A stretch of DNA of 64,000 bases from Styela clava (taxonomy: Eukaryota > Chordata > Ascidiacea > Stolidobranchia > Styelidae), in NCBI RefSeq assembly GCF_964204865.1, contig NC_135259.1, positions 4,846,974-4,910,973 on the forward strand, written 5' to 3'. Below, in pieces: positions 1-64,000 of the stretch. The stretch's first letter is position 1. Every line of letters starts with the position of its first letter. Under the pieces are notes generated by a model that saw nothing but the letters and a program-made list of their open reading frames with translations, did not search any database and was not told where the DNA came from. The translations under genes were made by a program, and so were the position numbers.

Positions 1-130
1 AGCGAACCACTTCGGTTCTGAAAAGTCAAAGTAGTCTCAAAGACCACTTAGCGCCCTCGATTACATGTCCAAACCAACAAGATGAGAACAGTTTTATGAC
101 TAAGGCAAATAAGTCATGCTTTAGATTCGC

Positions 131-240
131 TTAGGACAGACATGGGCAAAGTACGGCCCGCGGGCCAAATTCGGCCCGTTGGGTATTTCAATCTGACCCG
201 CCTGATGCTGCCACAAGCAAACTGAAACCTACTTTTGATG
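131..240. repeat. Solo hAT-like terminal sequence
   Basis: GC-rich CAGACATGGGCAAAGT followed by a CGGCCCGCGGGCC motif, typical of hAT termini and similar to 26659-26725. I could not find a convincing partner end, so this is a relic. Confidence 0.4.
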
Positions 241-483
241 TTTTAGCTAAAAATAGCTCAATGAATTTGTTTCGGTTATCTAGAGCCCGTTCCGGTAATA
301 AAAAAAAAACATTTTTGCCACTGCCCCCCTAAATGACCTTTAGAATATAACTACAGGTCCGTTCCGGTAAGTTTTGGTAGATATTCTACCCCGTTGCGGT
401 AAGTGATTTAGGGGCAGTTCCGGCATTAAAGAAACCGCTTTAAAACTAACGATACTGCAGTCTTACTATGCAATCTGCTAGGC

Positions 484-799
484 CAGGGCTACTCAACTGG
501 CGAACCGCGGTCCGAATCCGGACCTTTCGGGTATTCGATTTGGACCGCGTCTAATTCTTTATTTTGGATCCTTAGCCCCACTTTTGAAATTTCCTTTTAT
601 AAAATCAATTTTATAGATTTAAATATATATGAAAAAAACTATAACGCCATAATAAACAATCTTGATTAGCTAATAATCATTAGGCGGCCGAGGAAGTGCG
701 TGCTTAAGGATGCCGAAATATAATTTCTGGAAAGACCAGACCCAAATATTTTTCAAGTTTTGTTTGTGGATATTCGGTAAAAATAGTTGAGTAGCCCTG
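484..799. mobile_element. hAT-type MITE with 8-bp target duplication
   Basis: A 316-bp non-autonomous element. Its ends are 15-bp perfect inverted repeats, CAGGGCTACTCAACT at 484-498 and the complement at 785-799. The flanking 8 bp TGCTAGGC is duplicated exactly (476-483 and 800-807). An 8-bp duplication with CAG...CTG ends is the hAT signature. No coding capacity is seen. Confidence 0.9.
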
Positions 800-965
800 T
801 GCTAGGCTACTGTCCCTCATTTACAACGGCGCAAATTTGGTCGCCTGTTCCTAGCGTCAACGGGAATAATGTTCAAAACTAGATGGCGATCGGAGACCGC
901 TGACTTATCGATCTTCCGCATGTTCCCTTTGCTCTGACTCAATAGCGACACGGTGTGTCTCAACA

Positions 966-1165
966 CTAATTAATCAATAACTCGCTAACTATAAGACATA
1001 ATTCATCCAAAATCAATAGGCTTTTGGTCAGAGATTTGATGAATGCACATGCAATTTGTAGCAGCCTCGCGTAACATACGAAAGTGTCTAACCGTAGTAA
1101 TATATATTTACGGTCTAACATACAAACAAACAAACAGACAGTTTGTTTGAATATTCTACCCATTG
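966..1165 (-). repeat. Dispersed repeat, copy of the 31.93-32.31 kb element
   Basis: The reverse complement matches part of 31932-32305. Both share a GTCTG/GTTT microsatellite-like start and a block containing AGCCTATTGATTTTGGA. The two copies differ by scattered substitutions, so this is an old interspersed element. No coding potential. Confidence 0.6.
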
Positions 1166-1465
1166 TGAAGTCATCAAGGCTAAAGTCACATACCGGTACT
1201 TTGTTTTATCGGTGGTTGTGGAACCACCGGTTGAATCTGCCGGTATGCCTGGAACAGAATAAATAAACTTGAGAATGAAAATCGGAAATATCAAAAGGAT
1301 TCGGAAGTGTTCTAAGACAGCGCCTGAAGTCTTATCATTTGAAAATTATGAAGTCGAAGCATAGGAGTAAGCTGACGAACGAAAATTTGACAAGCCAGTT
1401 AGTTACATTGTGCGATATCAAAACTTATTAACATAAAATTAATCAAATTAATAGTTGCTTACTGG

Positions 1466-2007
1466 GTAGGGCTGGCAAATTATTCGAATATTAGAATAGC
1501 GGTTCACTATTCGAATATTTGGTAAACGGGGCATGGACATAACACTCTCGGGAGACCGAATCAAAGAATCAATCATCACACAACACACTTGCGGTTTTTT
1601 GGCGACCACGCAAGAAACACACGAAAATCTCGTCAAAGCTGAGTGTTAAATTGGCGTTATAGTGTTTTTATTAGAATAGCAATTTTACAATTTCATCAGA
1701 ATTATTGACGAATATGCAGTGACGACATTTCCAAAATCCTATTTAACGCGAACATAAGTACAAACATTAAAAGACAACTAGTCCGGCGACGTTGATGTCC
1801 ACCAGGGTGCGAGACTTGACACATACCTAATAATAAAAACCGGCATTTGATTTGAACATGGATATATGGCAAGAATAATCACACCAAAATCACGAAAGAT
1901 ACTTATGTATAGTAAAATCAAAATGTATGTAAAAATTAAAAAAGTCTGCAGGCCGCAAAAAACACTTCGGCTGGCCGCATGCGGCCCGGGGGTTGGGCAG
2001 CCTCGGT
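1466..2007. repeat. hAT-like relic shared with 25.24-26.0 kb
   Basis: Blocks at 1466-1530 (with ATTCGAATATT motifs) and 1795-1910 (with CCACCAGGG and ACTTGACACATAC) recur in the same order at 25243-25310 and 25830-25920. The stretch ends with a GGCCGC-rich hAT-type terminus near 1947-2007. The transposase is not recognisable. Confidence 0.55.
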
Positions 2008-2140
2008 CTATGGTCTTTGTGTGCATCTTGTGTTCAGAAATCCGCAACATTGTTGTGCAATCCAGGCGTTTGATTCAGCAACGCTCAAATTTTAACGTAA
2101 ATCGGAATTGAGTAGGTATTTAAGTTTGGTAAAAATGTTT

Positions 2141-2204
2141 GCGGCCCGCAATGAATTTCCCCACGTGAAAGTGGCCCGCGACACTAAAAAGGTTGGACAT
2201 GCCT
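2141..2204 (-). repeat. hAT terminal segment, same family as 25045
   Basis: The reverse complement starts CAGGCATGTCCAACC and continues with a CGCGGGCCACTTTCA block, matching the left end of the insertion at 25045. A matching second end with target duplication was not found here. Confidence 0.5.
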
Positions 2205-2749
2205 GGCATGGGGACATACTGCTGAAGCTCAACCACCAGAAGAGCCTCATATCTTTTTAAGGCTTTGTTAAATTTTTGATCACCCTTTTCATTGTTTTAA
2301 TAGTTGCCAAGATATTGTCAATTTTAGGCCCACGTTGAGATATACCAATCTTCTACGCAAAAACAGCACCTTTCGGTCCAGACTGAGTCAGAAGTTCAAC
2401 CATGCGCTCTTCTGACATAGCGCGACAATCTGTTTCTAAAACACTTTGGTGAGTGTTTGACGCTTTCCTATGTTCGGTGCTGCAAACCAGATTAGAAAGC
2501 CTTGTCTTGCAATCTATATAAGGAGCCCAAAACAACAACAAATGTCTGGAGATTTAGGTATCACTTCACTTTGACCTGGCCCGGATAACCGAGCATAAAA
2601 AATAATAAAATATCGTTCTCGATGATTTACGGTATCATTTAAAAGTGGCTTCCTATAAAATGTCCATTAAAATGTCTTGCTAGCCATTACTGCACGGGTC
2701 TGCGGGTTGTCTACACTCAGACACTTGTCAAATAAGATGGATGAACCTA
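2205..2749. other. Unassigned stretch
   Basis: I see no gene, RNA gene or repeat family in this stretch. The 62-codon open frame on the minus strand (2353-2541) has no recognisable domain. Confidence 0.4.
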
Positions 2750-2775
2750 TCAATTTTGGAGGCGCAGTTCTTACC

Positions 2776-3204
2776 TTATTGCCCATTGTTAGCTAATGGG
2801 CTTCACAATAGTATTGTTGTGATACAATCCACTAACGCCATCTCCATGGCTACCGAATCAGTGGTGTTCGGAGTTGTCTTTTCTTTTGTTGAAGCCTAAG
2901 TGACTATTATAGTCACTTTGGTTGAAGCGAGCGATTGCTGGTTACAGCAGATCGTCTCGAGATATTTTATGTATTTTTTTCCTCAAGTTATTTAAACTTA
3001 GTTCGTTTTTTTGTTTTTGTTTTTTATATTATAGTGTTAGACTTATTTTATAGGTGCCGCTGCTCGATAACCAGTATTGGTTTCTCGCGTCTCCTTCACC
3101 CTGAAATATGGCCAATTTATAATTTAATTTATTGCAATTTGTATGTTTGTGCCTATTTTAAGTATGGTGAGAAATAAACTACTGATTACTGATTACTGAT
3201 TACC
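2776..3204 (+). mobile_element. Retroposon 3' end with (ACTGATT)n tail
   Basis: Present in R1 copy A and absent from copy B. It ends in AATAAACTACTGATTACTGA and similar short repeats, a typical non-LTR tail. TTACC borders both sides as a short target duplication (2771-2775 and 3200-3204). The small open frame at 2935-3177 shows no domain. Confidence 0.55.
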
Positions 3205-3434
3205 TCTTCATGGCAGCCCCTGCCACGAACGAACCGCGGCAGCTCTTGCCATGGTTTTATAGCGCTATTCAGTAATCAGTATCAACGGTATATTCACAAA
3301 TTAATGTACCAGATTTTAATAGATCATGCAAAATTATATCTACTCAAATCCTAGCCCTAACCCCAAATCCATCAAAACTGTATTCATAAGAAAAACGTTC
3401 CAACTTACCCAATATTTGTCACCATAAGGGACAG

Positions 3435-3769
3435 GCGGCGGTGTGGCTCAACGGGCTAAGCGTTAGGAATACGCTCGCCACCGCACTTCTAATTACTCTG
3501 CGTGGGTTCGCAGGTTCGAATCCCATGCAGGGATGGTTATGTGCGAGAGGATTGCTGGACTCCTCGCCGTCGTTGGGTGGTTCACGTAACCGCTGGTCGG
3601 TTACGGCTTCCTCCACCAACAAGTCCATGCTTCCGAGAACAAGCAATATAACTAATCCCATACCCGACTTGGAATGGTAACCGGACGAGAGGCCGTGGTT
3701 CGCCATATGGATAAGCCGTCTTATCGGCTTTCCTCTCCCCGGGATAAATATGTAAATCCTATCCTATCC
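3435..3769 (+). mobile_element. tRNA-derived SINE, full-length copy
   Basis: 335 bp. The 5' part is tRNA-like, with an A-box-like TGGCTCAACGGG and a B box GGTTCGAATCC about 65 nt downstream. A unique body follows, then ATAAATATGTAAATCCTATCC at the 3' end. Other copies are at 9516, 24133, 36571, 39459 (minus), 51797 and 59573. Its site is empty in R1 copy B at about 51.57 kb. Confidence 0.85.
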
Positions 3770-4181
3770 CTGTCTTTACGGCCCACCTGCCGTGGTTGGG
3801 GCAGCAAAATTTTACCTGCCATTGATTTTCAATTTGCTGCCGCGCTAACGGCAGCTCGTCATTGGTTTGTGGCACTGAACTGGAAATATATGGAACGATC
3901 TTCTCTCTCGTTTTGCGTTGTCTCTGCGCGGGACAATTTGATCGCCGCCATCTTGGCACTTATGCTTCCAAACTTTCTTCCTTCTGGTAGGGTAGTTCCC
4001 TGGTTTTGGCTTGTTTTTCGTGTTTAAAAGCTGCTAGTTTCATAATTGGGTATTTACGTTCAAACTTCCCTAAGTATAGGTGGCTAGGTTAGTATTTGTC
4101 ACTAGCTAGTTAGTATTTTTTTTTTATATTTTAGGCTGACAGTACGATATAGTTACGGAATAGTTTAACTAAAGGTACGGT

Positions 4182-7100
4182 ATGGCATTGCCAAAAAAAT
4201 TTGAGGCGGAGAAAATGATTGGAAAAAGTAGCGGTATTGGTACTCAGTGCTCCGCATATGGTTGCAAAAAACGTTTTAAAAGGAAGGACTTTCGAAGTGA
4301 TAGCGAGGGAGATGATGACGAGGAAAGTGTGCTGAAACGAAAATATCCAAGGACATTTCATAAGTAAGAAAAATAGCCCAGCAGTTTGTGTTAACAATAT
4401 CAGTTTTCAGTTGTCTGCCAGTGTGTGTTTTAGCAATTTGTTCATAGCCTGCTAAACATTGTAAGAGATAAAGCTAGTTTTATTATCATGATATACAGAT
4501 ATATGTTAGAGTAAATGCATACAGGTATAGCTGTCTCGGTACAGTATTGAGGCTCGTCTTCTGTAACTATAAGGTCAGAAGTCAGTTTGTAGTAAAGTTG
4601 TAATTTAGTCAAAGTTGTTGGAAAAATTGTATAAGCATTTAAATCATTTGGGCTGAAGGCGACAGCAAGTTTATAACATACAAAGTGGTCAACAATTTAG
4701 CGCATAAAACTATTATTGACTAGAAAAGAGCGTTTTTGACTATACAGATAGACTATGTTAAATCCAAATTCTGGCCTGCTTCAATTCAAGTAGCTCAAAT
4801 CCGAATAAATTGTGCACTTACTGCATGAAATGATTATCAGTTCTTTTTTGCTCATACATAATTAACAATATTTTTCTCAGATTTCCCTTGAATAAGGCAC
4901 TTTGCAAGAAGTGGGTAACTGCTTTGCGGAGGGCGAATTGTATTCCAACTAGTTCTTCACGTTTATGCTCTGACCATTTTAAAGAGAGCGATATTAAGAG
5001 AACCGGGCAACGCACAAGAATTAAGGACAATGCTGTTCCGACCCGATTCAAAGCATTTCCAAAATATTTAAGAAAGGTATGCATAAGATAAACAACAAAT
5101 TGAATCCTCAATAACTTTAAATGTCATATATCAGGCAATTAAGATCACTATAGCATGCAGATACCTAGTATTTTAGCTTATGGTAATAGACTTGATCTGT
5201 TATGTATTTTAATTTTTAGTTTATCGGAATAACTATATAAAATCATCTGTTTATGTGATGTGTGAGATTTTTTTTACGACAAATGCCTTCTAAATTTTCA
5301 AAATTCTCGTTTTTTGCCACATGCTTCGGTTCAACGCATCTAAAGTGGGACATGCTCATGATCATCAAAATTTCTTGCAGGTCAACGAACAGCGAAAGTC
5401 ACCGACAAAAAGAAAATTTCATTCATGTGTAAAGCAGAAGTGGTCAGTGCAGGAGAAATTTAACAATGTGCTCCATGACCACTCATATTCACAGGTCATT
5501 GCTTCACCTACAAAGTTAAAAAAATTAAATCTCAGCTTACAACATTTAAAAGCAGTAAGAAAACGACTCCGGCTTTGTCAAAAAAAAACATATCGATTGC
5601 AAAAACATGTAAAATCTCTTGAAACGGTGCTAAAGTCCCTGAGAAAGAAAAACTTGGTGAGTGCTTCATGTGAAGAAAGTCTACAGCGATCTATACCTTC
5701 ATCAATCTTCAATAGAATTTTAATGAATTTACAAACTGGAAAAGGCGTCAAATATCCCAAGGAGCTAAAAACTTTTGCTATGACTTTACAGTTCTATTCA
5801 AATAAAGCGTATCAATATGTGCGGAAAGTCTTAAATCTGGCTTTACCACATCCAAGCGTAATAAGAAAATGGTACCAGAAACTTCCAGCTGAGCCTGGTT
5901 TCACAAAAATTGCATTTGATGCGATCCGGCTGAAGGTGAGTGCTGCATCGCACCCATTGATTTGTGCTATGATGATTGATGAAATGGCAATTAGGAAACA
6001 TGTTGCTTGGGATGGAGAAAGGTATCGGGGCTTTGTTGACCTGGGAAATGCTGAAAATCAGGATGATTCTGCCCCACTTGCCAAGGAAGCTCTTGTTTTG
6101 ATGGCTGTTTGTGTGAATGGGTCCTGGAAAGTACCTTTGGGATATTTTCTCATTAATGGATTGACCGGAGAAGAAAGAGCAAACATCATAAAGATTGGGA
6201 TTCAAAGATTGAGTGAAACTGGAGCCAAGGTGGTATCCTTAACTTGTGACGGGCCATCTTGTCATTTTTCAATGCTCTCTCATTTAGGAGTTGTTGCCTC
6301 GCATGTAAGCATGCATTCATATTTTACTCATCCTTCGTGCCCATCTGAGCGGATTTATGTTTTCATGGACGTTTGTCACATGCTTAAATTAGTCCGAAAC
6401 ACCCTTGCAGAGTGGGGTGTTTTGCGTGATGGCAATGGGAACAAAATTTTGTGGGAATATTTTGTGCAGTTGCAAAAACTCCAATCAACTGAAGGTCTTA
6501 GGCTTGCAAACAAGTTGAAGCAAAGACATATACACTGGTATCAACAAAAGATGAAAGTTGATATTGCTGCTCAAACCCTGAGCAGCAGTGTTGCAGATGC
6601 GATCGAATACTCTGATACGGTGCTGAAATTCAAGCAGTTTAGTGGAAGTCAAGCAACTGTAAAATTCATCAGAATTTTTGACCAGCTTTTTGATGTGCTA
6701 AATTCCAGAAATCCCTTCGCTAAACGATTTAAGGAGCCACTAAGACCTTCAAATAAGCATATTTGGGAACCATTCATGAATCAGGCATGTGCATACATTG
6801 CACAGTTGAAGGATTCTTCAGGAAGACCAATTTTGATGTCAAGAAGAAAAACTGGCTTTATTGGCTTTTTGTTATCTGTATCCAGTGCAAAAGGCGTGTT
6901 CAATGACTTGGTCACTTCAAAATATTTAAAATATCTTTTAATGTACAAATTTAGTCAAGATCATTTGGAACTCTTTTTCTGTGCTGTAAGAGGTGCTGGG
7001 GGATTCAATAATAATCCAACTGTGCAACAATTTACTTCTGCCTATAAACGACTGCTTATGAGAAGTGGGGTAAAAGGCACAGGAGGGAACTGTGAGCCCC

Positions 7101-7762
7101 AGGATGCAACAAGCATTTTGAATGTTTTGGACAGCTTCAGTCTGACTAATCATAATATGAGTTTAAGCTCAGTATCTTTTATGAAGAAATATGACCTTGA
7201 ACCACGGACTCCACTAACTTCTGACCATGACTATGCTGACATACCTAACACAATCAGGTTGTCAGAATACAAGCTTCAAATAATCAAATATATTGCAGGA
7301 TTTGTTGCAAAGAGGCTGCGAGATACCATGTTTTGCATAAAATGCAAGGAGGCTCTCGTATCATCTACTGATCATACTTCAAGTTTAATATATTTTAAAA
7401 ACCGTGGAGGATTAACAGTTCCGTCAGCAAGTGTTATAAAAGTTTGTAGAGAAACTGAAAAATGTTTTCAAAGAATATTAGCTACCTCTGGAGGTAGACT
7501 GCCCCAATCCACTGGGCTCATCAATGCTATCGTTATTGCAGTGCAAGATGGTTCAATCGATAAGCCTATTTTTCCCGACCTTGTAAACCACTGGCGCGAT
7601 ACAGGGTTTGGTGATTGCCATATTAGTTTGATGGTGAAGGCCATTATTAAAGCATATTGTGGCATAAGGGCCAAACATATGGCACGAGAGTTTAATGACC
7701 AAGCTTCTGCAGTTAATATAAGAAAAAAATTGTCAAAGTTAATTATATTTCAGCACCAGTGA
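4182..7762 (+). CDS. THAP-domain P-element-type transposase (THAP9-like)
   Basis: Three exons, 4182-4363, 4881-5076 and 5381-7762, join in frame to 919 aa, close to the size of vertebrate THAP9. The N-terminal THAP zinc finger spans exons 1-2: C23, C28, W72, C90, H93 and the AVPT motif at 112-115. A basic, probably coiled region follows. The RNase H-like transposase core has candidate acidic residues D326 (IDEMAIRK), D416 (TCDG) and E656 in SQDHLELFF, followed by the conserved GGFNNNPT. The C-terminal domain contains IIKYIAGFVAKR and a CIKC pair. The protein should bind its own transposon ends and cut and paste DNA in the nucleus. No stop or frameshift is visible. A 3' splice site lies at 4133-4134, 47 nt upstream of the ATG. 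It sits within the inverted repeats at 3873 and 9241, so it is mobile rather than a domesticated host gene. Confidence 0.88.
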
Positions 7763-8330
7763 GGAAAATTTTTCGTCATTTTCTCAACAGGTCATGCTTT
7801 GGCAATGAATAATTTTAAAATAAAGTTATTAAACAAGGTCAATCATTGTCTATTTGTATCACATTTTTCATCCTGGCATGGCCAAAATTACGTAATGTGG
7901 GTGATAATTTGGAATGCTATCAACGGAAATCTAAAATAAATTTTAAGTTTAAAATTTGTTTTGAGAAGTATTTCCAGTCTTTTCTGAACAAGTACTGATT
8001 CATACCTTTCATCTCGTACGTTTTCATTTGTGCGATATAAAATGAAACGCTTTTTTTGCCACTACTGTTTTCAATTTTGTCCTATTTGTGTCATTACTCT
8101 TGTTTCACGATTATTTGTTACAATAAATTAACATGCTTTATTATAGGTATAATGTAAAATGTGAACCGCCAACCTTATTCATGTGGGGGAGATGTTTACT
8201 TAGTGTGTGTTATTATTTGTTTGGTTTGTTGGCTAATGACTGGATGTTAAATAAACTTCGCTATCTACCCAAGTTTTCTGATTCTTATTATATTACAGAG
8301 GTGTGGCCAAAACTGAATAGGCTATACAGA
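7763..8330. other. 3' non-coding part of the P-like transposon
   Basis: AT-rich sequence after the transposase stop, with an AATAAA-containing AATTTTAAAATAAAG about 50 nt downstream that may serve for polyadenylation. No second gene recognised. Confidence 0.5.
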
Positions 8331-8728
8331 ATACCGTATTTGCTCGTTTAATAGCCCGGGCGCTTAGTTTTTTAAACAAACTCACTAACCGGGCCCTTAT
8401 TCAAACCGGCGCTTATTCAAGCAGGGGCGCTTGTTATTTTTAAAGTAAAATTATACACAAAAATTACGGTACCGGTATCTTTGAAGACAAATATTTGACG
8501 ACATTAATCCTTTTTCCATGTCAAACGCAAATTATTCACGTCTTAAGAGTAATTCCCTCATATTACGCTTCTTATTTCCTATTGCTCTCTACCACTGAAA
8601 AATCAGCTTTCACACCGGGCGGGTATTCAAGCACCGGCCCGTATTTATTTTTATGTCCTGTTCACACGGGCGGCTATTCAAACGGGCGCTTAATCAGGAC
8701 CGGGCGGTTAAACGAGCATATACGGTAT
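8331..8728. mobile_element. MITE-like palindromic insert inside the P-like transposon
   Basis: Ends are inverted repeats: ATACCGTATTTGCTCGTTTA at the left and AAACGAGCATATACGGTAT at the right. The interior reiterates GGGCGCTTATTCAA-like motifs in both orientations. No coding potential. Probably a separate insertion, or a structured subterminal region of the P-like element. Confidence 0.55.
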
Positions 8729-9515
8729 GTTATGAAAAGTTTTTTTGAACATTGGAAATCGAATATATTCTAAATTGGAAACAACTTCATTTGGAAAATT
8801 ACAATAATCAATGTCTTAGCTCCGATAACATTTTAATTAGCAAAAAATGGTATTAAGGCGCACAAAATATGAAGCCGGGCTAGGTAAACTATGGCCAAAT
8901 ACAAGAAAATGGGTTGGCGATTCCGGTAAGCCACTCGGAGCAATGTAGCCTACTGTGTGATTGGTTAGGCAATATTATTCATCCACGAAAAATGCAAAAT
9001 GAAAAATTAGCACGGTATGGCGAGCTTGGATGTATTAGCGTTTCATACCTAATAAGAAACGAATCAAGATCAAGCGAATATACAAAAAAAATCGACGCAA
9101 ATAATTGGTATCTGTCAAATCCCATATGAAATACATTACGCGCTACGCAAAATTTGGAAGTCTAACGTCAAAACGAGAGAGGCTTCAAATGGTCCCGCGA
9201 AAACGAGAGAGAAGCACACTCTATATTTATATATCTCTGTGGTTTGTGGAGGCTAAAAGGTCAGTTGCCATAAGTTTGGCCGTAGCGGCCATGTTATGGA
9301 AATAACGCCATGGTTTTGCGGCAGCTGCAGACGCCACAGAATACTTAAACTGCACTGGCAATTTTGGTCAATATTCTGATACTGGTCCAATTAACTCTCG
9401 AGTAATACATGTAGGCCTATCTCAGTTATTCATTGGCAGATTGGTGTTTGATAGTCAGATAGCTGGATAGTATCTTCTGATCTTCAATAGATAATAGAAT
9501 AGAACTTTTCCTTCC

Positions 9516-9785
9516 GCGTGGGTTCGCAGGTTCGAATCCCATGCAGGGATGGTTATGTGCGAGAGGATTGCTGGACTCCTCGCCGTCGTTGGGTGGTTCA
9601 CGTAACCGCTGGTCGGTTACGGCTTCCTCCACCACCATGCTTCGAAAACAAACAATAAACTAATCCTATACCGGACTTGGAATGGTACCGTAACCGGACG
9701 AGAGGCCGTGGTTCGCCATATGGTATATGGATAAGCCGTCTTATCGGCTTTCTTCTCCCCGGGGATAAATATGTAAATCCTATCC
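9516..9785 (+). mobile_element. SINE, 5'-truncated copy
   Basis: Matches the SINE at 3435 from just before the B box (GGTTCGAATCC) to the ATGTAAATCCTATCC tail. The A-box half is missing. Confidence 0.85.
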
Positions 9786-10095
9786 AAATGTCAGAACAGA
9801 CAGGGAAAGTATAGATGAATTTATTGTTACTGTGTTATGAAAACTGCAATCACAGAATCAACAGATTTTAATTTTATGATTTGCTGTGGCAGATTTTTTC
9901 TTCAAATATTTAAATCTTATTTATTGTAATGAATTAGGCTAGAGTTGATAAATCAAAGTACGGTACTGTTGTTATATCGTTATATCATGTGCATAAGTAT
10001 AAAAAATCAATGATATTTTTCCTTTTCAAGGTTTTTCTTTAAAATAGTTAAATATTATTACCGAAATAAATGATTGATTGATTGATTATTAAAAA
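9786..10095. other. Region upstream of the paracaspase gene
   Basis: AT-rich and non-coding. It contains a (TGAT)n run at 10067-10086 just before the ATG at 10096, resembling a non-LTR tail. No clear TATA box or strong splice acceptor. A weak AATGCAG lies at the start codon itself. Confidence 0.4.
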
Positions 10096-12162
10096 ATGCA
10101 GGCACAACCATGCGAATGCATTTTAAATTTGAAACTTTCCAGACTTCGATCTGCATTTACTTCCATTTGTGATTTATTGGACCAACAAGGTTGGAATATA
10201 TTATCGGAACATCTCAAATCATTAAACGTGTTGGATGCAAGAGATATGAGTGCAATACATCATGCTTCTTCATTAGCAGTTGCCAGCCCAACAAAAGAAC
10301 TTTTATTGCGATTGGAACAGAAAAGTAATATCGATTTCTCGGTGCATGCTTTATTATTTTACATGAATTCTTTACAAATGCCTCAATATTTTCAAATTTA
10401 TATGATGATTGCTCCTTTACATAAGAAAAATTGTAGAATTTCATTTGAAAATGAAAGAAAAAAGATTCTGGATGAATTGTTTTCAGAAGATCATGCATCG
10501 ACTATGATGCAACAATCACCAAACGCTGGTTATCCTATGGTTCATGAATCTCCATTGACCAATTTTACTTTTAACAATCTACAAACTTTTCCTGTATTAT
10601 CTTCAGGAGTTTCACATGCAATCCCAAATACAATGTTCCCACCAACATTAAATCTAACAAACGAAAAAGGGATTCAAATGCCTTTTTCGTCGCAGGCATA
10701 CAAACAACCTGGCTTACAAATGAATAGTATTAATAATCTTTCTCATCCAAATAAGCCTTACCTTTGTATTGTCGAGCACCCTAAAGAACAAAGATTAAAT
10801 TGTGGAGAAGGTTTAATTTTAAGGTGCGTAGCTGAAAGTGATCAAGCCAATGTACATTATTCCTGGCAACGGGATGGTATTAAATTACCTGATCAAACTA
10901 ACAAAGTTCTTATGATATTAGATGCGCAACCATCGGATGATGGAATCTACGTTTGTACTGTTACATGTGATAACTCACTCAGTGCTGTTTCAAATGCAGC
11001 AAAAGTAGAAATTGTGAAAGAATTGGGATGTTCTATAAATAAAGATGTACACTCTGATTATGATAATGTTTCTATGACTGCAACTGCCAAATTTGCTTTG
11101 TTAATTGCCAACGAAGATTATGTCCATAACACGACATTAGCTTCTGCAACGAATGACGTAGCAGCGTTGGCCTCGACGTTAAGAAAAAAACTTCAATTTA
11201 AAACAGTATCACTCGTCAACCTTAACCTATCTGAGATGGAACGAGCTGTTAAGGTGTTTTGTAGTTATTTAATAAATGGATCATATTGTGTTTTATATCT
11301 GGCTGGACACGGCTTCGAAAATGATGGACAATGTTATATTGTCCCAACAGATGCTCCAAAAGATTACACCTATGAGAATTGTTTTTCTGTCAAAAAGATG
11401 ATTCAAGATATAAGTTTGCATGATCTTCATTTGACAGTTGTGTTATTGGACGTCTGTAGGCGACGCAATGAACGTGCGGTCAAACTCCCTGAGCCAACTC
11501 ATAATAAATTTAAATCGTGCAATTTTGTTATCAGTTTTGCAACTATGGAAAGTGGAATGGCATACGAGGTGAAAGGTCGTAAATTAGGAGCATATGTTTC
11601 TAATCTTCAGAATCATTTGAGCAAGGACAAACGCATTACTAGAGTTTTGGAACTTGTTCATCAAGACATGCATAAATGTGAATTAACCAGAGGAGTTCAA
11701 CAGCCAGAATTCAAATCCAATATGTTTGAAGACAGAAAATTAACCGACCCATTGAAATCTCCTTTCAATGCAGAAAAGCAGAATATACATGACTATGAAT
11801 GGAATGAAGTACATGTTGGTCAGAAGCCAATATTATTTTTTTTCGAATCTTGTGGGGTATATGTAAAACTTAATGTAACATGTCTATTCTCAAATATCCT
11901 CCTAATTGAAGCAATTGTCATTGATAAAGGTGGTACGAGCATTTGTAATGTATCAATCAATCTCACTTCTGATTCGCAATCTCAGAATGGGAGCAGTACA
12001 TCCTGTATTAGACTGGAAGATTTACAAAGACTTAATACTCACATGAAAATTTTACCCATCTCTATTAATATAAGCTATGTTATTAATGAATTCATATTTG
12101 AAGAAAGTTGGGATGATAATATTGATATTCCTTTTATAACCTGGTGGATGCCTGACGAATAG
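10096..12162 (+). CDS. malt1: MALT1-type paracaspase
   Basis: 688 aa in one uninterrupted exon. The order is a death-domain-like helical region (about 10-110), a linker of about 100 aa, one Ig domain (about 222-307; C244, W257, C287 in DDGIYVC), the caspase-like protease domain (about 330-545) and a C-terminal Ig-like domain. The catalytic dyad is visible: H405 in YLAGHGFEN and C454 in LLDVCRRRN. They are 49 residues apart, as in human MALT1. MALT1 proteases cleave after arginine and act with BCL10 and CARD-coiled-coil proteins in NF-kB signalling in the cytosol. Vertebrate MALT1 has two Ig domains before the protease; only one is clear here. The absence of introns is notable. A retrocopy cannot be excluded, though the frame is intact. 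The start was chosen because the death-domain region begins soon after it. Confidence 0.9.
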   Translation: MQAQPCECILNLKLSRLRSAFTSICDLLDQQGWNILSEHLKSLNVLDARDMSAIHHASSLAVASPTKELLLRLEQKSNIDFSVHALLFYMNSLQMPQYFQIYMMIAPLHKKNCRISFENERKKILDELFSEDHASTMMQQSPNAGYPMVHESPLTNFTFNNLQTFPVLSSGVSHAIPNTMFPPTLNLTNEKGIQMPFSSQAYKQPGLQMNSINNLSHPNKPYLCIVEHPKEQRLNCGEGLILRCVAESDQANVHYSWQRDGIKLPDQTNKVLMILDAQPSDDGIYVCTVTCDNSLSAVSNAAKVEIVKELGCSINKDVHSDYDNVSMTATAKFALLIANEDYVHNTTLASATNDVAALASTLRKKLQFKTVSLVNLNLSEMERAVKVFCSYLINGSYCVLYLAGHGFENDGQCYIVPTDAPKDYTYENCFSVKKMIQDISLHDLHLTVVLLDVCRRRNERAVKLPEPTHNKFKSCNFVISFATMESGMAYEVKGRKLGAYVSNLQNHLSKDKRITRVLELVHQDMHKCELTRGVQQPEFKSNMFEDRKLTDPLKSPFNAEKQNIHDYEWNEVHVGQKPILFFFESCGVYVKLNVTCLFSNILLIEAIVIDKGGTSICNVSINLTSDSQSQNGSSTSCIRLEDLQRLNTHMKILPISINISYVINEFIFEESWDDNIDIPFITWWMPDE

Positions 12163-13100
12163 TTTATATTAGCACTGAAAAAGTGATTTTTTTGATATGG
12201 TATATAACTAATGTAATGCTAATTTGTAATGGTGCAATTTTAGCTGTCCACTTCTAATGTTAACTTTTTTAGGTGTCACACACACTCACTCAAAAGTTAC
12301 AGAGAACCGGTTCTGAGCAAAGCTATTCGTATGTGCAATCACTGATATTCTAAGAGCTTCCTTACAATATAAATACATTTAACCATAAAATTTTACTTTT
12401 AATAATTACCAACTTTAGGCATTTTTAAATGGAATATTCACCTTCGATTGGCTTAGTTTTTAGGTAAGAAACCTATTTCCATCATTTTGGGACTATGTAG
12501 ACTTAGGAAGTAAACAAGAAAAAAGGACTTGTTATTTGTGTGATGCTATCTTAGATTTATTTAATTAATTCAACATATTTATAGAGATATAAAAATTGAA
12601 TCATATAATAAGGAGGTTTAACCTTGACTATATGATTTCATTTTAAATGAGCTCGTAATAGTAAATTCCTTTGAATTTTATTGAAAGTTTCACACTTAAC
12701 ACATACATTATGTCTCACAAAAACAATTTTTATCTGTTTGGTTCTAGGTCGTATTGACCATTGGTGCAGTAATTTCATATTAACGTTATAAACAGTTTTT
12801 GCTTCATGTAATTTGAATAGTTCATTATTTTATTTAAGTTTACTTTTCTGTTACTTTTTTAAAATATAATTTCAAGATCATGCGCGACGTAGTGGATTAG
12901 AATAATCATGAACAAGTAAATTAAATTAAACCGAATGCATTTTCAAAATAATATGTTGTTATTTGAAATCATTGTTACATGAGAAATTTCGATATATTAC
13001 GGTATATATTTTATGTGTCGTCTATTTTGCATTATTGCTTTACATTCGTATTTTTTGTAAAAAATATTTTCACGAACACAAAGTGGTCTATACACGTACA
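12163..13100. other. 3' flank of the paracaspase gene
   Basis: AT-rich non-coding DNA. No gene, RNA or repeat family recognised. Confidence 0.4.
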
Positions 13101-13215
13101 CAAAGTGGGGCGGCGGCCTAGAGGTTAAATTATTTGACTTGACTATGGGTTAAATTCCATACCCATTGGCCACCACCCACTCAGGATGTAATAAATGGCA
13201 TAGGCATTGATGAAT
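13101..13215 (+). repeat. Degenerate tRNA-like SINE candidate
   Basis: GGCGGCCTAGAGGTTAAA resembles an A-box region and GGGTTAAATTCC a decayed B box. It does not match the main SINE body. Weak call. Confidence 0.25.
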
Positions 13216-14771
13216 CGAAAAAATTCCTGTTTTTCCAAACTATAGTAGTTCCTAACGATATATAGAGAAATTAATTTCAAATTTGTGGTCAAATTTCACT
13301 CCACTTTTCGAAAATGAATCAGTCCTCTTATGTAAAATTAGCTTCATATTTGCAAATCCGTTCAGAATGTCTTATTGAGTGTTTCTGTTTCTGCTGCTTA
13401 GTTGAGAACCTTGATTAGGTGGTGATTCTCGGTGAGATTTTTTCCAACCCTATTTCAATAGATGGTGCGAATCGAGTTCTTCATTGTAATTCTGTAACTT
13501 GTATTTCCACTGTCGTCATTCACAGACTTTCTCATGCCTAATTCATCATGCTGTAATTGCTGTTTTAACTTTTTGTAGCTTAGTACTTCCACAGTATTAG
13601 TAAAAAGTTTCAACCTACCAAGAGTTTCATTTTATATTGTTACTTGAGATTTAGATCGGTACTGAAAACTTTTCTTATTCATATTTTTTATTTTATCATA
13701 TTTTGTTTTTAAATGCTTGATTTAATATGTGGTATATAGGCTATATTTATTTGCCATGCTTATGTAATTTGATTTTATTACTTATTTTGAATTTTATTAA
13801 ATCTTCACATTATATTATTCTTTACAGTCTTTATTAGGGTAATATAATAATATTAAGTTTATTATTGATATGACCAGCTATTGATTTTTGGTAAATGTCT
13901 GATGAATGAATATTTATCGGATTCGTATGCATTTGATGCAAGGGTTCTGTAGCAGGAATAAACAGGACCCTACTATGCAATTCAAGAGCCCTGTTGCACA
14001 CAAACACAAACCTTGTCCGAGGAAGTCTGATTTTGGTCAGACGAAACGTTACAGAAATACATTTGTGTTAGTGTGCAGGGGCGTCCCTGATTTACACAAG
14101 AGCATATTAATTCAATATGTACTCGGCCTTGATTAAGCATACTGTGAACTGTGCTTTGGTAATCAGTTGTTTTTTGAGTGTCAGATACTCAGATTTCATG
14201 ATATTTTAAAAGAGTTATTTTATGGAATAAAATTATAGATTGTCAAAAATCACGCTATGTTGAAAAAACATTGGTGATATTACTAGTAATCTGAAACCAG
14301 CATTATCTTTATTGGTGGGAGGGCATGATTTGACAATAAAGATTATTAAATATGGATAACCGGGCTTTTATACATACCCATTGTTGTCTTGACTGGTTTC
14401 ACTTTTTTTACATTGGCCAAATTTAGTTACATATAGATATTGTATTGCAATATAGGATACCTAATATACAAATATTGATTTACAAGATCGGGAGTGTCTT
14501 AATAACAATGTTCTCACAACTCCTTTCTAATATTTATTTCTTATCTGCATTTCTTGTTGTTAAATTATGATACATTATTATAGAGTGTTTGCGTTCCAAT
14601 ATAAATTTGCATATAAGAAGAAAAATAATTGGATTGTTGAATGAAGTTCTGTAATGCCTATTTCATGAATAATTTAATATTACTTCAAAATTATTAGCCC
14701 TGATATATACATTCCTGTTAATTTTATGATTTTTTTTTAATCTTTTTAGAAATTTCCAGATTTAGAGATAC
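13216..14771. other. Intergenic DNA with a structured repeat
   Basis: AT-rich, with no gene recognised. It contains the folded element at 13996-14074. A splice acceptor, CAG-type after a pyrimidine tract, ends at 14759, just before the zinc-finger start codon. Confidence 0.4.
13996..14074 (+). ncRNA. Hammerhead-like structured repeat (degenerate)
   Basis: TGCACACAAACACAAA pairs with TTTGTGTTAGTGTGCA (15 of 16). Between the arms lie CCGAGGA, a perfect 6-bp hairpin GTCTGA-TTTTGG-TCAGAC (14025-14042) and GAAAC (14043-14047). This spacing matches a hammerhead core (CUGANGA, stem II, GAAA), but the invariant U is C. Probably a decayed ribozyme of a Penelope-like or related retroelement. Confidence 0.35.
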
Positions 14772-17700
14772 ATGGAAATTGATATTGAACATCCTTCTTT
14801 GCTAACCTTGAATTCTCAAACCGGAGTAAGAAGAAGTAATTGTAAAAAAAATAAAAAAGATGAGGATTATGGTTCAAATCAACAATCATTTGTCACAAGT
14901 ATGTTACAGTGTATGATATTTAGTGTTGATCACAATTGACGGCTCAGTGGTGGGTGTAACTGCCCCACCCAGAATATAATCATTTATGTTGTGTTAGAAC
15001 GATTTGGGTTCTTTTAATAAAATACAGTTTCTACATACCAGTGATGATAAAAAAATTATTCAAACTTTCTCATTGTGGTAAACTGTATTTATAAGGATAT
15101 AGGTAATGTAAATCACAAAACTGGAATAGTTTATTTTTTTTAATATTTGGTCATTTTAGAATAAAATGGCTAAATGACTCTTGGACTAGGCATATTATTT
15201 TGATTTTCTGCTTTTTCACTGCAAATTAAGTTTTTTTAGACAATTTTTTGGCCTTTCATTATTTTTTTTATGATTTTATTATTCCTGTTTCAGTAAAACT
15301 ATATGGAAGATTAGCAGCATCCTGGACAGCTGAGAAGACTATTCATACAGATTCTGAATTCATTGAACAATTGCTTGAAATCAAGTGAGATTAGATTGCA
15401 CTTTTGAAAATAATAGTTTATGACGTCCGAGCCTTGAATTATACCAATATTGACAATTTCACCATTTTCGGAATTAGTTTTTCTGCCTTATTGGGCAATG
15501 GGCATACTATTCTATACAATCTACCAACAGTAATTCTTAAGTCTACTCTTCGGAATCTATTCAATTCTGTTAGTTCGTGATTGATTACCAGTCATGCTCT
15601 GGATCTACTGTTATGACCCATTCTCAATGTCAAATTAAAAATAGGAGAAAATGGAATTTGTCAAAGGTCAAAGCTATCCTGATTTCAATGTCTTATTATT
15701 CGTTTTTATTACCCAACTTGACAGGCACATATCAATGTATTGTATACATATTATAAGTCACATTAATGCTTATGTATGAAAAACCGGTAGGTAAAATTCT
15801 GATACTGCCAAAATATTTGTTACATATTTCGGCATACTTTTGATTTAATTGTTTTTGCTTCTGATATGTTTTATTTTTATTTTAGAAAAAGATATGAATA
15901 TTTGATTCGCAATTGTATATGCAATAATGAAATCCAGACTAATGAGAAAGACATCCAAAATGAGTAAGTTTATGTAGTTGTTGTTCATGTTTTAAATAAA
16001 GATATACATAACTTAGTTACGCTATTCTAAATTTCTGCTTTTCTATTAATTTCGGAGAATGTTGAAACTAAGGCGTCACAGGGTGAAGATCCATTGTGCC
16101 TGCCGTCTCACTGACAGTGCAATTAAATGGGTGAATAATTCCGAACTGGAAAGGAATTAATTGCTTGTGACGGAAATGGGCCTACTTTGTGGCCAAATCG
16201 TGATATGTGCAAATTTTAAAAGTTAATAAACCCATGATTTTTAATGCAAAAATAGCAAAATATATGGGATGAGCAGTATTTTTAAATTTAAAAAACATCC
16301 CTTTTTATAATTAAAATATGATTATTTCTAATTTTGGGATCTTATCGCAATCTTCGAACATGAGAACTTGAATAGAGAATAAAATCTTTAAATTTCTCCA
16401 ATTTATTTGCAAAATTTCCTGTTTTACTACAGTGAATTATTTGAAGAAGGAACTAAAGTAATTCCAATCTCTTCTGGTATGTTGTACTAACTAGTGAATA
16501 TTTAATATTACCACATTGTACTCTTGGAAAATTCGTGATTTTATGAAATTTAGTTAAATATATACAGTTTACGAAGAACTATCAATTTTTCCCTCTTTAA
16601 AATTGAGTTGATGTATAAACTTGGTACTAATGATCTGTTTTGTTAGAAGGTTTGGTAACTCTGTTTTACTATGTAGTTACGACACCTAGGTTTTTTAAAT
16701 GAAAGAAGCCTGATATGTGTTTCAAAGATGAAAACAGGAATAAACAATAACTGTAACTATGGTAGTTTCCAAAAGAGTACTTGGAATTTAGATTTGTGTG
16801 AAATGTAATTAATGCACAATTTGTTTTGAAATTGATCTGTTTGAAGTTATTTCGAATGATTTTTGTGAATAAGGAGTAATAATTCCTGTCACACTGTTAT
16901 AATTATTTACCTATTTTCAGAATCTGAAAAAGTAGAAAATGACCAAGTCATGAATATAGAAATAGATGGAGCAGATTCTGAATATCAGGTAAAAATGTGG
17001 AATAATTAAAAAGGTTGAACGTAATGACCTAGTGGTCGAGGTGTTAGAATAATGGGGACATGCTGGTGTGCAAAAGGTTGCATGGGGAAAACTGTCCAAA
17101 ATTCAAAAAAGCTATTTACTAGGCATTCTCCCCAATCACTGTGTGAAAAATTTTAATTGGTTTTATTTATTCTAATATGTTACATAATTCCGACCTATGA
17201 GATATTTAATTACTGTGCCTTTAATTTATTTAGATTTTGGATCCAATTAGAGTATTATTTGATTTAGTACTTTTTATATCAAGGTATCTGACGGTGATAA
17301 CTTTGATTCTGATTCACCTGAGAGTGAGGATGATTTTGAAGACAATGATATTGCAAAAAACAGGTAAAATTATTAACATTTATCTGTAGTTAGTGAATTT
17401 TCATACCAGATGCCCATAGTGGTGACCTATCCTACCCTAGAAAGAGGTACAATTTTTGGTTTTCACCACTTTTTTTTTATTGATATAATGCCCTTTGAAT
17501 GAAAAATTAATTTTTGATATCACTGTTCTTGATTTGCTTACTAGAAACAAAAATACTTTGCAAGTTCTATTTATTTTAAGTTGTACTGAAATATGTATTA
17601 TTTGTCAATATATGATGGTTAGCCTTGATCTTCATATCACTGATGTTTTTAAATGTTATAGGCTATAGGTTCATCAGTTTTAATGTCTGGTATTTGAGGA

Positions 17701-20700
17701 TTTTAGTTTGAATATAAGAAAATTTATGAGATATCTGTGAAAATTCGAAGAATCTGTGTAAAATTTCATCACATCCTTTTTATAAGGAATAAACTCTCGA
17801 ATCTTAAAAATAATATTGATATAATTAAAAAAACAATGAACAAAACCATTTACATTTTATACCTTTGTTACCAGTATTCACCCTATTCACTCTTTCTGTA
17901 CACTGTGCAACAAGCCAATTAACAAAGGACAAAAAGAATTACACATTTTGTCGGAACATTTTATTCTTCATGTGGAATGTAAAATATGCAAAGAAACAAC
18001 TGGAAACAACAGTAAGAGTTCTCGGGTTTTCTAATATCCAGTTTTTTAATCATGGTGCGACTGCTTTCATATTTCGTCTAGTTTTTGTCTCGGGATATCT
18101 AGTATGTTTTTAAAAAAAAATAATAAAAAAAATTAAAAGTGGCCTACTTGAAAAAGTTTGACCAGTAATTGGCAATGCAGTTTTCTTTGAAAAACTCCCA
18201 GTTTGCTCAAAGTGGCCTTTCAGCTAAGTGGTAGGAACATTGATTGAACAGTCCCACACAACTATCAATGTCGCACAACCTGAACCCTAACCTGGTACAC
18301 AACCTGAGTTGAGGTTGTGCGCCATCTTGGTGCGCATACTTCAGGAGGTCCTATTTGTATATATACATCTCTAACAAGTTTATTCAATATATTAATATAC
18401 TGTACTCGTTATCATCATAAATCAAGTACCGTACTGAACAATTAGGCTATATAAGTCATGATTGAATTTGATAAAAAGCCGATATCAGTGTTTAAACCTG
18501 GTTTGGAAATTTACTCAAGTTACTGACTCCTCAAAGTTATAAGAAGTTTGCCTACAGAATAAATTTGATGGCAATTTTATTTATCATCATTGAAGTTACA
18601 GTTGGTCTTGTTTTGTCACAGATTCTGACAGAGAAACTATTAATCATTTGATTCCTTTGGATAATTATTTTGATCATTTAACAACTTCTCATCAGGAAAA
18701 TTTGAACTGTCATTCTTGTAAATCAAAATATATGTTAAAGAATGATACATACAGGTAAAAAAAATATGCATAGGTGGGGTATGTTTTGGGACTTGGTAGT
18801 GGTAATTGTCCTTCAACGGCTGAAGTGCTTGTTGCTAAATCATTTCATTACATTTAACGAATCCTGTGTCGCATTTACTCACATCTCCCCGAAAGGCAAC
18901 AAATTTAGTAGGCGACTCAAACTGGAGAAACAATGACTATTATTTCAAACTTCAGTTTCTCTCCATGCATAAGCTTGTCTGGAGTATTCTTCATAGGATA
19001 AGCATAATATTCTATGTATATCTCAAAGGAAAGCAACTTATAAGACAGCTTGATCGTGAATAGAACCACGGCTCCTTGTCTGATTTAATGGTTACTAGTC
19101 CTGGTTTGGGAATAGTTAGCCAGCTAAATGTTTGATACTAGTGTATATCGACACCTCAAAACCAAACAGTGCTAAGTCCACTTTTCCAAAAAATGACATT
19201 TTTCAATTGCTGATTTTCCTGGACTTAGCTCTACATTTTGGCCTATTTGCCTTATCTCTAGGTGCTCTAGATCTCAAGACAGCTATGGACATAACCCTGC
19301 TTGTTTTAGGGCATTTGAGAACTAAACAGAGCTGTGTCTACTATAGTGGACTTAGCTCTGGATAACTGCATTGTAAGTTGGGGCTAAGTCTGTTTTTTGG
19401 ACATAGCTCCTCTCAAAAAATATAATACAAAGCGCTAAGTCCATACCAGCCTCTATAATAACATAATAAAGGGGCCCTAAGTCCAATAAAATTGTTTCTG
19501 GTCCAGATTCTGGTCCAAAATTGAGAACCAAAAAGGGTTAGGTCCAAAAAAAAAAACCCAAAAAAAATTGGGACGGAGCACAAAATTTTTTTATACCATC
19601 AATATATGGCCTTCATTGTAACTTTGGTGGACCATAAAAACTAGACATCCTCGATGTAAGGTATTAGAGAAATAAAAAAAAGAAAAAAAGTTTTTTGCGT
19701 TTTTCTCAAAACTAAAAAAATGGACTTAGCCCAATTTGGATTTCATGCGTCGATATACTGTCATGGGTACAATACAATATAATGGCTATTGTGAAATCAA
19801 TCATCTTAACCTTCAAACTTTTTTATACCATCTTTGAAATATAAATTTCATTTAGTATAGCAAAGTGATAAAATTGTGAGCACCGACTACTTACCGTAAT
19901 TCAATTACAGTACCAATTAGGAAACCATTGCAAGCTATTGATGAGCTGTCTCGGCCGGCGTTTTCAACTGAAATACTTATTTCAGGAATCATTTCCTCAA
20001 AAAACATTTGAAAGATATTTTATGTCGATGTATTGAATGTGAAAAACAAAATGGGATCAATAGCAGTAGTACACACATAAATAAGGACAACTTAGTCAAG
20101 GCACATTCAGTTAAAGGGCACCTCCAAGGAATGCATACACCAGAAGGACAAGGACGGGTAATACTTCGTTGTGTGACTTGGTAATCACTTTTTAGAGGTC
20201 CTAGAGCTTGCTTTGATGTGACTGCAAGAACTCAATTTTTGACTCATATGTTTCCAAGAGACGATTCTGACTTTTGACTTGGTCTACACTGCCCTATTTA
20301 TAACTAAATGTACATTCTCATTGAACATCTTCTTAGACCAGTAGTTCTCAAACGGTGGGCGAGGGGCGGTTGTAGTCTTGTAGACAATTTTTTGAAGGGG
20401 TGTGAAACTGATTAAAAATAAAAATATTAGTTAGATTTGATCTTCCCCGTCTTATTTGTTTTTAAAACTTTTCAGTTTTCATTATTTACTTTCCATCCAC
20501 TTATTTTCAACTTGACAAATTCTAAAAAGGAGACACGGCTTGAAAAGTTTGAGAGCCACTGTCTTAGACCATTTAACACTTTATTTGTACTTTTAGTTCC
20601 CTTGCAATATATGTGGTTTACTCCTAACCAAGAAAAGTTTGCCAAGGCACATCAAAAATTTGCATACAGACAAAACACTGGATGACAATAATTTATGGTG

Positions 20701-23700
20701 ATTTTATTTTTTTAATAGATTTATTGTGGCTGCATACTAATAGTGACCAGAACAAGTAGATTTGTTGGTAGTGTATATTGATATTCCCATATGGCCTTCA
20801 GCTTTGTTAGTGTTTCTGTAAGTGCTACTGTTTTTGTAACGTTTGGAATCTTCTAGGTTCGAAAATTTGACCTATTATTTCTACCCAGATCTTGATAAAT
20901 TAGATTACTTTTGAAACCATGTTGACCATTTGACACACGACACAATATCAAGTGCTTTCACATTGTTGCTGATGTTTCTTCATTTTGCATTCCCAGCGAT
21001 ATTTGTGGAAAATATTTTTCTCAACTTAAGAGACATAAAAGGATACATATCCCATTGAATGAAAGAATAAAAGACAAAAATTACCTTTGCAAGACCTGCG
21101 GGTAAGAATATAATAATCGCAATACTATGTATTTGGAAAGAATATATTATTATATGTAACTGCAAATTATTTGACAAAATCATCAAGGTTGGTAACCAAA
21201 CTTTTTCTCTTCCCGAAGTTCTAAACATTATGCTATGTTTTGCTATTGTTACAAAATAGAAGAGCCTCTGAATCAATGGTTCTCAAACTTTTTGGGCCGC
21301 GCCCCCTTTTTAAAATTTGTCGAATCTCGCGCCCCACCTCAAAAATAACTAGCTAACAATAAGCTAAAAATAACAGATAGTAGGGCGAAAGTATGTTTTG
21401 ATCACGAAAACACTTTGAAAATATGTGTATGGAAGATATCCAAAATAAAGAATTGCAACTATCCAAAATGAGGCGGGCAAGTTCAAATTTAACGAATATT
21501 TTTATTCGGCTTCACACCCCCTCAAAAAATTCCCTTGTCCCACCGTTTGAGAACTCCTGCTACAAATGGTTTTCTGATTTCTTCCAATTAACATTATGTT
21601 TGCGAATTCATTACAAACAAATTTTGTTTTCAGATTCTTCTTTCATAAAATGCCAATTTGATAACTGACTAAACTCTGATAACAATCAGTTCATTATTAT
21701 TCCAGAAAAGCATTTTCAAATGCATATAACTTGAGAGTTCACTCACGTTTGCATACTGGTGAAAAACCATATGTATGTGATGTATGTGGGAAGGGATTTT
21801 GCCAGAATGTGGAGTTGAGATTACATACTAAGAAGTAAGTGTTCAATGCTTATATGTGTTCGGATTATATCATTGACCATCAATCTTGATATTTATTTGT
21901 ATTGTTACGCTTGACTCACAAGACGAATGATTTGGTTTGAAGTATAGAATAGCGGGGCAGTTAAAGTCTAGCTGCTGATTGACTATTTCAGGGGTGTGCA
22001 ACCTTCAATACAGGAGGGCCAGATACAAATAACTGAGTAAAACTGCAGGAAGCACTTTTATTTAACAAAGGCTTTCTAGTAGTTTAAATTTTGGTTATTG
22101 ATGTTATAAACATGTGTTGTTTGCTTCGCACAAGCTAGCTGTTAGGGTAGGGTGGTCCAAGGTTGGCGGGCCACAATAGTGCCAAGAATATGTAAACAGT
22201 GCAATACAAAACAAACACTTTCATTGTCAAATACATTGATCATTATTTGACTTTTTTTAAGCTAAAGCGTGAAAAAAACCACAAAAAAAATATTTCACTA
22301 AAACTTCCAAAAATTTACTATATATACATTTAGTGTAAGATTTCAAACTTTTCATAACGGAGAAAGTATCAAAAAGAGAAACTGCCGTATTAAATTGTCA
22401 CCGACACAACTTGCGGACATATCAAGCAAGCATTGTGGTATTTTCCCTCCCACACCCAGTCAAAAATATGTTTGAATTGGTCAGCTTTATTTTTAAACTC
22501 ATGTTAACAAAATGACTTGCATCTAGCTGCAGATTGATTGATTACCGAATTTTACCAAATTTGAGATACAGGAGGGTAGTTACTCAGTTTTCTGACATAT
22601 AGGCAGCATTTTTTGTAATACTGTTTAGGCTGCTTACAAAAAACCACCCGGCGGGAATTGTATTGTTCGGCCATAACATTAATATTTAGTTATCAGGCAT
22701 AGCCTACCTAGATTAATAGATTCCTCATTCGATTTTCAGTTTTCTATGAAGCCTATTTGTTAGCATATATTCCCGACCAAAAAAAAAGAAGAGCCAAATA
22801 AATATTCAGACTGCCTGCGCATCATTGAACTTTGCTAGTTCCCTCAACTAGACAAAACACTAGTCAATTCAGTGGAATTAGTGATGTAACAATATGTCAA
22901 AAGATTTTTCTGGTTATTTTCATCACGAAACAACACCAAATGCGACTTTTTGTTTACCCTCGCGCAAATGCGACGCGGGCCACAGATAATGGAGCGGCGG
23001 GCCATCTATGGCCTGCGGGCCTAAGTTTGAACCACCCTGTGTTAGGGCATTGTAACGTCATCGATAATGAATTGGACTCGAGTATAGGCTTTGCAAAGCA
23101 AAGAGAATTACTCGCAAGTTCCTGATGAAACTAAACTAAGAACCCATTTCGTGGGCCACACAATTTGTCCTTGTGGGCCACATTTGGCCGCGGGTCGCGT
23201 TTTGCACACCCCTGGACTATTTTGTTTGGTCTCAGAAAACTTACTTATGGTTATGTATAGTTGTGAAGTTTTCAAGTTCTGATAAATAAATTCTGATTTC
23301 CAAAATTAAGTTCATTCTATTTTTTGCAGCCATCATGAAAAAACTAAGACAAGGTCGAAAAAGCAGAAGAAAAAAGAAAATGTGAGTTAAAAAAAATTTA
23401 TGACATCACTATTGGTTGTTATAGCACTTCAGACTAATGAATAATACGATTGTGTTTTGATTTATTCTATTGATTATTTATTTAGCGACCAGTTTCTGTA
23501 AATTCAACTTCTGATGGGCATATTTTACAAAATATACGATTCGTAGAAGAAAATACTGTTACTACAGAAGACCCAAATCAAACTATATCACAGATTCCTG
23601 CAGAAAATCATGTTCTAGAAATGCATCCGCAACATGGGGCAGAAATACACCAAGAGCCGCTATATGCTGTTTTAACTACTAGCTACTCTGGCAGTAGTGA

Positions 23701-23791
23701 AGCAATACTTTGCGCCAATAATATCCAAGAACAGACATTTTTACAAGTTACCAATACTGTTGAAACAAATACAAATGATAGAGATTGGTAA
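14772..23791 (+). CDS. C2H2 zinc-finger protein, 13 exons
   Basis: Coding exons: 14772-14898, 15294-15384, 15886-15963, 16433-16476, 16921-16988, 17284-17363, 17875-18011, 18622-18754, 19986-20180, 20997-21101, 21706-21834, 23330-23381, 23486-23791. They join in frame across every GT/AG boundary to 514 aa. The N-terminal third is acidic and low-complexity. The middle (about 165-310) has irregular Cys/His pairs, such as FCTLCNKPI and CHSCKSKY. Residues about 318-397 hold three regular fingers, CDICGKYF, CKTCGKAF and CDVCGKGF, with a canonical HTGEKPY linker. A basic stretch ([10 protein letters not shown]) and a Gln/Thr-rich tail follow. Probably a nuclear DNA-binding regulator; I do not recognise the orthologue. 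Introns carry several hAT MITEs. A 3' splice site at 14758-14759, 12 nt before the ATG, implies a 5' UTR intron or trans-splicing. Confidence 0.82.
18271..18350. repeat. Half copy of the 46.2-kb palindromic MITE
   Basis: Contains GTCGCACAACCTGAACCCTA and GCGCCATCTTGGTGCGCATA...CTTCAGGAG, matching one arm and the centre of the 102-bp palindrome at 46221-46322. Lies in intron 7 of the zinc-finger gene. Confidence 0.6.
19138..19771. repeat. Intronic element built of TAAGTCCA motifs
   Basis: Bounded by TAGTGTATATCGAC and GTCGATATACTG inverted ends. Inside, about nine copies of TAAGTCCA/TGGACTTA variants occur in both orientations. No coding potential. Probably a MITE; lies in intron 8 of the zinc-finger gene. 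Confidence 0.5.
20339..20561. mobile_element. hAT MITE with 8-bp target duplication
   Basis: 223 bp. Ends CAGTAGTTCTCAAAC and GTTTGAGAGCCACTG. TCTTAGAC is duplicated exactly at 20331-20338 and 20562-20569. Lies in intron 9 of the zinc-finger gene. Confidence 0.88.
21274..21559. mobile_element. hAT MITE, older copy of the 20.3-kb family
   Basis: 286 bp. Ends CAATGGTTCTCAAAC and GTTTGAGAACTCCTG, related to 20339-20561. The 8-bp flanks (CTCTGAAT and CTACAAAT) match at only 5 of 8, so it is an older insertion. Lies in intron 10. Confidence 0.7.
21989..23214. mobile_element. hAT element containing a nested hAT element
   Basis: The outer element starts CAGGGGTGTGCAA and ends TTGCACACCCCTG. GACTATTT is duplicated exactly at 21981-21988 and 23215-23222. 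It holds the second insertion at 22148-23039. Without that insert and its duplication the outer element is about 326 bp, a MITE. Lies in intron 11 of the zinc-finger gene. Confidence 0.9.
22148..23039. mobile_element. Nested hAT-type element
   Basis: 892 bp. Left end TAGGGTGGTCCAA (first base mutated from C), right end TTGAACCACCCTG. TGTTAGGG is duplicated exactly at 22140-22147 and 23040-23047. No transposase frame seen. Confidence 0.85.
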
Positions 23792-24132
23792 CAGCAACAT
23801 CAGTGTATTGTGGTTGATAAAAAGAGGAATCTTTTTGTTCATCAATTTTCATATAGCAACAGAATAGCCTAGGGCCGAGGGATGTTCCCTGGTATAGGTC
23901 CATGATGAGCTGTATATCTTTTTGTTATGGTTTAAATCATATATTATGTTGAGAGACGTTCCTTGACCCTGCGTTGGATTTTATTTATTTTTTGTTCCGT
24001 TCAAATTTCAAGTATTTTCGCTAAGCAGAGTCTGTGTGTTTTTTTTCTTGGATAGGGGGGAATAATTTTACTGAAGGTGTATCACGAGCGTTACGCATTT
24101 GTTGAGTACTGAATGACAAAGTACAGACGGGC
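23792..24132. other. 3' flank of the zinc-finger gene
   Basis: Presumed 3' UTR and intergenic DNA. No further gene recognised before the SINE at 24133. Confidence 0.4.
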
Positions 24133-24469
24133 GCGGCGGTGTGGCTCAACGGGCTAAGCGTTAGGAATACGCTCGCCACCGCACCTCTAACTACTCTGCG
24201 TGGGTTCGCAGGTTCGAATCCCATGCAGGGACGGTTATGTGCGAGAGGATTGCTGGACTCCTCGCCGTCGTTGGGTGGTTCACGTAACCGCTGGTCGGTT
24301 ACGGCTTCCTCCACCACCAAGTCCATGCTTCCGAAAACAAACAATACAGTAAAACTAATCCCATACCCGACTTGGAATGGTAACCGGACGAGAGGCCGTG
24401 GTTCGCCATATGGATAAGCCGTCTTATCGGCTTTCCTCTCCCCCGGGATAAATATGTAAATCCTATCCT
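24133..24469 (+). mobile_element. tRNA-derived SINE, full-length copy
   Basis: 337 bp, nearly identical to the SINE at 3435 from the A-box-like TGGCTCAACGGG to the TAAATCCTATCC tail. The high similarity suggests recent activity of the family. Confidence 0.88.
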
Positions 24470-24587
24470 AATTCATTACAATTTGGCTTGTTTTCTGGAA
24501 TCAATATGCGAATACTTGAGTGGGATTTTTCATATGGTATTTAATATGATAACATGAGGAAAATTTTGAGAAAATCAAGTATTTTAA

Positions 24588-26175
24588 AAGTCAGTCTTGT
24601 TTTGGGTGAGGCGAGCAGTGAGAAACTTGCAAAGATTTCATTTTACGATTAGAACACAAATTGATGAGATCGCAAACGACATTAAACTTCGAGTTTTCGA
24701 AAAAAATCAAGTCATCACCTTTTTCGCAATCAAATGTGATGAGGCTGCTAATTAATGTCAGTCGTTGGGGTATGTCCGTTTTGGAGGATCAACTTCAATT
24801 GAAGGCGACATGCTGCTTTGTAAACCTCCCGAGACGATTTCTGAAGGTGTGTTTAAACTTGTCGCTGCATTTTTTGAAAGAATAAATTAAAATGGGAGAA
24901 GCTTGTGTCTGCACTGATGGTGCGCCGGCAATGCTAGGATTTCGAAGTTAATTTATTGCCAGGATGAAACAAAAAACTTCGACGTTGTTGGATCACACTG
25001 TGCAATCCATCGAGAGGCCTTGGATTCCAAGACTCTATCTACAGCAGGCCTGCCCAACTTTTTTCGTCTCGCGGGCCACTTTCAAGTGACTAAATTCGTT
25101 GCGGGCCGCAAACGTTTATACCAAACATTGATACCAGCTAAGTCCTGATTTCGGTGTAGGTAGGCTACTTTACATAATAAATAAAAGGCAAGTTTATTAA
25201 CATCAAATCAATCAATTTTATTACTGTTTTCTCGTTACTGAGTAGGGCTGGCAGATTATTCGAATATCTAGTCAAATATTAGAATAGCAGTTTACAATTC
25301 GAATATCTGGTAACACGGGGCGTAGACAATGTTTAAATGAGCATAACGTGCACCACTGTTGCGGGAATATCAAGTTTAAGTTGGCCGTTTCGTAAAATTT
25401 GAAACACCAATACAAATATTTAATGAAGTAACATTCCAAAGATTTCTGAGCGAATAGCCTATATATATATATACTAAACGTGACCAATGTGCATTAATGC
25501 CGTTAAGTCAATTTCATCAGAATTATTGACGGATACGCAGTGACGAAATCTTAAACCCAAACATTTGATAAAAAAAAATGCAAACATAAGGGAACCGAGT
25601 CCCAGGACCAGTACCAAAGATATTGTTGACATTTTATTTTACGCTGGCGATAAAGACGATCAAAGCAGACACGTGAAAAAACAATCAGAATGAAATTAAT
25701 TCTCAAATTTAGGCTCCAAATTCTTTCCTATAATTGCGCTCAGCGTATTGTGATCGCACAATAACGTTCGAGTTCGTCGAACAGAACGCTCAGTTCTGCG
25801 AGAAATAAAAAAAAGAACTGACGTCGATGTCCACCAGGGCGCAAGACTTGACACATACGTAATAATAAGAACCGGCATTTGAATGTAGATAGATGGCAGG
25901 AATAATCACACCAAAATCAGAAACGTACTTAACCCTATATATTTATATATATATAACATGGTAAAAACATAAAAAGTCTGCTTACAAACTTTATAGGGCG
26001 GGCCGCAAAAAAGTTGGCATGCGACAGCCGCATCTACAGCGATGAAAGATAAGCTTGCGATAACAACACGGACGGTCAACTTCATTAAACAAGTGCTGCC
26101 AAAACAATAGTGTTTGCCAAGTTCTGTAAGGAGATGGATTGTAATAACGAAAAGCAGCTGTCCCATTTATTTTGG
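24588..26175 (+). pseudogene. hAT transposase pseudogene split by a hAT insertion
   Basis: Translation in shifting frames gives the hAT segments VLGEASSEKLAKIS, CVCTDGAPAMLG and SHCAIHREALDSKTL. After the insertion at 25045-26031 it continues with MKDKLAITTRTVNFIK and VFAKFCKEMDCNNEKQL. These match the GTF2IRD2/ZBED5-like class of hAT transposases. Stops occur at about 24645 and frameshifts before and after CTDGAPAM. It is non-functional. Confidence 0.75.
25045..26031. mobile_element. hAT element inserted in the transposase pseudogene
   Basis: 987 bp. The left end is CAGGCCTGCCCAACTTTTTT. The right end, with GGCCGCAAAAAAGTTGGCAT, is degenerate in its last bases. ATCTACAG flanks it on both sides (25037-25044 and 26032-26039), and the interrupted pseudogene reads on across it. 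It contains the ATTCGAATA block shared with 1466-1530. Confidence 0.8.
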
Positions 26176-27339
26176 CACTAGTCCAGCGGATAAGAGGTAA
26201 AATCATGCACTATTAAATGCAAGCATGAAACTTGGCACACATGTACAGTAGCATCCCCTGATCAATTTTGGATATGGTGCCATCCAAGAAAATACCCCGT
26301 TGCCATGGAAACGAGGCATCCATCCGTATTGCTATCCAAGGGCAAGAAACATTACTTTAGGAAAGGATACTTCCAAGATAAGTAAACCGATGTGTATTTA
26401 AGAAGTGAAGAATATGATCAGGAGTGCATTTTGACAATTGCCTTTGATAACAGAATACCTGGTTACCATGGAAACGAGGTGTCGCTATCGACCAATCACG
26501 ATTATTAGTCGCACAACCTGAACCCTAACCGGAACACAAATACTACTTTCATGTTGTGCGCCACCTTGGTGCAATAACAAAATAATAACAAAACAATCCA
26601 TATGTACACTTCGTTTCCAATATTTGATTGAAGTCCGACTGATTTAAGTACCACTAAGGCAGGGTGGGCAAAATACAGCCCGCGGGCAGGATTCAGCTCG
26701 CCGAAGTATTTCATCCTGCCTGTAGAATTTACGACTACAATATATATAGTTTTTGCAAAAACCCATTTTTTCAGGCATAAAAACGGTCCTCGCCGGGTAG
26801 ACTTATTCTCCGGAAATACGGTATTTTATATTTTCACCAGCTTTAAGTGGCTATGAGTTTGAAAATGTACCATTGGCAATGGCAGTTGTTGAGCACAAAA
26901 GGAATTAAATTTTAAAGTGAATGTAGCTTAATTTGTGATTCATGACAATAACATGATTACTCCCCGCTCGTGTCGAACACAATAGGAATTGCTCCAAAAC
27001 AAAGCCAAGTTTGTAACAAGCGAGGGGAAATCAGTATTCCATAAACAAAGGATTTACAATTGATTATGAAAATTTATTGCTAGTTCGGTGCAGTCGATGC
27101 GTGAAAACACGGTAATTTTTCCAAGCGTAGTTTGGCTAGGATATCATGTTAATCAACTATAATATGCATGTACATAGAAAGTATGTCCATTAAATAGTAG
27201 GAATGGGGGAGCTCCAGAAGTATGTGCACCAAGGTGGCGCGCAACATGAACGTAGTATTTGTTTCGGTTAGCGCTCAGGTTGTGCAACTAATAATCGGGT
27301 TTGGTCGATAACGATACCTCGTTTTTCATGGTAACCAGG

Positions 27340-30269
27340 CAGTGGCGGCGCAAGGTCATTTTGACAACCGGGGCAAGCTACTGCGGGCAAGTCACTCCCA
27401 TCTACGGGGACAGGATGAGCGCTGTAGGTTCTCCCATCATTTTATGAGTATAAAAACCATTCCATCGGTAACAACCAATCGGCAAAAGCGACAATTTTTA
27501 ACGATAAGAAAGTGTCTTTAAAACCGGTCCAAGTCAAGGGATTAATAAATATAGACATAGTTTATTTTGAAACCTCTTTCAAAAGGAAAGGCAATATTTA
27601 CCCAGATAAATACAATGACATATTAACAGAAACTTCGGGAAAGCAGACAAAACCTAAAATAAGGTTTAAAACGTTACTATGAAGAAAGGAAAGTTAATGC
27701 AAAGATAAGGACATGCGTCGCTCACTCATAGATATATATGCTGCTAGACTTCTACTGCTTGAACATATATGCAACACGCCGCGGTTTCTTGGAAGCAAAA
27801 TGCTCAATAACGCGCTGATTAAAGTCATGCATCCCAGAAATAACGTCTCTGTGAATGGATAAAACAGCCAAGGAATTTAATCTATCTTGCTTCATTGTGT
27901 TTCTGAGATACGTTTTAATACGCTTCAGCGTGCTGAATGTTCGCTCTGCGTCGGCGGAAGAAATAGGCGTCGTCAAAATGATGTCCAGAAATTTTGCAGA
28001 TGCCGCAAAGGTAGTTACTAGAGTGTTATATATGGGGAACCCATAGAGCGCGCAAGTTGATGTGATGTTCAAAAAAGTTTGATTGGTGTATATACATTGC
28101 AATTCATTTTCCAATTTACCCACGTTTATCATGGGATAAAATTTGGAGACAGTAGCCAACAAATGGATGGGAAATTGACGTGCAAATTTTGAAAAAATTT
28201 TGTGGTTCATCAAAGAGAACGCGGCAAGGTGTTCAGTGCGCAGACGATCGCCTATTTGATTCACCAGAATGTCACAGCATTCCTTTGCAGACAAAATCAA
28301 ACGCTGCGTTGTTTGCCCGCGGCGTAAAGAAGCACTCCATGTGTCGTCGTATTTTATTGTTTCCCGGATACGAGATACAGCATCGCAGAAGTCTGAAATA
28401 CACGACTGCACAGACGCTCCATCCATTAGCCTTGACTGCAATGCGCCGTATAATACATCCACGTGATAGAATATTGTGGAGAAAAAAGCGAGAAAAAATG
28501 AAAACTCACCATCTTCTAGCAGACGCTTTAGACCTGCCGCCTCCCTCACAGAACGTTCGTCCCAAACCGGAGAGCTCTGAATGCCATTGAAACACTCAAT
28601 GAGCTCAGACCTAAACGCCGTGCACCGCGCGTGATTGGAAGTTCCAACGTGTTGGTGCACAAGCTGGGAGACGGCGGCTACATATCTGGCGAAGGAGGTC
28701 AGAGCGCTTCGGCGAAACGGAAAAAAATGAAGAAAACCCCGAAACATTTGCAAAAAATATACGGACGAGAGGGGTATCAAGACTCATATTTTTAATAACG
28801 AGGTTAAATTGGTGTGCATAACAACGTAAAAAAGTTTGTCATAAGTTTGAGCTATCAATTTTGACCTCGCGTTGTAAGGCTGTAACACTTCTTTCAGTAC
28901 AGCTGATATCCCGCAAGCCGTGCGATCAACGATTGGTACAAAGCTGTGAAATCTCTCGGTAGGTTTACCATCTTTCACAAACCGAAAAATCACAGCCAGT
29001 TGGGAAACGCACGTGATGTCAGTTGTCTCGTCAGACTGAATCGAAAGGAACTGGCAATTCTCAATTTCCAGAGCCAAATGTTGTAAATAAATTTTATACA
29101 TTGAGTCGAGCAAATCATTTTGTATATCCTTAGATGTCCCTTTCGAAACAGTTGCGGCATCAAGATGATCTCTCAATACTGTATCTAGGGATGCGGTGTA
29201 TTCCACCATATCCAAAAATACCCTTCTATTAGAAGAGCCAGCCTGTTCATCGTGCCCACGGAGGGACAGCTCGTGACAACCAATGAACTTCAAAACATCT
29301 ATCAATCGACCGAGAATATGGTTGGTTGTGCCGACGAATAGAAACCGCGCGTCCTTCATCCAACTGTGCTGCAATATTAACATTTCCGAATGTTCCGTAT
29401 TTTACTGCATTGTCCAGATGCTCCATAGAAGATTGATGATCCCTGGCACGCTCGGAAAGATGTTTAAGATCTCTAAAACCAAATTTACACCAACGTGAGT
29501 CACGGGCGGTAGCAAAAAGTAGGCAATAAAAATAAAAAAAGTGCATTTTTGTCCTCGCTTTAACACAACCATTCGTGTTTTTTATACCAAGTTTCTGCGC
29601 AGAATGTACGCCGACGCTTTCCTCCGTCATGGGATTGTTCCAGTGAACAATTTTTTGGTTGATAAGGCCCAAGACGTTGTACCTCTAATTTTTGTTCCAG
29701 CGGCAGCTGCGAAAACGGAGTGCGAAGTAGTGCATCAACCCCATTCATTATGAAGTCTAAGGCTAAGAAATGCGAAGCCGGAAAGAAGTGAGGAGCTCAA
29801 AAGGAATGTGGAAAATCGAAAGCAAATGGACTAAAGGTCTCTAACTGATTCAAATAGCGAAACAAGCGACAAAAACGAAGGCGAGGAAACTATCAACTCT
29901 TCAAGCAACCAACGAACGAGAAGGAATGCGTGAATATGTCAACACGTTGTTGTAAGAGACGTCGGCATTGTGTCGTCATAGTTTCGGGGCTAGCCCCGAT
30001 GATTTAGTAAAAGAAACAGAAAACAAACGCGGCGAGTGGAAGATAAAAGAGAGAATACGATATACAATGAGCAACCGGGGCAAAATCGGCGTCGCCCCGT
30101 CGACGTTCGGCGAAGGCTTTGCGAGCGAAAAATGAACCATGTCGGGAGAATATGGCTAGTGTAGACAGTCTGTGCAAGCGATATTGAGGTATTTTTCGAA
30201 TATTTTTTATTATACCGAAAAAACAACCGGGGCATTGCCCCGGTTGGCCCTATTGACGCGCCGCCACTG
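27340..30269 (-). mobile_element. hAT transposon with 8-bp target duplication
   Basis: 2930 bp. It has 12-bp perfect terminal inverted repeats CAGTGGCGGCGC, and a subterminal CAACCGGGGCAA is repeated inside both ends. TAACCAGG is duplicated exactly at 27332-27339 and 30270-30277. It encodes a broken transposase on the minus strand. The length and complete ends indicate a formerly autonomous copy. Confidence 0.93.
27752..29672 (-). pseudogene. hAT transposase (ZMYM1/DUF4371-like), disrupted
   Basis: Three overlapping frames make up one former protein. At 29672-29250 lies an N-terminal zinc-finger-like region ending in SRWCKFGFRDLKHL. At 29383-28784 is the central part, with LSIQSDETTDITCVSQLAV and a truncated LIAQTYD. 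At 28780-27752 is the C-terminal part, with the hAT dimerisation block ISSADAERTFSTLKRIK. Near 28800-28850 the conserved CYAHQFNLVIKNM lies in a different frame from the upstream segment, and about 30 expected residues after LIAQTYD are missing. The copy is therefore inactive through deletion and frameshift. Termini and target duplication are intact, so it could still be mobilised in trans. Confidence 0.85.
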
Positions 30270-30528
30270 TAACCAGGTATTCTGTTATCAAGGGCAATTG
30301 TCAAAATGCCCTTTTTATCATATTCCTTACTTCTTAAATATACATCGGTTTACTTATCTTGGAAATATCATTTCCTAAAGTAATGTTTCTTGCCCTTGTA
30401 CAGCAATACGGATGATGCCTCGTTTCGATGGCAACGAGATATTTTTTTGGATGGCATCATATCCAAAACAAGAGAGCTATGCTCAAATATATGGACACGT
30501 AGAGTCACATAATTTTGATGACGTCATA

Positions 30529-31712
30529 GCGAAAAAAAAAGTAATAGCCTTCTGGAGAAAATTTTTATCTTTAACCACTAAAAATTTCAAAGCAATTGGT
30601 CCAGTATTCGAAGAGAAAAGCGACTTTTTAAAAACGTGTCAAGCGGTACTGAGTTAGCAGTCAGGCAGCATCTTACCTGTACACTGTAGGCCATATACGG
30701 TAATTGATCACAGAACAGTTGTTCCCTTGCAAATTTTATGTTGCTTACACTTTAGGACAGATAATTGATCACAGAACAATTCTTCCCTTTCAAATTTCAT
30801 GTTGTTTCCAGTAGACTCTCATCAAAATAAACAAATATAGTAGGCTACAAGTGCTACAACGCTTGCATTACTGCACTGGTAGGACCGTGAAAGAATAAGT
30901 TACGGTAATTTCATTGTGGTAAGACACCGGTACCGGCACCAGTACCAGTATCGTACTTACGTACTGAGCTACCAGTACCGGTTAGCAGTCAGCCAGCATC
31001 TTACCTGTACACTGTAGGCAATATACGGTACGGTAATTGATCACAGAACAGTTGTTCCCTTGCAAATTTTATGTTGTTTACACTTTAGGACAGATAATTG
31101 ATCACAGAACAATTCTTCCCTTTCAAATTTTATGTTGTTTCCAGTAGACTCTCATCAAAATGAACAAATATAGTAGGCTACAAGTGCTACAACGCTTGCA
31201 TTACTGCACTGGTAGGACCGTGAAAGAATAAGTTACGATAATTTCATTGTGGTAAGACACCGGTACCGGCACCAGTACCAGTATCGTACTTACGTACTGA
31301 GCTACCAGTACCGGTACCGAACCTGTAGGTCTGATATTCCGTTCCTCATACGATAGGCTATAAAACTTGCATTGCAGCATTAGTAATACCGCGGAAGGAA
31401 TAAGTCAATTTCACTGCGTTACGGTACCGGTATGGCAACTTACCAGTACCGACCTACAGTAGCTGTAGTACTGAGCAAGACAATCGATCGCGAAACCGAT
31501 TGAAATAAGTGTAAAACAGTGTTCCCATGAGTAAAAATAAATACCGCGAAATTTTGTATGAAATATCATATCTCATAGGATTCATATAAAATTTAAGAAT
31601 AAACAAAAGTAATAGCCTTCTAGCGAAAAAATTAATCTTTAACCACTGAAAATTTCAAAGCAATTGGTCCAGTATTCGAAGAGAAAAGCGACTTTTTAAA
31701 AACGTGTCAAAG
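30529..31712. repeat. Direct repeats flanking a 328-bp tandem duplication
   Basis: A segment of about 110 bp (AGTAATAGCCTTCT...AAACGTGTCAA) occurs at 30529-30642 and 31601-31712. Between them a 328-bp unit starting TTAGCAGTCAG is repeated in tandem (30654-30981 and 30982-31314) with few differences. Many GGTACCGGTACC-like motifs are present. No coding potential. Confidence 0.75.
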
Positions 31713-31714
31713 AA

Positions 31715-31737
31715 CAAGAACAACAACAACAACAACA
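31715..31737. repeat. (AAC)n microsatellite
   Basis: Short run of ACAACAACAACAAC next to the direct repeat. Confidence 0.8.
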
Positions 31738-31931
31738 TAATATTGAAACGATCGTTATGTCCACTACGTGTCCAATAATCAGAAGATGCTACTGTACATG
31801 TGTGCCAAGTTTCATGCTTGCATCCAAAAGTGCACAATTCTATCATATTTGAGGTCTTATCCGCTGGATTACACATACAATTCGTAATTAACAACTCAAG
31901 TGTAAACAAAGGATTTCTACATATGTCATTA

Positions 31932-32305
31932 CTTATCGATCTTAAGATCGGTAAGTATATTGATAGGTATTTGTATGTATGTCTGTCTGTCTGTCTGTGT
32001 GTCTGTGTGTGTGTCTGTTAGATGCACGCGATATCTCACGAAAGCGAGATTGAATCTGCTCCAGATTTTGCATGTGCATTCATCTTATCTCGGACCAGAA
32101 GCCTATTGATTTTGGACGAATTATGTCGTATATTTAGCGAGTTATCAATCAATTATTGATATAGTGATCTAGATTTTTGTAAAGCGAGAGAATTTTGAAA
32201 CCCGCCGAGTGTGTGTGTGCGATGCGCAGTGCGCAAGTTACAAAAGCGGATGAATCGAAACTGCAGTTTCTGTTTTGGGGGATCCCCTAACTATCGATCG
32301 ATAAG
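31932..32305 (+). mobile_element. MITE-like element with GTCT microsatellite
   Basis: Bounded by CTTATCGATC and GATCGATAAG inverted ends. A (GTCT)n/(GT)n tract lies at 31977-32020. A divergent copy is on the minus strand at 966-1165. Non-coding. Confidence 0.6.
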
Positions 32306-32813
32306 TCTTCGGTTTCCAACCGATATTCTCGTTTACTAATTGTTTACTATTGTGGTACCTAATCTTTATTTGTCTTGGTCCCACCCAACGTTGGTTTTTG
32401 GCAAGTTCACGTCTCGAACAAATCTTTACGTGCTTCGTAAGATTTATTGTAAAAACACATCAAAATGCGATTTATACCCCATTCCCATCCTTTCACACCG
32501 GAACCTGGAACATGAACGTACCATAAACTGACTATTGCACATATCGTCGTTGTGCCGTATCTCTTTGTCTTGTGTATTGTACTAGAGGTCCTATATTTCA
32601 TGTCTGTCGTCCTACGTTAACACAGCCGTCCCAAGCTGCAGTTATACTTGGGGTGCATGTCGCACATCCGTGTCTTATGCCAGTAAGGTCTTATACATGT
32701 ATCCCGTTTCTGTTATGTCGTATAATTATTATGCAGTTACTGTTACATTTTTGAGGCAAATAAACATACATACATACAAAAGTTCGGTGGTTATCGAAAC
32801 AAAACATATTAGC
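32306..32813. other. Unassigned stretch
   Basis: No gene recognised. AATAAACATACATACATACA at 32759-32778 may be a retroposon tail. Confidence 0.35.
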
Positions 32814-33215
32814 ACGTGTGTATGAAATGAGGAATGAGCTTCAAGAAACTCTCCATTTTTCATTCAGATCAGATTAATTTGTGCTGGTCATGGCTTACAT
32901 TGTGGATATATTTCAATCTTTTAATAAATTGAATCTCCCTTTACAAGATAAAGAAACTGACTCGCATAACCTACGATAATACGATTCCATTCGTGCTTTC
33001 GGAGCGAAGCTAGAATTATGTTACCGCCGAGCTCAAAAAGGAAACGCGGCTTCATTTTCCAATCCAGGCACTACCCTTGACAATAAACAAATCAAACTGG
33101 ATGGCGATCTCAAGAGCGATATTGTATCCCACCTTCGACTTTTAAAACAATTTACCCACTATTTTCCAAACTTGCTAATTTACCAGTTCAAGCAGTGGAG
33201 TAATCCAACTATATT
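32814..33215 (+). pseudogene. hAT transposase fragment
   Basis: Translates with two stops as RVYEMRNELQETL, YIVDIFQSFNKLNLPLQDK, IRAFGAKLELCYRRAQKGN and DIVSHLRLLKQFTHYFPN. These are the central segments of GTF2IRD2/ZBED5-like hAT transposases. Both ends of the protein are absent. Confidence 0.65.
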
Positions 33216-36200
33216 TCTATTCTTAATGAATAATACCGTATTAATGTTTTTTTATCAATCCATTCATATTTATTATTAGTAACGGTAGTCTACTTTTCCA
33301 TTTTTTGTCACAGTTTACACTTGATACCTCCTGTGCTTCATCATTTTACTTTGAGCAATGGCATTCTTAGGATAGGATTTATATACTTATCCCGGTGAAA
33401 AAGAAAGCCGATCATAATCATATAGCAAATAATCCCAAGCCGGTACAGGACTATGACCGGTAATGTCAGTTGGTAGTCGTCAGCCGCGTTGCATGTTACC
33501 TACCCATTTATCATCTAATAACAAAAAAAAAAAAACGAGTTCGCTTCCGATGGCAAAGCTTACATGACAAACAACACCAACGATCACTGGGAAGCTTGCA
33601 ACAAATCGTTTATTATTTCCCAACTTGGCCCATATTCACTGTAAAAACACAAGATAATTATTTGCATGAATAGAATATTTAATGACTATTAGCTTCTTAT
33701 GTAGAAATGATTCAAAAAAGTACCATTGCGCCATCTCAAAGATATTGCATACACAATAAATTGGATTGCATTCACTTGTATGAGAGAATTGGAATTATAA
33801 CATGATATGAATGCACCATTATTAAAACAAGTATGATATCATAAAGCACATTTGTTTACGCTAAAGCCACAATGCTAAAACCATTTCAAAACGTCACAAA
33901 GAATTGATAATTTAAAGCAGTATTCCACAATTGCAATGTTGTTTTGGTCACAAATCAAAGCATGTTTACCAAAAGTTAAGCAGCTAAAAACCACCTCAAG
34001 CGCAAAGCAAAAAAATTTCTAAATTCATTAGCAATCATGATGAAAAAATAGCAATAAAAGCAGATGATATTACATAAAAGTACTTTGAAAAATAAGTTGG
34101 ACAGATAGATATGAATAATCATTGAGTACGTTTCAATTGGATTGCACTAAAATTACATGGCATTGCAAGACTCATTATGTAGTACCATAAGGATGATATG
34201 AAAATAGTAAATTATGTGTGGACTAGGTAAGGAAATTATTTGTGGCAAATTATCTCAAATTAAAAGTTGCCAAGGAGTTTAAAGAATGTGTGTGAACAGT
34301 TAATCCCACTAGCATCTTATGAACATAATATCATTCTGGTATTTGAATAAAAATTTGAATTTATAATTTCAATAAACTTTCGATTTATGGGTAAGTTCGC
34401 TTTCATTAGAAACTTGGATGGATATAGTGTCCCAATTGCCATTCGAATGGTTTCCGCCATAGAGGACTATTTGGTCGCCATATACCGGTACATACGATGT
34501 GATTCTAATGTGCAAGTTTTAATTTAATACTAAAAAATTGATAAAAAGGTGATTACGGACATTGGAGTACACAAGAATATGAAAATGGGGCTCACTGTAT
34601 TTGGCGGAGAATTAGTTGATTGTCAATTGCTGTAAATATATAGACAAAAGGGCGCTCCCCAGAAGTGTGTGTACCAATATGGAGGTAACTAATTTTATTC
34701 GCCTACTTTACATCAAGTTGTGTAAAGAGACTGAAACCTATGGGCAGGGGGTGTATTCGCTTGGCTAACACAGACAGTCCCCGAACTCATAATAGAACTA
34801 AAATAAGGGAAATCGGAATAAATTTATGGCCTAACCTTAACTTGGTACACACACTACGGGTTTACCGACAACAGTATAACAATTATGACAGTTGTAATGA
34901 TAAAAATGAATAAAGAATTACAATAAAATCAAAAGCTAAGTGAATTTTACAGAAGTACGAACATGAATCGTTATTAAGTAATTGCCATATAATAAAATAT
35001 TTAGTGAATATAAATATTTCTAAAATACAGTACAGTGAGAATATTAATTCATGAAATGATGATACCAGTACCATGTTAATTGAGAAAGTAGAATGTTAAT
35101 CATAAAACATTCAAAATAATCCAAGAAAGCACAATGTTCTTATAATATAGTGGCCCACATATAGATGTAAGTTCTCGAATTCAATGAAAAAACTTTTTGC
35201 ATACACGCCACGAGTTGAAAAACCAAGCAAAACCCACATTATAATTCAGATTAAAATCATCTAGTTTGAGAAAAATTGAAAGAATCGAAAGTTCAAATGA
35301 AATTAGTTTAACAATAAACAAGTTCAGTTCAATAAATTTTTTTTAGCAAGTTAAAAGCATAATGTAATGAATAAAAAGTCCTATTTCAACCTGATCGAAA
35401 ATCATCATCAAGGATCATTATGACCAAATTTAAAGGGTCCACACTACTTTGTTTGGAACATGGTATTACGATAAAAATTGATTTCAAAAAATAAATAAAA
35501 CAGAAATAATAAGAAAAGGAAAACATTATCAGCTGTATATTAGGAAAAATCGTTTTTGCTGATTTCTCAAAATGTACTGGAGAGAAAAAAGACAATAATT
35601 AATCACAGAAACTTAATTATAAACGAAGAAATTTGAAAATTATCATATAAAATTTCAAAAATAGTTCGATTCAAGGGAGTTGCTCAACAAGAATAGCGAG
35701 GCAACTGAGAAAAAAGTATGAAGAATTATGGAGTTACACCTGTCCAAATTTTGAAACAAAAGACAGATTCAGTTTAGCATAACTTAATACTAACAAATTT
35801 GCGTTTATTCACATTATTATGTTAAAAAAAAAGATCGATTTTTTTTAACATGGTGCTCTGGTGAAACACTAGTCAATTCAAAACTAACTACCAGTATATA
35901 GTAAGTAAAAAAAAGGCACCGAATGAAAAAAATACTATTTTTATGTTATAAAAGACTTTGATAAAAAAAACAGGTTGAAACTAATTCGCAAGCCTTTCGC
36001 ATCACCCGACCAAGCTGTATGTGTTCAACATCTATATTTTGTTGATGTAGTCCACCCAAATTTTGCAATTTACTTAAAGCAATATTAGAATTTTCAAATC
36101 AAATTCAATGCATTTAATGGTGTGTCGCAACTACCATAACAACCAGAAAAAGTTAATTTAACTTAACAATAAAATTATAATGTACCAAACCAAAAAAAAT

Positions 36201-36300
36201 CAAAAATATAATTGAGCTGGACGCTTCGCTACGATTAAACAGAACTCACAAAAACCAGAGAAAGAGACGAACAATATGTGCCCACCAAAGATATATTTAC
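33216..36300. other. AT-rich intergenic DNA
   Basis: No gene recognised over about 3 kb. A degenerate minus-strand SINE is suggested at 33368-33460 (GATAGGATTTATATACTTAT). A CCAGAAGTGTGTGTACCAAT repeat end lies at 34652-34671. Confidence 0.4.
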
Positions 36301-39300
36301 TCAAAATGTTCCTCTCTTTGCATCACTCAAAACACCCCACACATCAAAGATAAAATTTTCAGGAAATCCAAATTCTCCAAGTTGAGATTCCAATGAAGCA
36401 ACAAATTGATCGGGATTCGAACATGTCTTCCCAGCCTCGTATATTGTACTTGCTGTTGTGAAATAAGAAAAAAAAATTGATGTTCATTGGACACGAAATG
36501 GATACACAGATTGTTTTGTCATTGAAAAAAAAAAGACATCTCTGTTATTAATGAACCAATTGATTTAAGGTTGGTGGTGTGGCGCATTGTTCTAAGTGTT
36601 AGGAATTCACTCACCACCAGTGTTCCCTCTAAGGTGTGCGCGTGTGCACGCGCACACAGCTTTCAGAGGCTGCGCACATGCATAGATTTACTGCGCACAG
36701 ACCTATTTCGATGTAATGTAACAATGTTCTCGGTTGGCAGGTTGAGAAAGTTTGTTGTTGGCCCACTCATTACCTGGTTTGAACGCCAAAATTTCTTCAT
36801 CGATTTTCGCACAAATATTAGTCATTTCCAAAAAAGTGCGCACACACCAAAATTTCTGCGCACACTTACTACAAAAAATTAGAGGGAACATTGCTCACCA
36901 CTGCACCTCTGATCCCCCTATGTGGGTTTACAGGTTCGAATTCCATAAGTGGATAGTCACCGTATGTGCGAGAAGATTGCTGGACTATCGACGCCGCAGG
37001 GTTGCTCACGTAACTGCTGGTAATTTACAGTTCCCTCCACCATCGAGTGGCTGGCTAACTAATCTCATAGTCGACATGGACTAGTAACCGGAGGAGAGGC
37101 CGTGGTTTGCCATATGATTAAGCTGTCTTATCAGCTTCCATCTCCCCTGAGATAAATATGTTAATCCTATCCAATTCTCAATACTTGAACATGGATAAAA
37201 TCACTATAAAGCTATTAATTTCATTTTTGTTTCTTAATTTTCTTTAATCCCATGGAAGTATATTTTATCATTCATGGGCGCACTTCATATGATATTCGGT
37301 ACAGTTCTTTTATTATTACATATATCATTCGGTAGATTTCAATAACACTAACTAGAATTTTGCAGACATTGTAGTGATCATAGTTACTAACTTGCTCCCT
37401 TGTTCAACAACCATATCAAAGTGTGGCTCAGCTCACATTGTAAATATAAACAGGGTAAATTAATTTATCAGACATTACTAACGAGTCTATTGTTATTGGC
37501 TTACCAAGCTCTGTATCTCTTATCCCCATAAAACTTTCCAAGCAATCATCAATCTTTCCAACAGCTTTATCTTCTGATTCTGTTGGCTGTATAGATGATA
37601 TGAATTTGATTAATATTAGCACATTGATTGTACGTGACAAAATAGAATATTTCCAAAATATACTGTTTTATTTGAGTATGTTGTTAAACATTTCTACACA
37701 CAAGTTACTGTTTGATCATGTCTGATGGAGACCAATGTCAATAGTCACAAATTTGTGAGAAGGTAGGCAAATGAAATACAGTGATACCACAATACTCAAA
37801 GAACAGTTCGGTAGTAAACTAAAAATTCTAGTCAAAAATGCTGCGGTACTCAAACAGGAATTCAGTACTCGAGCACGCCGCCGAGGGAGATGACATTACC
37901 CAAACCATACATCTCGACTTCTTCTTGACTATTCAATAAGAGAACGATTCTAAAATATATGGACGTGAAGGCCAAAACGAAGTAGTATGTAATCTGTCAG
38001 TGGACTACTGGTACGCCAATTTTCACAATTAATGCGAAAGCGGAACTGCCACAAGGTGTGCAATTTTTTATGACATCATCGCACACAAAAACGAATCCCA
38101 TAGAGCCCACAGAAATTTGCTCAACGTACAGTAACTAACACAATATTTTTTATATTTTGATCTTCATTATGTACACATTCAAATATTTATTTTTGTTTAA
38201 AGACACGCTATGTAAATATTTTGGAATGTGTAAGAACGGATAAAAATAATTACAATTGTTTCTTATGGGAAAAAGGGTTTCGGTACTCGAACGAATCGAT
38301 AGTCAATTCTCAATGATTTATGTTTGACTACCGAGGTATCACTGTAATATAATTTTCAGTACTGAATTGCTGTTTTTTTAAGATATGTCCCAATAACGTA
38401 CATGAATATCATGATGTTTGTTCGAATAACAAACTAGATGATTATTCAAATGAGAGATTCTGACGACAAGTCTGCTCTGTTTTTTTGGAGGAATATATAT
38501 ACTTACAATTGCTTGCACAGTAGCTGGTCCTTTTGATCTTAATCTGAGAGTAGCTTTTCCTGTTCCTACGTTATTGCTATTTGCTGTTGACTGAGGTGCT
38601 TTTCGTTGAGCTATCATGTCTGGAACAGAAAACAAATTTACACTCAAATAAATTGCCAAGGTGTAATAAGTAGATAAAAAAGTTGAAGTTGAAATAGTAA
38701 AAGGCTATGAGAAAAAAAGGTAGGCAATACAGTGATCAAAGAGTGATATTTTTTGGCAGTTTATTGTTTATGTCAGGCAGTATTACATCCTGAATCCTGT
38801 TGTTTGTAGGATAGTAATCAGAAAATGACACAGGATAGGATGTCCCAAAACACGGAATAACAAACCATAAAATTGGAAGTCAGTATACTGGCATATAAAA
38901 GAGTTCTAAACACCTAACGCATGTTCAGTACAGTTTTTACAAAAATTGACCAATCAGATAGGAGAACGAGTTTCGAACCAATACTGACGTGGACATAAAA
39001 GAAAGATCATCGGATTTTGAAAATATTTTTCTCATAAAGTTCGTCATCCCGCAATAGAATCCTAAAGAGTGAAATTTGTAGATTTTTCTGCAAAATAAAC
39101 CTATTTAGAACATTCCAAATCAAAATTGCACTCAAAGAATGGAATACCAAAACACATACCAAATGCTTTTCTTGGTTCAACAAGAGTCATTGTCAATGTT
39201 GCACCAAGTGGAATATCTTTTAATGCTTTAGCAACTTCAAAATGCCGACAACCGATCAAAGATTTATCATCGATCGCTTCAATATGATCTCCAACACATA

Positions 39301-42300
39301 ATGTCCTACAGGAGTCAGCAATGGTTTCTTCCTAGATAGAAAAATAAATTCAATGAAAGCAAAAAATGTGGTAATAATGGCCAACTCAAGTCTTCGAAAA
39401 CAAAACGACTCGACTCAAACTTTACACTCAAGAGATACGAGAACAAAAAAATCACAGAATAGGATTTACATATTTATCCAGAGGGAGAGAAAAACCGATA
39501 AGATGGCCATATGGCGAACCACGGCCTCTTGTTCGGTTACCGGTCCATGTCGAATATGGGATTAGTTAGTTATTTGTTTTCGGAAGCATGGACTTGATGG
39601 TGGAGGAAGCCGTAACCAGCCAGCGGTTACATGATCCACCCTAGTGCGGCGAGGAATCCAGCAATCCAGCAATCCAATCAACACTGAAATTAAGTTTGGT
39701 TCAAAAATGTATATGACATATTTGATGGCTCAGAATTGAATGTAATAGAAGGGGAAAAAATAATCATCTATTAGCCTTCGTTTTCAAACTTGCTTGAGAT
39801 ATGCAGAAATGACCCTGTACTACACGTCTACACCTGTATTACAAGTTACAACCCCTTATAAAACAATACAATACAGTAACAAGTAAGAACAATGTTGGTT
39901 CTAGAAGTAGGGATTGAGAAAGAGACTTCAAATATGCAATACCAGTCGAATAAAAAAATATTAAACTCCTGAAGAATATTATTGAAAAATTTTCATAATC
40001 AAATTTTTTGAAAAATATGATGTCAAATAAAAAACATTACTAGGAATACAGAAATACTCGTACCATGAATTCACATTCTAATTTATTTTATTGCTGTCAC
40101 AAATCACAATTATGAATGAATTTTCAACCTAAGAGACAAAATGTTCAAAATAACTACCCGCATATGACATAATCATTCCAAAATATGAAAATATTGATTA
40201 ATATACCATAACTCTAAAAATAAAAATTTCTAGTAAAATTGATTTTAAACAGAAGGTGTTCACTTATTCACTTGTATACCATGGATGTACTGTATAATAG
40301 ATAATCACAAGATGTTTTTCAAGAACATTTCATTTAAATCAATTCTGGTGAAAATTTTTTGAATGTGGCCTCATACATAGGCCTACTTGTATACTAACAT
40401 TCGTCCTAATCTGTAGGACTACCTATTATGGCAAGTCCGAGTGTAAAAATCTGATGATTGATTCAAAGAATACTAATGTGTATATGTCATAGATACTCAG
40501 CCCCTGGCACCGCCCAAAAACTCGCGAATGTAAATTTGAACAACGAAATTAACAATATATGACATACATAACACTGAATATGTAGTATAATAGCATGGGC
40601 AAATGATAAAGTGGTTTATAGTATGGCCCTTGCTCGTTATGAGACTGATTTATCTGAAAAAAAAATTCTAGCTTAAACAAACACTGTGAGTAAATATCAT
40701 GTCAGGAAAACGGTTTCGAAATAGTTGTCCAAATCGGAAATATATAAAACTCAAGTATTTGATGATATAGGTTAGTTATTACATGATAAATAATGGATAT
40801 AGATAGGAAAAGTCCAATACTCATACTTATAGTGCAGAATTACAATTATTAAAAATAACCATTCCATGCATAATTATGACTCCTATGAGTAAAAATTGCA
40901 TAATTATGAATGAAAATTCATGCAAGCTTGATTTTTAAAAAATTTCGAATATTTAGAAATAAATTTTCAGTAAAAATTTTAAGACAATTCAATTTTATTG
41001 AAGACTACATAAATTAAGAAACTAATGATAGTGAATCGTGAACATCCAAAGCATGTATGAGTTAATAAAAATATGCCTTCTTCACATGATTGAAATTACT
41101 TTGCTTTTTATTAAGGAAAAGTGCCATTCTTTCAAATGAAATTGACATCAAACCATAAGTCTACAAATTACAATGCACAATAAATATACAAAATTTATAT
41201 AACAAATAGACATCCTCAAATACTTTATGTAACTTTTGAACGTAATTATAAAAATAAGTAGAAATTTCGTCATAATTATATTCCATACAACAAACAAAAG
41301 GATTGGCTGAATGATATTCAGTACAATCAATCATTCATGTAATGTCAACCAGAATATGGCGGTGACTTCACACAGGTGTGCACTGATTACATAATTAATT
41401 TTGTGAAAACTGTTTTCAGAATTTATTTTACAGTGAATCAAACATAATCATACATGGTAGTAGCTTTTTTGAAGTGTTTTAGATTTGGATATGAAAATTA
41501 ATCTGTATTGAGTGTTGAAAAATTATAATTTATATATTTATATTCTAAAAGAGTAATGGAATCTAATGTACTGTATATCTTCACATAATTATAAGCTGGG
41601 TTAGAACTTCGAAAAAGTTGCCAAATTAGGGGGTCTGCTTATATGCGCCTATCTCTGATTGCACTAAAAATTAGGCTTATACGTGCATAATTCTGATTGC
41701 ACTGAATTTCATTAGGTCTCTTCTGCAACCATTTGCTGTGATAGGAGAGTGTGGCGTAATACGATTTGTAGAGTCGGCTTATATAGAAATTTTTTAGAAA
41801 TCCAGCATTTTAGGGCTTATAATATGCGAGAATATACAGTAACTTTTGTATAATGTCATGGTATAAATTACTGAAACCTTTGGGTACAATTATATACAAA
41901 AATAATTTCAAGTGTTATTAAATCCATTTTCGTGGAAGTAATTAATATATTTATGGATTTTGTTTTTTCAGGTCACTCTAGTTATTTATTTATAGTCAAC
42001 TTACCAGTGACAATGGTTGGATATCCTACCTATACTATGTTTTACAATGCGAATAAATTAATGGAAGGAAAAATCAACAGTTTAAAGTGGCATTTACCTT
42101 TATTCTTTTAATAAAAGCATAACCAGCACCATTATCAGTGATTGTTAATCCAAGTGAAGCTTCAGATTTGGTTAGTTGAACTGATTTCTTTTGACCTGAA
42201 TTGAAAAAATAATTATTTATTGCCTGGTGACGAAGCTATATAATAAAGCCATAGCTGTTCTCATGTAAGAGACTAGAATAAATATTTGAGAAGCAATAAA

Positions 42301-44531
42301 GTGATGTGGTAGATTTGACAAAACCAGACAGTTGAGACCTGATTAACGAGTGAAACACTAAATCATTAGTTCATAGTGTTGATCATATATAGAGGCGCCA
42401 GACTCTAAAAACAGGGGTGGCCAAATCCGAACAGTTTACTTTTCTGAAATTTTATTTTTGAATAGAATAAAATCTAAAAATTGGTCATGTTCGACAGAGA
42501 AATTAACACAAGCCAAATTCATATAAATTAAATTTAATAAGATAAACAACTCCTATTCACAATGTTGACCTAAAAACTTTTATTTTTGGCTAAATAAATG
42601 ATATTGTAAATCATTCCTAAACGCAGAATAAAATATATATCAAATATAAACAATGTGAAAGGTAGTGAAATATTTTATCGACTTGTGCAGGTATTCCTAG
42701 CTATGAATCAAGCTTCGGACAAGCATCAAGTGTAGTCGAAGAGTTGCTATGACTATGAGTCATATTGGCAACATTTTCTAGCTCAGATTGCTTCGCTATG
42801 TTACCACACCATTAGTAATGTGGTTTATATCAGTGCTTCCAAACTTATGGGTCATGATCCAAAACTGTTTTTTTAGGTCGCTTCTTTTTTAAAAATAAAC
42901 CTTAAAGTTACTAATTTTATTTTCTAGTAAATTTTATTCATTATTTTATATTTAGTATTGAAGTGTTGCTCAATAGTAATTGTAGATGTGGTAAGTATAT
43001 CAGCGTAAAAAACTAGGGACGCATTTATTTTGCTTGAGGCCACGCCACAATTTCAAAAACTCGCTGATGGCAAACAACTTTCTCACTTTGAGGTAATTTC
43101 TAAAGAAATAAATGTTATGTTAAAATGATTGGTTTATATTAATCGTTTAATTTTGCGGCCATGAAGGTACTACCGTAAATCTCTATATGCCATTTAGTAT
43201 TTGGGCATATCCTTAGGTTGCGAGATTTGACAAAATTTATTTTTATAAAATTTGGATCACTTGAAAAAACGTTTGGGAACCACCAGTTTATACAACACTG
43301 GTATTGACTTGTAATAGACTATAGCCAACCTACCTTTAACATGAGCAAATATGAAGTCTTCCAAACCAATTTGTCCTCCTAATAACTTCGTCATGTCACA
43401 TTTATGACTATTGAGGGTACAAAATAATATCTGTAAATGTGTATTATTGAAATTAGACGAATAGATAGATTTAAATAGTATGCAATTCATTAATCAGGTA
43501 TAGTTACCTCTTCTTTTGGAACAGATAATGAAGTGGCAATTCTCGCATATAATTCTCGAACATTTGCGAAACCTTCGATCCTGCCGGTTGGGCTTCCATG
43601 AGCTAGCTGTAAAATGTAATATCAAATATCTATATAACTCTTCGATACTGAGGGCTTAAATTGGAACTCTGAAATACCAGCAAAGAAATTGTCAAAATTA
43701 AATAAATTATTATTCCAAGTATATACTAACAATATTTTTAAATAATCGAATATGTCCAACAAAGAACACATAGAAGATAGACATCGGTGTATATTCAATA
43801 AGCGTCAATTTGGAAATGAAGGAAAGTTACGATGAAAAGAAAAGGGATTGGTTATATAATTTTTTTGTCGTATTGTAAAACTACAATGGCTAAATAAAAC
43901 ACAGTGATGACTGCACAGGGGGTCCGCAACGATATGAAAAGAGTCTGATCGATCTTTAATAATTAATTTCAACAAAAAAGTCATTACATCTTTTTGGTTG
44001 AGCGTTGGGAAGGAATATCTCTCGCTGTCAGAAAAGGCAATTACGTAGTATTTTATTGTTTTTTGCAACGACCTACAAGTCGAGACTTGCCGTAGAGTCA
44101 GACAAACAGGGGACCGCTGCACAAAAAGTTTAGAAACCCTGGCTTAAAATGATAACTTCTTTAATAAATCTATCGTAAATTATTTCTAAAACCCAACTAT
44201 TTGGTAAATATCTAACAAAATTAATAACAGTATGTCAGATTACTGAATAAATGGTAATTTTATTCAGACAGAAAAGCTCATACCGTCAGTATCAAATGCC
44301 TTTTTCAGCACAGGCTTCGTAATAATCACTTTCAGACCATAAGTATGGTTTGGGATTGAATAGCACAAAACCAACAATGTCAAATATTACCTGAGTATGG
44401 AATACAAGCTTTTGTTTAGGTTCTGGAGGTTGTTCGGTGTGGTTACTGTTAGTTTGTTCATAAGCATTTTCAGTCCGACCATTATTAGGCAAATTTTTTT
44501 TCTTCTTTTTCCCAAATAATCCAGAAAACAT
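36301..44531 (-). CDS. gipc: GIPC PDZ-domain adaptor
   Basis: Eight exons (transcript order): 44531-44391, 43606-43508, 43430-43334, 42195-42098, 39331-39160, 38619-38507, 37586-37505 and 36452-36301. All junctions keep frame, giving 317 aa against about 333 in human GIPC1. The GH1 region includes [20 protein letters not shown] and the near-invariant [20 protein letters not shown]. The PDZ domain is at about 122-200, with carboxylate-binding loop LGLT at 127-130. The GH2 region ends [21 protein letters not shown] proteins are cytosolic adaptors. They bind receptor C-termini through PDZ and myosin VI through GH2, guiding endosomal trafficking. Introns carry a SINE with a hAT insertion, a pogo-like MITE and hAT MITEs. 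TAF7 lies upstream on the same strand. Confidence 0.95.
36571..37172 (+). mobile_element. SINE interrupted by a hAT MITE
   Basis: A diverged copy of the SINE at 3435. The tRNA-like 5' end is at 36571-36617 and the rest resumes at 36902, running to the AATCCTATCC tail. The insert at 36618-36893 splits it. Lies in GIPC intron 7. Confidence 0.85.
36618..36893. mobile_element. hAT MITE with 8-bp target duplication
   Basis: 276 bp. Ends CAGTGTTCCCTCTAA and TTAGAGGGAACATTG. CTCACCAC is duplicated exactly at 36610-36617 and 36894-36901. It is rich in TGCGCACA motifs. Inserted in a SINE. Confidence 0.92.
37779..38344. mobile_element. Pogo/Tigger-like MITE with TA duplication
   Basis: 566 bp. Ends CAGTGATACC and GGTATCACTG. 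TA flanks both sides. The subterminal sequences (GGTAGTCAAAC and GGTACTCGAAC) resemble Tigger/pogo ends. No transposase frame. Lies in GIPC intron 6. Confidence 0.7.
39459..39676 (-). mobile_element. SINE, 5'-truncated copy
   Basis: The reverse complement matches the 3' two-thirds of the SINE family, from the CAGCAATCC region to the AAATATGTAAATCCTAT end. Lies in a GIPC intron. Confidence 0.8.
41632..41842. repeat. Possible MITE with GGCTTATAT motifs
   Basis: Several GGCTTATA-type motifs, near each end and inside, suggest a small dispersed element. Boundaries are unclear. Lies in GIPC intron 4. Confidence 0.3.
42831..43285. mobile_element. hAT MITE
   Basis: 455 bp. Left end CAGTGCTTCCAAAC, right end GTTTGGGAACCACCA. 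Flanks GTTTATAT (42823-42830) and GTTTATAC (43286-43293) match at 7 of 8. It stops about 50 bp short of GIPC exon 3. Confidence 0.75.
43870..44141. repeat. hAT MITE 3' portion related to 54.8-55.1 kb
   Basis: Contains CGACCTACAAGTCGAGACTT and ends AAAGTTTAGAAACCCTG, matching the internal and terminal parts of the element at 54795-55139 with an internal deletion. The left boundary is uncertain. Confidence 0.55.
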
Positions 44532-44935
44532 GTTGAATGATTATGTTTATCAAATATAGAAATAAACGGGATTCATACTATAATAATTAGATCTTGCAGT
44601 CTATAAAAAAAAGCAGATAATAGTAAGTGAAATGACTTTTAGTAAGCAAAAAAACAATTTTTGAATTCTTAAAATTTTATTGAAAATCACATTTTGTAAA
44701 GAAGGGATTTACATTGATTGAAATGACATTTCTACGTAAGTTTGACAAAGGATTGGTAAAAATGTTGTCCAAGATAAAAAAGCAATGAGTGCTATAATAT
44801 GGGAAGATAAGCAAAACCTTTTATTTGCACCACATACATCACTGTATCCCAATTATTTACGTGTATATTTTCCTGATGTTGAGGAGAGCATGTCAAGAAG
44901 AGAAGAGTGAAATTGTTGCATCCCTTAATTAATAA
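44532..44935. other. GIPC-TAF7 intergenic region
   Basis: About 400 bp between the TAF7 stop and the GIPC start, both on the minus strand. It should hold the TAF7 3' UTR and the GIPC 5' region. AATAAA-like signals are present, but nothing decisive. Confidence 0.4.
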
Positions 44936-45898
44936 TTAGCGTTCTAGGCCCAACTTGGCTTTTGTCATAGCAATATCCTTCATATCATCTTGAATTCTGG
45001 AACGAACGACCTCTAATTCACCTTGAAATTTGACTTTTAACATTTCATTTGTGATTTGGCCTCTGATTAGTTGTTCTTTCCTTTCCTTACGTTTTTTGAG
45101 TTCGGACACTTCCGTCATTAATTTAGATAATCTCTCCTTCAATCGTGCTCTCTCTCCTTCATTGGTCACGACAGGAACGCCAGATGGAATTTCGATAAAA
45201 TCTAAACTGTCGTCTTTATCAACGTCTTCCACGTTTACGTCATCATCGTCCTCTTTTTCACTCTCCGAACTAACTTCAGGAAAAAATTTATGAAGTTCAT
45301 CATTTTCCAAAGATTGACTAGCATCATTAGAATCTGAATTTTTCGATTTATCGTCCAATTTTTCCTCTTCTGTCATTATTTCATATCTCACATTCACAGC
45401 TTCAATATCAGCTTTTAGAAGTCGTTTCACTTCTTTCTCTATATCAGGAGAGTCAATATACTTCTTTTTTGCCGTTTTACGAAAACGACGTTTCCGAACA
45501 TTTTTTAGTGGTGGAGTAATTCCATGTGGCCATAGAAATTTCCGCTCTCTCAAATGATTCGATTTTAAATTTTGCTGAACATTAGAATTATGTTCACTTA
45601 AATCTGTATCGGGAGTACAAACAAGCATATGGCTAAGATTATTAGTTTTATAAAAAGTCTTCATATCTACAGTTTTTTGACATTCAATGACGCAAGGTAA
45701 GTCCCAAACTTTTCCTGAATAACATTCCCCATCAAATTTCACTGCACCATGTCGTAAATCATCATGCATATTCAATGTTAGTCTGTCTTTCAAATTTCCA
45801 GCAAGCATAACTTCATTGAGTTTGGTGGCAGCATCCGGAGGTAACCTCATTAAAAAGTAATTTTCCAATTCAAATGGAGCATTGCTCGGTTTATCCAT
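44936..45898 (-). CDS. taf7: TFIID subunit TAF7
   Basis: 320 aa in a single exon. The TAFII55 N-terminal domain is at about 8-165, with ENYFLMRLPPDAATKLNE and the conserved VWDLPCVIECQKTVD. Basic PHGITPPLKNVRKRRFR follows near 125-142. The middle is acidic (about 205-235, EEDDDDVNVED-like). The C-terminus (about 262-320) is a charged predicted coiled coil. TAF7 is a nuclear TFIID component that binds TAF1 and restrains its acetyltransferase activity during initiation. The human gene (349 aa) is also intronless in its coding region, so a single exon is expected. A 3' splice site (TTATTTCTGGCAG) ends at 45920, about 20 nt upstream of the ATG, implying a 5' UTR intron or a spliced-leader site. 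Confidence 0.95.
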   Translation of the reverse strand: MDKPSNAPFELENYFLMRLPPDAATKLNEVMLAGNLKDRLTLNMHDDLRHGAVKFDGECYSGKVWDLPCVIECQKTVDMKTFYKTNNLSHMLVCTPDTDLSEHNSNVQQNLKSNHLRERKFLWPHGITPPLKNVRKRRFRKTAKKKYIDSPDIEKEVKRLLKADIEAVNVRYEIMTEEEKLDDKSKNSDSNDASQSLENDELHKFFPEVSSESEKEDDDDVNVEDVDKDDSLDFIEIPSGVPVVTNEGERARLKERLSKLMTEVSELKKRKERKEQLIRGQITNEMLKVKFQGELEVVRSRIQDDMKDIAMTKAKLGLER

Positions 45899-46758
45899 GG
45901 CTATAATATACCTAAGTGTCTGCCAGAAATAACAATAAGAAATATTATATCAACATGCATCTAGTAATATGATGTCGAGCATTGCATAATAGTGTATATA
46001 TATTGCTTGGCAATAAAATTTCAGAAAAAAATGAAGAAAATTAATTTAACCCTTGAACTTCTTTTTGTGTATGATGGAAAACGAAAGTTTCAGTAATCTA
46101 AGAAACTTTGCACAAAAATTATGTTTTCTCCAGAATATAGGTTCTGTTTTTTAGGAGGCAGCCCTGTATATATAATATATCCTCAACTTATATAAATCTA
46201 CTTGATTATAATAAACAGACCTCCTGAAGTATGCGCACCAAGATGGCGCACACCCTGAACTCAGGTTGTGTACCAGGTTAGGGTTCAGGTTGTGCGACAT
46301 CTTGGTGCCCATACTTCAGGAGTACCTAATGAACAATAAAACACAATATTCGTAAAACGGAAACACAATTCTATAACACTTTTAGCAACATATCATCTTC
46401 TGAATTGTAGGAAAGAATCTTCCAATAGTCAAACTTGACTGAGTACAACACACAAAAAATTGAAAACTCAAAACCAAATGACTGAAGGTATTCGAGAATT
46501 TGTCATTATATTATACTTGTACAATATTTCTTAACTGTCTCGATTTTATAGTATAAAATAAAAGATGAATTCCTGCAAAATATTGATATTCAAATACCAA
46601 ATATTATCTCAAAAATCATGACAGGAATAATAAAAAATTACAAATAGAACTCATCACTGAATAATAAATGAACTGTATTTTATATAACATATAATAAAAA
46701 GATTTAAAATGCAAATTTAAAAACATTGCATAGTATTATCATAATTTATTACTATCGA
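45899..46758. other. TAF7-phospholipase intergenic region
   Basis: Holds the TAF7 5' region, the palindromic MITE at 46221-46322 and the 3' flank of the phospholipase B-like gene. No other gene recognised. Confidence 0.45.
46221..46322. mobile_element. 102-bp near-perfect palindromic MITE
   Basis: Left arm CTCCTGAAGTATGCGCACCA; the right arm is its complement with few mismatches (ending CATACTTCAGGAG). The whole element can fold as one hairpin. Related half-copies are at 18271, 26507 and 27208. Confidence 0.8.
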
Positions 46759-48351
46759 TTACCCAAAATATTTAGGCTTAATATCAATGAAAGTAAAATT
46801 CCATACATTAGGCATTCCTTCATGATAGGAAGAATTTTGTGGCCATTTATATGGCGGAATATCACTCAATCCACCAACCGTCGGCCCATTTATTGCATGA
46901 GTAGTAAAGGACTTGGCCAAAAAGTAATCGGTTGCTTTTGAATCAGTGCACCCCATATAATTTGAATCATTGCGACAACATATAGCATTGCAAGCATCAC
47001 CTTCTGAATATTTATCAAATTTATAGTTGTTGTAACGGAGAATTTTTTTCATACTTTCCATATCAACAACAGTGCCTTGATCACGTCGAAATATTTTTGC
47101 TCTCGGAGCTAAGTCATGTGACAAATCAGGATCGTTTTTGGTAACAGCCGGATACCCACTCATATTGTAGATAGATTCATAAAAGGGTACGTTATAGGAG
47201 GCCCAGTATCCCTCCCTTAAGATATTTGTTTGGTCATGAGATTCAACAAATCCTGGTATTTGTTCCACAACATACAACGCACCATCTTCGAAACCAATTT
47301 CAGGCGTGAATTTTTTCAAGTCAACCACCATGTATTGATTATTGTAAGTGCCAGAATTGTGAAATTTGATGATTTCGCCCCAATCATACCCATTGCTAGC
47401 TAGAAGATTTGCTGCACGAACACGATGCCAAGCTAAAAGGGATTTAGGAGTTACAAGATCATACAAGCTAGTATTGTATATATTGTTTGTAGTTTGTAAT
47501 ATAACCATTTCACTTCCCAATATATAGAAATCATCCCATGACTGGAGAAAACCAGGATAGCTAGAAAATGACATTTTTGAATTTTTATGTTCCTTACCGA
47601 AAACTTGAAAATCATAGTTCTTATAAATACGAAGCATTGCGCTGTAAACAAACCAGGTGCTATGTCCCATATACATGTTTTCAAATCCTGGAGTAACTTT
47701 AATAAGAACAGAACAATGACCATGTTTCTGGTTATATTGGCGAAGTTGTTTTTTTGACATTCTTTTAAAATGATTTAGCGATGGTCTATGGAAGACGTTA
47801 AATAAATCTAACATGTCTCCTGCTCCGTTCAACAAATGCATTTGGCACATGCTCATACTATTATTGGCTGTCAGAGTATATCCAGCCAGAAGTCCCTCCA
47901 ATTGACTTTGCATGTACCCAACGGCTTCCCATCTAATATCACCTTTCCCAGAAATCACATTCTCCTTTAACCATTTTTCTTGCTTGGCAAAAAAATCACA
48001 AGAACGATTGTATATATCAGCAGGTCTGTTATCAAACAAAAAACCTTTCAAATTCTCATAATTTTGATATATACGCTTTGATGTAAGAGCTCCTTCTAAC
48101 ATTCCAGCGGCATACATAATTTGATCAGGAGAGTATTTCATGTTATGCGTCGTTGCAGTGATGTCGAGGATGCCCCATCCTTTTTCTGCAATCTCATCAT
48201 TATATTGTCCATAAGCCAATGCTTCTTTCACAATTTCTCTCTTGTATATAAACACTCCATCAGAAAGAACAATACTTCCCTCCTCAGCCAAGCATATAGA
48301 TTTTAGACTTGTTGATATTATTATAAAAAAAATTATTTTGAAGACTTGCAT
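46759..48351 (-). CDS. Phospholipase B-like protein (PLBD family)
   Basis: 530 aa in one exon. A signal peptide is visible (about 1-22, hydrophobic FKIIFFIIISTSLKSICLA). The phospholipase B-like domain fills the rest. The probable Ntn-hydrolase nucleophile is Cys213, in GHCSVLIKVTPG, where family members undergo autoproteolysis to expose it. Other conserved segments are GHSTWFVYSAMLRIYK and SSYPGFLQSWDDFYI. Several N-glycosylation sequons fit secretion or lysosomal targeting. The length is close to PLBD1 (about 550 aa). I cannot firmly separate PLBD1 from PLBD2. Family members act as lysosomal or secreted amidases or phospholipases, with the physiological substrate uncertain. A strong 3' splice site (TTACTTGTTCACAG) ends at 48368, 17 nt before the ATG. 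Confidence 0.93.
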   Translation of the reverse strand: MQVFKIIFFIIISTSLKSICLAEEGSIVLSDGVFIYKREIVKEALAYGQYNDEIAEKGWGILDITATTHNMKYSPDQIMYAAGMLEGALTSKRIYQNYENLKGFLFDNRPADIYNRSCDFFAKQEKWLKENVISGKGDIRWEAVGYMQSQLEGLLAGYTLTANNSMSMCQMHLLNGAGDMLDLFNVFHRPSLNHFKRMSKKQLRQYNQKHGHCSVLIKVTPGFENMYMGHSTWFVYSAMLRIYKNYDFQVFGKEHKNSKMSFSSYPGFLQSWDDFYILGSEMVILQTTNNIYNTSLYDLVTPKSLLAWHRVRAANLLASNGYDWGEIIKFHNSGTYNNQYMVVDLKKFTPEIGFEDGALYVVEQIPGFVESHDQTNILREGYWASYNVPFYESIYNMSGYPAVTKNDPDLSHDLAPRAKIFRRDQGTVVDMESMKKILRYNNYKFDKYSEGDACNAICCRNDSNYMGCTDSKATDYFLAKSFTTHAINGPTVGGLSDIPPYKWPQNSSYHEGMPNVWNFTFIDIKPKYFG

Positions 48352-49385
48352 TCTGAAAGATCATGTCCTGTGAACAAGTAAACACAAATTACTGAATTAT
48401 ATGAAATGTAATGATAAGTTGTTTTAACGAAACAATGATAAATATATGTTAATGAACCTAAAAATCTGTATGTATTTATATACCGATAATAATGTTTTTA
48501 AACAATTCCCAAGACACTATATTCTGATATTAGGCTATTATATTTTTCTTTTTCAATGGCTCCACAAAGTGGATTATTATTTTCTAACATCTTCAAAGGT
48601 GAATGAAAGCCCGAATATTAACTCAAATTGTCATGTCTGCATGTGCCAAAAAATGATCGAAGAAAGTCCGAGAGGCGAAACATTTGGAACGAATCGGCCG
48701 TACAGTTTTAGAGTAAAAAAATGTTTCCTATGTTCAGTTACTACAATTAAATACATTTCAAATAATGGCAGAAAGAAAATTTTTAAAGTTTTAATTGAAA
48801 AATTCAGATAAGAGTTTCATGGGTAGAAAAAAAACAAAATTCCACCAAATCAGCCAATATTAAAACTATTGAAAAACTTTTAAAATCAAATGCAAAACCT
48901 AACAGCAGGAGCATTATACCATGATTGTAGCAGGTTACAAGCACATGGTATGCCACTTCTGCAATATTCTGATATTCCATACCTGACTGAACCAAAACAA
49001 TATTGTTGTTTAAGCTAGTATCAATACGGTACCGGTACTGTAACAACTACAGAACTAGGAAACTCCTATTCCTCTCCACCAGTGTTCAAGTTTATAGAAA
49101 CGTTAACTACTTCTTTAACGTACTACTTCGGTACTTCTTTTATTAATACCTTCCCACCTAAAATATGTAAAACCTTACTTGAGGTTTCGTTTGCTTTCCC
49201 GATTCTATATTCAGTTTCATTTATTTTGTTTTCATCAATTATCTTATCGTCTATTGCTGATTATGGAGTTGAAATAAACTTATATCTAATAACTATTGGA
49301 TTTTCAGTGGATCTTGCACCATATAAACTTACACAGTTATGTGGAGTATACTCTCATACCATTTACAAACTGTCTAGTAGAATCT
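48352..49385. other. Intergenic DNA
   Basis: No gene recognised. At 48659-48690 GAAGAAAGTCC...GGCGAAAC weakly resembles the hammerhead-like core at 14 kb. The segment 49095-49290 recurs at 53435-53640 (shared CGCTTTCCCGATTCTATA), so it is a dispersed repeat. Confidence 0.4.
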
Positions 49386-49720
49386 TTTTTTTTTTTTTTT
49401 TGTGCCAAATAAATTCCAATGCCAAACGGAATTTTCGTATTAATATTTTGGTATCAAATCATTTTATTATAAATATATAAATAGATATTTTTTTTTGTTT
49501 CCATGTTTTTGTTTATCATTTTTTAATTTAATCCCATTCCCCCCAATACATATGAATAGTAAAAATCAAAATAAAGACAAAATTCATACCATTACCATGA
49601 TGTCATTAATTTAATATAATCCAATATATGTCCAAAAAAGTTGAGTTAATCCACATGTAATCCACTCAGCAGTTAGTTGAATATAATTTTAATTTACAGG
49701 TAATCAGTTTTTATTTTAAT
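49386..49720 (-). mobile_element. Truncated LINE copy ending in a poly(A) run
   Basis: On the minus strand it matches the start of the element at 50754-51150 and stops at GGCACAAAAAAAA, where the intact copy has GCACAAAAAAAGGTAG and continues coding. This fits a copy made by priming at an internal A-rich site. Confidence 0.5.
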
Positions 49721-49904
49721 TTTTTAGCATGAAAAATACAAGAATACAAAAATTAGACAGAGAATATGGAAAAATCCACGCTTTCATATTGGGTTTTTCC
49801 CATTCGCCATCTATGTTTCATAGTCGATACATCTTCCTCTTATGAAAATGATGTACAGATAACATACTTTCAATAATTTTCAGAGTATGGTGTTGCATAT
49901 AAAC

Positions 49905-50810
49905 TTACATCATGATTGACCTATGTAAAAGATCATCCATGTGCTCATATAACAATAATTCATTTCTTTCGCTTGCTTTTAGTAAATTTAAAATCCCTAC
50001 CAGTTTACACTTGAAAATTGAACGCATACTACTTTTCATTTTATCTCTTTCATCATATTTTACTGAATTTCGATATTGCCAAATTGTTGATTTTCCGCAT
50101 AATATTGTGATTAATTTTGATTTGCATTCCGAATCGTTTGCTATAATAGTATTTTGATTAATATCTATGCAACACCATTGCCAAAAATCACTAGACCAGT
50201 CACATTCTAAAAATAAATGACACACAGTTTCTTCAACATTATTTTCACATAAGACACACATTCCTGGTTCATCAATGAACCATTGTTTTATTTTGTCTCC
50301 AGTGGGCAACCCATTATGAATTAACTTCCAACATAACTCTTTATACTTGTTTCCAATATTTATTTTCCATATTTTATTCCAATTAATTGCCTTAGTTAGG
50401 TGAAATTTATTAAATATGTATTCCTCATGGTTTTTCAAAAATGTATCATTTTTCTTACTTTGTAAAATCCTATAAATTTGATTAGTGGTCAAGTCTTTCG
50501 ACCCATTGTACCTATCAATTAATATTCTTGTTTGACCAAATTCCCTATTCCTTGATAAAATCTCTCTCCATTCTATTGGAAGTGCTTCCCATATTTGCCG
50601 TAATTCATTTTCGCACTTATTTATCAAGCAGTTTCTTCTTAAAGTACTTATTGCAGAGTTTTCTAGCTGGGGGTACACTCTGTTGGAAATATCATATATT
50701 GTTTTGCCAAAGTAGAATCTGTCGCATGCCATGTTATTGATATGGGCCGCTACCTTTTTTTGTGCCAAATAAATTCTAATGCCAAACGGAATTTTCGTAT
50801 TGAGATTTTA
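49905..50810 (-). pseudogene. Non-LTR retrotransposon ORF2 C-terminal fragment (zf-RVT)
   Basis: The open frame runs from about 50810 through KIPFGIRIYLAQKKV to a stop at 49905. It contains the reverse-transcriptase zinc-binding domain, CVLCENNVEETVCHLFLECD with C-x2-C-x8-H-x4-C spacing, preceded by KLIHNGLPTGDKIKQW. Reverse transcriptase and endonuclease domains are not in the window. Upstream of 50810 the frame has a stop. A LINE remnant. Confidence 0.7.
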
Positions 50811-51309
50811 GAATCGAATTAGTATTATATTTTGAATAAAAAAATTTTCTTCTCTGTTTTATTTTTTTAAATTATGGTGAATCCCATTCTCCCTAATATA
50901 TATGAATAATATATTAAAAATCCAAACAAATACATACCATACACCAACGACTCCATACACATAACCATGATGTCATCAATTTCAGAATTTAATACATTCC
51001 AATATATGTCCACAGGAGTTCGGCCGCAACCGTACCATGGAAATCGATACGGGTATCACATTATCGCGCTGGGCAATCAGCAATAAGATGTTTGGCGCAC
51101 AGTCACTCAACAGTTGAAAGTTAATCAGAAGAGGGGTTAGTATAACTTTATAATACTGATTGTTTATTTAATATTGATACGGCGAACCATGGCCCCCCGT
51201 CCAGGATTAGTTCCCATAAAATAAATAAAAACTGACTATCGGGAGAGCAAACAAAACCTTAAGTAAGGTTCAAAACGTACAGAATACAAGATGGAAGGTA
51301 CCTGTTCAC

Positions 51310-51795
51310 TTACCCAAAATTAGAGGCGCAGTTCTTACCACTTCATGGCAGCTCCTGCCACGAACGAACCGCGGCAGCTCTTGCCATGGTTTTATAGCGC
51401 TATTCAGTAATCAGTATTAACGGTATATTCACAAATTAATGTACCAGATTTTAATTGATCATGTGGAATTATATCTACTTAAACCCTAACCCTAACCCCA
51501 AATCAATCAAAACTGTATCCATAAGAAAAACGTTCCAACTTACCCAATATTTGTCACCATAATAGACAGCCCTGTCTTTACGGCCCACCTGCCGCGGTTA
51601 CGGCAGCAAAATTTTACCTGTCATTGGTTTTCAATTTTCTGCCGCGGTAACGGCAGCTCGACATTGGTTTGTGGCAGCTAAACAGTCAGTTGCTATGAGT
51701 TTGGCCGTAGCGGCCATTGTATGGAAAAACCGCCATGGTTTTGCGGCAGCTGCAGATGCCACAGAATACTTAAAACTGCACCTGCAAAATTATGA
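51310..51795. repeat. R1 repeat, copy B (uninterrupted)
   Basis: Aligns with all four pieces of R1 copy A at 2750-9365. It carries the single, unduplicated GGTTTGTGGCAGC site where the P-like transposon sits in copy A. It is also empty for the SINE and the retroposon tail. Confidence 0.8.
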
Positions 51796-51796
51796 C

Positions 51797-51854
51797 GCGG
51801 CGGTGTGGCTCAACGGGCTAAGCGTTAGGGTAGGGATAATCCTATCCTATCCTA
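51797..51854 (+). mobile_element. SINE with large internal deletion
   Basis: Only the first 34 nt (GCGGCGGTGTGGCTCAACGG and onward to CGTTAGG) and a (TCCTA)n tail remain. They are joined by a short GTAGGGATAA segment. Confidence 0.75.
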
Positions 51855-52269
51855 TTAAGTTAATTCACACACATTCAACCACAGAGATATTGTAAGAAAA
51901 GAATAACGCAATAAATTTGAAACATTTATTTGCCACACCATATTAATATCTGTTGCCAAATTGAGTATCGATTTGGTAAATAAGAGTGAACAATACAGAA
52001 AAATAACTATTAAAAATATATTGCCAAGCTGAGTATAAATATAATTGGAGGTAAATTGCCCAACCAAAAGGTGCCACCAGAGTTCGGTGTATGAAGAGGC
52101 GGCGAGAGAGGGACGTGCCAAACTCTCCTGCTGCCCGTAGCGAGTTTCGGATAATGCTGCCCCATATATATAGCTAACTTTAAAAATAATTCGTGGAATG
52201 ATCAATTTATAGATGTTGTTATGCATGAGAATAAATTTAAACGTTTGTTTTATTAAATAAATCATCAAC
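51855..52269. other. Unassigned stretch next to a hAT fragment
   Basis: No gene recognised. The segment 52085-52150 may be the 3' terminal region of the adjacent hAT relic. Confidence 0.35.
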
Positions 52270-52626
52270 CTAAGAAACAAACTCATATTTACAAGATCGA
52301 ACACATTTTTTAGCAAATACATGTCCATTCGCTACAAATGTCTGAACAACAAGCTCTTCCACCTCGTTAGTCAGGAATTCCTTTTCGATGCTGATCAAAG
52401 ATAAACTTGACAAGCCCTGATTTGACATCGAAGACATTAGATATGTTTTTATCGGTTTCAACTTTGAGAAAGATCGTTCGCAACTAGCAATTGAATAGCC
52501 AATTATGAATAATGAAGAATATGCATACATGTGTGTGGTTTGACCGACATCGAAAGGTTTTTGCATGGTTTGTGAACAATTTCTCTTGTGTCCCAACCAC
52601 AATCTCTTCTTTCTCAGGTTTTTCAA
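52270..52626 (-). pseudogene. hAT transposase C-terminal fragment
   Basis: The 118-aa open frame contains the hAT dimerisation block IASCERSFSKLKPIKTYL followed by SLSLISIEKEFL. Only the last part of the transposase is present, without a recognisable catalytic core. It differs in sequence from the transposase at 27752. Confidence 0.8.
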
Positions 52627-53660
52627 CTAGCAGTCTAATGATATTTAATTAATATTAATCAATATTTACACAATTCAACAACTTCCACTCAAAGGTGTAG
52701 GGTAGTTTTCCATTGATTCCTTATTTGCAATCATTGAATATTGTACTCGCAGATATATTTTTCGTTTTTCAGGACGTCATGATGAACAATTTAAATGCTA
52801 TCTATGTCAACATGAAAGGTGTATACATCAACAAAACTTGCAGACTGATGAATCATCCGTGATGAATTTGAACTGACCGCAGTGATCAACAACAACAAAA
52901 TTAAAGTTACTTGCCTATAATCCATGACCCTAGAAACCTTACTTGAACCTTAAACACCATATATATATTCCCTTAACCAATTTTCCTACCTCTGTATCAT
53001 ACCGCCCTAATTAATTTTAATTTTGATTACCGGTACCGTTATTGATTAATAGTATTTAAAATAATTTGGGCGTTATTTGGCTTGTTGTGGCTTCTATTTG
53101 ATGAGTGAAGCAGGTCTAGCCCACCTCTTCATACATCCAACGTGGCAATTCTGATTGGGCAATTTGGCATTAGGTGACTCCAATTATAATCAGCTTGACG
53201 ATATCTTTTGGGGAATACTTTTCTATCCACAATACATTACTCTTGTTGACTAATTCGGTATCCAATTTGGCAATCCTCATAAAATTATTAATTTGGTGTG
53301 GCAGAAGAATTTATTCATTTTTTTTTATTTGTTTGTATATTTTCCTTCCTTTTTACTTTTAAGTCTCGCTTTTTTCGCTTCCGACTGTATCATTTCTCGA
53401 TGATTGTGTGTGCCTTAATTAGTTTTTTTTTTTTACTTTTGGGTGAGCGAACACGTACTACTTCTTTTATCAATACCTTTCCATCTAAAATCTATACGTT
53501 TCAAACCTTACTCTAGGTTTTGTTCGCTTTCCCGATTCTATAATCAGTTACTCTTACTTTTGTTTTTATCTATTTTTTTTTATCGTCTATTGCTGATTAT
53601 GGAGTCGAGATAAACTTATACTTATGCAATGCACAATGTATGAAAAACATTCCAGCCGAG
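52627..53660. other. Intergenic DNA with dispersed repeat
   Basis: No gene recognised. 53435-53640 repeats 49095-49290. Confidence 0.4.
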
Positions 53661-54371
53661 CCCAATAAACGAAGCAATTAAATCTTCAACATTTTTTGGA
53701 AAATATCTGTTGCCATGTCAAAAAAGCGACGCATCAGTAGACATTTTAGCAGCCACACAAACAGATTTTCTCGCATGATTGTAAACATTACCTTTTCACC
53801 TTTTTGCGTGCTATTTGTCAGTTTTTGGTTATGTTTCGGAAATTTCAGTGCGGATCAAATATTTCAATGATTATTCTGTCTACTTATAGTGTAATTGCCC
53901 AATAAACGAAGCAATTAAATCTTCAACATTTTTTGGAAGATATCTGTTGCCATGTCAAAAAAGCGACGCATCAGTAGACATTTTAGCAGCCACACAGACA
54001 GATTTTCTCGCATGATCGTAAACATTACCTTTTCACCTTTTTGCGTGCTATTTGTCAGTTTTTGGTTATGTTTCGGAAATTTCAGTGCGGATCAAATATT
54101 TCAATGATTATTCTGTCTACTTATAGTGTAATTGCCCAATAAACGAAGCAATTAAATCTTCAACATTTTTTGGAAGATATCTGTTGCCATGTCAAAAAAG
54201 CGACGCATCAGTAGACATTTTAGCAGCCACACAGACAGATTTTCTCGCATGATCGTAAACATTACCTTTTCACCTTTTTGCGTGCTATTTGTCAGTTTTT
54301 GGTTATGTTTCGGAAATTTCAGTGCGGATCAAATATTTCAATGATTATTCTGTCTACTTATGGTGTAATTG
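53661..54371. repeat. Three tandem copies of a 237-bp unit
   Basis: Units start at 53661, 53898 and 54135 with CCCAATAAACGAAGCAATTA. The period is exactly 237 bp. Copies 2 and 3 are almost identical; copy 1 has a few substitutions. No open frame runs through the array. Confidence 0.93.
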
Positions 54372-54785
54372 CTGCTAATCAAAAATTGGACTAGAAATAG
54401 CTGTGAAAAACTAGGCTAAACTTTTTTTACTTATACCTCCAAATATCAGGTTTACATATTTTGAATTAAAATGATCGTTTAAAACATATAAACCAGTTTA
54501 AGGCACTAACTCGCGAAACCACACTGAAAATGAGCACCAAAAAAGTTGCAATCGTGGAATATGGGAAGAGTTTTTCTGGGCTCAATAGTCGGGGAAACAT
54601 TCATTGTTGACTCACCATCACCACAGTTAGTCACAAAAGTCTAAGCACCTAATGTCAGCTTCTAATTAAATAAAAACACGCCGAGAAAAACATGTGTACA
54701 CACAAACTGAAGCTTCGTTCTGCTGCCCCTATAACGTGCTGCCCGGGGCGACTGCCCCCTTCGCCCCCCTCTAGGCACGCCACTG
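54372..54785 (-). repeat. Non-coding DNA ending in a hAT terminus
   Basis: The right edge, GGCACGCCACTG at 54774-54785, reads CAGTGGCGTGCC in reverse, followed by a G/C-rich stretch. This is a typical hAT end. The matching other end was not found and may lie beyond the tandem array. Confidence 0.45.
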
Positions 54786-54794
54786 CGGCTAGAC

Positions 54795-55139
54795 CAGGGT
54801 CTCCCACTCCCAAACTAGTGCCCGAAAGGCATTTTAATGCCTTTTACAACGACCTACATGTATGAGGCAGCATTTTCAGCTCTTACTAATAGGATGATAA
54901 ATTATAGATCGAGACTTTCCGCAGAGTCGGATCTACCAGTTTGCTTGTCACAAATTGCTCCGAGAATCGATAAATTGTGCAGTGAAAAGCGACCTCATCC
55001 ATCACATTAATGTCGTTTGTATTGTAAATGAAACATTATCCTTCCTCGCTGGTTAGGCAAAGAAATTATGGGATGGAGGTCCGTCAAAATTAAGATTCAC
55101 AAATAGGGGCCCGCGGCCCAAAAAGTTTGGGAAACCCTG
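54795..55139. mobile_element. hAT element with residual transposase coding
   Basis: 345 bp. Ends CAGGGTCTCCCACTCCC and TTTGGGAAACCCTG. Flanks GGCTAGAC and AGCTATAC match at 6 of 8. At 54861-55010 it retains the C-terminus of a hAT transposase (YEAAFSALTNRMINYRSRL) up to a stop. It is a deletion derivative of an autonomous element. Confidence 0.8.
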
Positions 55140-55147
55140 AGCTATAC

Positions 55148-56724
55148 CACTTCATTCACCACATTATAGTCCAGATTATACAAGTACTAAAGTACCAGAA
55201 GTACTAAATGTTGCCGGTAATAGTGTATGTAAGTATAATTAAATTAAGTCGGTAAGATGCGGCAAGGTTTTAAAAATTTGATTTTCATTTAATCTAAATT
55301 CTAATTTTTTAGCGTTGATTGGGGTGTTTTCTTAGCGCGGGCTTTGTACAAAATATCCCAAATTCGAAAGGTCAAAGACAACAAAATAATTCCGAATTTT
55401 AAATACCTTTGACTTTCAATATTCGTGACGTAGGCTACTATTTGGCGTAGCTTGGTCATATCGACAAATATTTACCTGGATTCGAACAGTCTTATTTCGT
55501 AAGTCTTATGAACGGCGTTTAAGTGAACATCTATAACTTTTCAATAGAATGATATATATCGATGATGAAGATGCAAGAAAAAAATAAAACTCTCAATATT
55601 CTAAACGTCGAGTAATGTTTCCAATGGGCCAAATCGCTAACGACCGTTATGGCTAGTTGATATATATTAATGACATTCAGTGTATATTTATCAATCACTT
55701 TCTAATATTTGCAATGAGACACCTTTACAATTGGTTCGCTCCCCATTGTATGTTACGTGGCGTTCTACTATCCCCAATAAGGAACGATTTAGTAGTTAAC
55801 AGCTAGCGAGTTTCTCTTTATTCAACAATTCAGTTTACTGATTTGAGCGTTTAAATGTTTGTTTTTTTTAATTCGATCCCCGTAGGTTACTTTGAGATAT
55901 CCGAGTGGAAAGGGGCATGATTGATTTGACTGAAGAATCATTACATACAACATTTAGGCACACCAGCAACAGAAGAGGCTTCAAATTTAACTCCTGTGGA
56001 ATAAAACGAGTAATTTTATGCCATGTTATTAAATTCGCTCAACCCGTTGCAAAAGTACAGATCTATATGAGATACGTAGCTTGCCATTCACCAATTTTTC
56101 TAGCCACACCTCTCACGTACAAATGTGTAAGTTCGTTTAACAAAATGCTGTGATGTGCAGAGCACAGTATTGAAATTTTCGATTAGTAGAGGAAACATCG
56201 CAGTCTTTGTCAGAAAACCACATCTCCACAAACAAGACGAACAATTGCGTTGTGTGTATGTAAGTTCAACTCGTCTCCAAGTAAAGCACTATGTTTATCA
56301 AGAAATTATTTCGAGCGGCTCTTAGATTTATAACACTGTCTAATGAACATATTGAGTTTTAATAAAGTTTCACTACCGGTATGACATAAACCAATTTAGG
56401 ACTAAGTATTTCGGAGATAGTAATTTAATGGATCTCTCATAATAAATATACTGTACCCTGTTTTATTACTCACACAACGCGGGAAAATATACCGCTCTAG
56501 GACAAAAAGCTAGTTTCATAGCTGAACACTGCACTTGGGGCATTGGGTTTCGATCCTGGATCATTTTGTGTAAAATAATTCTCTGAAAAGACCTCACCCT
56601 CAGATAAATTGTCCTCGTTTGTTAAATGAGCAAAGCCAATTTGAAGACTACGCATAATAGGTGTGTATACACATTTTTTTTTATTTACCAAAAATATTAC
56701 TGATCGTTAGCTGAAATATGCATA
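55148..56724. other. Intergenic DNA downstream of DDX52
   Basis: No gene, RNA gene or repeat family recognised. Short open frames at 55905-56153 and 56497-56691 have no domain or conserved motif that I can identify. Confidence 0.4.
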
Positions 56725-59325
56725 TCAAAGTTTTTTTGGATTTTCTTTTGATTTATGTTGTATACTACTTTTCCTCAATTTCTTGGTCTTGGGGCCTTTG
56801 CCTTGTGGTGTATCTTTATTGTCTGTTTCAGTTTTGGAGTCTTTATTTTTCCTTTTTCTGTTCAAAATATCTTTCGGTGTTGTGCGAATCGTGTCTCTGG
56901 TAATTTTGGTCTTTGTCATCTTTTTACGTTCATCTTTTGCCATTTTCTTCATCTTGAGCATATACTCGGGTATGGGACACCCGGCTTCTTTTATAACATT
57001 GGCAATAGAGCGCAATAATATTTTGTCATTTTCAGTGAAAAACGTTACAGCTTCCCCTTTACGTCCTGCTCGCCCAGTCCGACCAATACGATGGATATAG
57101 CTAATTGCACTAGTAGGAAAGTCATAATTTACAACAAGATTAACTCCTTTGAAATCAATGCCCCTTCCAAGTAATTCTGTACATATTAGTATCCATGTTG
57201 AGCCTTAAAAATAAGGGTACACAATATTAATAAGTTGTTACAGCGTAAATGATTTATTTATGCTATGGAATTTGATAACAATAGAATTTGACAAATCATT
57301 TACCCGAACTCAAAAATACCTTAATTAGATAATACTTTAAAGCAGCTCGAATACCGCTCGAAGATGAGTATCTTGTACTGATGAGTGTGTGGACTTTGCT
57401 CGAGTAATTTGAGTAAAAAATGAAACTCATCCAAAACAAATCATTTTAGAATTTTTTTGTATACTATTTTATCAATAGTTTGATTGACTCCCTAATAATT
57501 TTTTTCCAGATTCGCCTAAATCATAAAACATCTACAAAAATCTAGCTTATTCCCTTTCATCTATAACAGCATCATACCTGACCGGAGAGCCTTGACTGCA
57601 TTTTCTCTCTGCAGCTGAGTCCGGTCTGCATGTATTGCATCCACATTCATACCATCATAAATTAATTCAGCAAACAACTGCTTTGCTCGTTCTTTCGATT
57701 GTACAAAAATCAGTACAGGTGGTTTGAAACCTTGTCGAAACAAGTCTCTTAAAGCTATTAATTTTCCTCGTTCGTTTCCAGTAAAAAGTAATCTTTGATC
57801 AACCGACTTTACAGCAGTGTTCTTTCCTCCCACAGTAATCTGAAACAATTTTTCAACTTTCGTTAATTGATGAATCATTGAGAAAAGGTTATATTGGAAG
57901 CAATATCAAACCACAATATCTGGCAGTAATACTTTCTTGAGGTAATACCGCTCAATTTCTGACCCAAATATGATAAATTTACTGGCATTTTTCTATTATG
58001 GGTTATTTCAATCTATTGAATGTAAATTAGCTCATACATAACCATAGTCTACACCTGTATGAAAGCAGAAGAGGCAAAAAACAGTAATATTCTTGCAGAC
58101 CTGTATAACACTGTCCATATTCAGATGGCACCATTGTTGAACATCAAATGCAAAGGTAGCACTAAACATAGCACGACGGATTCTCGGTGAAGTACAAGCA
58201 CTGTAAATTGTTCCAAGTTGTTCTCTGAAGCCACTTGTATTTCCTATGAATAAAAGTATATGGTGGTATATTACATGAAAGTCGAAAAAAATAAAGTTTA
58301 CTATCATGACTAAGGTATTAGAAAACTTGATCCCAAATAGGTAAATTCAAAAATATATACCTAGCCCGCTTTCATTATGAATATCTCAGAAAGATTAACA
58401 CACTCAAGCTGAAGTAGTACAATTTATTAGACTATTCACAGCTTGTCGTAATGTATAACCTACCTTCTTCGAATAGTTTATCTGATTCATCAACAATCAA
58501 CCATTCAATACTTTCCAAGCTAATTAGGGGAGGATCATGTGTCAATAGATGAACCAGTCTGTTTGGTGTCGAAATCAGTATGTCATATTTGTCACGATGT
58601 TTTGCACCAGCAGTTTGGAATTTTTTCATAGCTGCTTTGTCAAGTATCTGTACTTTCATTACTTGGTCTACATTACTGGAGATAGGGGTTATAAGTTGCT
58701 TACAAACATTCAATGTCTGTGTTGCGAGTTCTCGTGTTGGAGAAACGACCAATCCTTTCAAAGTCCGCTTTCCTTTTTTAACCCTTGTATTACAATCACC
58801 AACGCTTTTCCCCATAATATGAGCAATCAAAGGAATCAGAAAGGCAAGGGTTTTCCCTGAACCAGTTGGAGCGCAAGCAAGCACTTCTCTTCTATGCAAC
58901 ATCGCAGTAATAGCCTGCATTTGTATAGGAGTTGGAATAGAGAATTTCATGTTTTGTTCAATAGCCTCCAACATGTCCTGATTCAAGTTGAACACCGAAA
59001 TTAATTGTTGAAAATTTTCAAGTAAATCAGGCACATCAGTACCCTCTATGAAAATTTTGTGCAATTTTCGGAAATTATTTTCTTCACGTGTATCACCCAG
59101 CTTATTAGAATAGGTTTCAATGCCTCTTCCATTCGTTGTTTTCTTATTTGGGTCTGAAGTTTTATTTTTGAAAAAATTTAGATGTGGTGCATAATCTTTT
59201 GCAGTGTTTGTGTTATCAATCTTTTCAGATTTCACCAATTTCAATTTTTTGGCATCTTCAGGGAATCGTTTGAAATCAAACTTCAACCCAAAACACAGTT
59301 CACGAAGAACATCCTGGTCATCCAT
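56725..59325 (-). CDS. ddx52: DEAD-box RNA helicase DDX52 (Rok1)
   Basis: Four exons, 59325-58464, 58243-58101, 57839-57578 and 57203-56725, join in frame to 581 aa (human about 599). Motifs in order: the Q motif around PTPIQMQA (131-138), Walker A APTGSGKT (152-159), PTRELA, TPNRL, VDESD (DEAD variant DESD at 279-282, as in the DDX52/Rok1 family), SAT in [12 protein letters not shown], then the C-terminal helicase lobe with [24 protein letters not shown] and [10 protein letters not shown]. The tail is lysine-rich. DDX52/Rok1 is a nucleolar ATP-dependent helicase for 18S rRNA maturation in the small-subunit processome. A 3' splice site (TTTCTTCTTGTTACAG) ends at 59351, 26 nt before the ATG. 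Confidence 0.95.
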
Positions 59326-59572
59326 GAGTCAGTGAGTAACTCCTTTATAACTGTAACAAGAAGAAATCAAATTGGGAAAGAATATATATTATTATATATA
59401 TTATTTTAAGATAATCTATAGAGAATTTTGTCTTAACACTATAACAGACAGTAAAATACTACTGCAGTACTGTAATACTTTCGAATGATAAAAAAGAAAG
59501 CAATTAGAATAATTTCAGTATTCGGAAAGAACAAAAAATGTTAAGCTAATTTTATTAGAATACTGTAATTGG

Positions 59573-59937
59573 CACGGCGGTGCGGCTCATCGTGCTAAGC
59601 GTTAAGAATACGCTCGCCACCGCACCTCCGAATACCCGGCAGCCCGGTGTGGGTTCGAATCCCATGCGGGGTGGTTATGTGCCAGAGGATAGCTGGACTC
59701 CTCGCCTCCGTAGGGTGGTTCACGTAACCGCTGGTGGTCGGTTACGGCTTCCTTCCTCCACCATCAAGTCCTGAAGTCCATGCTTCCGACTGTCCGAAAA
59801 CAAATTACTAACTAATCCCATATCCTACCGGTACCGGACATGGAATGGTAACCGGACGAGAGGCCGTGGTTCGCCATATGGTTATGTCGTCTTATCGTCT
59901 TTCCTGTCCCCCCGGGATAAATATGTAAATCTTATCC
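59573..59937 (+). mobile_element. tRNA-derived SINE, diverged full-length copy
   Basis: Matches the SINE at 3435 along its length, with several small insertions (for example in CGCTGGTGGTCGGTTACGG) and a TAAATCTTATCC tail. More diverged than the copies at 3435 and 24133. Confidence 0.88.
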
Positions 59938-60759
59938 CTGAAGCCATGAAATACCGTAAAACGTTTGCTGTCTTGGCCCAGAAATTCCAGCATTCTGCTA
60001 CCCATGCCAGTCTGAACTGCTCTGTGCTGGTATCGCGCCGGTACTACAATATCTGTATATGTTAAACATAACATACGGTACATAAACATTCGTTATCTTA
60101 TCTAACCTATGTGAGTCCCAAACCAGTTCCGCCTGTCGCAGAGATCAGTTACATGCAATTAATTGTTTACGGCGAGTGGCGTTTCAATTTGCGCACGTGT
60201 TTTCAATTTGCGCAGTGACCAACCACAGAGAATGATAATAGAGAATTCACTCGCGGGTTCAAAGGTCGTTCCACATGAGTAAAGAGGTACGGAAGTAGGA
60301 AATGCGATGTTTTTCTCAGCGCGATCTATTTCAGCGTTGGCCGTTTGGTGTCAAGATGTCGCGGGTTCGTATCCAGCCAATCCATCAGTTCAGGGTCATG
60401 ATTCGGTAGTTTGCTTTCAGAATTAATAAATATGTTTCTTTACTGTATACTATCAATATTGTATTGGCCTCTGCGATTGAAAACCACTGTATTTTACTCT
60501 ATTTTTATTGGACTGCTATCTTACCATTTATTCTCATACTAAATCGATGCTAAAACCGTTATCTGTCTGAAATCAGCCACATAGCCTAATTAGTGAGAAA
60601 AAAAAGGAGTGTTGATTAATTAAAAGTCAAAAGCATTACCACGTTTAGATTGTCAATTTGCACAATCTCTGTAATTAATTATTTTTCACATACCCAGCCT
60701 AGCTCTAGTTTATTACTCAGTAACTTATAAGTTATCTTACTTACTGTTATTCATCTGTA
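59938..60759. other. Intergenic DNA
   Basis: No gene recognised. GCGGGTTCGTATCC near 60360 resembles a B box but lacks a convincing tRNA fold around it. Confidence 0.4.
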
Positions 60760-61692
60760 ATGGCTACTAACGAGATACATGGAATTGTTGAGTTCCTTTT
60801 TGAGGATTTCGATAAAATCGAAGAATTTCCTCATTCGAAAGCATCAACACAAGTAAAAAATAGAAGAACTCCGGAAGTTTCCGATGATCAAGTTATAAAA
60901 TTGGTCAATAACGTAAGATCCGACTTAGAGCTAACATTTGAAGGCTTGAATATTATAAAAGCCCTCATGCAAGTCTTTGCCAGAGAGAAAGGAGCTGACC
61001 AAGTCATGCTAAAATTCTCTCAATGCTCACACCTCTCGCCAAAGATGTTCGCTGGGCATACGGAAAAAATTTTTACAGCGAAAGCCATGTTGGAAATAAC
61101 CAACTACATTCTCAAGCCACTGGATGACAATGTAACATTTGCCACCCCGAAGAATTTATTTTGCGAACAGGTCGACAGTTATGAAAAAGGCATAATTGAG
61201 TACATTGCAGGATATACCCTGAAAAAGGGGTATATTAAATTTGCAGAATCAGCAAAAGCCCTGGACTCCCTCTGTGCAAAAAGGCCCTCCCATTCAACAA
61301 TCCCATTACTGCAGTTCCCGGAGGGAAAGCTAAAGTATCCAACTCAAGCATACTTGTTACTATTAGAAGAGGCTTACCAAAAAGTAGCGCAGGAATGTGC
61401 TAAACAGCCACATCTTATAGACTTTGCAGGAATTGAAAATAAGTTAGAAGAGTCTCAAAACTTTGATACCAATGTCAATGACATGCTACCCTATTGCAAT
61501 GGACAAAAAGAAAGTGTCAAGATAGCAAGATATGTAACGAGTTTATTTATAAGAGTGCTTTCACATGCATATGCAAGAAAGTTGTTTTACAAATTATTCA
61601 AAAAGAGGGCCCCGGGGTCTGGTGTCTGTTCTAGAGGTACTAGACCAGATCAAGAATCAGCAACAGTCATATTTACAATTAATTTTTTTTAG
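60760..61692 (+). CDS. P-transposase C-terminal-domain-like ORF
   Basis: 310 aa in one open frame. Residues about 138-250 resemble the C-terminal region of the THAP-P transposase at 4182-7762. GIIEYIAGYTLKKGY parallels QIIKYIAGFVAKRLR there, followed by a comparable spacing of Cys, Leu and Pro positions. The stretch YVTSLFIRVLSHAYARKLFYK resembles the basic C-terminal tail of P-type transposases. The THAP finger and the RNase H acidic residues are absent, so it cannot act as a transposase alone. It is either a fragment of a rearranged element or a gene made from one. No splice acceptor is obvious before the ATG. Confidence 0.55.
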   Translation: MATNEIHGIVEFLFEDFDKIEEFPHSKASTQVKNRRTPEVSDDQVIKLVNNVRSDLELTFEGLNIIKALMQVFAREKGADQVMLKFSQCSHLSPKMFAGHTEKIFTAKAMLEITNYILKPLDDNVTFATPKNLFCEQVDSYEKGIIEYIAGYTLKKGYIKFAESAKALDSLCAKRPSHSTIPLLQFPEGKLKYPTQAYLLLLEEAYQKVAQECAKQPHLIDFAGIENKLEESQNFDTNVNDMLPYCNGQKESVKIARYVTSLFIRVLSHAYARKLFYKLFKKRAPGSGVCSRGTRPDQESATVIFTINFF

Positions 61693-62461
61693 TAACTGCT
61701 AAAATAAAAAGCTTGAGGTACTTGATTGAGTCTATTGTTTAATTATTGTGTGGGCCGGGTTATCTCAGTGTTTCTCTTATGTACCAAACAAAAAGCACCC
61801 AATTAAATTTGATTCGACTAAAATACACAAAGTCCCAAATACACCAGGCAATAAACTGCATCATCCACTTTAATCTTCTGCCATCCAAACTTGTTATTTG
61901 ATTGCCATGCTATTATAAAACAGCACTAATAAGTTTCCGAGCAGGCTGTGAAGTCCAGTTAATTTAGACCATAATTCAAATTTGACGAAGAGTTCGAAAC
62001 AGGCTACAACAAACCAAACTTTTACAAAAACTTTATTGAGTCTTACTGAATTTAATTATCTATTGAAAATACTCTAGTCAACTCAATGCTTAGTTTTTTA
62101 GAAAAATTTGAATGGAATATTACGATAAAAATTTGACTCTGATTAATTCAACCAAATTTTGCGCACAGCTACGATATAAAAAAATGTTGGACTTCCGACT
62201 CCAAAGCCTTGTGTGTATGGTCAAATGTTTCGAACAAAAGACCAATATTGATTTTACGGCAACAATCCACGATATTATAAGAGAAAAAGCATAATCTGCA
62301 AGTTCTAAATATCGTAAGTCATGATTGCAGCCGAAATTATGCTAATGTTCATTTTTTTTATGGCAATGGATGTTCACATATGTCTGTCCAGGCATTCGCT
62401 TTCCCATAGGTTGTATTACCACCTTTGACCTTCTTGATGATCTTTCTTTGCGAAATTTGGG
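61693..62461. other. DNA between the two P-like pieces
   Basis: No gene recognised. The 60-codon frame at 62112-62294 has no known motif. Confidence 0.4.
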
Positions 62462-63937
62462 TTATTCCATAGGATACTTGAGATATGTCTGGATTGCTTG
62501 ATCTAGATCCAAGTTGTCTCTATGAATGTGATGCTGCGGATTAGATATATACATGGCTAGATAGATACCCATACAGTTCAGCCCCCCAAAAAATCTCACC
62601 AAATTTCCGAAGAAAGCTTCCAAAACATCCTGATTAAAGCAGTGCAAAGACACATATTCCAAACCATTTGCCAGAAGGTATTTGCACATCTCTATGAAAT
62701 TGTGTGTGGTGAATTTCAGTCCCTCTAAGGTTGGGCGAGCCAGAAAACTCTTTTCATCTCCACCATGCTCATTCTATAATTGTTTTCAAGAATAAATAAT
62801 GCATGAAAATAACAATAGGCAACCCCAAAATGACATCTCTTATTTCCAATGTTATGGCATAGTAATATAATATAATCTTCAAATGCTATGGTTGTAGATC
62901 TTTTTAGAGATTGTGATCATATTGAATAAAACCATACAAAAAATACAACTCACTTCCCACTCCAACAGTGAACCTATGAAGTCATTCTTCAACCAAGACA
63001 GTCTATTATCGTCGACGCATCGTATGGGGCAATTACAGGAACAGTTGACAATTTCATACCATCTGAATGGACGATACATGCATAACTGACACAAAAATAG
63101 GGAATTTTTTTTCTTTTAAAAAATGACCGACTTACTTTGCAAACATCAAAACAAATTTGGCAGTTCCATTCGTCCCATTCATTGTTTTTAAACATTGGCC
63201 GACGTTCCAGCTCAGCACATCAGTTGCAAGATTGACTTTCATCTGAAAATAAAAAAGATTTTCCCAAATCACTCTGTATTAAAAAAAATTAGTTATTGAA
63301 AATCCTGTTACCACAGTCAAGGGCATTGGCAGCGAATCAAAAATTTTAGTTGAAATAAGTCCATTTCAGGGATTTCATCAGCGTGTCGTGCGGCCAAACC
63401 AACACAATTAGACTATTAGCTTACCTTACTATATGGTGTTAACTCTACATGTGATGGACTCAGTCTGGTACGGCCAAGGACCTGAACAGATTCCTGCATA
63501 TAAAGATCTTTAATATGCCTCCACACAATGTCCTGGCCACCTCGGCGCATATGCTTCTTCCCACCAACTTTTGATGCATATAACGAGTTTCGAACAGTCT
63601 GAACAAATGAAAAAAGGACTGTTGAAAATTAACGCATCATGGTAAACATTATACAATGCCATTTGCCCATTTCTTTTATTACCTTGATCAAATGTGATGG
63701 ATCAGAACATAGGTATATGTTCCTGTCAGAGTCGCATATATTAGGAGCAAACAATACACCATCACAAGGCAATTCCAAGTTGCCACTTAAAAGTTGGAAA
63801 AAGCGACGGTTGGTACTGTGACCATCTGCGATTACAGCAAGGATCTTTACGCTTCGGCTCTCACATTCAATTAAAAGTTCCCAAAACACCCGACAAAGCT
63901 TGGAGCCAAAGGAATCGACAGATCTCGCTTCACGGTT
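62462..63937 (-). CDS. Second P-element-like transposase, partial at the window edge
   Basis: Five exons can be joined in frame: 63937-63683, 63598-63425, 63242-63136, 63062-62954 and 62773-62462. Upstream exons lie beyond 64000. Segments typical of P-type transposases are VKILAVIADGHSTNRRFF, CSDPSHLIKTVRNSL (spliced), LTPYSKMKVNLATDVLS, DDNRLSWLKNDFIGSLLEWE and HCFNQDVLEAFFGNLVRF, which would carry the catalytic glutamate. After this the protein ends early at 62462 without the YIAGY-type C-terminal domain. It may be a decayed or rearranged copy. The family differs from the element at 3873: sequence identity is low and the exon structure is different. A THAP domain is not in view. Confidence 0.6.
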
Positions 63938-64000
63938 CTAACGTAGAATACTGAAGAAACATGTAGAACATTAATACTGCGTTACATAAAAAGTCTACCG

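Follow-up and report, generated by a model that had tools for sequence, protein, structure and literature searches.

A recently inserted P-superfamily transposon with unequally built ends in Styela clava

A segment of 5,369 bp in a 64,000-nucleotide stretch of DNA from Styela clava (the window) almost certainly represents a cut-and-paste transposon family of the P superfamily, in the form of a complete copy that was inserted recently. Clean insertion scars together with near-identical copies in the same genome identify it as a genuine, recently mobile relative of the fly P element. The family is a further representative of the already known P superfamily. The two ends of the element differ in their layout, which is similar to the situation in the fly P element. 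The coordinates of all features are listed in Table 1.

Boundaries, target site and copies in the genome

A preliminary description of the element, made from the window, had proposed an 8-bp target duplication, and GTTTGTGG was found at both flanks. An empty site at about 51.67 kb had also been claimed. The flanking repeat was indeed found uninterrupted at approximately 51.3–51.8 kb, where it holds a single GTTTGTGG at position 51667. The identity of the flanks to this repeat is 92.5% over 107 bp on the left and 88.6% over 123 bp on the right side. The empty site is paralogous, not allelic.

The inverted arms have a length of 42 nt and match at 30 of 42 positions (71%). Block A (CTTCTCTCTCGTTTT) with a length of 15 bp occupies positions 28–42 from both termini, which is the offset described previously for such a block. 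A further block, B, is common to both ends, and its left and right copies match at 14 of 15 positions, a value reached by none of 1,000 shuffles. Block B is located at distances that fit the internal THAP sites of the P superfamily and, by this position, is a putative THAP site.

Table 1. Features of the P-superfamily element and its target site in the window
Feature	Position	Strand	Remarks
Left target-site duplication GTTTGTGG	3865..3872		8 bp, exact
P-superfamily transposon, almost certainly complete	3873..9241	+	Supported by its inverted ends and target duplication, the empty site and ten further long copies
Left (5′) inverted arm	3873..3914	+	Block A at 3900–3914
Block B left CGCGGGACAATTTGA	3927..3941	+	Inferred THAP site
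Predicted transposase exon 1	4182..4363	+	Encodes THAP domain together with exon 2
Predicted transposase exon 2	4881..5076	+	Encodes THAP domain together with exon 1
Predicted transposase exon 3	5381..7762	+	HTH, RNase H halves, GTP-binding domain, THAP9_C
Codon of catalytic D326	5978..5980	+	Drosophila D230; 6p5a alignment
Codon of catalytic D416	6248..6250	+	Drosophila D303; 6p5a alignment
Codon of catalytic E656	6968..6970	+	Drosophila E531; 6p5a alignment
Second partial block A copy (CTCTCTCGTTTT)	9170..9181	-	Right end only
Block B right CGCGGGACCATTTGA	9185..9199	-	Inferred THAP site
Right (3′) inverted arm	9200..9241	-	Block A at 9200–9214
Right target-site duplication GTTTGTGG	9242..9249		8 bp, exact
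Lone GTTTGTGG (empty site)	51667..51674		In uninterrupted paralogous repeat

The search of the genome for other copies resulted in ten further long copies, giving a total number of 11 with the window element, and in short copies. These findings support the earlier claim of a complete P-type transposon with an intact transposase frame and recent mobility, which a lack of other copies with these ends would have refuted. The pairwise divergence among the long copies ranges between 0.71 and 1.60%. Perfect 8-bp duplications could be identified in 10 of the 11, corresponding to nine independent insertions; the only long copy without one is L030, which is also without a right terminus. Since the ten copies combine these ends with perfect duplications of differing flanks, the flanking duplication is beyond chance.

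The short, non-autonomous copies have only the ends in common with the long ones. Of the 20 distinct short copies with two ends, 15 have a perfect 8-bp duplication. The duplication is not perfect in the other five, and in one of these (L058) there is none at all.

The predicted transposase

The preliminary description had stated that the transposase gene splices in frame to 919 aa without stops. This frame was reproduced from the three predicted exons with no internal stop, and GT/AG borders were present at both predicted introns. The Pfam analysis of the protein revealed THAP, Tnp_P_element, TNP-like RNaseH_N, GTP-binding, RNaseH_C and THAP9_C domains, all above the curated cut-offs. The THAP domain is N-terminal (E 2.3e-15) and has the motifs C-X4-C-X61-C-X2-H and AVPTRF. 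An HTH and an RNase H fold split by the GTP-binding domain were identified as PF12017, PF21787, PF21788 and PF21789, in that order.

The protein matches the solved Drosophila P transposase (PDB 6p5a) with an E value of 7.9e-22, and 112 of 452 aligned residues (about 25%) are identical. In this alignment the catalytic residues (3 of 3) and the GTP-contact residues (8 of 8) are conserved, which confirms the D, D, E assignment that was formerly inferred from motif similarity. MALT1-like and phospholipase B-like genes were also detected, which is in agreement with an animal source.

By analogy to the Drosophila enzyme, the spliced transposase would bind the element ends via its THAP and HTH domains, pair both ends and cut with D326, D416 and E656, with GTP as cofactor. 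The ends would be joined into the target DNA with an 8-bp stagger, and short copies would be moved in trans.

Spacing of the inner blocks at the two ends

In the window family, the distance from the terminus to the start of block B is 55 bp on the 5′ side and 43 bp on the 3′ side. The distance between block A and the right terminus varies in the short copies (26, 28 or 29), yet a constant difference of 12 in A–B spacing between the ends was found in 27 of the 28 complete copies.

In a second P family of the same genome the inner block was found at 42 (5′) and 53 (3′), and the far end is thus the 3′ end. For the gene-bearing copy of this family (L072) no duplication was found and the outer ends are missing; its left end is overrun by an abundant repeat, ending at query position 77. 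The heptamer TGCGCAT as terminus of this copy was ruled out by sister copies. Measurements in a third family (P3) covered three right ends; a left end was neither found in L073 nor recognised near P3 genes in the genome search.

The THAP sites of the Drosophila P element have been described at positions 53–63 of the 5′ end and 41–51 of the 3′ end (PMC3688188), whereas elsewhere the values given are 9 bp for the 5′ and 21 bp for the 3′ end (PMC7776569), and the two sources disagree on the polarity of the ends. The comparison with Drosophila made here uses just the two distances (approximately 41 and 53 bp), not their polarity. The polarity of the Drosophila P sequence agrees with the far site at the 5′ end (53–63) and the near site at the 3′ end (41–51). 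In a review, the unequal spacing of the transposase sites of this element was likened to the 12/23 signals of V(D)J recombination.

These distances may reflect a 12/23-like end rule of the P superfamily, a reading in which our confidence stays slightly below even: a putative THAP site lies about 41–43 bp in at one end and about 52–55 bp in at the other, one helical turn apart, like paired V(D)J signals. In the window element, block B as the putative THAP site is located about one helical turn deeper at the 5′ end, which would make the ends non-equivalent partners. Because the far end can switch between families, being the 5′ end in the window family and the 3′ end in the second, selection would keep the asymmetry itself and not the polarity.

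The unequal spacing might also be a functionless accident of ancestry, in which ends drift and the two families and Drosophila agree by chance; we place the probability of such an accident just short of one half. The agreement extends over three lineages, each with the inner block 41–43 bp from one end and 52–55 bp from the other, which argues against chance, as does the difference of 12 kept by the short copies despite the varying right-terminus distance. On the other hand, copies within one family have common ancestry, a match between the sequence of block B and the Drosophila site is not established, and the far end is not the same one in the two families. The left ends that were not found for the third family point in the same direction, and so does the depiction of a zebrafish element, in which the subterminal repeats are placed 400 bp from the ends.

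Activity and relation to known P systems

Judged by the gene model of the window element, the full frame is kept in 2 of the 11 long copies (the window element and L021). Most of the family is dead, since nine long copies are without the full frame under this model. Private codon changes in the long copies are near neutral (28 synonymous versus 95 non-synonymous, at approximately 590 and 2,170 sites). Both observations would fit a recently mobile P transposon that is now dead, with the window frame open by chance and no copy making active transposase. We consider this state quite possible, though below even probability, as the window element and L021 are both full length, their frames show a pN/pS of 0.35 (based on only 16 changes), and the catalytic and GTP residues are intact.

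That the locus is a domesticated THAP9-like host gene merely resembling a transposon is extremely improbable: the protein has a THAP9_C domain and human THAP9 has been described as a stationary gene, but the terminal inverted repeats, the 8-bp duplications, the ten long copies elsewhere and the short copies with the same ends speak against it, and it is refuted by multiple insertions with different duplications.

The window element is similar to the Drosophila melanogaster P element in domain order, the catalytic D, D, E, the eight GTP-contact residues, the 8-bp duplication and the distances of its putative inner sites from the termini (approximately 41 and 53 bp in Drosophila P). It differs in length (5.4 kb compared to 2.9 kb), in its imperfect arms, which in Drosophila P are perfect 31-bp repeats, in the sequence of block B, which is unmatched to the Drosophila site, and in the transposase, with the identity given above.

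Complete copies outside flies were called uncommon in the preliminary description; one such element, Pdre2 of zebrafish, has already been published and is likewise complete and has 8-bp duplications. Pdre2/zfTHAP9 is like the window element in that its P-type transposase has a THAP domain, its ends are inverted, its duplications comprise 8 bp and internally deleted copies occur; it is set apart by terminal repeats of 13 bp and by subterminal repeats of 12 bp at a distance from them, which are depicted with spacers of 400 bp. By their published description, the P subfamilies of Anopheles gambiae are also similar, with autonomous elements of 4178–7545 bp and 27–31-bp inverted repeats, and P elements and P-MITEs of this species share with the window family perfect 8-bp duplications and short copies with only the ends in common (PMC1562414). 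The P transposons reported from Ciona intestinalis (Kimbacher 2009) are likewise P-type elements in a non-insect animal.

The window family adds a well-bounded P family of low divergence with open frames, for which short non-autonomous copies and an empty site as control are also available. With two families in one genome that have about the same one-turn offset in opposite polarity, the unequal site spacing of Drosophila P is now testable across families, and the end asymmetry of one helical turn may be a general P rule.

Boundaries and coding capacity of the element

The window element is a genuine P transposon, complete and mobile in the recent past. The 8-bp target duplication proposed in the preliminary description was found as GTTTGTGG on both sides of the element, and the 15-bp block said to lie at matching offsets (CTTCTCTCTCGTTTT, block A) is located at positions 28–42 from each terminus. 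The inverted arms are identical at 30 of 42 positions. The undisturbed target was likewise recovered: the host repeat is continuous at approximately 51.3–51.8 kb and contains a single GTTTGTGG at 51667. Its match to this empty site, which is a paralogous one, extends to 3874 on the left flank and begins at 9240 on the right flank. The element boundaries are thus fixed to about 2 bases without using the inverted repeats. The flanking repeat is broken next to the transposon by a dispersed SINE-like repeat, which the paralogous copy (51.57 kb) lacks.

The three predicted exons yield a protein of 919 aa with zero internal stops, consistent with the intact frame claimed previously. The Pfam domain order is THAP, Tnp_P_element HTH, TNP-like RNaseH_N, GTP-binding domain, RNaseH_C and THAP9_C, and all six matches exceed their curated cut-offs. 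A PDB sequence search matched the solved Drosophila P transposase structure 6p5a (E 7.9e-22; 112 of 452 aligned residues identical) and the THAP domains of THAP1 and THAP2. The alignment with 6p5a also bears out the catalytic residues assigned earlier, with D230, D303 and E531 corresponding to D326, D416 and E656 of the window protein. In this alignment all eight GTP-contact residues that PMC7776569 lists for the Drosophila enzyme are identical.

Features of the transposon and its surroundings in the window
Feature	Position	Strand	Remarks
Target duplication GTTTGTGG	3865–3872, 9242–9249
Inverted arms	3873–3914, 9200–9241
GCCGCCATCTTGGCA	3944–3958		Near 5′ end; presumably YY1-motif-like
Palindromic block	8331–8728		3′ noncoding part of element; 29-nt arms, 90% complementary, 340 nt between
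SINE-like repeat	3435–3766, 9513–9785, 24133–24470, 36893–37175, 39456–39667, 59575–59937		tRNA-type box B by eye
MALT1 paracaspase-like gene	10093–12162		689-aa open frame; domains Peptidase_C14 (caspase-like) and Ig; MALT1_Ig under cut-off
hAT-type transposase, apparently broken	27752–29401	minus	Two neighbouring open frames, judged by eye
Phospholipase B-like gene	46759–48360	minus	Single open frame; Phospholip_B, E 2.5e-162

Long and short copies in the genome

The window was placed on contig C13 of the 376.6-Mb genome searched. For the first 300 bp of the element, at least 10 other full-length matches (98–99%) and at least 29 additional matches, mostly just to the first 108 bp, were found among the 40 of 113 candidates scored. 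The last 300 bp gave at least 8 other full matches (97–99%) and partial matches to two long copies and at least 29 other places (40 of 164 candidates scored). Further copies with these ends, which the preliminary description had suggested looking for, therefore occur genome-wide and include ten other long ones (L021–L030), which were compared together with one old fragment (L031).

Of the 11 long copies, window included, 10 retain the two ends and are flanked by a perfect 8-bp duplication; L030 is without the right terminus. Since L022 and L027 have identical duplications and flanks and count as one, nine independent long insertions result. Pairwise divergence ranges between 0.71 and 1.60% (median 1.06%). 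Under the window's gene model the full-length frame was found in two of the 11 (window and L021). Eight of the nine other long copies show frameshifts or bigger losses in the frame; in L030 exon 3 is open, but exon 1 has two one-base indels. Copy-private codon variants were 28 synonymous versus 95 non-synonymous, per roughly 590 and 2170 sites, which is close to neutral. The pattern reads as a recent burst, after which most copies decayed. A 52-bp stretch of intron 2, present wholly or partly in the other ten long copies, is absent only from the window copy. A 355-bp deletion (8291–8645) that takes out much of the palindromic block is common to L025 and L029 at separate sites, as if the deleted form itself had moved.

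The analysis also covered 49 loci at which a left or a right end occurs, one place being represented twice. Both ends in the expected layout were found in 21 rows, equal to 20 distinct places, with the ends 734–1806 bp apart; the remaining 28 loci have a single end or an ambiguous layout. These short copies resemble the Anopheles P-MITEs described in PMC1562414. A perfect 8-bp duplication flanks 15 of the 20 distinct copies, and 18 of the 21 rows agree at 7 or 8 positions (L058 at one). Six short copies (L016, L038, L042, L047, L049 and L063) have the duplication AAAATAGC and two have ATTTGAAC, so the 15 perfect duplications reduce to nine distinct ones. The AAAATAGC copies seem to represent one insertion spread through duplication of the DNA around it.

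Fragments of equal score also occur in series. Six right-end fragments on C19, equal in identity as well (5494583, 5593690, 5691760, 5866087, 5960113, 6052971), lie 93–99 kb apart with one gap of 174 kb, as if a ~95-kb unit were in tandem repetition. Six left-end fragments on C2 (25091415–26044592), 129–260 kb apart, are possibly another set of large duplications.

Unequal spacing of the inner blocks

A second, inner motif (block B) starts at 55 on the left (CGCGGGACAATTTGA) and at 43 on the right (CGCGGGACCATTTGA). Between the two 80-bp subterminal stretches it matches at 14 of 15 positions, which 0 of 1000 dinucleotide shuffles reached; the best shuffled match was 13 (five times). All four blocks are present in 10 of 11 long copies, always at 28/55 and 28/43, and in 18 of 20 distinct short copies, one block being lost in each of L014 and L047. 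The A–B spacing difference is 12 bp in 17 of these 18 and 13 bp in L053; right block A lies at 26, 28 or 29, the A–B spacing nonetheless being maintained. At the GGGAC/GGGAT position both ends have the same base in 16 of the 18 (exceptions L034 and L057). As the copies have common ancestry, this spacing reflects conservation and not independent origin. Judged by their position, the blocks are candidate THAP sites; no sequence match to the Drosophila THAP site was established for the inner blocks.

A genome protein search, in which 57 of 110 candidates were scored, gave at least 63 matches, among them other P lineages at 24% to 70% identity. Starting from the gene-bearing copy L072 on C19 (49% identity), a search with its right end gave at least 39 matches, and 18 short end pieces were compared. 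The terminus of this second family (P2) begins CATTGAGGTGTATATAACTAGAG. Five of six pairs of ends have both termini, three of them with perfect 8-bp duplications (C17, C2, C18); the duplications mismatch at C10, where the left terminus is damaged, and at C6, and C9 is without a left terminus. On the left, the inner block TTTTGTGCCGAATTGAAGG starts 42 bp from the terminus in 5 of 6 ends, C9 being the one that could not be measured; on the right, the distance is 53 bp in 8 of 9 ends, and C6 is without the block. GGCCATCTTGG follows this block too, as it follows block B near the 5′ end of the window element. A third, related P type has the inner block at 52 in 3 of 3 right ends. The gene-bearing copies L072 and C1:18072049 indicate that P2 has its near end on the 5′ side and its far end on the 3′ side, opposite to the window family (far end 5′, near end 3′). 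When the distinct duplications of the two families (21) are pooled, the bases seen most often are G (13) at position 1, T (15) at position 2, A (13) at position 7 and C (11) at position 8, which amounts to a palindromic tendency.

In Drosophila P the THAP sites occupy 53–63 and 41–51 of the two ends, as given in PMC3688188; the review PMC7776569 places them 9 and 21 bp beyond the 31-bp repeat and names the ends the opposite way. Near and far distances differ by 12 bp in both the window family and Drosophila, compared to 11 bp in P2. The window family, P2 and Drosophila P therefore show the same two inner-block distances recurring in three lineages. No non-Drosophila P family with unequal inner-site spacing was found in titles and abstracts, which is weak evidence of absence, most subscription papers lying outside this search.

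Directly observed in the window family are complete ends, 8-bp duplications, an open frame, multiple recent copies and a conserved active site. By analogy with the solved Drosophila system, the ends would be bound by THAP and HTH, GTP would assist end pairing and cleavage, and integration would proceed with an 8-bp stagger. For Drosophila, PMC7776569 suggests that flexible THAP and dimerisation domains allow unequally spaced ends to pair, and the unequally spaced ends of the window family may pair likewise. It is the end asymmetry, compared across families, that merits specialist attention.
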